DNA from: Fibrobacterota bacterium | GTDB taxonomy: Bacteria; Fibrobacterota; Fibrobacteria; UBA11236 | NCBI GenBank assembly: GCA_023249635.1 | Contig: JAHFCH010000039.1 | Location: 1 to 37,216 of the forward strand | Length of the DNA stretch: 37,216 bases | Reading direction: 5' to 3' | Notes under the pieces: model-generated | Seen by the model: only the letters and a program-made list of their open reading frames with translations | The model's database searches: none | Told to the model about the DNA's origin: nothing | Program-made: the position numbers and the translations under genes | In this document: piece by piece, positions 1 through 37,216 of the stretch | Numbering within the stretch: position 1 is the first letter of the stretch | Layout of the letters: every line of letters starts with the position of its first letter

Positions 1-374
1 AGCAGTACGATTTCGTGGGGCTTGCCGCGGTAGGGCCGCGAGTTGTCGTTGGTCACCAGGGCGAAGGCTTCGTTGCTCACCGACTTGGAAAAGAGATCGT
101 CGTGGATGGCCACCGCCTTGGAGAGTTCCTCGATGCTGGAATCGTATTTGCCGGCGTAATGATAGAGGATGCCCAGGTCCATGTGATAGAGCAGCTTGGC
201 GGAGCTGCCGTAGAGATCCTGGTTCTTGCGCACGTCGGCGACGGCCTTCTGGTAATCGTCCTTACGGGCGCTGTCGGCAATCTTCTCGAGGCGAAGCATG
301 CTCTTGTCGGCGCAGCCCTGGAAGCCCAAGGCCGCAAGCCCTAGGAGAGCCGTAGGTATAAGGCGCGTCTTCAT
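1..374 (-). CDS. COG3014-like TPR-type lipoprotein (3' part missing)
   Basis: The minus strand reads from ATG at 374 to the window edge without a stop, giving 124 residues of the N-terminus. It starts MKTRLIPTALLG, a basic then hydrophobic signal peptide, followed by FQGC, a loose lipobox with Cys21 as the probable lipidated residue. The mature part is helical and repeat-like (YHMDLGILYHYAGKYDSSIE), as in TPR proteins. The segment NDNSRPYRGKPHE resembles the conserved NxRPYRGEPxE motif of COG3014 lipoproteins as I recall it. COG3014 genes commonly sit beside LpoB-like genes, and here the LpoB-like gene lies 64 bases upstream on the same strand, so the two probably form an operon. A role in outer-membrane activation of peptidoglycan synthases is inferred from the neighbour only. 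Confidence 0.7.
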   Translation of the reverse strand, partial: MKTRLIPTALLGLAALGFQGCADKSMLRLEKIADSARKDDYQKAVADVRKNQDLYGSSAKLLYHMDLGILYHYAGKYDSSIEELSKAVAIHDDLFSKSVSNEAFALVTNDNSRPYRGKPHEIVL

Positions 375-438
375 GCGGGAATGGCGGATGGCTGGGTCGC
401 GGAAGGGATGCGCGCGTGCGCCCGGTTCCGCGCCCCGC

Positions 439-1026
439 TTAGAACTTGGTCTCGCTGCGTTCGACGAACTTCTTGATCTTCTTGTCGCCGATCCACAGCT
501 TCTTATGGGTTTCGATCTCGATCAGCTCCAGGTTCACCTGGTAGAAGACCACGGCCTTGCCCCCGTCCTGATCCACGATGGAGTTGAGTTCGCCGATCAT
601 CATCAGTTGGGCGCCGCTTTCTTCGCCGGAGGATTGCCGGGTCTGCACCGAGGCGTTGTCGGCCTGATCGGCCTTCTCATCGCGGATTTGGCCGCGCTCG
701 GCTTTGTTGGCCACGAAATCCACCTTGCCGGAATTGATCAAGGCGCGCTGCATATCGTTGATGAAGGTCTCTGTGCTGATATGCTCGTGGCTCTTGTTGT
801 GGATTTCCCCGACCACGACGGTGGGATTGGGGTGGGTGGCGGTATAGCGGGGGTACCAGGGCCCGGCCATGGCATCCTTGACCATTTCTTCGGCGGTGAG
901 CCGGGAATCGGTGTCGTTCCACTTTCCGGTGAGGTCGATGGTGGAATCGTGGCTGACGCGGGTGACCTTGGTGGCACAGCCGGTGAGCAATGCGGCGGCC
1001 AGGAGCGATTGGAGAATGCGGGACAT
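439..1026 (-). CDS. LpoB-like penicillin-binding protein activator lipoprotein
   Basis: This is a 195-residue lipoprotein with signal peptide MSRILQSLLAAALLTGC; the lipobox LTGC gives lipidated Cys17. The mature protein contains DLTGKWNDTDSRLTAEEM, the hallmark start of the LpoB/COG3417 family (DLSGxWNDTDSR), then a conserved PW, VVVGEIHNKSHEHI and the late segment VNLELIEIETHKKLWIGDKK. LpoB proteins reach from the outer membrane through the peptidoglycan to stimulate bifunctional PBPs; that role is known for Enterobacteria and inferred here. A strong Shine-Dalgarno (GAGGAGG) lies about 7 bases before the ATG. The COG3014-like lipoprotein gene follows 64 bases downstream. FCB-group members of this family are often annotated only as hypothetical. 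Confidence 0.85.
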   Translation of the reverse strand: MSRILQSLLAAALLTGCATKVTRVSHDSTIDLTGKWNDTDSRLTAEEMVKDAMAGPWYPRYTATHPNPTVVVGEIHNKSHEHISTETFINDMQRALINSGKVDFVANKAERGQIRDEKADQADNASVQTRQSSGEESGAQLMMIGELNSIVDQDGGKAVVFYQVNLELIEIETHKKLWIGDKKIKKFVERSETKF

Positions 1027-1129
1027 GGAGTACCTCCTCTGGGGCTATCAGTTTACTTAAAAGCCCCGGACAGGGCAAAAATTATACTTTCTTCCGATGA
1101 CTGGCCCCTGGGGTTAGGCTTACCGCTCC

Positions 1130-1150
1130 GGAGTTTGCATAGCAAACTCC
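1130..1150. repeat. perfect inverted repeat, possible operator
   Basis: GGAGTTTGC and GCAAACTCC flank an ATA spacer: nine perfect pairs in the 246-base gap between the divergent lpoB-like gene and the exported protein gene at 1273. No T-run follows on either strand, so it does not look like a terminator. Its place between divergent starts suggests a dimeric regulator site, but no regulator family can be named. Confidence 0.4.
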
Positions 1151-1272
1151 ACGCGGCTCGCTTATATCCGGAACTAGCCTGCATAGCGGTTTGACGCGCG
1201 GGATGCGTATATCCGCTACGCAGGGAATGCGAAGTCCCGTTCCGGGCCCAAACCGCTTCCCGAGGAGGAATC

Positions 1273-1836
1273 ATGAATCGCCGCCCTTATATCGCCGCCA
1301 TCCTGGGCTCTGCCCTGGCCTGCGGCCTGACCTATGGCGCCGACGCCGGGGCCAAGGTCGAGAAGAAAACAGTCACCCTAATCAACGCCACCGGCACCGC
1401 CGACGGCAGCTCCGAGATCAGCCGGGAGGCGGTCAAAGAATGCATTGTCGCCTTGCCCACGGCCGAGTCCCTGGAGCCCGAGGTCACCTCGGACTCCCGG
1501 TACCTCAAGGAGATCAACGGCGACCCCGCCAAAAACGAATGGGCCAAGGTGTATACCGCCAAGCTCATCATCAATTACCAGATGTACAAGAAGGATTTGC
1601 TGATCGTGGCGACCAAGTCCGTGGAAGGCAAGGATCCGACCATCCGGGAAGTGGACAAGCGTCTGCCGGCGGCCAAGGAGTTCCTCTCCAACCCCTCCGA
1701 CGGTGATACCTACGCGGGCCGCTCCAACCGCCAGTACTACTACACCAAGGCCGAAGGCGCCGCCAAGGACGTGAAGGACCGGGCGCTGGTATGGCTCAAG
1801 CAGCAGAAGCCCCTGGTCTGCAGCGACACGAAGTAG
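1273..1836 (+). CDS. small exported protein of unknown function
   Basis: This encodes 187 residues. MNRRPYIAAILGSALACGLTYGADA is a signal peptide with a likely AxA-type cleavage near residue 23-25; no lipobox Cys is in place. The mature part is hydrophilic and mixed alpha/beta, with two cysteines (CIVALP near residue 56 and a C-terminal LVCSD) that could form a disulfide. A strong Shine-Dalgarno (GAGGAGGAA) supports the start, and an intrinsic terminator follows 20 bases after the stop, so it is probably a single-gene transcript. I do not recognise the family. Periplasmic or secreted location is inferred from the signal peptide. Confidence 0.75.
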   Translation: MNRRPYIAAILGSALACGLTYGADAGAKVEKKTVTLINATGTADGSSEISREAVKECIVALPTAESLEPEVTSDSRYLKEINGDPAKNEWAKVYTAKLIINYQMYKKDLLIVATKSVEGKDPTIREVDKRLPAAKEFLSNPSDGDTYAGRSNRQYYYTKAEGAAKDVKDRALVWLKQQKPLVCSDTK

Positions 1837-1856
1837 ACCGGCCCGCCTCTAAATGG

Positions 1857-1892
1857 AAAACCCCGGCTGCCGCGAGGCGACCGGGGTTTTTT
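1857..1892 (+). terminator. intrinsic terminator
   Basis: AAAACCCCGG and CCGGGGTTTT pair perfectly over ten bases around a 14-base loop, and the T-run extends to six T. It lies just after the stop at 1836. The A-run on the other side means it could also act for the convergent minus-strand gene ending at 1933. Confidence 0.85.
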
Positions 1893-1932
1893 GCGTTTAG
1901 GATTTCCTTCCAGGCTTCGCGGGGGCGCGGAC

Positions 1933-2457
1933 TCAGCCCTTCTTGCGGGTCAGGGCGAAGCTATGCACGTCCTTCTTGGCGCCCTTGTCGAATAGGGTCC
2001 AATCGGCCGTGAGGTGATCGGCATCGGGGGTGGAGATGGCCAGTTGGTGCATATGCATCGATTGCGCCGGCACGGTGCCGTCCACCAGGGAGAATTCCAG
2101 TTTGGCCGGTTCCGATTTCATCAGCTTCATGCTGGGATGGTTGCCTAGGGAGCAGTAGTGGGTCATGGCCAGCTTGCCGCCTTCATCGTAGTACACGGTG
2201 GTCATTTCCATGGGGGTGCCGGGCATGATCTTCTCTTCCACGGCGCTGCCGCCGCCGGTGATCGCGTACGTCACCACCGTCATGCCTTCCTTGTTCTTTT
2301 CGGTCTTGCCTTCCCAAGTGCCCGCCAGGCCTTTGAGGCGCTCCAATTCCGCCGAACCCTTGGGGGCGGCGGGATGCTCGTGGTTCATTTCCCCGGCGCG
2401 CAGGGCGGGGGTCACCAGCATGGAAGCCAAGCATACGGCAGTCAGCGTTTTAATCAT
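1933..2457 (-). CDS. exported DUF1579-like / lipocalin-fold protein
   Basis: A 174-residue protein. I chose ATG at 2457, not an in-frame upstream start, because it opens directly into a signal peptide (MIKTLTAVCLASMLVTPALRAGE). The mature N-terminus is His-rich (MNHEHPAAP). It is followed by LKGLAGTWEGKTEKN and GGSAVEEKIMPGTPMEM, then TTVYYDEGGKLAMTHYCSLGN, a pattern I associate with DUF1579-like beta-barrel proteins common in Planctomycetes and related environmental bacteria. The likely fold is a small calycin-like barrel. Ligand and role are unknown. It converges on the gene ending at 1836. Confidence 0.7.
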   Translation of the reverse strand: MIKTLTAVCLASMLVTPALRAGEMNHEHPAAPKGSAELERLKGLAGTWEGKTEKNKEGMTVVTYAITGGGSAVEEKIMPGTPMEMTTVYYDEGGKLAMTHYCSLGNHPSMKLMKSEPAKLEFSLVDGTVPAQSMHMHQLAISTPDADHLTADWTLFDKGAKKDVHSFALTRKKG

Positions 2458-2593
2458 CCTATCGCCTTTCGGAAGGGTTGAAGCCGCGTCCGGCGCGGCA
2501 AGGGCAGAAACGAAGGGAGGCCCGTGGGGCCTCCGCATCTTCGCCAATTAAATAGTTTCCCGACCCAAGATCCCCAAGCGGAAAAGCGGAGGG

Positions 2594-3181
2594 TCAGTAT
2601 TTCAGCTTCTTAACCTTGGTGTTCCGCAGCGGGGAAGAGAAGAGGAGGCCGATATCCAGGCCCACGCCCCGATCGCCGGCCGTGTTGGCGACGATGTGGA
2701 AGGGTACCCGGACCCGCAATTGCAGCTCATCCATCACGTCCAGGAGCATGCCCGCATGCACGGTGCCGGAGGCGCCGATATCGTTGCCGAAATCGGACCC
2801 GTATTTGTCCCAGTAGCGGAACCCGCCACCCACGCCCACAAAGGGCTTGATGGCGCCAGTGGCCAGCAGGTAATCGAGGGATAGTTCCGCCGCCCAATTC
2901 TGGCCGGGGAGCATCCAATCCAAATCCAGTCCCATGTTGAAATGGTCGGCGAAATTGATGGATTGGATCAACGACAGCTTCATGAAGGCCGCGCTGCGGG
3001 CCGACAGCTCATCGTTGAGCGAGGATACGACCCCGCCCCCGAAGCCCGCGCTATAGGGCGAGAGTGAGATGGTTACGGTGTCGGGTTTTTCGTTGAGATT
3101 GAGGTCTTCGGCCGAAGCGGTAGCGGCACCGAAGGCGAGGGTGCCCAGCATGGCCGTCAAGGCGAGCGTGCGCGTGTTCAT
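2594..3181 (-). CDS. outer-membrane beta-barrel protein (OmpA/OmpW-like size)
   Basis: A 195-residue protein with signal peptide MNTRTLALTAMLGTLAFGAATASA and AxA cleavage near residue 24. The mature part alternates polar and hydrophobic/aromatic residues in strand-like blocks (FNMGLDLDWML, IKPFVGVGGGFRYW, LQLRVRVPFHIV, RGVGLDIGLLF), as expected of an eight-strand outer-membrane barrel. GVGGGFRYW is the glycine-aromatic strand often seen in OMP_b-brl domains. The C-terminus (VKKLKY) ends in an aromatic residue, compatible with BAM recognition. AAGGAGA lies before the ATG. It is divergent from the membrane protein gene at 3289. Specific function is unknown. Confidence 0.7.
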   Translation of the reverse strand: MNTRTLALTAMLGTLAFGAATASAEDLNLNEKPDTVTISLSPYSAGFGGGVVSSLNDELSARSAAFMKLSLIQSINFADHFNMGLDLDWMLPGQNWAAELSLDYLLATGAIKPFVGVGGGFRYWDKYGSDFGNDIGASGTVHAGMLLDVMDELQLRVRVPFHIVANTAGDRGVGLDIGLLFSSPLRNTKVKKLKY

Positions 3182-3288
3182 GGAATCTCCTTATCCGGGG
3201 CATTCACCCCAAAAAAATACAATCCGGGCCGCGTGGGCCCATGGTCCGATTGACGCATTTATAGTTAGATTGTGCTACGGTAACCGCT

Positions 3289-3924
3289 ATGGCACTGCTT
3301 TTCGCGAGCCTTCTCTTCCTCCTCCTCTGCGCAATCACCTTTTTTCCGGCGATGCGCCTCCTCTACGCCAAGAATCCGGCTTTCATGGGCATGGTACTGA
3401 CTTTGTCGGCCTGTTTCCTTGGCGTCTACGGTGCCCTGGAATTCTCGCGTTCCGAGGAACGTCATGACCGCATGGCCCGCGCCGCCACCCTGATGGACAT
3501 GACCAAGGAATCGCTTACGGCCAACCGCATGGAAGCCCGCATCCTTTCCCAGCTCAAGACCGAAACCGGCCCAGGGGAAAGCGCCGGGACCCTGGGTTTG
3601 CTGGCTGATGCCAAGTCGGTTTCCGGGTCCCCCAAGGAATTGGGCGAGTTGCTGAACAACGGCGCGGTGGTGGAGCAAATCAGTCCGGTAAGCCTCAAGG
3701 CGCTGCTGTCTTCCCAGGCCACCATGGAACGGGAGTTGCAGTATCTCGCCACCAGCAAAGGCCGCGACCGCCGCCATCATCTCAACGGATACCTGCGCGA
3801 GTTGGCGTTCGCCCAGGGCGTGCTCGCTGCCGAGGCGGAGTTCCAACGCGGCAACATCGGCCGGGGGGACCTGACCGAGATCCTGCAGGATTGGACCATC
3901 AAGAAGGCCACCCCGCAGATCTGA
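3289..3924 (+). CDS. two-helix inner-membrane protein of unknown function
   Basis: The product is 211 residues: two N-terminal hydrophobic helices (residues about 2-20 and 32-51, LFASLLFLLLCAITFF and GMVLTLSACFLGVYGAL), then a charged helical domain of about 155 residues with many Ala/Glu/Arg/Met, likely coiled-coil-prone and cytoplasmic or periplasmic. I recognise no family. No convincing Shine-Dalgarno precedes the ATG (the bases before it read ACGGTAACCGCT), so initiation may be weak or leaderless, but an open frame with consistent codon use supports a real gene. Confidence 0.6.
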   Translation: MALLFASLLFLLLCAITFFPAMRLLYAKNPAFMGMVLTLSACFLGVYGALEFSRSEERHDRMARAATLMDMTKESLTANRMEARILSQLKTETGPGESAGTLGLLADAKSVSGSPKELGELLNNGAVVEQISPVSLKALLSSQATMERELQYLATSKGRDRRHHLNGYLRELAFAQGVLAAEAEFQRGNIGRGDLTEILQDWTIKKATPQI

Positions 3925-3987
3925 TCCCGCTTTGCCGGGCCCTACCTCATCCGACCAGCCGACCTCACCGTAGCAGGAAGGTTACCC

Positions 3988-4731
3988 ATGACCCAAGCAC
4001 CCCGTCCTCTTCGTGTCCAGGTCTTCCAGCATGTGGCTTTCGAAGGCCTCGGCTCCATGGAAGCCTGGTTCAGCGGCCGCGGCCACTCCCTGACCTACGT
4101 TAAACTATATGCGGGCCAACTCCCGTCCGAATCCGGTCCGCCTGCCGATTGGCTTATCGTGATGGGTGGTCCCATGGGCGTTCATGACGAGGCGGAATTC
4201 CCCTGGCTTAATGCGGAGAAGCGCGCCATCCGGGCCGCCTTGGACCGCGGCGCGGCCATCCTGGGCGTGTGCTTAGGGGCGCAATTGCTCGCGCATGTGT
4301 TGGGCGCCGAGGTGGGCCCCAATCCGCATAAGGAAATCGGATGGCTTCCCGTGGACCTGGCCCCGGAAGCGAAAGCGACGTGGCTCGGCCAGGTTTTTCC
4401 GGAGCGCTTTACCCCTTTCCATTGGCATGGCGACACTTTCGCGATCCCCGCCGGCGCGTTGTCCCTGGGCGCTTCGGCGGCATGCCGCAATCAGGGATTC
4501 CTGCTGGGCGACAAGGCCTTGGGATTGCAATTCCATCCCGAGATCACTTCCGGTACGCTGGCGGCGTTGGCGGAGAATTGCGGCTCGGAACTGGCATTGG
4601 CCGGCAGCGAGCGCGGCCGTTACGTACAGGATGCCAAGGGTTTGCGCGACGGCCTGGTCGGGGCTCCGGAGTTGAACGCGATGATGGCCAAGGCCTGCGC
4701 GCGTCTCGAGTCGCTCGCAGCCTGTAGCTGA
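3988..4731 (+). CDS. class I glutamine amidotransferase (GMP synthase-like)
   Basis: This encodes 247 residues covering the whole class I amidotransferase fold as a stand-alone enzyme. Visible motifs are the oxyanion segment IVMGGPMGVHDE (57-68), the nucleophile elbow GVCLGAQLLAH with Cys95, and QFHPEIT with His183 and Glu185 completing the Cys-His-Glu triad. The family is the GMP synthase-like amidotransferases (COG0518), which lack the synthetase half and act on unknown amide donors or gamma-glutamyl compounds. GGAAGG lies before the start. It may be co-transcribed with the upstream membrane protein (63-base gap). The substrate cannot be told from the sequence. Confidence 0.88.
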   Translation: MTQAPRPLRVQVFQHVAFEGLGSMEAWFSGRGHSLTYVKLYAGQLPSESGPPADWLIVMGGPMGVHDEAEFPWLNAEKRAIRAALDRGAAILGVCLGAQLLAHVLGAEVGPNPHKEIGWLPVDLAPEAKATWLGQVFPERFTPFHWHGDTFAIPAGALSLGASAACRNQGFLLGDKALGLQFHPEITSGTLAALAENCGSELALAGSERGRYVQDAKGLRDGLVGAPELNAMMAKACARLESLAACS

Positions 4732-4787
4732 TCAGCTTGCACCGGACCGGCTCTTGCCTTATCCGGCGCCTGCCAAAGGTTGCGCCG

Positions 4788-7019
4788 TCAGCCCGCGTCA
4801 GCCAGCGTGGTTTCCAAATCTTCCAGCAACATGCCGGCGCGATCGTTATCCGTCGTAGACTGGGCTCCCAGAGCGGCCGCCAATGGCATGGCGGTTTGCG
4901 GCGCCGTAGCCCGCGGGGTCCTCTCTTCGCGGCCAATCCGGGGCGCGGCCGACCAATCGGAAGCGGGCAGGATATGCAGGGGCCGATTGGCGGTAGCCGG
5001 GGCCGGTTCCTTGGCCGGGATCTCGGCGGTCCGGGCGAAGGCGGGTCGGGCGTGGTAAGCCGGATCGGGCATCTGCTCGGGCACGGTTACGGGCGCCCGG
5101 CGCAGCAGGCTTTGCAGCCGGGGTAACGCCAAGGTTTCCTGAGCGGATCCGAACTCAAAGCGCTGCAACAGCCGGTTCAGCTTCCATTCCGTGGTATCCA
5201 GGTTGACGTAATGTTGGAAAGTCTTGAGCGCGCCCAGGGGCCGGCGCGTCTGCCCGGGATCGAGTTCCCAAGGATGCAGGTAGACCATGGCGGGCAAGCC
5301 GCGGCGGTTCTGCTGCTCGATGAAATTCTCGGTCACCTGGCTGGGATAGAGGCGCAGGTAGCCGCCGCCGGCCACGGGCAGGCGACGCCCGCCCATACGC
5401 ATGGTCGACATGGGCAGTTCCGTGAGGGAGCGGCCGCCGGGCAGCTTCAGGGTGTGCGGATTCAGGTTGGGCCAATTTTCGATACCGTAGCGCTTGCGCG
5501 CGATGGGGAAGATGCTGGAATCGTATTGGATGCCATGGCGGGCCATGATCTCGAGAGCCCACAGGGTCGAGGAGACCACGCTGAAATTGGAAGCGCGGTG
5601 GCCGCGGATGCGTTGCGAGGTGCTGCGCGCGATGGCCTCCAGGGAACGGAGCAGATCTTCCTCGAATTCGCCCGGGGTCATTTCCGTGATCAGATCGTGG
5701 TGGTATCCGTGGGTGCCGATTTCATGGCCCTCGCGGTCGATCATGCGGACCACTTCCGGAAAGCGATCGGCGACCCAGCCGAGCACGAAGAAGGTGGCCT
5801 TGGTTTCATGCGCGCGCAACAGATCCAGAAGCTTTTCCATGTTCCTTTCCACGCCCGAGGCGAGCGTGTGCCAGGAGCACTTGGGCGCCACGGAGCGCAT
5901 ATTATAGGCGTGGAACCAGCATTCCACGTCGACGGTGAGGAAGTTGCGCACCGTCTGGGAAGAGTGCTGGAGTTCCAGCACGGAGTCGAGGCGGATTTCG
6001 TGGAGGATCTTGCGGACCTTCAGCGAGGCGTTGCGCAGCTCCAGACGGCCTCCATGGCGCTTGACCTTGTGGGCCAGTCCGACCAGGAATCCCACATCCT
6101 CGAGATCGAGATGTTCCCGGGCATGCACGATGACTTCCGGCGCGGGGCGCCCGGTGAAATCGAGGGAGTCGAGGCGGGCCGACATCTCGGCGGCATCGCA
6201 GCCGGCGAGCACCAAAGGCCGCGCGGACCGGCCGAAGTTGATGGCCACGCGGGAATGCGCGACGGCGGAATCGGCCGCGGCGCGACCGCGGAAAGGCAGG
6301 CGCATGGCGCGCTTGAGCCCGCCCAGGTCGCGGGTCTCCCCTTCGAAGCTGGGCTTCTGCGCCAGGTACAGGACCGTATTCCACACGATCCACATCTCCA
6401 TCTTGATCCAAGCGGAAAAGCTGCAGAAAGAGGCGCGGTACGACATGTCGAAATGGGTCTTGCGCACCACGCTATCCAGGGAGTCGTCGTAGCCAAGCAT
6501 TATCTGGGCCAACCCTGTGAGCCCAGGCCGTATATACCGGGTGCGATCGGAATAATGCGGAAGGGTTTCCCCGTACAGGCGGGTGAAATGGGGCCGCTCC
6601 GGACGCGGACCGATCAGGCTCATATCCCCGCGAATCACGTTCAGGAACTGCGGGATCTCATCGATGTGCAAGGCACGCAGCCACTTCCCGATGCGCGTCA
6701 CGCGTGGGTCCAGCCCTTTGGCGCACAATTGCGGTCCCGCCACCTCGGCGTCGATGCCCATGGTGCGGTATTTCCAGATGCGGAAGGGCTTGCCGCCCAC
6801 GTCGGCTTTGCGCCGGTCCGGTCCGTTCCAGGCTTGGCCTCTTCGCGCGCGCCGGTTGACGCCCACGCGTTCCTGCGAGTAGAGCGCAGGTCCCCGGGAT
6901 TCGGTCTTGATGAGAAGCGCAACCACGGGGTGGACAAAGGACATGATGATCATACCGACCGACCCGGCCAGCAGATCCAGGAAACGTTTCGCCATTGCGA
7001 CAGGCCATGCAGGTTTCAT
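4788..7019 (-). CDS. fusion: bacterial sugar transferase + STAS-like domain + PEP-CTERM-type polysaccharide deacetylase
   Basis: One uninterrupted 743-residue frame carries three domains. Residues 9-235 are a polyisoprenyl-phosphate sugar-1-phosphate transferase catalytic domain: AKRFLDLLAGS with a membrane helix, GKPFRIWKYRTM (76-87), HIDEIPQFLNVIRGDMSLIG (118-137), GPRPERP and RPGLTGLAQI. Residues about 258-350 resemble a STAS domain (HLDLEDVGFLVGLAHKVKRH, then GGRLELRNASLKVRKIL), but the usual DSSG phospho-site reads EDVG. Residues 360-625 match the DUF3473/PEP-CTERM-locus deacetylase type: FLTVDVECWFH with Asp364, GTHGYHHD with metal-binding His437 and His441, RGHRASNFS, and LHPWELD. The last 110 residues are Pro/Ala-rich and probably disordered. 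It should prime an exopolysaccharide on undecaprenyl phosphate and trim acetyl groups. It is divergent from a PrsR-like regulator. Confidence 0.9.
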   Translation of the reverse strand: MKPAWPVAMAKRFLDLLAGSVGMIIMSFVHPVVALLIKTESRGPALYSQERVGVNRRARRGQAWNGPDRRKADVGGKPFRIWKYRTMGIDAEVAGPQLCAKGLDPRVTRIGKWLRALHIDEIPQFLNVIRGDMSLIGPRPERPHFTRLYGETLPHYSDRTRYIRPGLTGLAQIMLGYDDSLDSVVRKTHFDMSYRASFCSFSAWIKMEMWIVWNTVLYLAQKPSFEGETRDLGGLKRAMRLPFRGRAAADSAVAHSRVAINFGRSARPLVLAGCDAAEMSARLDSLDFTGRPAPEVIVHAREHLDLEDVGFLVGLAHKVKRHGGRLELRNASLKVRKILHEIRLDSVLELQHSSQTVRNFLTVDVECWFHAYNMRSVAPKCSWHTLASGVERNMEKLLDLLRAHETKATFFVLGWVADRFPEVVRMIDREGHEIGTHGYHHDLITEMTPGEFEEDLLRSLEAIARSTSQRIRGHRASNFSVVSSTLWALEIMARHGIQYDSSIFPIARKRYGIENWPNLNPHTLKLPGGRSLTELPMSTMRMGGRRLPVAGGGYLRLYPSQVTENFIEQQNRRGLPAMVYLHPWELDPGQTRRPLGALKTFQHYVNLDTTEWKLNRLLQRFEFGSAQETLALPRLQSLLRRAPVTVPEQMPDPAYHARPAFARTAEIPAKEPAPATANRPLHILPASDWSAAPRIGREERTPRATAPQTAMPLAAALGAQSTTDNDRAGMLLEDLETTLADAG

Positions 7020-7082
7020 CGCGAAGTTCTCCAGGCTTTTAGTGGCCCCCGGCCTTCTCCCTCAGGTTTTCGTTCCTGCGGG

Positions 7083-7112
7083 GGTCCGGCGGACGCGGTT
7101 TCCGTCCGGACC
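7083..7112. repeat. inverted repeat in the divergent EPS/PrsR-like promoter region
   Basis: GGTCCGG (7083-7089) and CCGGACC (7106-7112) pair perfectly; the inner bases GGAC/GTCC can extend the stem. It lies 64-93 bases before the start of the fusion gene and so within its probable promoter or leader. The rest of the 353-base gap (7020-7372) holds no gene and no clear sigma-54 -24/-12 box. A weak sigma-70-like TTGCAC at 7259 has no good -10 partner. Confidence 0.35.
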
Positions 7113-7372
7113 GGGTGGGTGCGTAGGGATAATTAAAACTTCCTGCGGGCAAGATGGGACTTGAAATCCGACGCTTCGCGGACGCGCTATATGGGGCGAA
7201 TTAAGGGCTATGCCGCGGGGCCGGGAACGGGGTGTACCGATAGGGACATCAATCGCGCTTGCACCCGTCGGGGAATTTATCTTAACCGAAAGGGTAAGCC
7301 ACCGCGCGGCAAGCCCACAACCGTAAACGTCTCATCATTCCCGATCAGCCGTTATCCGGGGAAAGGGGTACC

Positions 7373-8749
7373 ATGCAAGATACCATGGCCATGAGCAAGC
7401 TCATTCTCGTCGAGGACGATGGGGGCTTGCGGGAACAATTGAAATGGGCGCTCGGCGAACATTTCCGGATAGTGGTGGCCGATTCACTGGATTCGGCGCA
7501 GGCGGCCCTGGAAGAGGAGGGATCGGGAGCCGCTCCCATCGTCTGCCTGGACATGGGCCTGGAAGGCCATGCCGATAGGGGCCTGGAGGTCATCGATGCC
7601 ATCCTGGCCTCGGACGCTTCCGCGAAAATCATCGTAATCACCGCCAATCCCGATGCCGCCATGGCCCGGGAGGCTTTACGCCGCGGCGCTTTCGACTACC
7701 TGGCCAAACCGCTGGACGTGGAAGCCCTGCAGGCCTCACTGGAGCGGGCCGAGCGCTTGCGTCAGCTGGAGGGAAGCGCGGAGGAGCATGCGGGTTGGAG
7801 CCCGGTAGCCTCTGAACAGATACTGCTGGGCGAAAGCGATGCGATGCGGACTTTGGTTTCCTCCCTGGAACGCCTGGCAGGGACCGACGTGGGCGTGGTT
7901 TTCATGGGGGAAAGCGGATCGGGCAAGGCGACTTGCGCCCGCGCCCTGCATATGGCCAGCCGGCGCGCCGTCCACTCCTTCTTGTCGGTGGATTGTTCTT
8001 CCCTCCCCGAGAATCGTCTGGAACAGGATCTCTTTGGTCCCGACGGCCAACTCGAATCGGCGCATCAAGGGACTTTATACCTGGCCGGTATCGACTCGGC
8101 GGGGCCTTCGCTGCAAGCCCGCTTATGGCGATTCCTGCAGGATGGCCGCGTGACCAGGCCGGGAGAGTCCCGGAGCAGGGTCCTGGACGTGCGGCTCGTA
8201 TGCGGCACCCAGCACCCGGTTCTGGCGGGTGGTGACGGCGGATTGCGGCCGGATTTGCAACATCGCCTGTGCGAATTCGAAGTGCGGGTCCCGCCTTTAC
8301 GGGAACGCGGCCGTGACGCGTTGCTCATCACCGAGGCCATCTTGGAACGCAACCGTTCGCGGTTCGGGAAACCGCGCCTGCATCTTTCCTCGCGGGCCGA
8401 GAAGGCTATCCTGGCCCATGGCTGGCCGGGCAATGTGCGCGAGCTGGAGAACCGGCTCAACCGGGCCTGCGTCGTATGCGCGGGGCAGGTGATCGAGGAT
8501 ACCCACCTTGAGTTGGACGGTTCCGGCGACACGACCCAGAGCTATCGTGAGCAGCGTAAGGCCTTCGAGAAGAACCTGCTCGTAAACGCCTTGCGCCGCG
8601 CCAACGGAAACGTCTCCTTGGCCGCGCGCACGGTGGGCGTTACCCGCCCCACGTTCTACGACATGATGCGCAAGACCGGTATCTGGATCCGTAACGCGAC
8701 CAAGGTCGCGGACTCCGGCGAAGCCTATCCCGACGACGGCATGGCCTAG
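7373..8749 (+). CDS. PrsR-like (PEP-CTERM-box type) NtrC-family response regulator lacking GAFTGA
   Basis: A 458-residue protein with the NtrC layout. Receiver (8-125): acidic pair in ILVEDD, phospho-acceptor Asp60 in VCLDMG, Thr90 and Lys112 in YLAKPLD. AAA+ (about 150-380): Walker A GESGSGK (179-185), PPLRER and WPGNVRELENR. C-terminal Fis-type helix-turn-helix (NGNVSLAARTVGVTRPTFYD, 411-430), which resembles PrsR of exosortase EPS loci. Oddities: only ten residues separate DLFG (219-222) from GTLYL (233-237), about half the usual number, so the GAFTGA loop that contacts sigma-54 is absent. The Walker B acidic pair (normally LFLDEI) reads LYLAGI. ATP turnover and sigma-54 remodelling are therefore doubtful. 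It is divergent from the EPS fusion gene, its likely target. GAAAGGGG precedes the ATG. Confidence 0.88.
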   Translation: MQDTMAMSKLILVEDDGGLREQLKWALGEHFRIVVADSLDSAQAALEEEGSGAAPIVCLDMGLEGHADRGLEVIDAILASDASAKIIVITANPDAAMAREALRRGAFDYLAKPLDVEALQASLERAERLRQLEGSAEEHAGWSPVASEQILLGESDAMRTLVSSLERLAGTDVGVVFMGESGSGKATCARALHMASRRAVHSFLSVDCSSLPENRLEQDLFGPDGQLESAHQGTLYLAGIDSAGPSLQARLWRFLQDGRVTRPGESRSRVLDVRLVCGTQHPVLAGGDGGLRPDLQHRLCEFEVRVPPLRERGRDALLITEAILERNRSRFGKPRLHLSSRAEKAILAHGWPGNVRELENRLNRACVVCAGQVIEDTHLELDGSGDTTQSYREQRKAFEKNLLVNALRRANGNVSLAARTVGVTRPTFYDMMRKTGIWIRNATKVADSGEAYPDDGMA

Positions 8750-8755
8750 CCAAAA

Positions 8756-8796
8756 GGATCGGGCGGGCGCCTCCCAGCGGGACGCCCGCCCGATCC
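8756..8796 (-). terminator. intrinsic terminator between convergent genes
   Basis: GGATCGGGCGGGCG (8756-8769) and CGCCCGCCCGATCC (8783-8796) form 14 perfect pairs around a 13-base loop. A TTTT tract follows only when read on the minus strand, so it mainly serves the protease gene ending at 8822. It also lies seven bases after the stop of the PrsR-like gene and may block read-through from that side. Confidence 0.75.
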
Positions 8797-8821
8797 CCTC
8801 CCCGCCTCCGGGCCTTCGCTC

Positions 8822-9574
8822 TCAGAACCAGAGGAAACGGAGTTCGGGCAATGCCCAGACCAAGCCGGCTATTCCCAGGTTAACCAGTCCGTGAATGAGC
8901 ATGCAGATGCGGAATGACCGGGTGCGTCGATAGATCCAGGTGGTCCCCGCGAAATAGATCATGGCCGGGATCCAGGCCGAGGCGTTATGCCCGATGGTGA
9001 ACACCAAGGCGCAGCCCCATGCGCTCAGCCGCGACAAGGGCGGGTTCGCCAGGGCCACGGGATGATCGTCCATGCGGTGGCCGAGGCGCGCGGAGAATCC
9101 TCCCGGCGATGCCGGCAGGCCGAAGAGGAGTTCGCCCAGCCACGCGCGGCAAAACAGTTCCTCGAAAATGGGGACCAGGAATACCGAATTGAGGGTGCGC
9201 AGTACGAAGTAGGCATCCGAGGGTTTGGCCGCTGCGGCGGAGGCGAGATGGGATTGCCACCAAGGCAATGCCAGGGACAGGCGATAGCTCACGACCCATA
9301 CGGCCAAGGCGGCTGGAGCCGCGGCGCAGGCGATGGCGATTTGGCCCGGGCGCAGACGGGGCCCGAAGCGGTAGCTGCGGCGAAAGGCCCATAGCAGGGC
9401 GGCCACCACCGCGAAGCGCAGGCAATCGGAAAGCAGGGGGGAAAGGAAACGTTGGGGCAGGGAGGCCAGCGCCACGTAGGCGACGTAGGGAAAGAGGAAG
9501 GCGGGCAGGGATTGCGAAAAGGATCGTTCCCGCGGCAACAACCCGTAATCGGTCCCGCCTGGGGTATCCGCCAT
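8822..9574 (-). CDS. CPBP/CAAX-type intramembrane protease, exosortase-associated type
   Basis: The product has 250 residues with about six to eight hydrophobic segments. It shows the three CPBP (Abi/CAAX) motifs: FEELFCR with Glu138-Glu139 and Arg143, FTIGHN with His196, and HGLVN with His228 and Asn232. The preceding segment (LRTLNSVFLVPIFEELFCR), IYRRTRSF and the short end after HGLVNL (ELRFLWF) resemble the CAAX-protease-related family of PEP-CTERM/exosortase loci (TIGR03008 type) as I recall it. The region 160-185 (ARLGHRMDDHPVALANPPLS) is more polar than expected. The gene starts 27 bases after aguA on the same strand, so it is probably the last gene of that operon. Substrate is unknown; a part in processing sorted surface proteins is inference from family and context. 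Confidence 0.82.
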   Translation of the reverse strand: MADTPGGTDYGLLPRERSFSQSLPAFLFPYVAYVALASLPQRFLSPLLSDCLRFAVVAALLWAFRRSYRFGPRLRPGQIAIACAAAPAALAVWVVSYRLSLALPWWQSHLASAAAAKPSDAYFVLRTLNSVFLVPIFEELFCRAWLGELLFGLPASPGGFSARLGHRMDDHPVALANPPLSRLSAWGCALVFTIGHNASAWIPAMIYFAGTTWIYRRTRSFRICMLIHGLVNLGIAGLVWALPELRFLWF

Positions 9575-9601
9575 GTTACCTGGGGTCCCGCGCCCTCGGC
9601 G

Positions 9602-10660
9602 TCAGGCCGCCGGCTCCTGCATGCTGCTGCAATGGATGGCCCCTTGGCCGAAGACGAGGCCGCGGCAGTCGATGGGCACGATGCGCCGATCGCGGAAGCG
9701 CTCTTCGAAGAGCTGCAGGGTTTTCTCATCCCGCTTGTCCTGGAATACGGGTACGAGCACGGCCCCGTTCAGGATCAGGAAATTGAGGTACGTGGCCGGC
9801 GTGCGCAGGTCGGCCTTGACCTGGCGGGCGGGCATCGGCACTTCGATCACTTCGAGGTCCGCGCTGCGGGCGTGGCAGTTGAGGGCCTCGATGTTTCGCT
9901 TGAGCGGTTCGTAATTCTCGTCCCGCTTGTCCGTTTCAATGGCGCACAGTACCGTGCGCGCGTCCGAGAAGCGGGCCAGATCATCCACGTGGCCGTCGGT
10001 ATCGTCGCCATTGATGCCCGATTCCAGCCATACCGTGTTCTCGATTCCCAGCCAGGCGTGCATTGCCTGTTCGATGCGCTCGCGACCCAGCTTGGGATTG
10101 CGGTTCTCGTTCAGCAGGCATTGGCTGGTGGTCAACAGCAGTCCCTTGCCGTTCACGTCGATGGAGCCGCCCTCGAGCACGAGATCAACTTGGAGGCATT
10201 CCCGATCGCGGAATTCCGCCATCAACCGGGGCGCGGCATCATCCTTGTCCCATGGGGGATATTTGCCGCCCCAGGAATTGAATGTGAAGTCCAAGGCGAT
10301 GAGGCGCGCATCGGCGCCGGAACCTTGCCGGACGGTGAGCGCGCCGTAGTCGCGGATCCAGCTGTCATTGGTGGGGTATACCAGGAACTCCAGCTTGTGG
10401 CGGGCCTGGTCGGCAGTGGCTTCGAATTCCTTCCGCAATTGGTCGCGCAAGGCGTTGTCGTTGACGAGGACGTTCACGTCCTGGAAGCCGATGGCGGCGC
10501 GGATGATTTCCCGATAGGCCGCGCGGGCTTCGTCCCAGACCGGGGTCCAAGTATCCGCGTTCTGCGGCCAGGTGAACCAGATGGCCCGCTGCGGTTCCCA
10601 TTCGGCCGGAAGCATCAGGGACGGGTACGGCGGCTTGAGAGGGTCGTGCTTGGCGGCCAT
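9602..10660 (-). CDS. aguA: agmatine deiminase
   Basis: A 352-residue protein of normal length for the PAD_porph/agmatine deiminase family. It converts agmatine to N-carbamoylputrescine and ammonia in the cytoplasm. Diagnostic segments are MLPAEWEPQRAIWFTWPQN near the N-terminus, NDSWIRDYGAL (substrate Asp), EGGSIDVNGKG, NGDDTDGHVDDLARF, and the C-terminal nucleophile in GQGAIHCSSMQEP (Cys344). It lies 37 bases downstream of aguB on the same strand, giving a complete agmatine-to-putrescine route. No signal peptide. Confidence 0.96.
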   Translation of the reverse strand: MAAKHDPLKPPYPSLMLPAEWEPQRAIWFTWPQNADTWTPVWDEARAAYREIIRAAIGFQDVNVLVNDNALRDQLRKEFEATADQARHKLEFLVYPTNDSWIRDYGALTVRQGSGADARLIALDFTFNSWGGKYPPWDKDDAAPRLMAEFRDRECLQVDLVLEGGSIDVNGKGLLLTTSQCLLNENRNPKLGRERIEQAMHAWLGIENTVWLESGINGDDTDGHVDDLARFSDARTVLCAIETDKRDENYEPLKRNIEALNCHARSADLEVIEVPMPARQVKADLRTPATYLNFLILNGAVLVPVFQDKRDEKTLQLFEERFRDRRIVPIDCRGLVFGQGAIHCSSMQEPAA

Positions 10661-10697
10661 GGCGGTAAGGGCTCCGGGAACGGGGTTCGGCGCCGGT

Positions 10698-11585
10698 CTA
10701 GCGCGAGAAACGTTTCAGCAGATCGGAATAGGCGTCGATGCGGCGATCACGCAGGAACGGCCAGACGCGCCGGTGGTTCTCGATTTCGGCGGGGTCGATG
10801 TTGCGCAGCAGCAGGCCTTCGCGGGAATCGTCCAGGCGATCGAGAACGGCGCCGCCGGGATCGCAGATGAAGGAATTGCCCCAGAAGCGGAGATGCCCTT
10901 CCTGGCCTACGCGGTTGACGGCCGCCACGTAGACGCCGTTGGAGATGGCATGGGCCCGTTGCATGGTGACCCAGGCATCGAGCCACTTGGCGTTGAGGGT
11001 CTTGGCTTCGGACGCGGCCAAGCCGGCCACTTCGCGATCGTCATAGCCGATGGCTGTGGGGTAGACCATCAGGTCGCATCCCTGCATGGCGGTGAGGCGC
11101 GCGCCTTCCGGGAACCACTGGTCCCAGCAGATGAGCACGCCGATGCGGCCATAACGCGTGGAGAAGGCTTGGAAACCCAGATCGCCTGGCGTGAAGTAAT
11201 ACTTCTCGTAGAAACCCGGATCGTCCGGGATATGCATCTTGCGGTAAAGGCCGACGCGGCTGCCATCGGCGTCGAAGACGATGGCGGAATTGTGGTAAAG
11301 GCCCGCGGCCCGCCGTTCGAAGATGGGGACCACCAGCACGATGGCCTTCTCGCGGGCGAGCGCGCTGAGCGCCTGCAGCGAGGGATCGTCCAGTTCCTGC
11401 GCGAGATCGAAATGCCGCGCCTCTTCCTCGATGCAGAAATAATCGTGGAAGACGAGCTCGGGGAGCACCACCACCTGGGCGCCTTGGCCCGCGGCCTGGG
11501 CGATGCGCTCCTGCAGCTTGGGGAAGCGATCGGGATGGATGTTGTTGCCCTTGGTCTGGAGCAGGGCGAGCTTGAAGGCCGGCAT
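10698..11585 (-). CDS. aguB: N-carbamoylputrescine amidohydrolase
   Basis: A 295-residue nitrilase-superfamily enzyme that hydrolyses N-carbamoylputrescine to putrescine, CO2 and ammonia. The catalytic triad is visible: Glu43 in LPELVFHDYF, Lys116 in YRKMHIPDDPGFYEKYYF, and Cys153 in GVLICWDQWFPE. I chose the ATG at 11585 because the family begins with a short strand (here MPAFKLALLQT). An in-frame ATG at 11654 would add 23 unlike residues. The best Shine-Dalgarno (GGAGG) is about 22 bases from the chosen ATG, so the true start is not fully settled. First gene of the minus-strand aguB-aguA-protease operon; divergent from the M32 peptidase gene (83-base gap). Confidence 0.95.
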   Translation of the reverse strand: MPAFKLALLQTKGNNIHPDRFPKLQERIAQAAGQGAQVVVLPELVFHDYFCIEEEARHFDLAQELDDPSLQALSALAREKAIVLVVPIFERRAAGLYHNSAIVFDADGSRVGLYRKMHIPDDPGFYEKYYFTPGDLGFQAFSTRYGRIGVLICWDQWFPEGARLTAMQGCDLMVYPTAIGYDDREVAGLAASEAKTLNAKWLDAWVTMQRAHAISNGVYVAAVNRVGQEGHLRFWGNSFICDPGGAVLDRLDDSREGLLLRNIDPAEIENHRRVWPFLRDRRIDAYSDLLKRFSR

Positions 11586-11668
11586 GGGAAGATCAATATA
11601 GCAATGACCTCCGCGGATGGTATCTTTACGGAAGGGGCGGAAACCCGTCCGCAATCCCGGGAGACCCG

Positions 11669-13168
11669 ATGCAGAAAGCCTTACAACCCGTGCTGGAATT
11701 GAGCCGCGACCTCTACGCCCTGCGCGCCGCCGTAGGCGTACTGTCCTGGGATCAGGAAACCTATATGCCGCCCAAGGGCGGCGAGGGCCGCGCCCGTTCC
11801 CTTGCCTCCCTGGCGCGGGTCATGCACCAGCGCTTTTCCGATCCCCGCCTGGCCGAGGCGCTCGAGGCCGCCGCCACGGCGGCGGGCCTTTCCGAAGAGG
11901 AGAGGGCCGTGGTGCGGGAGCTGCGCCGCGATCGCGACAAGGCGGTCAAGATTCCCGAGGCTTTGGCCGCCGAGATCGCCGAGACCGTGTCCCTGTCCCA
12001 GCGGGTCTGGGCAGAGGCCCGCCCCAAGAACGACACCCGGGCTTTCAATCCCTGGCTGGCGAAGGTGATCGCCCTGCGCCGCAAGGAAGCCGAATGCCTC
12101 GGGTACGCGGAAACCCCCTATGATGCGCTGCTGGAGAATTACGAACCGGGAGCGCGCACTTCCTACCTGCGCGGCCTGCTCACCGATCTCAAAGCGCAAT
12201 TGGTCCCCTTGCTCGGCCGCATCCGCACGGCCCAGGGCGATGCGGCCGATCCCCTGGCCGGCAAGGTCTTTCCGCTGGAGGGACAACGCGCCTTCAACCA
12301 GACCATCCTCGCCGCCATGGGATTCGATCTGGAGGCCGGCCGCCTGGACGAATCCGCCCATCCCTTCACCGAAGGCACCCATCCCGAAGACGTACGCCTG
12401 ACGACGCGTTACAGCGAAAGCGATCTTATGTCGGCCCTGTTCAGCACCCTGCACGAAGGCGGGCACGGGCTGTACGAGCAGGGCTTCCAATCCGAATTCT
12501 TCGGCACCCCCATGGCCGAAGCGGTTTCGCTGGGACTGCACGAGTCTCAATCGCGCCTGTGGGAAAACCAGGTGGGGCGCTCCCGGGATTTCTGGTCGCG
12601 CTATTACCCCGACTTGCAGAAGGTCTTCCCGGGACCATTGGGCGCCCTGGGATTGGATGGGTTCCTGCGCGCCATCAATCGGGTGCAGCCCTCGTTGATC
12701 CGGGTGGAAGCGGATGAGGTGACCTACAACCTGCACATCGTCCTGCGCTTCGAGTTGGAGACCGCGCTGTTCGGAGGCGAGCTCGAGCCCGAGGGATTGG
12801 AAACCGCCTGGAACGAAGGCATGCGCCGCAACCTGGGCATCGCGCCGTCGGCGCCTTCCCAAGGCTATATGCAGGACGTGCACTGGAGCTGCGGCCTGCT
12901 GGGGTATTTTCCCACCTATACGTTGGGAAACCTGCGCGCCGCCCAACTCTTCGACGCCGCGCGCGCCGCCCTCCCCGGTATTCCCGCCGACATCCGCGCC
13001 GGAAGCTTCGGCGGCCTCAAGGGATGGCTCAATCGCGAAGTCCACCGCCATGGCCGCCGCTACGACGGCGACGCCCTGATGGAAAAAGTCACCGGGCGCA
13101 AGACGGAAACCAAGCCCTTCATGGACTACCTGGAAACCAAATACGGGGAACTCCTCGGCATCCGATAA
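11669..13168 (+). CDS. carboxypeptidase Taq (M32) zinc metallopeptidase
   Basis: This 499-residue protein is the normal length for family M32. It removes C-terminal residues from peptides in the cytoplasm. The zinc site HEGGHGLYEQGF is visible (HExxH, His262-Glu263-His266). Other family marks are LSWDQETYMPPKG at the N-terminus, DVRLTTRYSESD, HESQSRLWENQVGRS (supplying the third ligand), HIVLRFELE and YMQDVHWSCGLLGYFPTYTLG. No signal peptide. The next gene starts ten bases after its stop, and a third overlaps that one, so 11669-14170 is probably one operon for general peptide and small-molecule handling. Confidence 0.95.
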   Translation: MQKALQPVLELSRDLYALRAAVGVLSWDQETYMPPKGGEGRARSLASLARVMHQRFSDPRLAEALEAAATAAGLSEEERAVVRELRRDRDKAVKIPEALAAEIAETVSLSQRVWAEARPKNDTRAFNPWLAKVIALRRKEAECLGYAETPYDALLENYEPGARTSYLRGLLTDLKAQLVPLLGRIRTAQGDAADPLAGKVFPLEGQRAFNQTILAAMGFDLEAGRLDESAHPFTEGTHPEDVRLTTRYSESDLMSALFSTLHEGGHGLYEQGFQSEFFGTPMAEAVSLGLHESQSRLWENQVGRSRDFWSRYYPDLQKVFPGPLGALGLDGFLRAINRVQPSLIRVEADEVTYNLHIVLRFELETALFGGELEPEGLETAWNEGMRRNLGIAPSAPSQGYMQDVHWSCGLLGYFPTYTLGNLRAAQLFDAARAALPGIPADIRAGSFGGLKGWLNREVHRHGRRYDGDALMEKVTGRKTETKPFMDYLETKYGELLGIR

Positions 13169-13178
13169 GGAACCAAGC

Positions 13179-13637
13179 ATGGCCATCACCGACATCAAGA
13201 AGAAGAAAGCCAAACCCTTCATTTACCTGCACGGCACCGTTACCGTGGCCTACGAGAAGGTACCGGAGGGCGGCGGCAGGATCATGGACGCGCTGCAGCC
13301 GCTGGTCGAGGGCAAGGACGTCCTCGCAGGTCCTTCGGTATGGACTTATCGGGACGGAGGACCAGGAAAACTGGTGCTACGGGCGGGTTTCCAGGTCAAG
13401 TCGGGTACGCGAGGAAAGGCCGGATATGCGGCCCGCAAGGAACCGGAGTGGCATTGCCTGTCGGCGATGTACAAGGGTCCCATGCCGCGTATCATCGACG
13501 CCTGGCACGCGCTGATGGAACACGCCGAGTCCAAGGGCATCGAGTGCAGCGACGAACGCCGGGAAATCTACCTGAAATGGGTAGGCGTGGATTCCAAGGC
13601 GAACGTGACGGAATTGCAATTGCGGCTCCGGAAATGA
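13179..13637 (+). CDS. GyrI-like small-molecule-binding domain protein
   Basis: The product is 152 residues. The C-terminal half (MYKGPMPRIIDAWHALMEHA, then SKGIECSDERREIYLKW and a terminal strand TELQLRL) has the arrangement of GyrI-like/AraC effector-binding domains, where a conserved glutamate near the end contacts cationic ligands. There is no DNA-binding domain, so it is the stand-alone kind that may bind or hydrolyse small cyclic or aromatic compounds. It lies ten bases after the M32 peptidase stop and overlaps the acetyltransferase start by ATGA, which suggests translational coupling. Ligand unknown. Confidence 0.75.
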   Translation: MAITDIKKKKAKPFIYLHGTVTVAYEKVPEGGGRIMDALQPLVEGKDVLAGPSVWTYRDGGPGKLVLRAGFQVKSGTRGKAGYAARKEPEWHCLSAMYKGPMPRIIDAWHALMEHAESKGIECSDERREIYLKWVGVDSKANVTELQLRLRK

Positions 13638-14170
13638 AGCGCGCGTCACGGGTCTACCTGGAACCCATATCCCCGGCGCGCCGGGAAGAATTCCTGCGCT
13701 TGGCCCGGGCAAGCCGGTCTTTCCACCGGAAATGGGTCGCGCCGCCCGCGACCCCCAAAACCTTCGCGGCCTACATGGACCGCATCGGGGACGAATCCTT
13801 CCGCTGCTTCTACGTATGCCGCCGCGAGGACGGAGCGCTGCTCGGAGTGGTCAATATCAGCCAGATCGTACGCCGGCTTTTCCAGAGCGCCTATCTCGGC
13901 TACTACGTCTTCGCGCCTTATGCCCGTCAGGGATACCTGGGCGAAGGGCTGGCCTTGGCCCTTGCCGAAGCGTTCCGGAAAATTCGGTTGCACCGCGTAG
14001 AGGCGAATCTGCAATCCGGAAACGCCCCCTCCCGGAAGCTGGTAAAGCGATTGGGATTCCGGAAGGAGGGCTTCTCCTTGCGGTATTTGCGGATTGCGGG
14101 CAAATGGACCGATCACGAACGCTGGGCCATGACAGTGGAGGACTGGAAAAAGGCGTCGCGTAAAGCCTGA
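13634..14170 (+). CDS. GNAT acetyltransferase, RimJ/RimL type
   Basis: A 178-residue protein starting at the ATG that overlaps the previous stop (ATGA at 13634-13637). It has the GNAT order: an early strand/helix region (FLRLARASRSFHRKWVAPP), CRREDGALLGVVNISQI, the acetyl-CoA loop YARQGYLGEGLALALAEAF (Q/RxxGxG/A), then HRVEANLQSGNAPSRKLVKR and LGFRKEGFSLRYLRI, typical of the RimJ/RimL N-terminal or amine acetyltransferases. The protein or small-molecule substrate is not evident. It ends the three-gene operon begun by the M32 peptidase. Confidence 0.92.
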   Translation: MKRASRVYLEPISPARREEFLRLARASRSFHRKWVAPPATPKTFAAYMDRIGDESFRCFYVCRREDGALLGVVNISQIVRRLFQSAYLGYYVFAPYARQGYLGEGLALALAEAFRKIRLHRVEANLQSGNAPSRKLVKRLGFRKEGFSLRYLRIAGKWTDHERWAMTVEDWKKASRKA

Positions 14171-14229
14171 TCAATCGCATCGCAAAGTTACCCTGGAACC
14201 CGGGGTCCGCGTCCCACGGCCAGGTATCC

Positions 14230-14808
14230 ATGCACATGCGCCGCTTCGCCTCCATACTGCTTTTTTCCGCCGCCGCGGCCTTCGCCGCGCAAGCCCCGGA
14301 CGATGCCGCCGCTTCCGCCCCCGCCGTCGATACCTTACCGAAGTATATCGGCATGGACACGGCCCTGGCCCGCCGCGTCGCCGCCTACTATTCGCCGGAC
14401 GAGGCGAGCGCCCCGCGAGCTCCCTCACCGCGCCTTGCCTCCGCGCCCGGCGCTTCGGCAGCCCCCGTGTTGTTCGGCATCTCCGGGCTTATGGCCGTGG
14501 GCGGTATCCTGTTGATGGCGACGGCGGATCATGAGGTGACGCGCACCCGCACCGTGAATACCAACCCCTGCTATGTCCTCTGGGGCGATTGCGGCGACAA
14601 TCCTGAGGTCAAGACCGAAACCTATACCGAGCATGAAACCGACTACGGGCAAGTGCTGGTGGGCATGGCCACCATGGCGGGAAGCGCGGCCTTCCTGGCG
14701 GGAGGCTTCATCACGGTGGCGGTCACGCGCTCCAATGACCACCGTGGAAGCCAGGCCTCGGCCCTCAAAGGCCGCGACATGTCCTTTACTTACTCGCGCA
14801 ATTTCTGA
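14230..14808 (+). CDS. exported membrane protein of unknown function
   Basis: 192 residues; signal peptide MHMRRFASILLFSAAAAFAA (an alternative start is the ATG two codons later). A Pro/Ala/Ser-rich linker (about 20-85) is followed by two hydrophobic segments: VLFGISGLMAVGGILLMA (about 80-98) and GMATMAGSAAFLAGGFITVAV (about 138-158). The short loop between them has two cysteines (NPCYVLWGDCGDN) that may form a disulfide. I do not recognise the family. The Shine-Dalgarno is weak (CAGG). It converges on the gene ending at 14828. Confidence 0.65.
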   Translation: MHMRRFASILLFSAAAAFAAQAPDDAAASAPAVDTLPKYIGMDTALARRVAAYYSPDEASAPRAPSPRLASAPGASAAPVLFGISGLMAVGGILLMATADHEVTRTRTVNTNPCYVLWGDCGDNPEVKTETYTEHETDYGQVLVGMATMAGSAAFLAGGFITVAVTRSNDHRGSQASALKGRDMSFTYSRNF

Positions 14809-14827
14809 TTTCCACAAAGCCGCCGGG

Positions 14828-16264
14828 CTAAGGCGCAGCGCCTTCCCGCCCCGCCGCATCGGTCGACCCCGTCTTACCGGTACGGGTAAACAACTTCATA
14901 GTCGCATCTCCCGTCGACTTTCCGGACCGGGTAACCCGCAGGCTACGGAGGGGATGGGCGCCCGTATCCGTTCGCACGGAAGTGCTCCCGCCCAGGTACG
15001 GCCGACCCTTATCGAACACCTTCAGCTGCGCGAAGAACCATCCCTTATCCCCCATCCCGGCATCCTTCGTCGCGTAGGTATAGTCCACGTCATCGGCCAG
15101 GCCCTTGCCCACCAGGAATCCGACGAAGCCCGCGTCCAGGAAATCCGGTACATGGGAAAAGAAGTAAGGGAAGAAGGTGTCCTCGAAGGCGCAGTTCCCG
15201 GATTCGACGCCCAGCCCCGATGAAGGGGAGAGCGGGCCGGGCGCGCAGGTATTCGCCAAGCCCATATGGCCGATGGAAATCTGCCAACCCAGCAGGGGCA
15301 GATCGACTCCCTTGCCCAGGCGCTTGCACCAGCGCAGCCAATTGATGTTTTGGGCGTCGTTCCAGAAATAACGCTTGGAGAACGCGCTCCCGCTCGCATC
15401 GAGCTTGGACCAATATCCGGCGCTATGGCCGTTCTTCTCCACCCCCAGAAAGTCGCCGCGATCCGTTCCGGAACCCAGCAGCTTGTTGGCGAAATCGATG
15501 TTGCGATCGGCGGCGCAGTCCACGTCCTCGGGCGTGCGCCAGGGCATGCCCAATTGGCTGTCCGGGCCATCCGGCGGCTCGCAAGCGTAGCTATCCGGGG
15601 TCCAATGCGACATCAGTACGCCCGCCCAAGCGTCCGGCGCGAAATGCTTTACGGTGCGGATGCTGGCGCGCGCCATGCCTGTATACGTATTCGGCAAATC
15701 GGCGAGGAAGGCGAAGTCGCCACCGAGGGAATTGACCACGGCCTTGGCCGTGCGGGGATCGACCCCGGCCTGCAGGGCATAGCCCCAGGTGTCGGGCTCG
15801 AGGACGAAGATCGGTTTGAGCCCGGCAGAGCGCTCGGCCACGCGCTTCAAGGTGGTGAAATAGTTTCGCATGAAGACCGCGTCCTGGGCATTGGTCGCGA
15901 GCGTGGCCGCGGGCGGGCCTTGATCTTCCTGCAGCATGTAAATCACGTAGGCCGGGCGCACGCCGATGGGTTTGCTGTCCTTGGCGTAATCCTTGTATGG
16001 GCTGAAGAGCCAGCTATAAGCATTGCTCGCGGTATCCGCCTTGGAGCTCACGCCGTTGTTGATGTAGGTGTAGCGGTACTCCATCTTGATCCCGTCGTCG
16101 ACGGCGGCCTTAAGCCGATCGTTGTAGAGGGTTTTGCCGTCGGCGACCAGACCGAACTTGATATCGTCCCAGCCTACGGGGGCTTGCCCCCAACCGGCCC
16201 AGAGGGGCGGGGCCAGCAGCGCGACCGCGGCGGCGAAGGCATGGAGAGAGGGCGTAACCGGCAT
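14828..16264 (-). CDS. secreted protein, possible TIM-barrel glycosidase-like, family not recognised
   Basis: A 478-residue product with signal peptide MPVTPSLHAFAAAVALLAPPLWA. The mature protein is rich in Trp, Tyr, Asp and Gly. It contains FVLEPDTWGYALQ, in which an acidic residue ends a hydrophobic strand much as catalytic acids do in (beta/alpha)8 glycosidases, plus WAGVLMSHWTPDSYACEPPD and DLPLLGWQISIGHMGLANTC. Six or so cysteines may pair. This is resemblance only; I cannot place it in a CAZy family. A lineage that degrades plant polymers makes a carbohydrate role reasonable. It lies 105 bases downstream of the PEP-CTERM gene on the same strand. The C-terminus is basic then polar, with no clear sorting tail. 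Confidence 0.6.
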   Translation of the reverse strand: MPVTPSLHAFAAAVALLAPPLWAGWGQAPVGWDDIKFGLVADGKTLYNDRLKAAVDDGIKMEYRYTYINNGVSSKADTASNAYSWLFSPYKDYAKDSKPIGVRPAYVIYMLQEDQGPPAATLATNAQDAVFMRNYFTTLKRVAERSAGLKPIFVLEPDTWGYALQAGVDPRTAKAVVNSLGGDFAFLADLPNTYTGMARASIRTVKHFAPDAWAGVLMSHWTPDSYACEPPDGPDSQLGMPWRTPEDVDCAADRNIDFANKLLGSGTDRGDFLGVEKNGHSAGYWSKLDASGSAFSKRYFWNDAQNINWLRWCKRLGKGVDLPLLGWQISIGHMGLANTCAPGPLSPSSGLGVESGNCAFEDTFFPYFFSHVPDFLDAGFVGFLVGKGLADDVDYTYATKDAGMGDKGWFFAQLKVFDKGRPYLGGSTSVRTDTGAHPLRSLRVTRSGKSTGDATMKLFTRTGKTGSTDAAGREGAAP

Positions 16265-16369
16265 GGGATGATCCGAAGGTATAGCCGGCAGCCGCGCCCC
16301 GCCGCGGTCCGGCGGGAGTTCGGCGCGGATTTTACCGCTTTGGGAATGCTGCGGGAAATTTCCTCCCGC

Positions 16370-17020
16370 TTAACCGCGGAGCGGGCGCCGGCCGGCCCAT
16401 GCAAGCCAGGGAAGGCCGCCCAGAAGCAGCCACGCGGCGGCGGGCTCGGGCACGGAAGCGACCGGAGGTTCGCTGGAGACGGAACACAGGTAGAGGTCGG
16501 AGCGCACATCCCAATCGCGTCCCGCATCGTCATGGCTCAGGTTGAAGCCCAGGAAGCCCGATTGTCCTTCGCTCCAGTCGGAAAGCACCGCGCCTTCGCG
16601 CAGCACGGAGACGAAATCGTAGCCGGACTCGTCCATATTGCTGCCCACGAGTTGGGAAGAAGAGGCGCCGAACTCGACGAGATTATATCCGTAGTAGTGG
16701 TGGAAGCGGTTCCAGACCGGGGTTCCGGTCCCGTCGTCGGCGAAGGCGGTGCCCGCGGTGAAGTCCGCTAGGAAGAAATCGTAATACACATCATCCGCGG
16801 CGGATCCGATATCATCGACCGGGTCCATGGATCCAGCGGAGTTGATGGTCCCCCCAAGCGCGACGTCGGCCATGAACAGGTATTTGATCTGCATGCCTAC
16901 GGCATAGTCAGGCGCATTCGAGGCGGTGACCGAACCTTCGAAGAGGTAATAGACCGGAGTGGCGTGTAGTTGGGCGGCGGCGAACAGGATCGATCCGGCG
17001 AGCAGGGCGTTAAAACGCAT
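16370..17020 (-). CDS. PEP-CTERM sorting-domain protein (exosortase substrate)
   Basis: A 216-residue protein with signal peptide MRFNALLAGSILFAAAQLHA. The mature region is acidic and Tyr/Phe/Asp/Gly-rich (VYYDFFLADFTAG, RFHHYYGYNLVEFG), typical of PEP-CTERM proteins. The last 27 residues are a textbook sorting signal: VPEP, a hydrophobic span (AAAWLLLGGLPWLAWAG), then Arg-rich RRPLRG. An exosortase would cut after VPEP and hand the protein to the cell surface or extracellular matrix. No exosortase gene is in the window, so one must be elsewhere. The fusion at 4788, the PrsR-like regulator and the CAAX-type protease fit the same system. Confidence 0.9.
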   Translation of the reverse strand: MRFNALLAGSILFAAAQLHATPVYYLFEGSVTASNAPDYAVGMQIKYLFMADVALGGTINSAGSMDPVDDIGSAADDVYYDFFLADFTAGTAFADDGTGTPVWNRFHHYYGYNLVEFGASSSQLVGSNMDESGYDFVSVLREGAVLSDWSEGQSGFLGFNLSHDDAGRDWDVRSDLYLCSVSSEPPVASVPEPAAAWLLLGGLPWLAWAGRRPLRG

Positions 17021-17237
17021 AGAGGCCTCGGGGTTGGGGTGCGCAAACCCAAAATAATCAAATACCGCACCTGGTTACGCCTTTCCTTTCCCATATTCAT
17101 GCACTGGGAGTTCTCCGCTTCGTACTGCCGCGTCACATTCACTTCCCAATTTTAAGGCACACCCAATCCGCTGATCCCGCACATGGTTTCCGGCGATAGC
17201 TTATCCCCGCCAGGGGGTGGCATCCGAAGGAGACTTC

Positions 17238-18161
17238 ATGCGCGCCCCACAGGTGTTATTGCTTGCGGCCATCGTTACCCTCTGCTCTGCGTTGCAACCC
17301 GCTTCCGCGCAAGCCAAGTTCAAGGTGCTGGTGGTGGGGCAACCCGACGACAATCATCCCCAGACCGGCGCCGCGGGCATCAAAGCCGTGCAGGAGCTTG
17401 CCGCGGGTCAGGACTACACCGTGGATGCGGCGACCGACCTGGCGAAGTTCACGGATGCGGGGCTCGCGCCATACTCCGTCGTGATATGCGTTATGTCCTG
17501 GCCGGGCGCCTGGCCCGCTTCGGCCCAGGCCGCCTTCCGGAAATACATCGAGTCGGGCAAAGGCTGGATGGGCTTCCATGTATCCACTTTGGCCGGCATA
17601 TATCCCACGCCCTGGCCCTGGTATGATACCTGGGTCGGAGGGATCACGTTCAAGGGCCATCCCGGAGCGCGGCAGAACGGAACCATCAAGCTCGAGACCA
17701 GCGCCCTGGCTCATCCCGTGATGGCGGGCATGCCGGCTTCCTTCAGTCTGCACGAGGAGTGGTACTCCTGGACCACGAGCCCGCGGGGCAAGCCCAACAT
17801 CTCCATTCTGGCCGCCGTGGACGAGTCCAGCTATGACCCCCAGGGGACGGGCATGGGCGCGGATCACCCGGTGATCTGGTCCAATACCCAATATGGTCCG
17901 ATGATCCTCACTTCGTTGTGCCACGAGCCCGAGGCCTTCGCCAGTCCGAACATAAGGAAACTGTTGGGCAATGCCATCGTCTGGGCGGCCAAGTCGAATC
18001 CCGACGCGGTGCGCCCCTCGCTTGCGGCGCCCGCGGGCAGGGAAACCCCGGTGTTACGTTGGATGGGAGGACGGCTCCTGTTCGGCGGCGTCGGGGACGC
18101 GCCTGGCCCTGCTTTCGGCGCCGATGGTCGCGCGCTCCCGCGCTTGCTCGTGTCTCCCTGA
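17238..18161 (+). CDS. secreted ThuA-like domain protein
   Basis: 307 residues starting at the ATG preceded by GAAGGAGA; an upstream in-frame ATG at 17217 lacks a Shine-Dalgarno. Signal peptide MRAPQVLLLAAIVTLCSALQPASAQA. The mature domain matches ThuA/DUF1080-associated type: VLVVGQPDDNHPQTGAAGI, YSVVICVMSWPG, FRKYIESGKGWMGFHVST, GGITFKGHPGARQNG, HPVMAGMPASFSLHEEWYSW and HPVIWSNTQYG. ThuA proteins have a class I amidotransferase-like fold and occur with sugar dehydrogenases; true activity is unsettled. After residue 270 the sequence (LRWMGGRLLFGGVGD...FGADGRALPRLLVSP) resembles the start of a T9SS-type sorting domain cut short. Confidence 0.85.
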   Translation: MRAPQVLLLAAIVTLCSALQPASAQAKFKVLVVGQPDDNHPQTGAAGIKAVQELAAGQDYTVDAATDLAKFTDAGLAPYSVVICVMSWPGAWPASAQAAFRKYIESGKGWMGFHVSTLAGIYPTPWPWYDTWVGGITFKGHPGARQNGTIKLETSALAHPVMAGMPASFSLHEEWYSWTTSPRGKPNISILAAVDESSYDPQGTGMGADHPVIWSNTQYGPMILTSLCHEPEAFASPNIRKLLGNAIVWAAKSNPDAVRPSLAAPAGRETPVLRWMGGRLLFGGVGDAPGPAFGADGRALPRLLVSP

Positions 18162-18316
18162 ATCGTCCACATTCCAGCCAGCGGTCGGATTTAACCGCGC
18201 GCAAATCCGATCCGCCGCCTCCGTGCTCCCGTATGTGGTAGCGGGACATTTATCCCCGGGCCCCCGGCGGCCCGTCACCACATCCCTCGCATCATCCCAA
18301 GACAAAGGAAACCCCT

Positions 18317-18790
18317 ATGCGGAAATCCCATGGCTCCCGTTTATTCACGGCTGGAATCGTCCTGTGCCTGGCTTCGGCCCTGTTCGTCGCCTGCAAGGAC
18401 GATAAGGAAACCACCAAGCCGGCGGACGACACCCTATACGGCCGTCTCGGTGGCACTCCCGCCATTGCATCCGTGATCGATACCTTTCTGGTCAATGTGC
18501 TCAAGGATACCGTCATCAACGCGCGCTTCAATTCCCTGCCCGGATCGCGGGTCACGGCCTTGCGCCAGAACCTGATCGATTTGGTTTGCGCCGGCACCGG
18601 CGGGCCTTGCGCCTATACGGGCAAAAGCATGAAGGACGCGCATACCGGGATGAAGATCAAGGAGGAGGAATTCAACGCCTTGGTCGGCGATCTCATTGCT
18701 TCGCTCGATCGGCATTCCGTGCCCGCCAAGGAGAAGAACGAACTACTGGGCATCCTGGGACCGATGAAGGCCCAGATAGTCGCGCAGTGA
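18317..18790 (+). CDS. lipid-anchored group I truncated haemoglobin
   Basis: A 157-residue protein with signal peptide and lipobox FVAC (lipidated Cys26), a short KDDKETTKPADD linker, then a complete truncated-haemoglobin domain (residues 39-155). Family marks: LYGRLGGTPAIASVIDTF at the N-terminus, a middle LRQNLIDLVCAGTGGPCAYTG, and KDAHTGMKIKEEEFNALVGD with proximal haem ligand His109. Known group I members bind O2 or detoxify NO in the cytoplasm; here the haem domain would sit in the periplasm or on the surface, which is unusual. AAGGAA precedes the start. Its stop overlaps the start of a small membrane ORF by GTGA. Confidence 0.93.
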   Translation: MRKSHGSRLFTAGIVLCLASALFVACKDDKETTKPADDTLYGRLGGTPAIASVIDTFLVNVLKDTVINARFNSLPGSRVTALRQNLIDLVCAGTGGPCAYTGKSMKDAHTGMKIKEEEFNALVGDLIASLDRHSVPAKEKNELLGILGPMKAQIVAQ

Positions 18791-18930
18791 AACCGCTGGT
18801 TCGGAATAGCGATGCGGACCGGGCCCAGACTGCGGTTTTCTTAGCCTTGATGGCGGCCCTGGCTTTCAGTTGCGGCCTCAGCTTCGTAGCTTTCTGGAAA
18901 CCCATGATCGTGGCCCATTTCGGGCCGTAA
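18787..18930 (+). CDS. small single-span membrane protein coupled to the haemoglobin gene
   Basis: Starting at GTG within the haemoglobin stop (GTGA, 18787-18790), this frame encodes 47 residues: a charged N-terminus (KPLVRNSDADRAQT), one long hydrophobic span (AVFLALMAALAFSCGLSFVA) and a short end (FWKPMIVAHFGP). The single well-placed helix and the coupled start argue for a real microprotein. It has no recognised family, and GTG initiation is unproven. It might anchor or support the haemoglobin in the envelope; that is inference from position. Confidence 0.5.
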   Translation: MKPLVRNSDADRAQTAVFLALMAALAFSCGLSFVAFWKPMIVAHFGP

Positions 18931-19012
18931 AACGGAGGGGGAAATGGAAAGCCCTGGGCCGCAGGAACCTTTCCGGTCCCCGTATTCGTCTCGAAGTGGG
19001 AAGGATTCGCCC

Positions 19013-19444
19013 ATGCCGCGGTTATCATCGTCTTTGTCTCTCGCGTTGTTCGCGGCCGGATGCCTGGTCCTCGCTGCGTGCGGGGCCAAATTCGGTGAAC
19101 CGTATAGCGGACCGGGCAAGCTTCCCGGAACCTGGTACCATGAAGTGGCCGGGTTCTCGGACTATCCCCACACCGATACCTACGAGTTCCGGGCCGATGG
19201 CGTTTTAGTGTTCCGCTATGAAAGCTCCAAATACCCCTCCGCATACTCCTGGACCGGCAAATGGCAACTGCGCAAGGATAGCTTGATCACGACCCAGGAT
19301 TCCTGCGGCTTGGATCCGGAAACCCAGGCCGTGATCCTGGTTTGCCCGCTTCCTTACGGTTACGATGTCCGCTGGGATCCAGCCGCGCAGCGGGTATACC
19401 AGCTTTCCGAAAATGGGATCATCTACTGGACCTACTCCCGGTGA
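19013..19444 (+). CDS. small lipoprotein of unknown function (lipocalin-like pattern)
   Basis: 143 residues from ATG 19013, preceded by GGAAGGA at good spacing; an in-frame ATG at 18944 would place 23 polar residues before the signal peptide. Signal peptide ends in lipobox LAAC (Cys23). The mature part has LPGTWYHEVAG, YEFRADGVLVFRYES, WTGKWQLRKDSLITT and YQLSENGIIYWTYSR: alternating strands of the 'GTW...F..DG....G.W...' type found in small lipocalin-like lipoproteins. Function unknown. A strong bidirectional terminator follows. Confidence 0.72.
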   Translation: MPRLSSSLSLALFAAGCLVLAACGAKFGEPYSGPGKLPGTWYHEVAGFSDYPHTDTYEFRADGVLVFRYESSKYPSAYSWTGKWQLRKDSLITTQDSCGLDPETQAVILVCPLPYGYDVRWDPAAQRVYQLSENGIIYWTYSR

Positions 19445-19527
19445 AAGGCTTTTCGGGATGAACGGAAAGTTCAAATTCAATTATAGCCGCAGATAGCAGG
19501 GCCAGGCTTACGGAGGCAATGAACGAA

Positions 19528-19557
19528 AAAGGCCCCGGGGTTTTCCCCGGGGCCTTT
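19528..19557. terminator. bidirectional intrinsic terminator
   Basis: AAAGGCCCCGGGG and CCCCGGGGCCTTT form 13 perfect pairs around TTTT. Runs of T follow on both strands (five on the minus strand), so it can end both the lipoprotein gene at 19444 and the sigma factor gene at 19581, which converge here. Confidence 0.9.
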
Positions 19558-19580
19558 GGTATCTACGTGACACTCGACGT

Positions 19581-20393
19581 TTAGTTCGCCAGCGCCTGCA
19601 GGTAGCCCTCATACTTTTCGCGGAGGACTTCCTTGTTCTTGTTCTTCCGGATGCGGCGCAGGGCCTGGTCACGGAGCTGGCGTACGCGCTCGTGGGAGAT
19701 GTTCAGGGTCTCGCCCACTTCGCGTAGGGTCTGAGGCGCTTCGTGGTTGATGCCGAACAGGCCTTTGATGACCTGGGCTTCGCGCTCGGGCAACTCGGAC
19801 AGCAGATCCTTGGCCAGGTGTTCCACGGCCTGGATCTCAGCCTCGTTTTCCGGGTTCACGGCCTTCTCATCCGGCAAGACTTCCTGGTAGGTGGTCTTGG
19901 TATCGGTCTTGAGGGGCGCGTCAAAGGAAATCCCGGCTTCGCCGAGCTGGATCAGCTCACGGATATCGTCACCCAGCTCCTTGCCCTTGGACTTTTCCTT
20001 CAGGGCCTTACGGACGCGGAGATGCTGGTTCGCCGGCAGGCGGATCAGCGAGCCCTGCTCGTTGATGGCGCGAGTGATATAGGCCTTGATCCACCACACG
20101 GCGTAAGAGATGAACTTCAAGCCGCGGGAATGATCAAAGGATTCGATGGCGCGAATGAGGCCCATGGCGCCCTCGGACACGAGGTCCGGAAGGGGAATCG
20201 GGCATCCGCGGTATTGCAAGGCGACCTTCAGCACGAAGCGCATATTGGCGCTCACCAGCTTTTCGCGGGCGGCGCGGTTGCCTTCGCGGCAGAGTTTGAA
20301 GAGCAGGTGCTCGTCTTTGCGGTCGATGGGGCTCGTCTTCCGGATATCCTCCAGATAACGCTTCAGTGTCTCATCGGTGGTGTCAAAGGTCAT
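19581..20393 (-). CDS. RNA polymerase sigma-70 factor, short RpoD/SigA-like FCB type
   Basis: A 270-residue sigma factor with regions 1.2 to 4.2 but no region 1.1, the size and form of FCB-group RpoD-type factors. Region 1.2: RYLEDIRKTSPIDRKDEHLL. Region 2: KLVSANMRFVLKVALQYRG, PLPDLVSEGAMGLIRAIESF and GLKFISYAVWWIKAYITRAI (core and -10 binding). Region 3: SLIRLPANQHLRVRKALKE. Region 4: ELPEREAQVIKGLFG and TLREVGETLNISHERVRQLR (-35 binding). Its likeness to primary sigma factors is strong, but Fibrobacterota can carry several, so primary versus alternative role cannot be settled here. It is divergent from fliD across an AT-rich regulatory region. Confidence 0.93.
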   Translation of the reverse strand: MTFDTTDETLKRYLEDIRKTSPIDRKDEHLLFKLCREGNRAAREKLVSANMRFVLKVALQYRGCPIPLPDLVSEGAMGLIRAIESFDHSRGLKFISYAVWWIKAYITRAINEQGSLIRLPANQHLRVRKALKEKSKGKELGDDIRELIQLGEAGISFDAPLKTDTKTTYQEVLPDEKAVNPENEAEIQAVEHLAKDLLSELPEREAQVIKGLFGINHEAPQTLREVGETLNISHERVRQLRDQALRRIRKNKNKEVLREKYEGYLQALAN

Positions 20394-20520
20394 TTACCTG
20401 TCCTTTAATATGGTGTTGGGTCCCGCATCAACCCTAAGCAAGTCCTGTTCCAGCGCTTGTCTGCTCTATTCGCACGAATTTGTAAAGGTTTTTTCTGGTA
20501 AAAAAGAGAAAAGTCAGAGA

Positions 20521-20663
20521 TAGTGACAGACTCGCGATTATCGTCATTTCTAGTGACAAATTAACCCTTTTTTGAAAAAAAGGTTGGGGTTCTTTATCCC
20601 TAAAACCATTAACTTCAGGAAATACGCCCGAAAAAGGAAGCTTTTCTGTCACCCTCTGTGACA
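20521..20663. promoter_or_regulatory. cluster of GTGAC-containing repeats in the sigma/fliD divergent region
   Basis: TAGTGACA occurs at 20521-20528 and again exactly 30 bases on at 20551-20558. TGTCAC (20647-20652) and GTGACA (20658-20663) form an inverted repeat with a five-base spacer, and a further GTGAC lies at 20723. The 384-base gap (20394-20777) is much more AT-rich than its surroundings. The spacing suggests a dimeric regulator acting on one or both divergent genes; the regulator is unknown. Confidence 0.45.
20563..20585. repeat. AT-rich palindrome
   Basis: AACCCTTTTTT (20563-20573) pairs with AAAAAAAGGTT (20575-20585) around one base, with a single C/A mismatch. It lies between the two halves of the GTGAC cluster and far from any gene end, so a terminator role is unlikely. 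It could be a bent or cruciform DNA element or a binding site. Confidence 0.4.
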
Positions 20664-20704
20664 ATCACGCCGGAATTCCCCTGAATTGGAGGGGGGAATT
20701 GGGT

Positions 20705-20732
20705 TAAAGCCCCGCGGACCTTGTGACGATAA
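20705..20732 (+). promoter_or_regulatory. sigma-28 (FliA)-type promoter candidate for fliD
   Basis: TAAAGCCC at 20705-20712 and GACGATAA at 20725-20732 match the flagellar sigma-28 pattern TAAA-N15-GCCGATAA with a 16-base gap and one -10 mismatch. The start codon of fliD follows 45 bases later. fliD is a classical FliA target in other bacteria, which raises the credibility of the match. Confidence 0.55.
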
Positions 20733-20777
20733 CCCTTATGTACTCGCAGTAGACCTGGCTAACGGATTGGGAGATCC

Positions 20778-22892
20778 ATGGCTGAATCAGCTCTTTCGGT
20801 AGGTGGCTTGGCTTCGGGCCTGGATACCACCTCCATCATTAACGGCCTCATCTCGATCGAGCAGAATCGCGTCGTTCGTGAAGAGAATAAGAAGGCCGCC
20901 ATCGAGTTGAAGCTCAACACCTTCAACGATCTCAAGACCAAGCTTTCCGATTTCTACAACGAAGCCAACAACATGGACAAGAGCACGGTATTCAACGTGT
21001 TCAAGTCCACTTCTTCGGACGAAACCGTAGCGACCATCACCGGCGAGGACGCCGCGACCCAAGGCAATTACGATCTCACCGTGATGAACCTGGCCAGCTC
21101 ACTGAAGGTGGCTTCCGGTTCCTTCGCCAGCTCCACCTCTTCGCTTTCCCTCACCGGCAGCTTTACGGTTTCGACCTCGGCCGCCGCCCTGAAGGCCGAC
21201 CCGACCGTGACCTCGGTGCAAATCGACATCTCCTCCACCGACACCCTCAAGGACATCGCCGCCAAGATCAACCGCGCCAAGGGCACGGGCTCCACCGCTT
21301 CGGTGCTCAAGATGGGCGACAGCGATTACCGCTTGATGCTTACCGCCGTGGACGAGGGCAGCAAGGCCTTCAAGCTGAATGCCGTTTCCGGCAACGAGGC
21401 GAAAAGCATCTTTGACGACGGCCTGGGCCTGGTAACCCAGCAGACAGCCACCACCGGCGTACAATCCATCCGCGGCGATTTCGATTTCCGCAAATCCGTC
21501 GGCGGCGCGGCTACCAGCACCACCACTTTCGCCAACCTGTTCCAGAGCATCGGCGCGGCCAGCAATCTCACCAACGGCGACGCCATCCGCATGCAGGGCA
21601 CCAAGAGCGACGGCACCACCTTCGACGCGGATTACACCATAGCCAACAAGACCACCAATACCGTGGGCGATCTGATGGCCTCGCTGCAGACCCAATACGG
21701 CGCGACCGCCACGGTTTCCCTGAGCGAATCGGGCGAATTCGTGGTCACGGACGCGAACGGCGGGGCGACCACCATTACGATGACCCTGAGCCTCAAGGAC
21801 AACGACGCCTCGGGCTCGAAGCTGGGCTTGGGCGCGGGAGTGGCCAAAACGGCGTTCAAGAACGTGGTGGCCGAAGGCAAGAAGGCCTTCTACCTCATCA
21901 ACGACATGTCGGTTTCGTCCCAGAACAACCGCGACAACAATACCGTGGTGGGCACCATCTTCGAACTCAAGAAGGCCGACCCCACCACCAAGATCAAATT
22001 GACGCTGAATATCGATAAGGACGGGGTCAAGAAGAAGGTCCAGACCTACCTGGACGCCTATAACCAATTGATCAAGTTCCTGGACGAGAAGTCCACCATC
22101 GAAGTCGTGAGCACCAAGGACAAGAACGCCAACCCCCAGGATAAGCTCGACGGCAAGAAGAGCAGCATCAAGAAGGGGCCCTTCGCCGGCGATTCCTCAA
22201 TATTGGGCCTCAAGTCGCAGATCACCGGGATGATGACCAACAAGATTTCCGAGCTGACCGACAACAGCCTCAGCAAGTTCAGCAGCATGGCCTCCATGGG
22301 CATCACGTCTGAACAGAAAACCGGGTTCCTGATCATCAACGATACTTCGTTCAATGCGGCCCTGGACCAGGACTTCGAAGGCGTGAAACGCGTTTTCGTC
22401 ACCAGTGGGTACATGACCAATTCGGCACACGAGTTCGGTACCTATACCAAGGACACCAAGACCGGCGTGTACGATATCAGTCCCGGCACCGCGGAATTGG
22501 ATACCGATAAGGGATCCGGATCGACCCTGGCCGCGGCCACGGTCAGCGGCGACGGCGACTTGCTGAATTCCACTACCGGCGATTCCAACGGGCTGGCGGT
22601 CAAGGCCGCCCCGGGGAGCGGAGTGGGCAAAGTCGTGTTCGTGCGCGGCGTAGCCGGGCAGATCAAGGACTTCTACAACAAAATCACGAATTTCGTGGAT
22701 GGCTTCGTCAGCACGACGGCCAAGAACTATGGCGACCGCATCAAGGAAGAGGATACCAAGATATCCCGCCTTGAGACCCAGGTGGCCGGGATCAAGGAGA
22801 GGTTGACCAAGCAATTCGCCAACCTGGAATTGTCGATATCCAAGCTCAAGTCCCAGAGCGCCGCATTCCAGAGCAGTGGAGTAGGGAGATAA
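20778..22892 (+). CDS. fliD: flagellar filament cap protein FliD (HAP2)
   Basis: 704 residues, longer than the enterobacterial protein (468), which is common in other phyla because the exposed D2/D3 domains vary. The N-terminal FliD_N domain is clear (LSVGGLASGLDTTSIINGLI, KLNTFNDLKTKLSDF, TQGNYDLTVMNLASSLKVAS). The central part is Thr/Ser/Gly-rich. The FliD_C domain spans about 420-700 (VQTYLDAYNQLIKFLDE, LGLKSQITGMM, GFLIINDTSFNAAL, and the coiled C-terminal helix KISRLETQVAGIKERLTKQF). FliD caps the growing filament and promotes flagellin folding. First gene of fliD-fliS-fliT-like; the fliS gene follows three bases after the stop. Confidence 0.96.
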   Translation: MAESALSVGGLASGLDTTSIINGLISIEQNRVVREENKKAAIELKLNTFNDLKTKLSDFYNEANNMDKSTVFNVFKSTSSDETVATITGEDAATQGNYDLTVMNLASSLKVASGSFASSTSSLSLTGSFTVSTSAAALKADPTVTSVQIDISSTDTLKDIAAKINRAKGTGSTASVLKMGDSDYRLMLTAVDEGSKAFKLNAVSGNEAKSIFDDGLGLVTQQTATTGVQSIRGDFDFRKSVGGAATSTTTFANLFQSIGAASNLTNGDAIRMQGTKSDGTTFDADYTIANKTTNTVGDLMASLQTQYGATATVSLSESGEFVVTDANGGATTITMTLSLKDNDASGSKLGLGAGVAKTAFKNVVAEGKKAFYLINDMSVSSQNNRDNNTVVGTIFELKKADPTTKIKLTLNIDKDGVKKKVQTYLDAYNQLIKFLDEKSTIEVVSTKDKNANPQDKLDGKKSSIKKGPFAGDSSILGLKSQITGMMTNKISELTDNSLSKFSSMASMGITSEQKTGFLIINDTSFNAALDQDFEGVKRVFVTSGYMTNSAHEFGTYTKDTKTGVYDISPGTAELDTDKGSGSTLAAATVSGDGDLLNSTTGDSNGLAVKAAPGSGVGKVVFVRGVAGQIKDFYNKITNFVDGFVSTTAKNYGDRIKEEDTKISRLETQVAGIKERLTKQFANLELSISKLKSQSAAFQSSGVGR

Positions 22893-22895
22893 GCG

Positions 22896-23324
22896 ATGAG
22901 CTACGCGCACCAGAGTTACAAGACCGCCAACATCACCACCGCCGATCGCGGCAAGCTGGTGATCATGATCTACGACCACTGCATCAAGTGGACGAAGAAG
23001 GCGGAGGAGGAGCTCACCACGGCCAACCTCGAGAAGATGGTGCGCGCCGTGCAGCGCGTCCAGAATGGCCTCACCGAGCTGATGTGCGCCCTGGACATGG
23101 ATCGCGGCGGCGATATCGCCAAGAACCTGTTCCGGCTCTACGAATTCTATTCGCGCCACCTGACCCAGGCCATCAAGGACCGGTCCAGCCAATGCCTGCG
23201 CGAAGTTTCGGCCATGATGAGCATGTTGCGCGAAGCGTGGCTGGTGGCCATCGAGAACGTGCGCCGCGAGGATCACGGCGCCCTGTCCAACCGGCCCAGC
23301 GCCCAACTCTCCTTGGTATCGTAA
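22896..23324 (+). CDS. fliS: flagellin export chaperone FliS
   Basis: 142 residues, all helical. YAHQSYKTANITTADRGKLV with MIYDHCIKW is the conserved FliS start (YxxxxVxTAsPxxLixmLYdgai). The later segment DIAKNLFRLYEFYSRHLTQA matches the helix that contacts flagellin (LxxLYxyxxxxL). FliS binds the flagellin C-terminus and prevents early polymerisation. It sits between fliD and a FliT-like gene, the usual order. Confidence 0.95.
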   Translation: MSYAHQSYKTANITTADRGKLVIMIYDHCIKWTKKAEEELTTANLEKMVRAVQRVQNGLTELMCALDMDRGGDIAKNLFRLYEFYSRHLTQAIKDRSSQCLREVSAMMSMLREAWLVAIENVRREDHGALSNRPSAQLSLVS

Positions 23325-23337
23325 GCGATAAAACCAG

Positions 23338-23757
23338 ATGCACGCATTGACCCACCAGATTGTTGCCGAGCTCGACGTACTGTACGGCCTCTACCAGATG
23401 GCCGCCGACGTGACCCGGAAAATCGTCCCCGCGGACGAAGCCAAGACCGAGCGCGTGCTGGAAGCGCGCCAGAAGATATTGGACCACACCTCCCGCTCCT
23501 CGACCACGCTGACGGGATTGCTCAAGGACTATCAGGGCGAGAAGCTGATCCCCTCCAACGAGCGGGCTTTGGTGGAAGAGAAACGCAACCTGGTGCTGGA
23601 CGCGGGAGCCCGCATCCAGGCCGTCGATCACCAGATGGTGCGGCAGATGCAGGCCAAGATGGCGGAGATCCGCAAGGAGCTCGCCGAACATACCGAACGC
23701 AAGAACGCCGCGAAGGCGTATATCCTGGCTCCGCAACCGCACATGGCGGTGCTGTAA
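23338..23757 (+). CDS. FliT/FlgN-like flagellar chaperone candidate
   Basis: 139 residues, predicted almost wholly helical: VAELDVLYGLYQMAADVTRK, then ERVLEARQKILDHTSRSSTT and RQMQAKMAEIRKELAEHTER, a helical bundle pattern like FliT and FlgN. Sequence similarity to FliT is weak, as is normal for this family; the call rests on position 13 bases after fliS. FliT usually chaperones FliD and modulates FlhDC; FlgN chaperones hook-junction proteins. Which one applies is unresolved. Confidence 0.6.
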   Translation: MHALTHQIVAELDVLYGLYQMAADVTRKIVPADEAKTERVLEARQKILDHTSRSSTTLTGLLKDYQGEKLIPSNERALVEEKRNLVLDAGARIQAVDHQMVRQMQAKMAEIRKELAEHTERKNAAKAYILAPQPHMAVL

Positions 23758-24171
23758 AGACGGAGTAAGAAAATCCTTCAGGCCGCGCCTGCCGCGGCCG
23801 AAAGGAAAGAAGGGTGATGCCTCAATTGGGGTATGACCCGCGGGGTAGGCCCCGCATCCACATGCCGCTTCTGCGGCCGGTTCCGGCACCTCCCAAGCGG
23901 CGGTAAGATGCGCCCGCCGCGCCGGGGCCGGTCCCAGGAGCGGAGTGGCGAAGCCATGCCCCCTGCGGACCTGAGACTCCCTCTCGACTACTCTTCGTTC
24001 GTTCTCGCTGCGGCCTGTGCTGCGCGATCCCTCGTAGGGTGTCGGGCGTCGGGGGTAAGAAAATGCGGGAGTACGCAGTCGGATGGATTCGCCAGGCGTT
24101 TTCTTACGCCCGACGCCGAGGCGCGCAGCGCCGTACGCCCGACGATGAATTCTTAGAAGCTACGACGCTTA
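23758..24171. repeat. intergenic region with MITE/REP-like repeats
   Basis: No gene is evident in these 414 bases between convergent fliT-like and rsmA. GTAAGAAAAT occurs at 23765 and 24055, and its inverse (TTTTCTTAC) ends at 24107. The arms 24045-24066 and 24096-24117 pair over 22 bases with two mismatches. GTCGGGCGT at 24041 recurs inverted at 24106 and 24135. Two GC hairpins lie nearer fliT: GGCCGCG/CGCGGCC at 23781-23799 and GCGGGG/CCCCGC at 23840-23855; neither has a clear T-run. The pattern suggests a degraded miniature element or REP cluster. Confidence 0.45.
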
Positions 24172-25095
24172 CTAATCCTCATCCGCCTCTTCAGCCATCT
24201 CTTCCGGCTCGCCCAATTCATCCGGCGGAATCGTCACCTTCGGGTTCACGCCCGGCGGCGGCCCCAGCACCTTGAACAGTTCCACGAATTGATCCACCGA
24301 CAAATCCTCGGCGCGCGACTCCGCGTTCACCCTGTGCTCTTCGGGATCGATGACGGCCGCGCCCAGGGCGGTCAGGGCTTCGGCCACCTTGTCGCGGCGG
24401 TAGAAGCTTTGCATGGAGTTGGTCAGCTTCTTGCGCTTCTGCGAAAAGGCGATTTCCACGAAACGCAGGAACATGGGATCGGTGGTCTTGGGTTGGGCCA
24501 GCGGAATCAGTCGCACGGTGGCGGAAAGTACCTTGGGCCGCGGCCGGAAGGCATCCTGGCCTATCTTCTGCAGGAATTCCGGCTCGCAATGGTTGCGGAT
24601 GAATACCGTGAGGAAGCCGAAATTGCGGGTATGCGGCTCGGCGCAAATGCGCTTGGCCACTTCATACTGGACCATGATGCTCATGGATTGGAACCGGTGT
24701 ATGAAAGGCAGGAAGCGGAAGAGGATGGGTGCGGCGCGGTTGTAGGGCAGGTTGCCCACTACGATGGGCTTCTTGCCGGGTTCGCGGGCCAGCAGGGCTT
24801 CCACGTCGACGCGGGTGGCGTCGGTTTGGATGACTTCCAGGGGGCCCCATTCGGAACGCTTCTGGAGATGCTCGACCCACTTGGGATCGATTTCCAGGGC
24901 CGTGAGCTTGGCGCATTCGGGCACCAGACGCCGGGTAATGGCCCCTTGTCCGGGCCCGATTTCGATCACCCAGTCGGTTTTGCGCGGGGCGGTATCCTCG
25001 GCAATCCGCCGGATTACGCTCTCATCAACCAGAAAGTTCTGGCCGAATTTCCAGCGCCGCTTGCGGTCGTCGTCTTCGGGAGGGGGTCTGCGCAT
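24172..25095 (-). CDS. rsmA: 16S rRNA dimethyladenosine transferase (KsgA/RsmA)
   Basis: 307 residues. It dimethylates two adjacent adenines near the 3' end of 16S rRNA using S-adenosylmethionine. Visible motifs: KFGQNFLVDESVIRRI at the N-terminus, motif I VIEIGPGQGAITRRL (43-57), the acidic ALEIDPKW, TDATRVD, and the catalytic NLPY (115-118) in VVGNLPYNRAAP. The C-terminal part (AFRPRPKVLSATVRLIPL, FSQKRKKLTNSM) matches the family. The end is an unusual acidic tail of about 20 residues (PDELGEPEEMAEEADED). It is divergent from sprA. Confidence 0.96.
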   Translation of the reverse strand: MRRPPPEDDDRKRRWKFGQNFLVDESVIRRIAEDTAPRKTDWVIEIGPGQGAITRRLVPECAKLTALEIDPKWVEHLQKRSEWGPLEVIQTDATRVDVEALLAREPGKKPIVVGNLPYNRAAPILFRFLPFIHRFQSMSIMVQYEVAKRICAEPHTRNFGFLTVFIRNHCEPEFLQKIGQDAFRPRPKVLSATVRLIPLAQPKTTDPMFLRFVEIAFSQKRKKLTNSMQSFYRRDKVAEALTALGAAVIDPEEHRVNAESRAEDLSVDQFVELFKVLGPPPGVNPKVTIPPDELGEPEEMAEEADED

Positions 25096-25233
25096 CCGTC
25101 GTGGGGTTTTACCGGGTTGTCGAGCGCATTCAATGGGCGCTCAGCCCCGGTGTCACCGGGGGCCGCAAAGGTAGTAATCGCCGAGCGTACCCCAAGCAAT
25201 ATCAACCGCTTGGGAGAAAAAAAATCGGCGTCT

Positions 25234-25266
25234 GGAACAGGTTCCAAAAGGCCATCTTCGTATAAT
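25234..25266 (+). promoter_or_regulatory. candidate sprA promoter with upstream palindrome
   Basis: A perfect -10 hexamer TATAAT lies at 25261-25266. No good -35 is present at 17 bases; instead GGAAC-AG-GTTCC (25234-25245) forms a palindrome centred near -34 relative to the probable start, which suggests activator dependence or repression. The transcript would have a leader of about 100 bases before the sprA GTG start. Confidence 0.5.
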
Positions 25267-25371
25267 AACAGGGTTCTATGAGAAATTCGATGCGGAGCAT
25301 CGTAGGCCTGGCGCGTCCCGACGCGGCAGAATGTCCCCCTTATCCCCGTCCGGAGGGTGGAGCGACCTTGC

Positions 25372-28300
25372 GTGCCTAATCGCCATTTTCGCAAACCGGA
25401 TCGTTCCCTCCGGCCTTTGCATCGTCTTTTGTTTCCGCTCTTCGCATGCATCGCATTAGCCGCGATTCCCGGCCGCGCGATCTACATCGAAGGGCAATCC
25501 TACCTGACGCTTCCCGATCCCGCCCATCCCTTGGATGAGTTGCTTCCGCAAAAAGGCGTGGAGAGCACCAGCGGCCACGGCATGCTGCAAGTCAACAGCG
25601 TGTACCTCAAGCGCCGGCACAACGTCAATTTCGAAACGCGCCAGGTGGAAATCATCCGCTACGTGGGATTGCCCCCGGGCGACGCGCAACCGGGCTCCCA
25701 GGATTCCACGCCCATGTGGCAGGCGTATTACGTCGAGCTCAACTCGTACACCATGGATATGAGCGACCTGGCGCTGCGGCGCTTATGGCTTAATCAGTTC
25801 ATCGGCAAGGACGACGCGTCCCAGGCGGGCGGCCCCGGGATGTTGGACATCGTGCTCCCCGTGAACGTTCCCGATTGGATGAAGCGCATCGGCGTGGACA
25901 AGCCCCGGCTGCGCATCAACGGCTCGTACAAGCTGGTGGTGGAAGGGACCGGCGTGCAGGGCAACGGCGCGCCCAACGGCGGCGGATCGTTCTTTCCCAA
26001 CTTGCACATGGATCAGCAGCCCGCCTTCTCGGTGAAGGGATCCATCGGGCGGCTCATCAACATCGAGATCAACAGCGAAGAGGGTTTTGGTACCAATCTC
26101 AAAGAGCAGTTGAAGATCACCTACAAGGGCGAAGGCGACGAACTCGAGGACGACGTGATCCAGGAGATCGAGGCGGGCAATACCTCCCTCGCCCTGACCG
26201 GCACCAGCCTTACCGGTTACACCGAAGCGCACAAAGGCCTTTTCGGCCTCAAGATGCGCATGAAGTTCGGCGGGCTGGAAGTGACCACCATCGCTTCGCA
26301 GGAAGGCGGGTCCCAGGAGCGCCAGAAGCTGGGCGTGGGCACGGTGCTTTCCGATGCGGTACGCGAGGATCGCGACATCGATCTGCACAAGCATTTCTTC
26401 CTGAAGCTGACGGATAGGGAGGCCTACGGGAGCGTAAGCAACTGGGAAGGCAATTCCCCGCGCTATCTGGAAGACGGCCGCGGCCGCGATCCCGTGCTGG
26501 TGTTCCAGTTCCTGGGGCAAGGCGAAGAGGTTACCATCAAGGACAGCGCCGTAGCGTGCCCGTATACGCGCGACGGCGGCCCCATCAACGAGCGTTGCGA
26601 ACCCGGACGCTGGAAACGCCTCACCAGCGGCACCGATTTCTTCTACGACGATCGCATGCGTATGCTTACGGTGCCCGGCGGCAACCGCAATATGTCCATC
26701 GCCGTGCGCTGGACGGGCGATTTCATCGCCAGCCCCACCGATCTTTCCAAACTCATCCTCATCCACTCGCGGTCGGCGGTGGGTGTGCCCGAACTCGACG
26801 ATCTCATGTGGCGCAACGTCTACGGCATCAGCCGCATCTCCAAGCAGGACAAGGAAAGCTTCCGCTTGCGCATGGTCAAGAATTCGGACAGCACGGAACG
26901 GGATCAGAACGATACCATGACCTTCATCCGCAAGCTGGGCATGGAAAAGACGGACAAGCCCGGGCAGCCCGACATCGACAACCCCATCCTGTTCAACCTG
27001 GAACAGGGCTACATGGTGCTGCCCTGCCGGGGCGGCATCAGCCGCGCGGACGATTCCGCCAATTGCCTCACCCCCATGAAGCGCGTCAACAAGACCACGT
27101 CCATCTACGACCTGAACGTGGACGAGATCCAGAACGGATCGACCGTGCACAAGTTCGTCATCACCGGCAAGCAGCGCAAGTCCACCTTTGACGTGCGCGA
27201 GACTTCGCATTCGGTGAGCGGCTCCCAGTGCATCGATATCGAGAAGGACACGGAAAAGCTGATCCTGAACGGATCGACCGAGCTGAAGCGCAACGTGGAC
27301 TACGAAGTGCTTTACGAGACGGGGCAAATCACCCTCATCTCGCCCCGCGCCAAGGATCCCAACGCCGACATCGACATCAGCTACGAGTGCAATCCGCCCT
27401 TCCAGATCCAGGACAAGATCTTGTTGGGGACGCGCCTGGAGTACAAGCTGGACGGGATTTCGGACGAGAGCCTGTTGGGCGCGACCCTGTTGTACAAGAG
27501 CCAGAGCACCACCGCAGAGCGCCCGGAGCTGGGCCGCGAGCCTTTCAACCAGTTCCTGTGGGGATTCAATGCGCGCCTGGCCGGCGCCCCCAAGTGGATG
27601 ACCAGCGTCGCCAACCTGTTCCCGTTCGTGCAGACCGAGGCTCCCTCGCGGGCCAATTTCGAATTCGAAGTGGCGCAGAGCCGGTACAACCCCAATACCA
27701 AGGAAAGCGCCTATCTGGACAATTTCGAAGCCAGCGAGAACGTGCTTTCCATGCCCATGTTCATCTACAACTGGTACAAGGCCTCGCCGCCCGACTTCGA
27801 CGACAACGGCAAGCCGGACGAAACCCTCGACTTCCGCCACCAGGGGGCCTTCGTCTGGCATTCCAGCCGCAAGGAACTTTACTCCCACATCTACGGGCAG
27901 ACCGGCAACGCCTACACGGACAGCCGCGAGCAAACCTTGCTGCAGATGACCTTGCAGCCCAACGACAACCTGGAAGGCCGCTCTTGGGGCGGCGTGATGC
28001 GCGCCATGAGCGCCGGCCTTTTCAACCAGAGCAAGAAGCGCACCCTCGAAGTGGTGGTGTACGGCAACCAAGGCACCCTCTCGGTCGACATGGGCCAGAT
28101 CTCCGAGGACATCAGCATCTCCGGCGTCAAATCCGGCGAGCCTGACAAACAGCTGGAAAGCGAAATCGATCCTACGCGTGAGACCATCAACCGCTTCGAT
28201 TACGGGTTGGACAAGAAGAAGAGCGACGCGGGCGAAGTGGGCGCGCGTTGGGAATGCAAGCCCTCGTGCTATTCCATTCCCCTGGACGAAAACAATCGCG

Positions 28301-31300
28301 ATCCCGGTGGGGACGATTTCGCCCAGCCGGTGGGCGCTACCGAAGAAGCCGCCACCGTAAACGGCACCGAAGGCAACAACAAGGGATCGGGCGGGTATGC
28401 CTATGACACCGAGGATCTGGATCATTCCGGCACCCTTGATCAGAAGAACATCTACCTACGCTACGTGATGTCCCTGGACAGCGCTTGCCTTCCACGCTTC
28501 CATTGCGAAGAGATGAAGAGCGGCTGGCGCAAATACCAGATCCCACTGTACGGATCGGGATCCCGTATCGGAGCCAACGCCGGGGAGAGCGAAACCCAAA
28601 TCCTCTCCAACGTGAAGATCATCCGCGCCTGGATCGGCCATCTACCTTCCCGGGTAACCCGGGCGCAGGCCCTGATGGCGCGCCTCAACCTGGTCGGCAA
28701 CAACTGGGAAGAAGGCGATCGCAACCGCGACTTCGAGATTGACGCGGATCGCTTCGCGACCGGGGACTTGCATGACAGCGCCGCCGTGCACGTAGCGCCT
28801 ACCGTCACCGACAGCAATCGCCTCAAGGTGGCCGTGATCAACAAGCAGGAGGAGCGCCGCTACCTGCCTTCGCCCAACACCAAGATCGAGCGGGATACCC
28901 GCACCGACGAGCCAATGCCCGAGCGCTCCCTGGTGTTGCGCTACGAGAACCTGCACCGCGGCGAGGCCGTCGGCGCCACGCGCCTTTTGGGGAGCGAGCC
29001 CAAGGATCTGACCCTGTACGATCGCATCCGCATGGAAATCCATCCCGATTCCAATTCCATCCCCGGGCAGGAAAATTTTAAGCCGACCCAGAACCGGGTG
29101 AGCCTGGGGCTACGCTTGGGCAAGGATCAGGGTAACCGCGACTCAAAGGATTATTACGAAATCCGCATCCACATGGATACCCTCGGCAAGTACGACAAGA
29201 AGCACACCTTCCTGTGGGATCGGAATTCCTTCGACGTGCGCATGTCCGATTTGACCGGGCTCAAGGTCAATGAGCTCTACAGCCCGATCAAGACCAGCCC
29301 GGTAAGCCGGCAGGCTTATCATTCCGGACGGGATGACTCTTCCCTGACCCTCTCCGTGGTCGGCAACCCCACGCTCTCACGCGTGGATTGGATGCGCCTG
29401 GTCATTTACGTCGATTCCGGGGCCGGCGATGTGCAAACGGGCGAAATCTGGGTGGATGATTTGCGGCTGGAAGGCGTGGACCATAGCCTGGGCAGCAGCA
29501 TGCGTACCCAGCTCCAACTGGACTTCTCCGATTTCGTGAACGTGTCCGGCAACCTCACCTACCGCAACGGCGGCTTTACCACCATGAGCGAGACCAAGAC
29601 CACGCCGGCCAACAGCCAGACCACGGTGGATTACAACACCAACCTCGGGGTCTTCGCGAACAAGGTCTTCCCGGATCAATGGGGCATCAGCATCCCGCTC
29701 TCGCTGCAGTACCACGGCGCCATCAACCGGCCCTTTACGCGGCCGTCCTCGGACCTGACCCTGCGCGGCACCGATTTCATGGACATCGTACGGGACGTGG
29801 CCGACGACCACCTTACCGTGCGGGACACCATCGATAGCAAGGAAGATATGAACAGCCGTTACGCGCGGGTGTACCAGACCACGGTCTTCGAGGAAAAGCT
29901 TTCGGCCGCCTACAAGAAGGAGCATCGCTCTTCCAGCTACATCAACCAGATCGTCTTCGAACGGCCGGATCTCCAGTACTCCTTCTCCAGCTCCAAGCGC
30001 AACGAATTCTTCACCAACAGCAACAGCCGCAATTACGATACCAAGGCCATGTACAGCCTTTCGCCCTTCGAGAACAAATCCTATAAGCCGCTCTCGTCCA
30101 CGGAAAAGTGGCGGCTAATGCCCACCTTCCTTTCGGGCGTGGAATTCACGCCCTATCCGGACAAGCTGAACCTGACCGTGGGCGATCTCTCCTTCGTGCG
30201 TACCGAGACCCTCAACAAGCCCCGCAACGAGCAAGACCAGCCCCTGGTGCTGCCGCCGCAATACGCCTTGGAGCTGACCCATGGCGTGGATCTGGAATGG
30301 CGCCTGATAACCTTCCTGAATTTCGGTTTCCGGCTCGCAGTCGATCGCGACTTCGACAATGAGCATGAGTGTTTCGACGAGACCTTCTTCGGCCAAGAGG
30401 ATGGCGATTGCGGCAACGGCGGCGACGGCGGCCTGTTCGCGCATAACCTGATCTTCGACATGGACAATCAGGATCGCAATCCCGGCCATCTGGGCGAGGA
30501 GTACGGGATCTTGTACCGCGAAAGGAACCGCACCCAGAGCTTCCACCTGGACTTCAATCCCAGCGTATTCTCGTGGCTTACCACCGGGGCCAATTTCAAT
30601 TCTGGTTTCCACCAGACGCGCTCCGATTCTACCAAGGACCGCGACAATATCGTCACCAGTCCGGAACATTTCGAAGCCGACGCCGATCACGACGTGAAAC
30701 TGAACACTTCCCTGAGCCTATCGTCTTTAATCGGGCCCGCCGGGGATGGCAAGGGAGTGCTCGGCTCGATTCGGAAAAAGGTCGAAGATTGGCGCCTGCG
30801 AAACATTGACCTCAGTTATTCGGTGGGGCACAAGTACAATAAAGAAGAGTTCACTTACCAGTACCTCTCGGAAACGAATACCTGGGCGGATTATTACGCC
30901 TACCAGTTAGGTTGGGTCTACGATACTCCTGGTGATTTCTTCGGCACTCTTTTTGATGGCGAGCCGAATCCATATTGGATGGATTACCTCATGGCACCCG
31001 ATCCGAATATTCGTGCCACGTCGCGATTTTCCCATGGAGTGACCCGAAGTTGGGATGCCGGGTCGGGCTTTACCGTACCCTGGCTCGACCTGGGTATTTC
31101 GGCCAACGTCAAGTACACCAAAGAGTACACACTGTTCCGGGCACTTACCGCCAGCGACACTTCTGTGGTGTGGCCCGATCTGACCGTGACGGGAACCTTC
31201 AACGATTTCGCCAACAAGATCCCGATCCTGCGTAAGACCTTCCGTTCCATGACATCGACCACCACCTTCAATATGCGCAAAGAGGAAAAGCACGCACTAT

Positions 31301-31875
31301 TCTCCGCCGCTCCGGAAACGGACAAGATCTCTTACAAACTGGATCCCCTGGTGCGCTTGGCTGCGACCACAAACAAGGACGTGCGTGGGGAACTCAGCTT
31401 CAAGGGTGGGTTGGACCGGGCCAAGGATTACGGGAAAGATGACGGAACCTTGTTGCCTTATCGATTTTACATAGACACCGTACATCAACTGGGATACTAC
31501 CGCGACAAAAAAAAGGTCACCCAGCGCGATGCGTTCAATACCGGCGGCGACGCCACCATCTCGTACGACGTGGAAACCCAGAAAGGCATCCAGTTCTGGC
31601 GTTATTACGTGAAGCTGGAAAACAATCTGCGCTTGAAACTGACGGGCAGCGCCAATTACATGTATACCGAAGTCACCCTGCCCGCGAGCGACCATGCGCG
31701 CAAGGACCAGAACGTATTGACCCTGACTTGTAAGCCCGAAGTCTCTTATAATTTCACCAATAACGTCGACGCGTTGTTCTACTCGCAGTACAAGTACGAC
31801 AAGCTTTGGCATACCCCCAAAGAGGAATCCACCCACGAGCTCACGGTCCATGGCGAATTCACCATGCGATTCTGA
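25372..31875 (+). CDS. sprA: T9SS outer-membrane translocon protein SprA
   Basis: 2167 residues. I chose GTG at 25372 because GTGGAG lies nine bases before it; the in-frame GTG at 25357 is too close to its GGAGG. Signal peptide: HRLLFPLFACIALAAIPGRA. SprA landmarks: FSVKGSIGRLINIEINSEEG (about 220), DVIQEIEAGNTSLALTG (about 263), GLFGLKMRMKFGGLEVTTIA, YLDNFEAS (about 780) and GEIWVDDLRLEG (about 1360). These mirror the VNGKVGDKL, IEAGN, DDFEGS and W(L/V)xxLRLxG blocks of the family. The C-terminal 800 residues alternate strands and end in FTMRF, as in a barrel protein. SprA forms the very large T9SS pore and is needed for gliding in Flavobacterium. Length is slightly below the usual 2300-2500. 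The stretch 30700-31700 looks less GC-rich. Confidence 0.93.
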   Translation: MPNRHFRKPDRSLRPLHRLLFPLFACIALAAIPGRAIYIEGQSYLTLPDPAHPLDELLPQKGVESTSGHGMLQVNSVYLKRRHNVNFETRQVEIIRYVGLPPGDAQPGSQDSTPMWQAYYVELNSYTMDMSDLALRRLWLNQFIGKDDASQAGGPGMLDIVLPVNVPDWMKRIGVDKPRLRINGSYKLVVEGTGVQGNGAPNGGGSFFPNLHMDQQPAFSVKGSIGRLINIEINSEEGFGTNLKEQLKITYKGEGDELEDDVIQEIEAGNTSLALTGTSLTGYTEAHKGLFGLKMRMKFGGLEVTTIASQEGGSQERQKLGVGTVLSDAVREDRDIDLHKHFFLKLTDREAYGSVSNWEGNSPRYLEDGRGRDPVLVFQFLGQGEEVTIKDSAVACPYTRDGGPINERCEPGRWKRLTSGTDFFYDDRMRMLTVPGGNRNMSIAVRWTGDFIASPTDLSKLILIHSRSAVGVPELDDLMWRNVYGISRISKQDKESFRLRMVKNSDSTERDQNDTMTFIRKLGMEKTDKPGQPDIDNPILFNLEQGYMVLPCRGGISRADDSANCLTPMKRVNKTTSIYDLNVDEIQNGSTVHKFVITGKQRKSTFDVRETSHSVSGSQCIDIEKDTEKLILNGSTELKRNVDYEVLYETGQITLISPRAKDPNADIDISYECNPPFQIQDKILLGTRLEYKLDGISDESLLGATLLYKSQSTTAERPELGREPFNQFLWGFNARLAGAPKWMTSVANLFPFVQTEAPSRANFEFEVAQSRYNPNTKESAYLDNFEASENVLSMPMFIYNWYKASPPDFDDNGKPDETLDFRHQGAFVWHSSRKELYSHIYGQTGNAYTDSREQTLLQMTLQPNDNLEGRSWGGVMRAMSAGLFNQSKKRTLEVVVYGNQGTLSVDMGQISEDISISGVKSGEPDKQLESEIDPTRETINRFDYGLDKKKSDAGEVGARWECKPSCYSIPLDENNRDPGGDDFAQPVGATEEAATVNGTEGNNKGSGGYAYDTEDLDHSGTLDQKNIYLRYVMSLDSACLPRFHCEEMKSGWRKYQIPLYGSGSRIGANAGESETQILSNVKIIRAWIGHLPSRVTRAQALMARLNLVGNNWEEGDRNRDFEIDADRFATGDLHDSAAVHVAPTVTDSNRLKVAVINKQEERRYLPSPNTKIERDTRTDEPMPERSLVLRYENLHRGEAVGATRLLGSEPKDLTLYDRIRMEIHPDSNSIPGQENFKPTQNRVSLGLRLGKDQGNRDSKDYYEIRIHMDTLGKYDKKHTFLWDRNSFDVRMSDLTGLKVNELYSPIKTSPVSRQAYHSGRDDSSLTLSVVGNPTLSRVDWMRLVIYVDSGAGDVQTGEIWVDDLRLEGVDHSLGSSMRTQLQLDFSDFVNVSGNLTYRNGGFTTMSETKTTPANSQTTVDYNTNLGVFANKVFPDQWGISIPLSLQYHGAINRPFTRPSSDLTLRGTDFMDIVRDVADDHLTVRDTIDSKEDMNSRYARVYQTTVFEEKLSAAYKKEHRSSSYINQIVFERPDLQYSFSSSKRNEFFTNSNSRNYDTKAMYSLSPFENKSYKPLSSTEKWRLMPTFLSGVEFTPYPDKLNLTVGDLSFVRTETLNKPRNEQDQPLVLPPQYALELTHGVDLEWRLITFLNFGFRLAVDRDFDNEHECFDETFFGQEDGDCGNGGDGGLFAHNLIFDMDNQDRNPGHLGEEYGILYRERNRTQSFHLDFNPSVFSWLTTGANFNSGFHQTRSDSTKDRDNIVTSPEHFEADADHDVKLNTSLSLSSLIGPAGDGKGVLGSIRKKVEDWRLRNIDLSYSVGHKYNKEEFTYQYLSETNTWADYYAYQLGWVYDTPGDFFGTLFDGEPNPYWMDYLMAPDPNIRATSRFSHGVTRSWDAGSGFTVPWLDLGISANVKYTKEYTLFRALTASDTSVVWPDLTVTGTFNDFANKIPILRKTFRSMTSTTTFNMRKEEKHALFSAAPETDKISYKLDPLVRLAATTNKDVRGELSFKGGLDRAKDYGKDDGTLLPYRFYIDTVHQLGYYRDKKKVTQRDAFNTGGDATISYDVETQKGIQFWRYYVKLENNLRLKLTGSANYMYTEVTLPASDHARKDQNVLTLTCKPEVSYNFTNNVDALFYSQYKYDKLWHTPKEESTHELTVHGEFTMRF

Positions 31876-31880
31876 AGACG

Positions 31881-31922
31881 GAAAATCGGACTCTCCGGGG
31901 TCGCCGGCGATTTTCTCGCCGG
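31881..31922 (+). terminator. hairpin after sprA, possible terminator
   Basis: GAAAATCG (31881-31888) pairs with CGATTTTC (31908-31915), or alternatively CCGGCGA (31904-31910) with TCGCCGG (31916-31922) around TTTTC. The first fold carries its T-run within the stem. It lies six bases after the sprA stop and is the only terminator-like structure there. Confidence 0.45.
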
Positions 31923-32032
31923 GCCCTCCTCGCCCGCCAGCCGGCTGCGGGGTTGGCTCCTCCCTCGCCTCATTCGCCTACCCCCGGCCCGACCGCCGTT
32001 GACAAAACCTTCCCCAAATTCCCCAATTCCAT

Positions 32033-32060
32033 TTGAAAATCGCAAGTTAAACGCTATAAT
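32033..32060 (+). promoter_or_regulatory. sigma-70-type promoter of the TIGR02147 gene
   Basis: TTGAAA (32033-32038) and a perfect TATAAT (32055-32060) are separated by 16 bases in an AT-rich patch. The start would be near 32067, leaving a leader of about 165 bases that contains a short coupled ORF. The rest of the 31876-32232 gap shows two copies of CGGTACCG (32171 and 32206). Confidence 0.72.
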
Positions 32061-32149
32061 CGGTGCGTTGACAGCCCAGTGCCAACGGTATTCTCCCAGA
32101 AGGGGAGCGGGGTTCGGGGGGCCGTCCTATATATTAAGGAGCCGCAGCA

Positions 32150-32239
32150 GTGGGAGCTGGCTGGGGAGAACGGTACCGCGGGTCGCGAGCGCAGACCACG
32201 CATGTCGGTACCGGGGGCGCAGGCGGAAATCGATGTTGA
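32150..32239 (+). CDS. 29-codon leader ORF overlapping the TIGR02147 gene start
   Basis: GTG at 32150 is preceded by a full AAGGAG at eight bases, stronger than the site of the main gene (GGCGGAAA). The frame encodes 29 residues (starting VGAGWGERYRG, ending GGAGGNRC) and stops at TGA 32237-32239, seven bases into the next gene, whose ATG is at 32233. The arrangement fits translational coupling or a regulatory leader peptide. The peptide itself has no recognised features and is basic and Gly-rich. Confidence 0.45.
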   Translation: MGAGWGERYRGSRAQTTHVGTGGAGGNRC

Positions 32240-33237
32240 ACATCTTCGACTACCTGAATTACCAGGCCTACATGAAGGACTATTACGAGGCGCGTAAGAA
32301 GCAGAACAGCTTCTTCTCCTACCGCTTCATGGGCAAGGTGCTGGGTATGGACCCGGGCTTTCTGGTCAAGGTGATCCAGGGAAAGATCCTCCTGCCCGAA
32401 CGCGCCATTCCCGCGGTGGCCAAGCTCTGTAAGCTGGGCGAAAAGGAAGCCGAATACTTCGAAGCCCTGGTCCATTACGGCCGGGCCAAGACCCAGGAAG
32501 ACATCAAGGCCCGCTTCGAGAAGCTCATTTCCCTGCGCGGCATGGAGTCGCGCCCCCTGGAGCCCAACCAGTACGACTACTATAAGAAGTGGTACCACGG
32601 CGCCATCCGCGCCCTGCTCACCTTCTGGGATTTCCAAGGCGATTACGCGGCGCTGGCCGCGCGCGTGCATCCCGCCATCAGCGAGGCCGAGGCCCGCGCA
32701 TCGGTCGAACTCATGGTGCAGACCGGAATCCTGACCCTGCACGCCGATGGGCATTACGAAGTGATGGGTCCGCCCATCACCACCGGCGAGAAATGGCAGA
32801 GCACGGCCATCCGCAATTACCAGCAGGAGAGCATCGAGCTGGCCCTGCAATCCCTGGTCAAGGATCCCAAGCCCGTGCGCGACATCTCCACGGTCACCGT
32901 GGCGGTGCGCTTTTCCGATCTCGAGGAGATCAAGGCGCGCATCAAGGAGCTGCGCCAATCCATCATGCATATGCTCACCGACAGCGGTGAGCCCGATTGC
33001 GTGTACCAGATCAATTTCCAGGTGTTCCCCATGACCGCCGTGCAGGACCTCGCCGACGCCCAGTTGGCCGCTTCCTTGCCCCGTCAAAGCGGGCCCGGAT
33101 CCGATCCCGGCGAACCCGAAGGCCCCGGTGCCGGCGATGGAGCCGGTTCCGACACAGCGGCCATCGATGCCGCCGGTGCGGAAATGTCGACCCATGCCGA
33201 GCCGGAAAACCCCGGACCCGAAGCGGAGGCCGCGTGA
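32233..33237 (+). CDS. TIGR02147-family protein (Fibrobacter paralogous family)
   Basis: 334 residues. The start MLNIFDYLNYQAYMKDYYEA is the classic beginning of TIGR02147/DUF4423 proteins, followed by SFFSYRFMGKVLGMDPGFLV with KVIQGKILL, a helix-turn-helix-like region, then GEKEAEYFEALVHYGRAKT, QYDYYKKWYHGAIRALLTFW, and RDISTVTVAVRFSDLEEIKA with VYQINFQVFPMT near the end of the domain. After residue 275 comes a Pro/Gly/Glu/Asp-rich tail of about 60 residues. The family is largely confined to Fibrobacterota and some Bdellovibrio-like bacteria; it is thought to be regulatory but is uncharacterised. The downstream lipoprotein gene overlaps by GTGA, so the two are a coupled pair. Confidence 0.92.
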   Translation: MLNIFDYLNYQAYMKDYYEARKKQNSFFSYRFMGKVLGMDPGFLVKVIQGKILLPERAIPAVAKLCKLGEKEAEYFEALVHYGRAKTQEDIKARFEKLISLRGMESRPLEPNQYDYYKKWYHGAIRALLTFWDFQGDYAALAARVHPAISEAEARASVELMVQTGILTLHADGHYEVMGPPITTGEKWQSTAIRNYQQESIELALQSLVKDPKPVRDISTVTVAVRFSDLEEIKARIKELRQSIMHMLTDSGEPDCVYQINFQVFPMTAVQDLADAQLAASLPRQSGPGSDPGEPEGPGAGDGAGSDTAAIDAAGAEMSTHAEPENPGPEAEAA

Positions 33238-34877
33238 AAGGCCTATCCGCGCTGCGCGTCCTGGCTGCGGCCTTGGGACTCGCTTTCCTCGCTTGCGTAG
33301 GCGGCGGGAATTCCGGCTCCGAGACCACCAACGGACTCACCGGCGTCGTGCGCGATGTGGAAGGCCGTCCCGTTTCCGGCGCGCGCGTGCAACTGCTGAC
33401 CGATGATTTCAATCCCTCCCAGGATACGGCGACGGCCGTTACGGTAACCAATGCCAAGGGCGCCTATGCCTTGGAAGATTTGCCCCCGGGCCATTACCAT
33501 CTGGAGCTTTCCGATAGCGGTCGGGGCACCCTGACCTTACTGCAGGACGTAACTGTTCCCGCCGACGGCAAAGCCGTGGTGAACGCGACCCTCGGTAAAC
33601 CGGGGGCCATGGACGTGCGTGTAGCCGATTTCCTCCGCGCCGGCGCAACCGCCTACGTGTACATCCCCGGCAGCTCTGCTTGGGAACGCGTCGATTCGGC
33701 CGGACACGCCGCCGGTACCGTACATCTCGATCAGGTACCCGTCGGGCGCTTCGCCGATCTGCTGATGGTGCTGGACGAAGGCGGCGACCGCGTGGTCATC
33801 ACCCTCGCCCGCGATTTCGAAGTGCAGTCCGAAGCCACCGCCCAGACCGCGCCCTTCCAAACCTGGAAGTCGGTGCGGGCCATACCCCTGGATACCAAGG
33901 CCCTGGGCGTAGCGGGCATGGTCACGGATTTCCCCTTTCTGGTGCGGCTCACCGCCGCCGATTTCGATTTCTCCCAGGCCCGGCAGGACGGCGGCGATCT
34001 CCGCTTTACGCGCAAGGACAGCATGCCGCTCCCGTTCCAGATCGAGCGTTGGGACGCCCTCGCGCAGCGCGCGGAGATCTGGGTGCGCCTGGATACCGTG
34101 CGCGGCAACGACACGGAACAAGGCGTCCTCATGCATTGGGGCCGCGCCTTGGCCACCGGCATCCTGCCCGGGCCCAAGGTCTTCGACGCCTCCGCCGGAT
34201 TCGCTACGGTCTACCATCTCGACGAGTCCGCCAACGAGGACAAATCCGGATATCGCGACGCCACCCCGAACGGGAACCACGCCACCTCCGCGGCCATCAA
34301 CGCCGACGCCCAGGTGCCAGGTATCATCGGTTCGGCCAAGGCCTTTTCGGGACCCGCGGGATCCAGTACCGGCACCCTCGCGGCCGCCATGCCCAAGGGC
34401 ATCGGGGGTAACGCCAGCTTCACGGTTTCGTTCTGGCTGCGCTATAAAGCCACTGCCGTGCGCCAGTCGATACTGGATTTTGGGAAGCCCGGCCTGCTCA
34501 GCGACGTGCATTGGCTCATCATGAACGATACCAACGCGCAGTTCGGCGCCTACGATTCGGGGCTTTCCGGTTCGGATCCCGCTCCCTGGCAGAACGTGTT
34601 CCGCTTCGACGCGCCCCTGGAGAAATGGGCCTACGTGGCTACGGTCTATAATGCCGAAATCGGGACCATCGCTACTTACGTCAACGGCGCTTTGGCCGAT
34701 TCCATCAAGGCTTCCCCCATGGTCGTGGATGCCAACGGCGGTTTGCGCATCGGGCGCAATTTGCCGTCGCATCCCCAGGATGCGCCCCTCAACGGCGCCT
34801 TGGACGAAATCCGCTTTCTCGACCGCGCCCTGGGCCCGGATCGGGTGAAACTCGACTACGCGACCCAGAAGCCCTGA
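33234..34877 (+). CDS. DUF2341 + LamG-type lectin domain lipoprotein
   Basis: 547 residues starting at GTG in the overlap GTGA. Signal peptide RVLAAALGLAFLAC with lipobox FLAC (Cys21). Domains: a carboxypeptidase-regulatory/SpaA-like beta-sandwich (about 32-115, LTGVVRDVEGRPVSGARVQL, GAYALEDLPPGHYHLEL); a linker; DUF2341 (about 222-305, FPFLVRLTAADFDFSQ, GGDLRFTRKD, PLPFQIERWD, QGVLMHWG); and a LamG/concanavalin A-like lectin domain (about 325-545, NASFTVSFWLRYKA, WAYVATVYNAEIGTIATYVN, GALDEIRFLDRAL). It is probably a surface lipoprotein that binds glycans. In Fibrobacter this domain set recurs next to TIGR02147 genes, which supports a functional pair. Confidence 0.9.
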   Translation: MKGLSALRVLAAALGLAFLACVGGGNSGSETTNGLTGVVRDVEGRPVSGARVQLLTDDFNPSQDTATAVTVTNAKGAYALEDLPPGHYHLELSDSGRGTLTLLQDVTVPADGKAVVNATLGKPGAMDVRVADFLRAGATAYVYIPGSSAWERVDSAGHAAGTVHLDQVPVGRFADLLMVLDEGGDRVVITLARDFEVQSEATAQTAPFQTWKSVRAIPLDTKALGVAGMVTDFPFLVRLTAADFDFSQARQDGGDLRFTRKDSMPLPFQIERWDALAQRAEIWVRLDTVRGNDTEQGVLMHWGRALATGILPGPKVFDASAGFATVYHLDESANEDKSGYRDATPNGNHATSAAINADAQVPGIIGSAKAFSGPAGSSTGTLAAAMPKGIGGNASFTVSFWLRYKATAVRQSILDFGKPGLLSDVHWLIMNDTNAQFGAYDSGLSGSDPAPWQNVFRFDAPLEKWAYVATVYNAEIGTIATYVNGALADSIKASPMVVDANGGLRIGRNLPSHPQDAPLNGALDEIRFLDRALGPDRVKLDYATQKP

Positions 34878-35099
34878 GGGGCCACTGCGCTTGCCCGGTT
34901 CCCATCCGCCTTCCCACGTAACATGCGTGGTACGTTCACTCGCGACCCCGCCGTTCCGGGCCCGCATCGCGGGAGACGTGTTGATGCGCTACTCTCAACG
35001 GAAAATTCCCGGCCGACCCGCCGGGGCAACCGGGCCGGCTTATATTGGATGGCACGCGGAGAGCGACCTATGCGACGCGTAAACGGGGGATCGACGAAC

Positions 35100-36845
35100 A
35101 TGAAATCTACCATTGCCTCAGCCGCCATTCTTTCCCTCTTGGTCTGCGCCGCTCCGCGCGCCCAGCTCGCCAAGGACGTCACCTTGGAGCCGTTCTACGA
35201 CGTGACCAAGGCGGGGCTCTCCTTCGCCGTGGACAAGCAATCGACGTCGGGCCTGTACGAAGTCCCGGGCAAGCCGCAGCACTTTCTGGTGCTGGGCTTC
35301 TGGGGATTCGTATGGACCCTGTACCCGGATACCACCAAGACCTATGCGCCGGGCGCCATCAAGGATTACAAGAAGAAGCAGGTGGCCGATTTCAACAACG
35401 TGATCATGAAGTACTGGGAACAAGGCGCGACCGGCGCGGCCTTCGATCCCTGGTTCGCCGAAAACCATTACTTCTATATCATCTTCAACAAGTACCGCAC
35501 CGCGGCCGAGTACCATAAAGGCACGGCACCCAACCAAAACGGCGGTCATGACGGATTCGACGTCGCCGGCCTCGTGGTCGTGGAACGCTGGAAGCTCTCC
35601 GACGACTACGCTTCGCTCACCCGCGATACGACCATTTTCGTGGCCGAACACGGCGTGGGAGTGGGCTCTTCCAATATGACCTTCGGCAAGGACGGCCTGC
35701 TGTACATCACCACCGACTCTTACAGCCAGAACGGTTGGGACAGCACCATCTATATGCGCAAGATCCTACGCATCGACGTCCGCAAGCCCGAGGGGAACAA
35801 GATGTACACCATTCCCAAGGACAATCCCTTCTATACCGCCGCCAATCCGGCCGTGAAGAAGGAAATCTACGCCTACGGGTTCCGCAACACCTACGCCATC
35901 CAGGGTGATTACCTCACCGGCAGCATCTGGGGCGCCGAAGTGGGCGAGGGCACTTGGGAAGAAATCAACATCATCAAGCCGGGGAAGAATTACGGCTGGG
36001 GCAACGGCGGGGACATTTCCCAGTCCGGACCCAACAGCATCGGAATCGAAGGCCCCTGCTCTCCCACCAGCGGCGGCTTCACTTCGACCTCGGCCGATAC
36101 CGCCAACACCAACGGAGCCACGCAGCAAACGCCTTTCACCCGCACTTGGCGGGGCAAGACCTATACCTGCGCCGATTTCACCAATGGGACCTGGAATTTC
36201 GCCCACTCGGGCAATGATGCCTACGGAAGCAAGACCGCCTTGCCGGGAACGGGCATCTCCTGCATAATGGTCAGCCAGGCATTCCGCGGGGATCCGACTT
36301 CGCCCCTGTACGGCTACCACTTCGTGACCGATGTGGCTTCCAACTACTTCATCGCGGTGAAGGAAGGCTTGGCGGGCGCGACCAAGGTGGGCGGATGGCC
36401 GGCCGACCTGGAAGAGTTCACGGGCGACAAGTCGCATAACGGGATTACCTCCTTCGGGGAAGATGCCTACGGAAACATGTACGTGACCGCCCTTTCTTCG
36501 AGCGGTAACGGCGCGTACGCCTATCACGACATCTACCGCATGAGCAGCCCCAGCATGAAGGCCCTCACCGTCCCGCGCGGCCAGGTCCATCCCGTAGCCC
36601 TGCACGCCCCCGAAGGCGAGCTGCGCTACCAGGAACGCGGCGGTCGCGTGACCGGTGACCTGTTCTCGTACGTAGCCCATGGCCAAGGGAAGGATTGGAT
36701 CCGCTTGCCCCACGGCCGCACGGGTGCCAGCCTGTACGGCATGGACGGCAAACTGCTCTGGACCGGCCATGGTGCCGCGGGTGCCGCCCTGACCGTGCCG
36801 ATGCACATTGGTGCCGGGGCCCTCTGGGCCCGCTTCCTCCCCTAG
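35100..36845 (+). CDS. secreted PQQ-type sugar dehydrogenase-like protein with T9SS-like C-terminal tail
   Basis: 581 residues from the ATG preceded by GGGGGA; in-frame ATGs further upstream lack a signal peptide. Signal peptide MKSTIASAAILSLLVCAAPRAQ. The body (about 25-480) is a six-bladed propeller of the glucose/sorbosone dehydrogenase family: FAENHYFYIIFNKY, SSNMTFGKDGLLYITTD, EIYAYGFRNTYAI (about 256-268), VGEGTWEEINIIKPGKNYGW and ITSFGEDAYGNMYV. These enzymes oxidise sugars with PQQ or act as lectin-like surface proteins; a catalytic His is not assured here. From about residue 485 a separate domain ends in SLYGMDGKLLWTG and LWARFLP, which resembles a T9SS C-terminal sorting domain, so SprA may export it. 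Confidence 0.86.
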   Translation: MKSTIASAAILSLLVCAAPRAQLAKDVTLEPFYDVTKAGLSFAVDKQSTSGLYEVPGKPQHFLVLGFWGFVWTLYPDTTKTYAPGAIKDYKKKQVADFNNVIMKYWEQGATGAAFDPWFAENHYFYIIFNKYRTAAEYHKGTAPNQNGGHDGFDVAGLVVVERWKLSDDYASLTRDTTIFVAEHGVGVGSSNMTFGKDGLLYITTDSYSQNGWDSTIYMRKILRIDVRKPEGNKMYTIPKDNPFYTAANPAVKKEIYAYGFRNTYAIQGDYLTGSIWGAEVGEGTWEEINIIKPGKNYGWGNGGDISQSGPNSIGIEGPCSPTSGGFTSTSADTANTNGATQQTPFTRTWRGKTYTCADFTNGTWNFAHSGNDAYGSKTALPGTGISCIMVSQAFRGDPTSPLYGYHFVTDVASNYFIAVKEGLAGATKVGGWPADLEEFTGDKSHNGITSFGEDAYGNMYVTALSSSGNGAYAYHDIYRMSSPSMKALTVPRGQVHPVALHAPEGELRYQERGGRVTGDLFSYVAHGQGKDWIRLPHGRTGASLYGMDGKLLWTGHGAAGAALTVPMHIGAGALWARFLP

Positions 36846-36855
36846 CTTTCGGGCA

Positions 36856-36900
36856 GGTCCGGGCGCCGGATTCCGTGGGGAAGTCCAGGCCGCCCGGACC
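36856..36900. repeat. long hairpin directly after the sugar dehydrogenase-like gene
   Basis: GGTCCGGGCGCC (36856-36867) pairs with GGCCGCCCGGACC (36888-36900) with one bulged base. The loop pairs further: GGA/TCC and TTCC/GGAA around GTGG. No T-run follows (CTTGCTCC), so it is not a standard intrinsic terminator, although it could protect the mRNA end. It is the first of three consecutive structures up to 37126. Confidence 0.6.
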
Positions 36901-36917
36901 CTTGCTCCAACCCTCCC

Positions 36918-37110
36918 GGGTGGGGCGCAATGAACCCCTTTCTTAGGGGCAAGGTCCGCTCAGACCCGGTCAACTCCCACTGACTCATTGCGTCCCCACC
37001 CTCCCTAAACCCCGATCAGGACCCATCCGCGGCATTGTCCTCGTCAGCGTGCACCTGCACGCTTCCTCGGACGGCTTTGCGGCTGGGCCCTGTTCGGGGT
37101 TTGGGGAGGG
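36918..37110 (+). ncRNA. candidate structured RNA: four-way junction plus long rod hairpin
   Basis: First unit: GGGTGGGGCGCAATGA (36918-36933) pairs with 36985-37001 (16 pairs, one bulge) and encloses three adjoining small hairpins: CCCCT/AGGGG (36935-36949), GGTC/GACC (36953-36966) and GTCA/TGAC (36969-36984), a cloverleaf-like junction. Second unit: 36999-37024 pairs with 37085-37110 (24 of 26 positions), with inner stems CCGC/GCGG (37027/37079), GTCC/GGAC (37037/37069) and AGCGTGCA/TGCACGCT (37046-37063). A terminator overlaps the 3' arm. There is no coding frame of note. The plus strand is favoured by the terminator T-run. No known RNA family was recognised; no promoter is obvious. Confidence 0.45.
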
Positions 37111-37126
37111 CGGGGGCCCTCTTTTT
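37106..37126 (+). terminator. intrinsic terminator sharing its 5' arm with the rod hairpin
   Basis: GAGGGC (37106-37111) and GCCCTC (37116-37121) pair perfectly around GGGG and are followed by TTTTT. The 5' arm overlaps the 3' end of the long stem at 37085-37110, so the two folds compete for up to five bases. It ends either a structured RNA or the sugar dehydrogenase-like transcript. Confidence 0.75.
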
Positions 37127-37185
37127 GTCGATTCGGGGGTAAAGAGTTGGGGCTCGCACCCTCCTTAGGCGCTGAATTGGTGCTC

Positions 37186-37216
37186 GGGAAGGGAGGGGGG
37201 AGGGTGGGCAGGGGGG
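37186..37216 (+). other. G-quadruplex-prone G-run tract at window end
   Basis: Six runs of three or more G separated by one- or two-base spacers occupy the last 31 bases. Such a tract can fold as a G-quadruplex, but poly-G at a contig end can also be a sequencing artefact. The 37127-37185 stretch before it holds no gene that I can support. Confidence 0.4.

Follow-up and report, generated by a model that had tools for sequence, protein, structure and literature searches.

Can the enzyme that primes an exopolysaccharide (EPS) and an enzyme that modifies it work as a single polypeptide, and if so, on which side of the membrane and under what control? This question is raised by a gene on a 37,216-nucleotide contig from a Fibrobacterota bacterium (hereafter the window), which a first-pass annotation described as a fusion of a phosphoglycosyl transferase (PGT), a STAS-like module and a deacetylase of the type associated with XrtA exosortases. 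The gene is a single unbroken ATG-to-stop frame of 743 amino acids on the minus strand (Table 1), with GC contents by codon position of 0.65/0.47/0.80, a coding-type pattern. A 641-amino acid plus-strand frame opposite it was rejected as a shadow on the same measure (third-position GC 0.64). Pfam and NCBIfam searches of the 743-residue translation recover all three modules in the one frame, with matches to Bac_transf (E 6.6e-45), Polysacc_deac_1 (E 2.8e-20) and DUF3473 (E 4.5e-39), the STAS part being weak. Both active sites were described as intact, and this holds for the window protein and for every complete copy in related genomes: the Asp-Glu dyad and GPRPE motif of the PGT are preserved in all four paralogue groups (A-D, below), as are the D-x-E, HxxxH, GHR, YDSS and HPWE motifs of the deacetylase.

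Table 1. Coordinates of the fusion gene, its encoded domains and its upstream elements in the window.
Feature	Position	Strand	Evidence
Fusion gene, paralogue group A, 743 aa: PGT / STAS-like / XrtA-type deacetylase / tail	4788..7019	-	Frame, Pfam/NCBIfam, codon-position GC
Small monotopic phosphoglycosyl transferase (PGT), aa 1-222	6354..7019	-	Re-entrant helix 5-40 (K11-R12, P31), Asp-Glu dyad D120-E121, GPRPE 137-141
STAS-like domain, aa 256-353 (about)	5961..6254	-	Predicted elements b-b-a-b-a-b-a-b
D305-L306-E307-D308, counterpart of the STAS DSSG phospho-site	6096..6107	-	Profile alignments
XrtA-type polysaccharide deacetylase, NodB/CE4 + DUF3473, aa 359-630	5130..5945	-	D364, E366, H437-x3-H441, R475, H582 present
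C-terminal tail, aa 650-743	4788..5072	-	Poor conservation, predicted disorder
GGAG, likely ribosome-binding site, ten bases 5' of ATG	7029..7032	-	
GGTTAAGATAAATT, box kept 5' of three group A orthologues	7274..7287	-	
TTATCCCTACGC, second group A upstream box	7121..7132	-	

The PGT-deacetylase fusion is confirmed as real. The same genome encodes four fused paralogues, namely the window gene (group A) and genes on contigs C244 (group B), C293 (group C) and C298 (group D). Among five other genomes of the genus, groups B, C and D are present in all and group A in three, a few copies being cut by contig ends, and each of the six genomes has three or four fusion copies. These further copies, in the same genome and in the five others, argue against an assembly error. 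That the frame is an assembly artefact, or two genes read through by chance, can be set aside with near certainty, given that fused frames recur across four paralogue groups in six genomes, with conserved junctions and with conserved neighbours specific to each group. In a profile search of 168 Fibrobacterota genomes, a PGT and a deacetylase shared one frame in the six genomes of this one genus only; the recurrence expected of a genuine architecture is thus seen, and the fusion is conserved and, in the phylum as sampled, confined to one genus. TIGR03006-type genes elsewhere in the phylum are, among the matches listed, mostly stand-alone frames of about 280-330 amino acids. Apart from Fibrobacterota and the locus of the sister genus, a contig scan, which reaches close relatives only, gave one match, to a deacetylase of Fimbriiglobus that has no PGT. 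Another kind of fusion, between a TIGR03006-type deacetylase and a family 2 glycosyltransferase, was observed in G003 (contig C20; L091:8818-10536), where a FemAB gene adjoins it and the contig also carries the exosortase, some 40 kb distant, and in Fimbriiglobus (L047:423-2339), where the domain call was made by reading the sequence.

The first-pass annotation had compared the gene with those of exosortase-linked EPS loci, but its neighbours are not EPS genes: they encode a glutamine amidotransferase, an NtrC-type regulator, a CAAX protease, an agmatine-deiminase-type (PAD_porph) enzyme and a nitrilase. The neighbours of each paralogue group are conserved across genomes, and for groups A, B and C they are largely housekeeping genes. 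Group B is flanked by MnmG and citrate synthase and group C by MoeA and an RlmL-like methylase, with no EPS genes among the conserved neighbours of either. Group D is closely followed, on its own strand, by a gene with partial resemblance to NhaD antiporters (L086:10571-11713 and L089:10613-11758). An exosortase is encoded in all six genomes of the genus, as are PEP-CTERM proteins, away from the fusion gene, and no exosortase was detected in the three sister-genus genomes searched. This co-occurrence of exosortase and fusion is suggestive only, because it represents one evolutionary event. Elsewhere in the window, an ORF at 16370-17020 on the minus strand carries a C-terminal PEP-CTERM sorting signal (C263:16385-16453; 18.2 bits, over the cut-off, E 0.051) and has no Pfam match, and a very long open frame of 2172 amino acids occupies 25357-31875 on the plus strand.

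Upstream, the NtrC-type response regulator gene (7373-8749, plus strand) is divergent from the fusion gene, an adjacency that occurs in three genomes of the genus (the window, L092 and L093). The GGTTAAGATAAATT and TTATCCCTACGC boxes lie in the intergenic region between the two genes and were found with group A orthologues only, GGTTAAGATAAATT being absent 5' of groups B-D. A sigma-54 promoter 5' of group A was considered and rejected, the one weak site falling within the coding region of one orthologue.

The PGT domain matches Bac_transf (PF02397) with 153.3 bits against a cut-off of 27, and in profile comparisons with solved monotopic PGTs it matches PglC (E 2.6e-23) and WbaP (E 4e-21). These two enzymes share the catalytic domain with its Asp-Glu dyad and the re-entrant helix, but unlike the fusion have no deacetylase or STAS domain. 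The match to the XrtA PGT model TIGR03013 (EpsB_2), at 160.8 bits, is well below the cut-off of 393.35 and is confined to the model's catalytic end; the large XrtA PGTs are a different subfamily from the fused PGT. Residues 1-45 are the sole consistently hydrophobic stretch of the fusion protein, a helix at 201-220 being borderline in two group B copies, and no transmembrane helix was seen after the N-terminal re-entrant helix. The Lys-Arg and Pro features of the N-terminal helix are, on comparison with PglC, those expected of a re-entrant helix. In the stand-alone XrtA-type deacetylases of the phylum, the catalytic D-x-E follows the start by only a few residues, and there is no signal peptide. 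Because the PGT helix is re-entrant, no later transmembrane helix follows and the stand-alone relatives lack a signal peptide, the PGT and the deacetylase should, as judged from sequence, both face the cytoplasm. The oddity raised at first, a transferase working inside the cell tied to a deacetylase of a kind that often works outside, is thereby dissolved. ArnD and NodB are cytoplasmic enzymes of the NodB/CE4 fold, ArnD acting on an undecaprenyl-linked sugar, and they provide a precedent for a NodB-fold deacylase inside the cell, although they have no attached PGT and belong to a different subfamily. The full-length AlphaFold model (mean pLDDT 58.7) is too poor for judging domain packing.

The deacetylase domain exceeds the cut-off of the NCBIfam XrtA deacetylase model TIGR03006 (294.9 bits; cut-off 276.2). 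The family motif D-x-E-[DE] reads D-V-E-C in the fused clade (Cys367 in the window protein, Ser in one copy), and the replacement of the third acidic residue by cysteine might alter metal binding or activity. All three domains are under purifying selection in groups A and B, with dN well below dS between orthologues in the PGT, the STAS-like region and the deacetylase, some group B dS values being near saturation. The C-terminal tail is not conserved between orthologues.

The middle domain, assigned at first to residues 258-350, is probably STAS-like. Its position was correctly given, but its sequence scores, 14.8 and 16.3 bits (E 0.012-0.025), are below the Pfam cut-offs of 22.6 and 29.2 (PF01740/PF13466). 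Pfam STAS matches at E <= 0.05 were obtained for nine of 14 relatives, with a best E of 0.0012, and hhalign against STAS proteins of the same genome gave a probability of 78%. A profile search of PDB sequences returned eight weak matches (0.009-0.58), including TM1081, RsbV, TM1442 and SpoIIAA, with an unrelated protein as the top match. A model of the isolated region (134 residues, pLDDT 65) has the STAS order b-b-a-b-a-b-a-b. In structure searches it reached a VIA Z of about 7 to SpoIIAA and TM1081, and the best Foldseek E (0.009) was to APOBEC1; because APOBEC chains score as high as STAS chains, the fold comparison alone is not decisive.

The usual DSSG phospho-site of this domain had been read as EDVG (307-310). 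The loss of the phospho-site stands, but the register does not: in profile alignments the true counterpart lies two residues earlier (305-308), with G310 as the second glycine of DSSGxG. Every copy seen with the domain has D-L-[ED]-[ED] here, and none has a phosphorylatable Ser or Thr at this position. With acidic residues here in all the copies seen, a classical phospho-switch is not possible at this site; of the proposed signal-responsive or partner-binding roles of the module, partner binding may still apply. In group D, the STAS domain is absent and a linker of about 50-80 residues connects the PGT to the deacetylase; a remnant of the domain in this linker was not supported (hhalign probability 0.2%). 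The STAS-like domain is therefore not needed to couple the two enzymes, and was either inserted in the ancestor of groups A, B and C or lost from group D.

It is conceivable, though improbable, that the STAS-like domain is a regulatory receiver on which a partner, an anti-sigma-like kinase or another protein, would toggle priming, the acidic residue replacing the phosphoserine. The Glu or Asp at the phosphoserine position in every copy seen would fit such a role, as would two precedents: EpsW, a response regulator, binds and stimulates the PGT EpsZ (PMC12802240), and SypA, a lone STAS protein that is active when unphosphorylated and whose target is not known, controls Vibrio biofilm formation (PMC4517449). 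However, none of the genes beside the fusion gene of the window was recognised as encoding a partner, group D is without the domain, and an acidic residue need not mimic phosphate. With SypA, SpoIIAA and RsbV the fusion shares the predicted STAS-type order of strands and helices, with weak profile matches to the latter two, but its STAS-like domain is covalently part of the PGT protein and has no phosphorylatable serine.

A tree of the deacetylases (a quick tree with SH-aLRT support) unites the fused copies and those of the sister genus in a single clade (100), in which the latter sit next to group A (97). Given this nesting, the simplest account is that the sister genus lost the catalytic domain of the PGT and the STAS-like domain. 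Both G007 and G008 keep the deacetylase without a PGT. In G008, 41 residues of the re-entrant helix survive ahead of the deacetylase, scoring 87 where shuffled sequences reach at most 40, and the gene adjoins EPS-type genes, namely a Wza-like export gene, a tyrosine autokinase and a FemAB gene; this helix retention and EPS-type setting are consistent with a deacetylase that acts on the inner face of the membrane. No significant helix remnant was found in G007 (score 33, shuffle maximum 41). A half STAS domain at the end of the lone PGT of G010 was likewise not supported, its score not being above shuffles, and a second G010 copy is cut by the end of its contig.

That the two functions are encoded separately in exosortase loci, as had been stated, is borne out by the XrtA loci of Alteromonas and Vibrio plasmids, where the deacetylase gene starts 2 and 4 bp after the TIGR03013 PGT gene and is followed by xrtA or a FemAB gene. 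The fusion thus joins what is elsewhere an operon pair. XrtA/PEP-CTERM EPS loci have the same two functions in the same order, but as separate genes within an EPS operon and with a large PGT of about 470 amino acids, whereas the fusion is one protein with a small PGT, encoded at orphan loci and in several copies.

A less favoured explanation is that the fusion serves co-expression and co-localisation only. The deacetylase would then act further along the pathway, on an intermediate that other enzymes produce, and the STAS-like domain would be an inert spacer. This would agree with the adjacent separate genes of other XrtA loci, the linker of group D, the deacetylases retained by G007 and G008, and a STAS-like region that, in most pairs from groups A and B, is less conserved than the PGT or the deacetylase. 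An inert spacer is harder to reconcile with the purifying selection on the STAS-like region (dN 0.03 and dS 1.1 between the group B copies of G002 and G003) and its 25 invariant columns in 11 copies, more than expected.

Bifunctional monotopic PGTs are a named class, Bi-PGTs, in which, as outlined in PMC10942596, a monotopic PGT core carries another functional domain at one end. The present protein has this organisation, its PGT core sharing one frame with another functional domain in six genomes. The partner here is a DUF3473 deacetylase of the XrtA type, in most copies separated from the PGT by a STAS-like domain. What appears to be new on sequence grounds is this partner, as Bi-PGTs are already known as a class. 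A full-text literature search for a PGT with a polysaccharide deacetylase returned one paper, which by its title and abstract concerns another subject; the class-defining survey was outside its reach, and an earlier mention is possible.

The reading that we favour, with a probability of roughly 0.55, is that the protein is a bifunctional, membrane-anchored priming enzyme. A small monotopic PGT, anchored in the inner leaflet by its re-entrant helix, would move HexNAc-1-phosphate from a UDP-sugar onto undecaprenyl phosphate, and the tethered cytoplasmic CE4/DUF3473 deacetylase would strip the N-acetyl group from this initial sugar, or from the lipid-linked oligosaccharide as it grows, ahead of the outward flip. 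The STAS-like domain would serve as a non-phosphorylatable spacer or as a docking or dimerisation module. We infer the location of the deacetylase, the order of the reactions and the role of the STAS-like domain, and, because the fused genes lie outside EPS loci, membership of an EPS pathway is taken from family only. The substrate of the deacetylase could alternatively be a longer lipid-linked oligosaccharide or a nucleotide sugar.

In the literature searched on exosortase-linked EPS, neither the substrate nor the membrane side of the DUF3473 deacetylase was found stated, and DUF3473 was not mentioned. That several copies are joined to a priming transferase yields a concrete, testable claim on both points, namely that the deacetylase works on the cytoplasmic face and on an early lipid-linked sugar. 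More speculatively, the fusion may commit the cell to a de-N-acetylated amino sugar as the first residue on the undecaprenyl carrier, with the permanently acidic STAS-like domain as a docking site that controls initiation. If this were true, a natural fusion would suggest that lone STAS regulators, SypA among them, target the initiating PGT. The presence of a STAS-like domain in the same chain also provides a direct route to asking whether STAS proteins act on priming.
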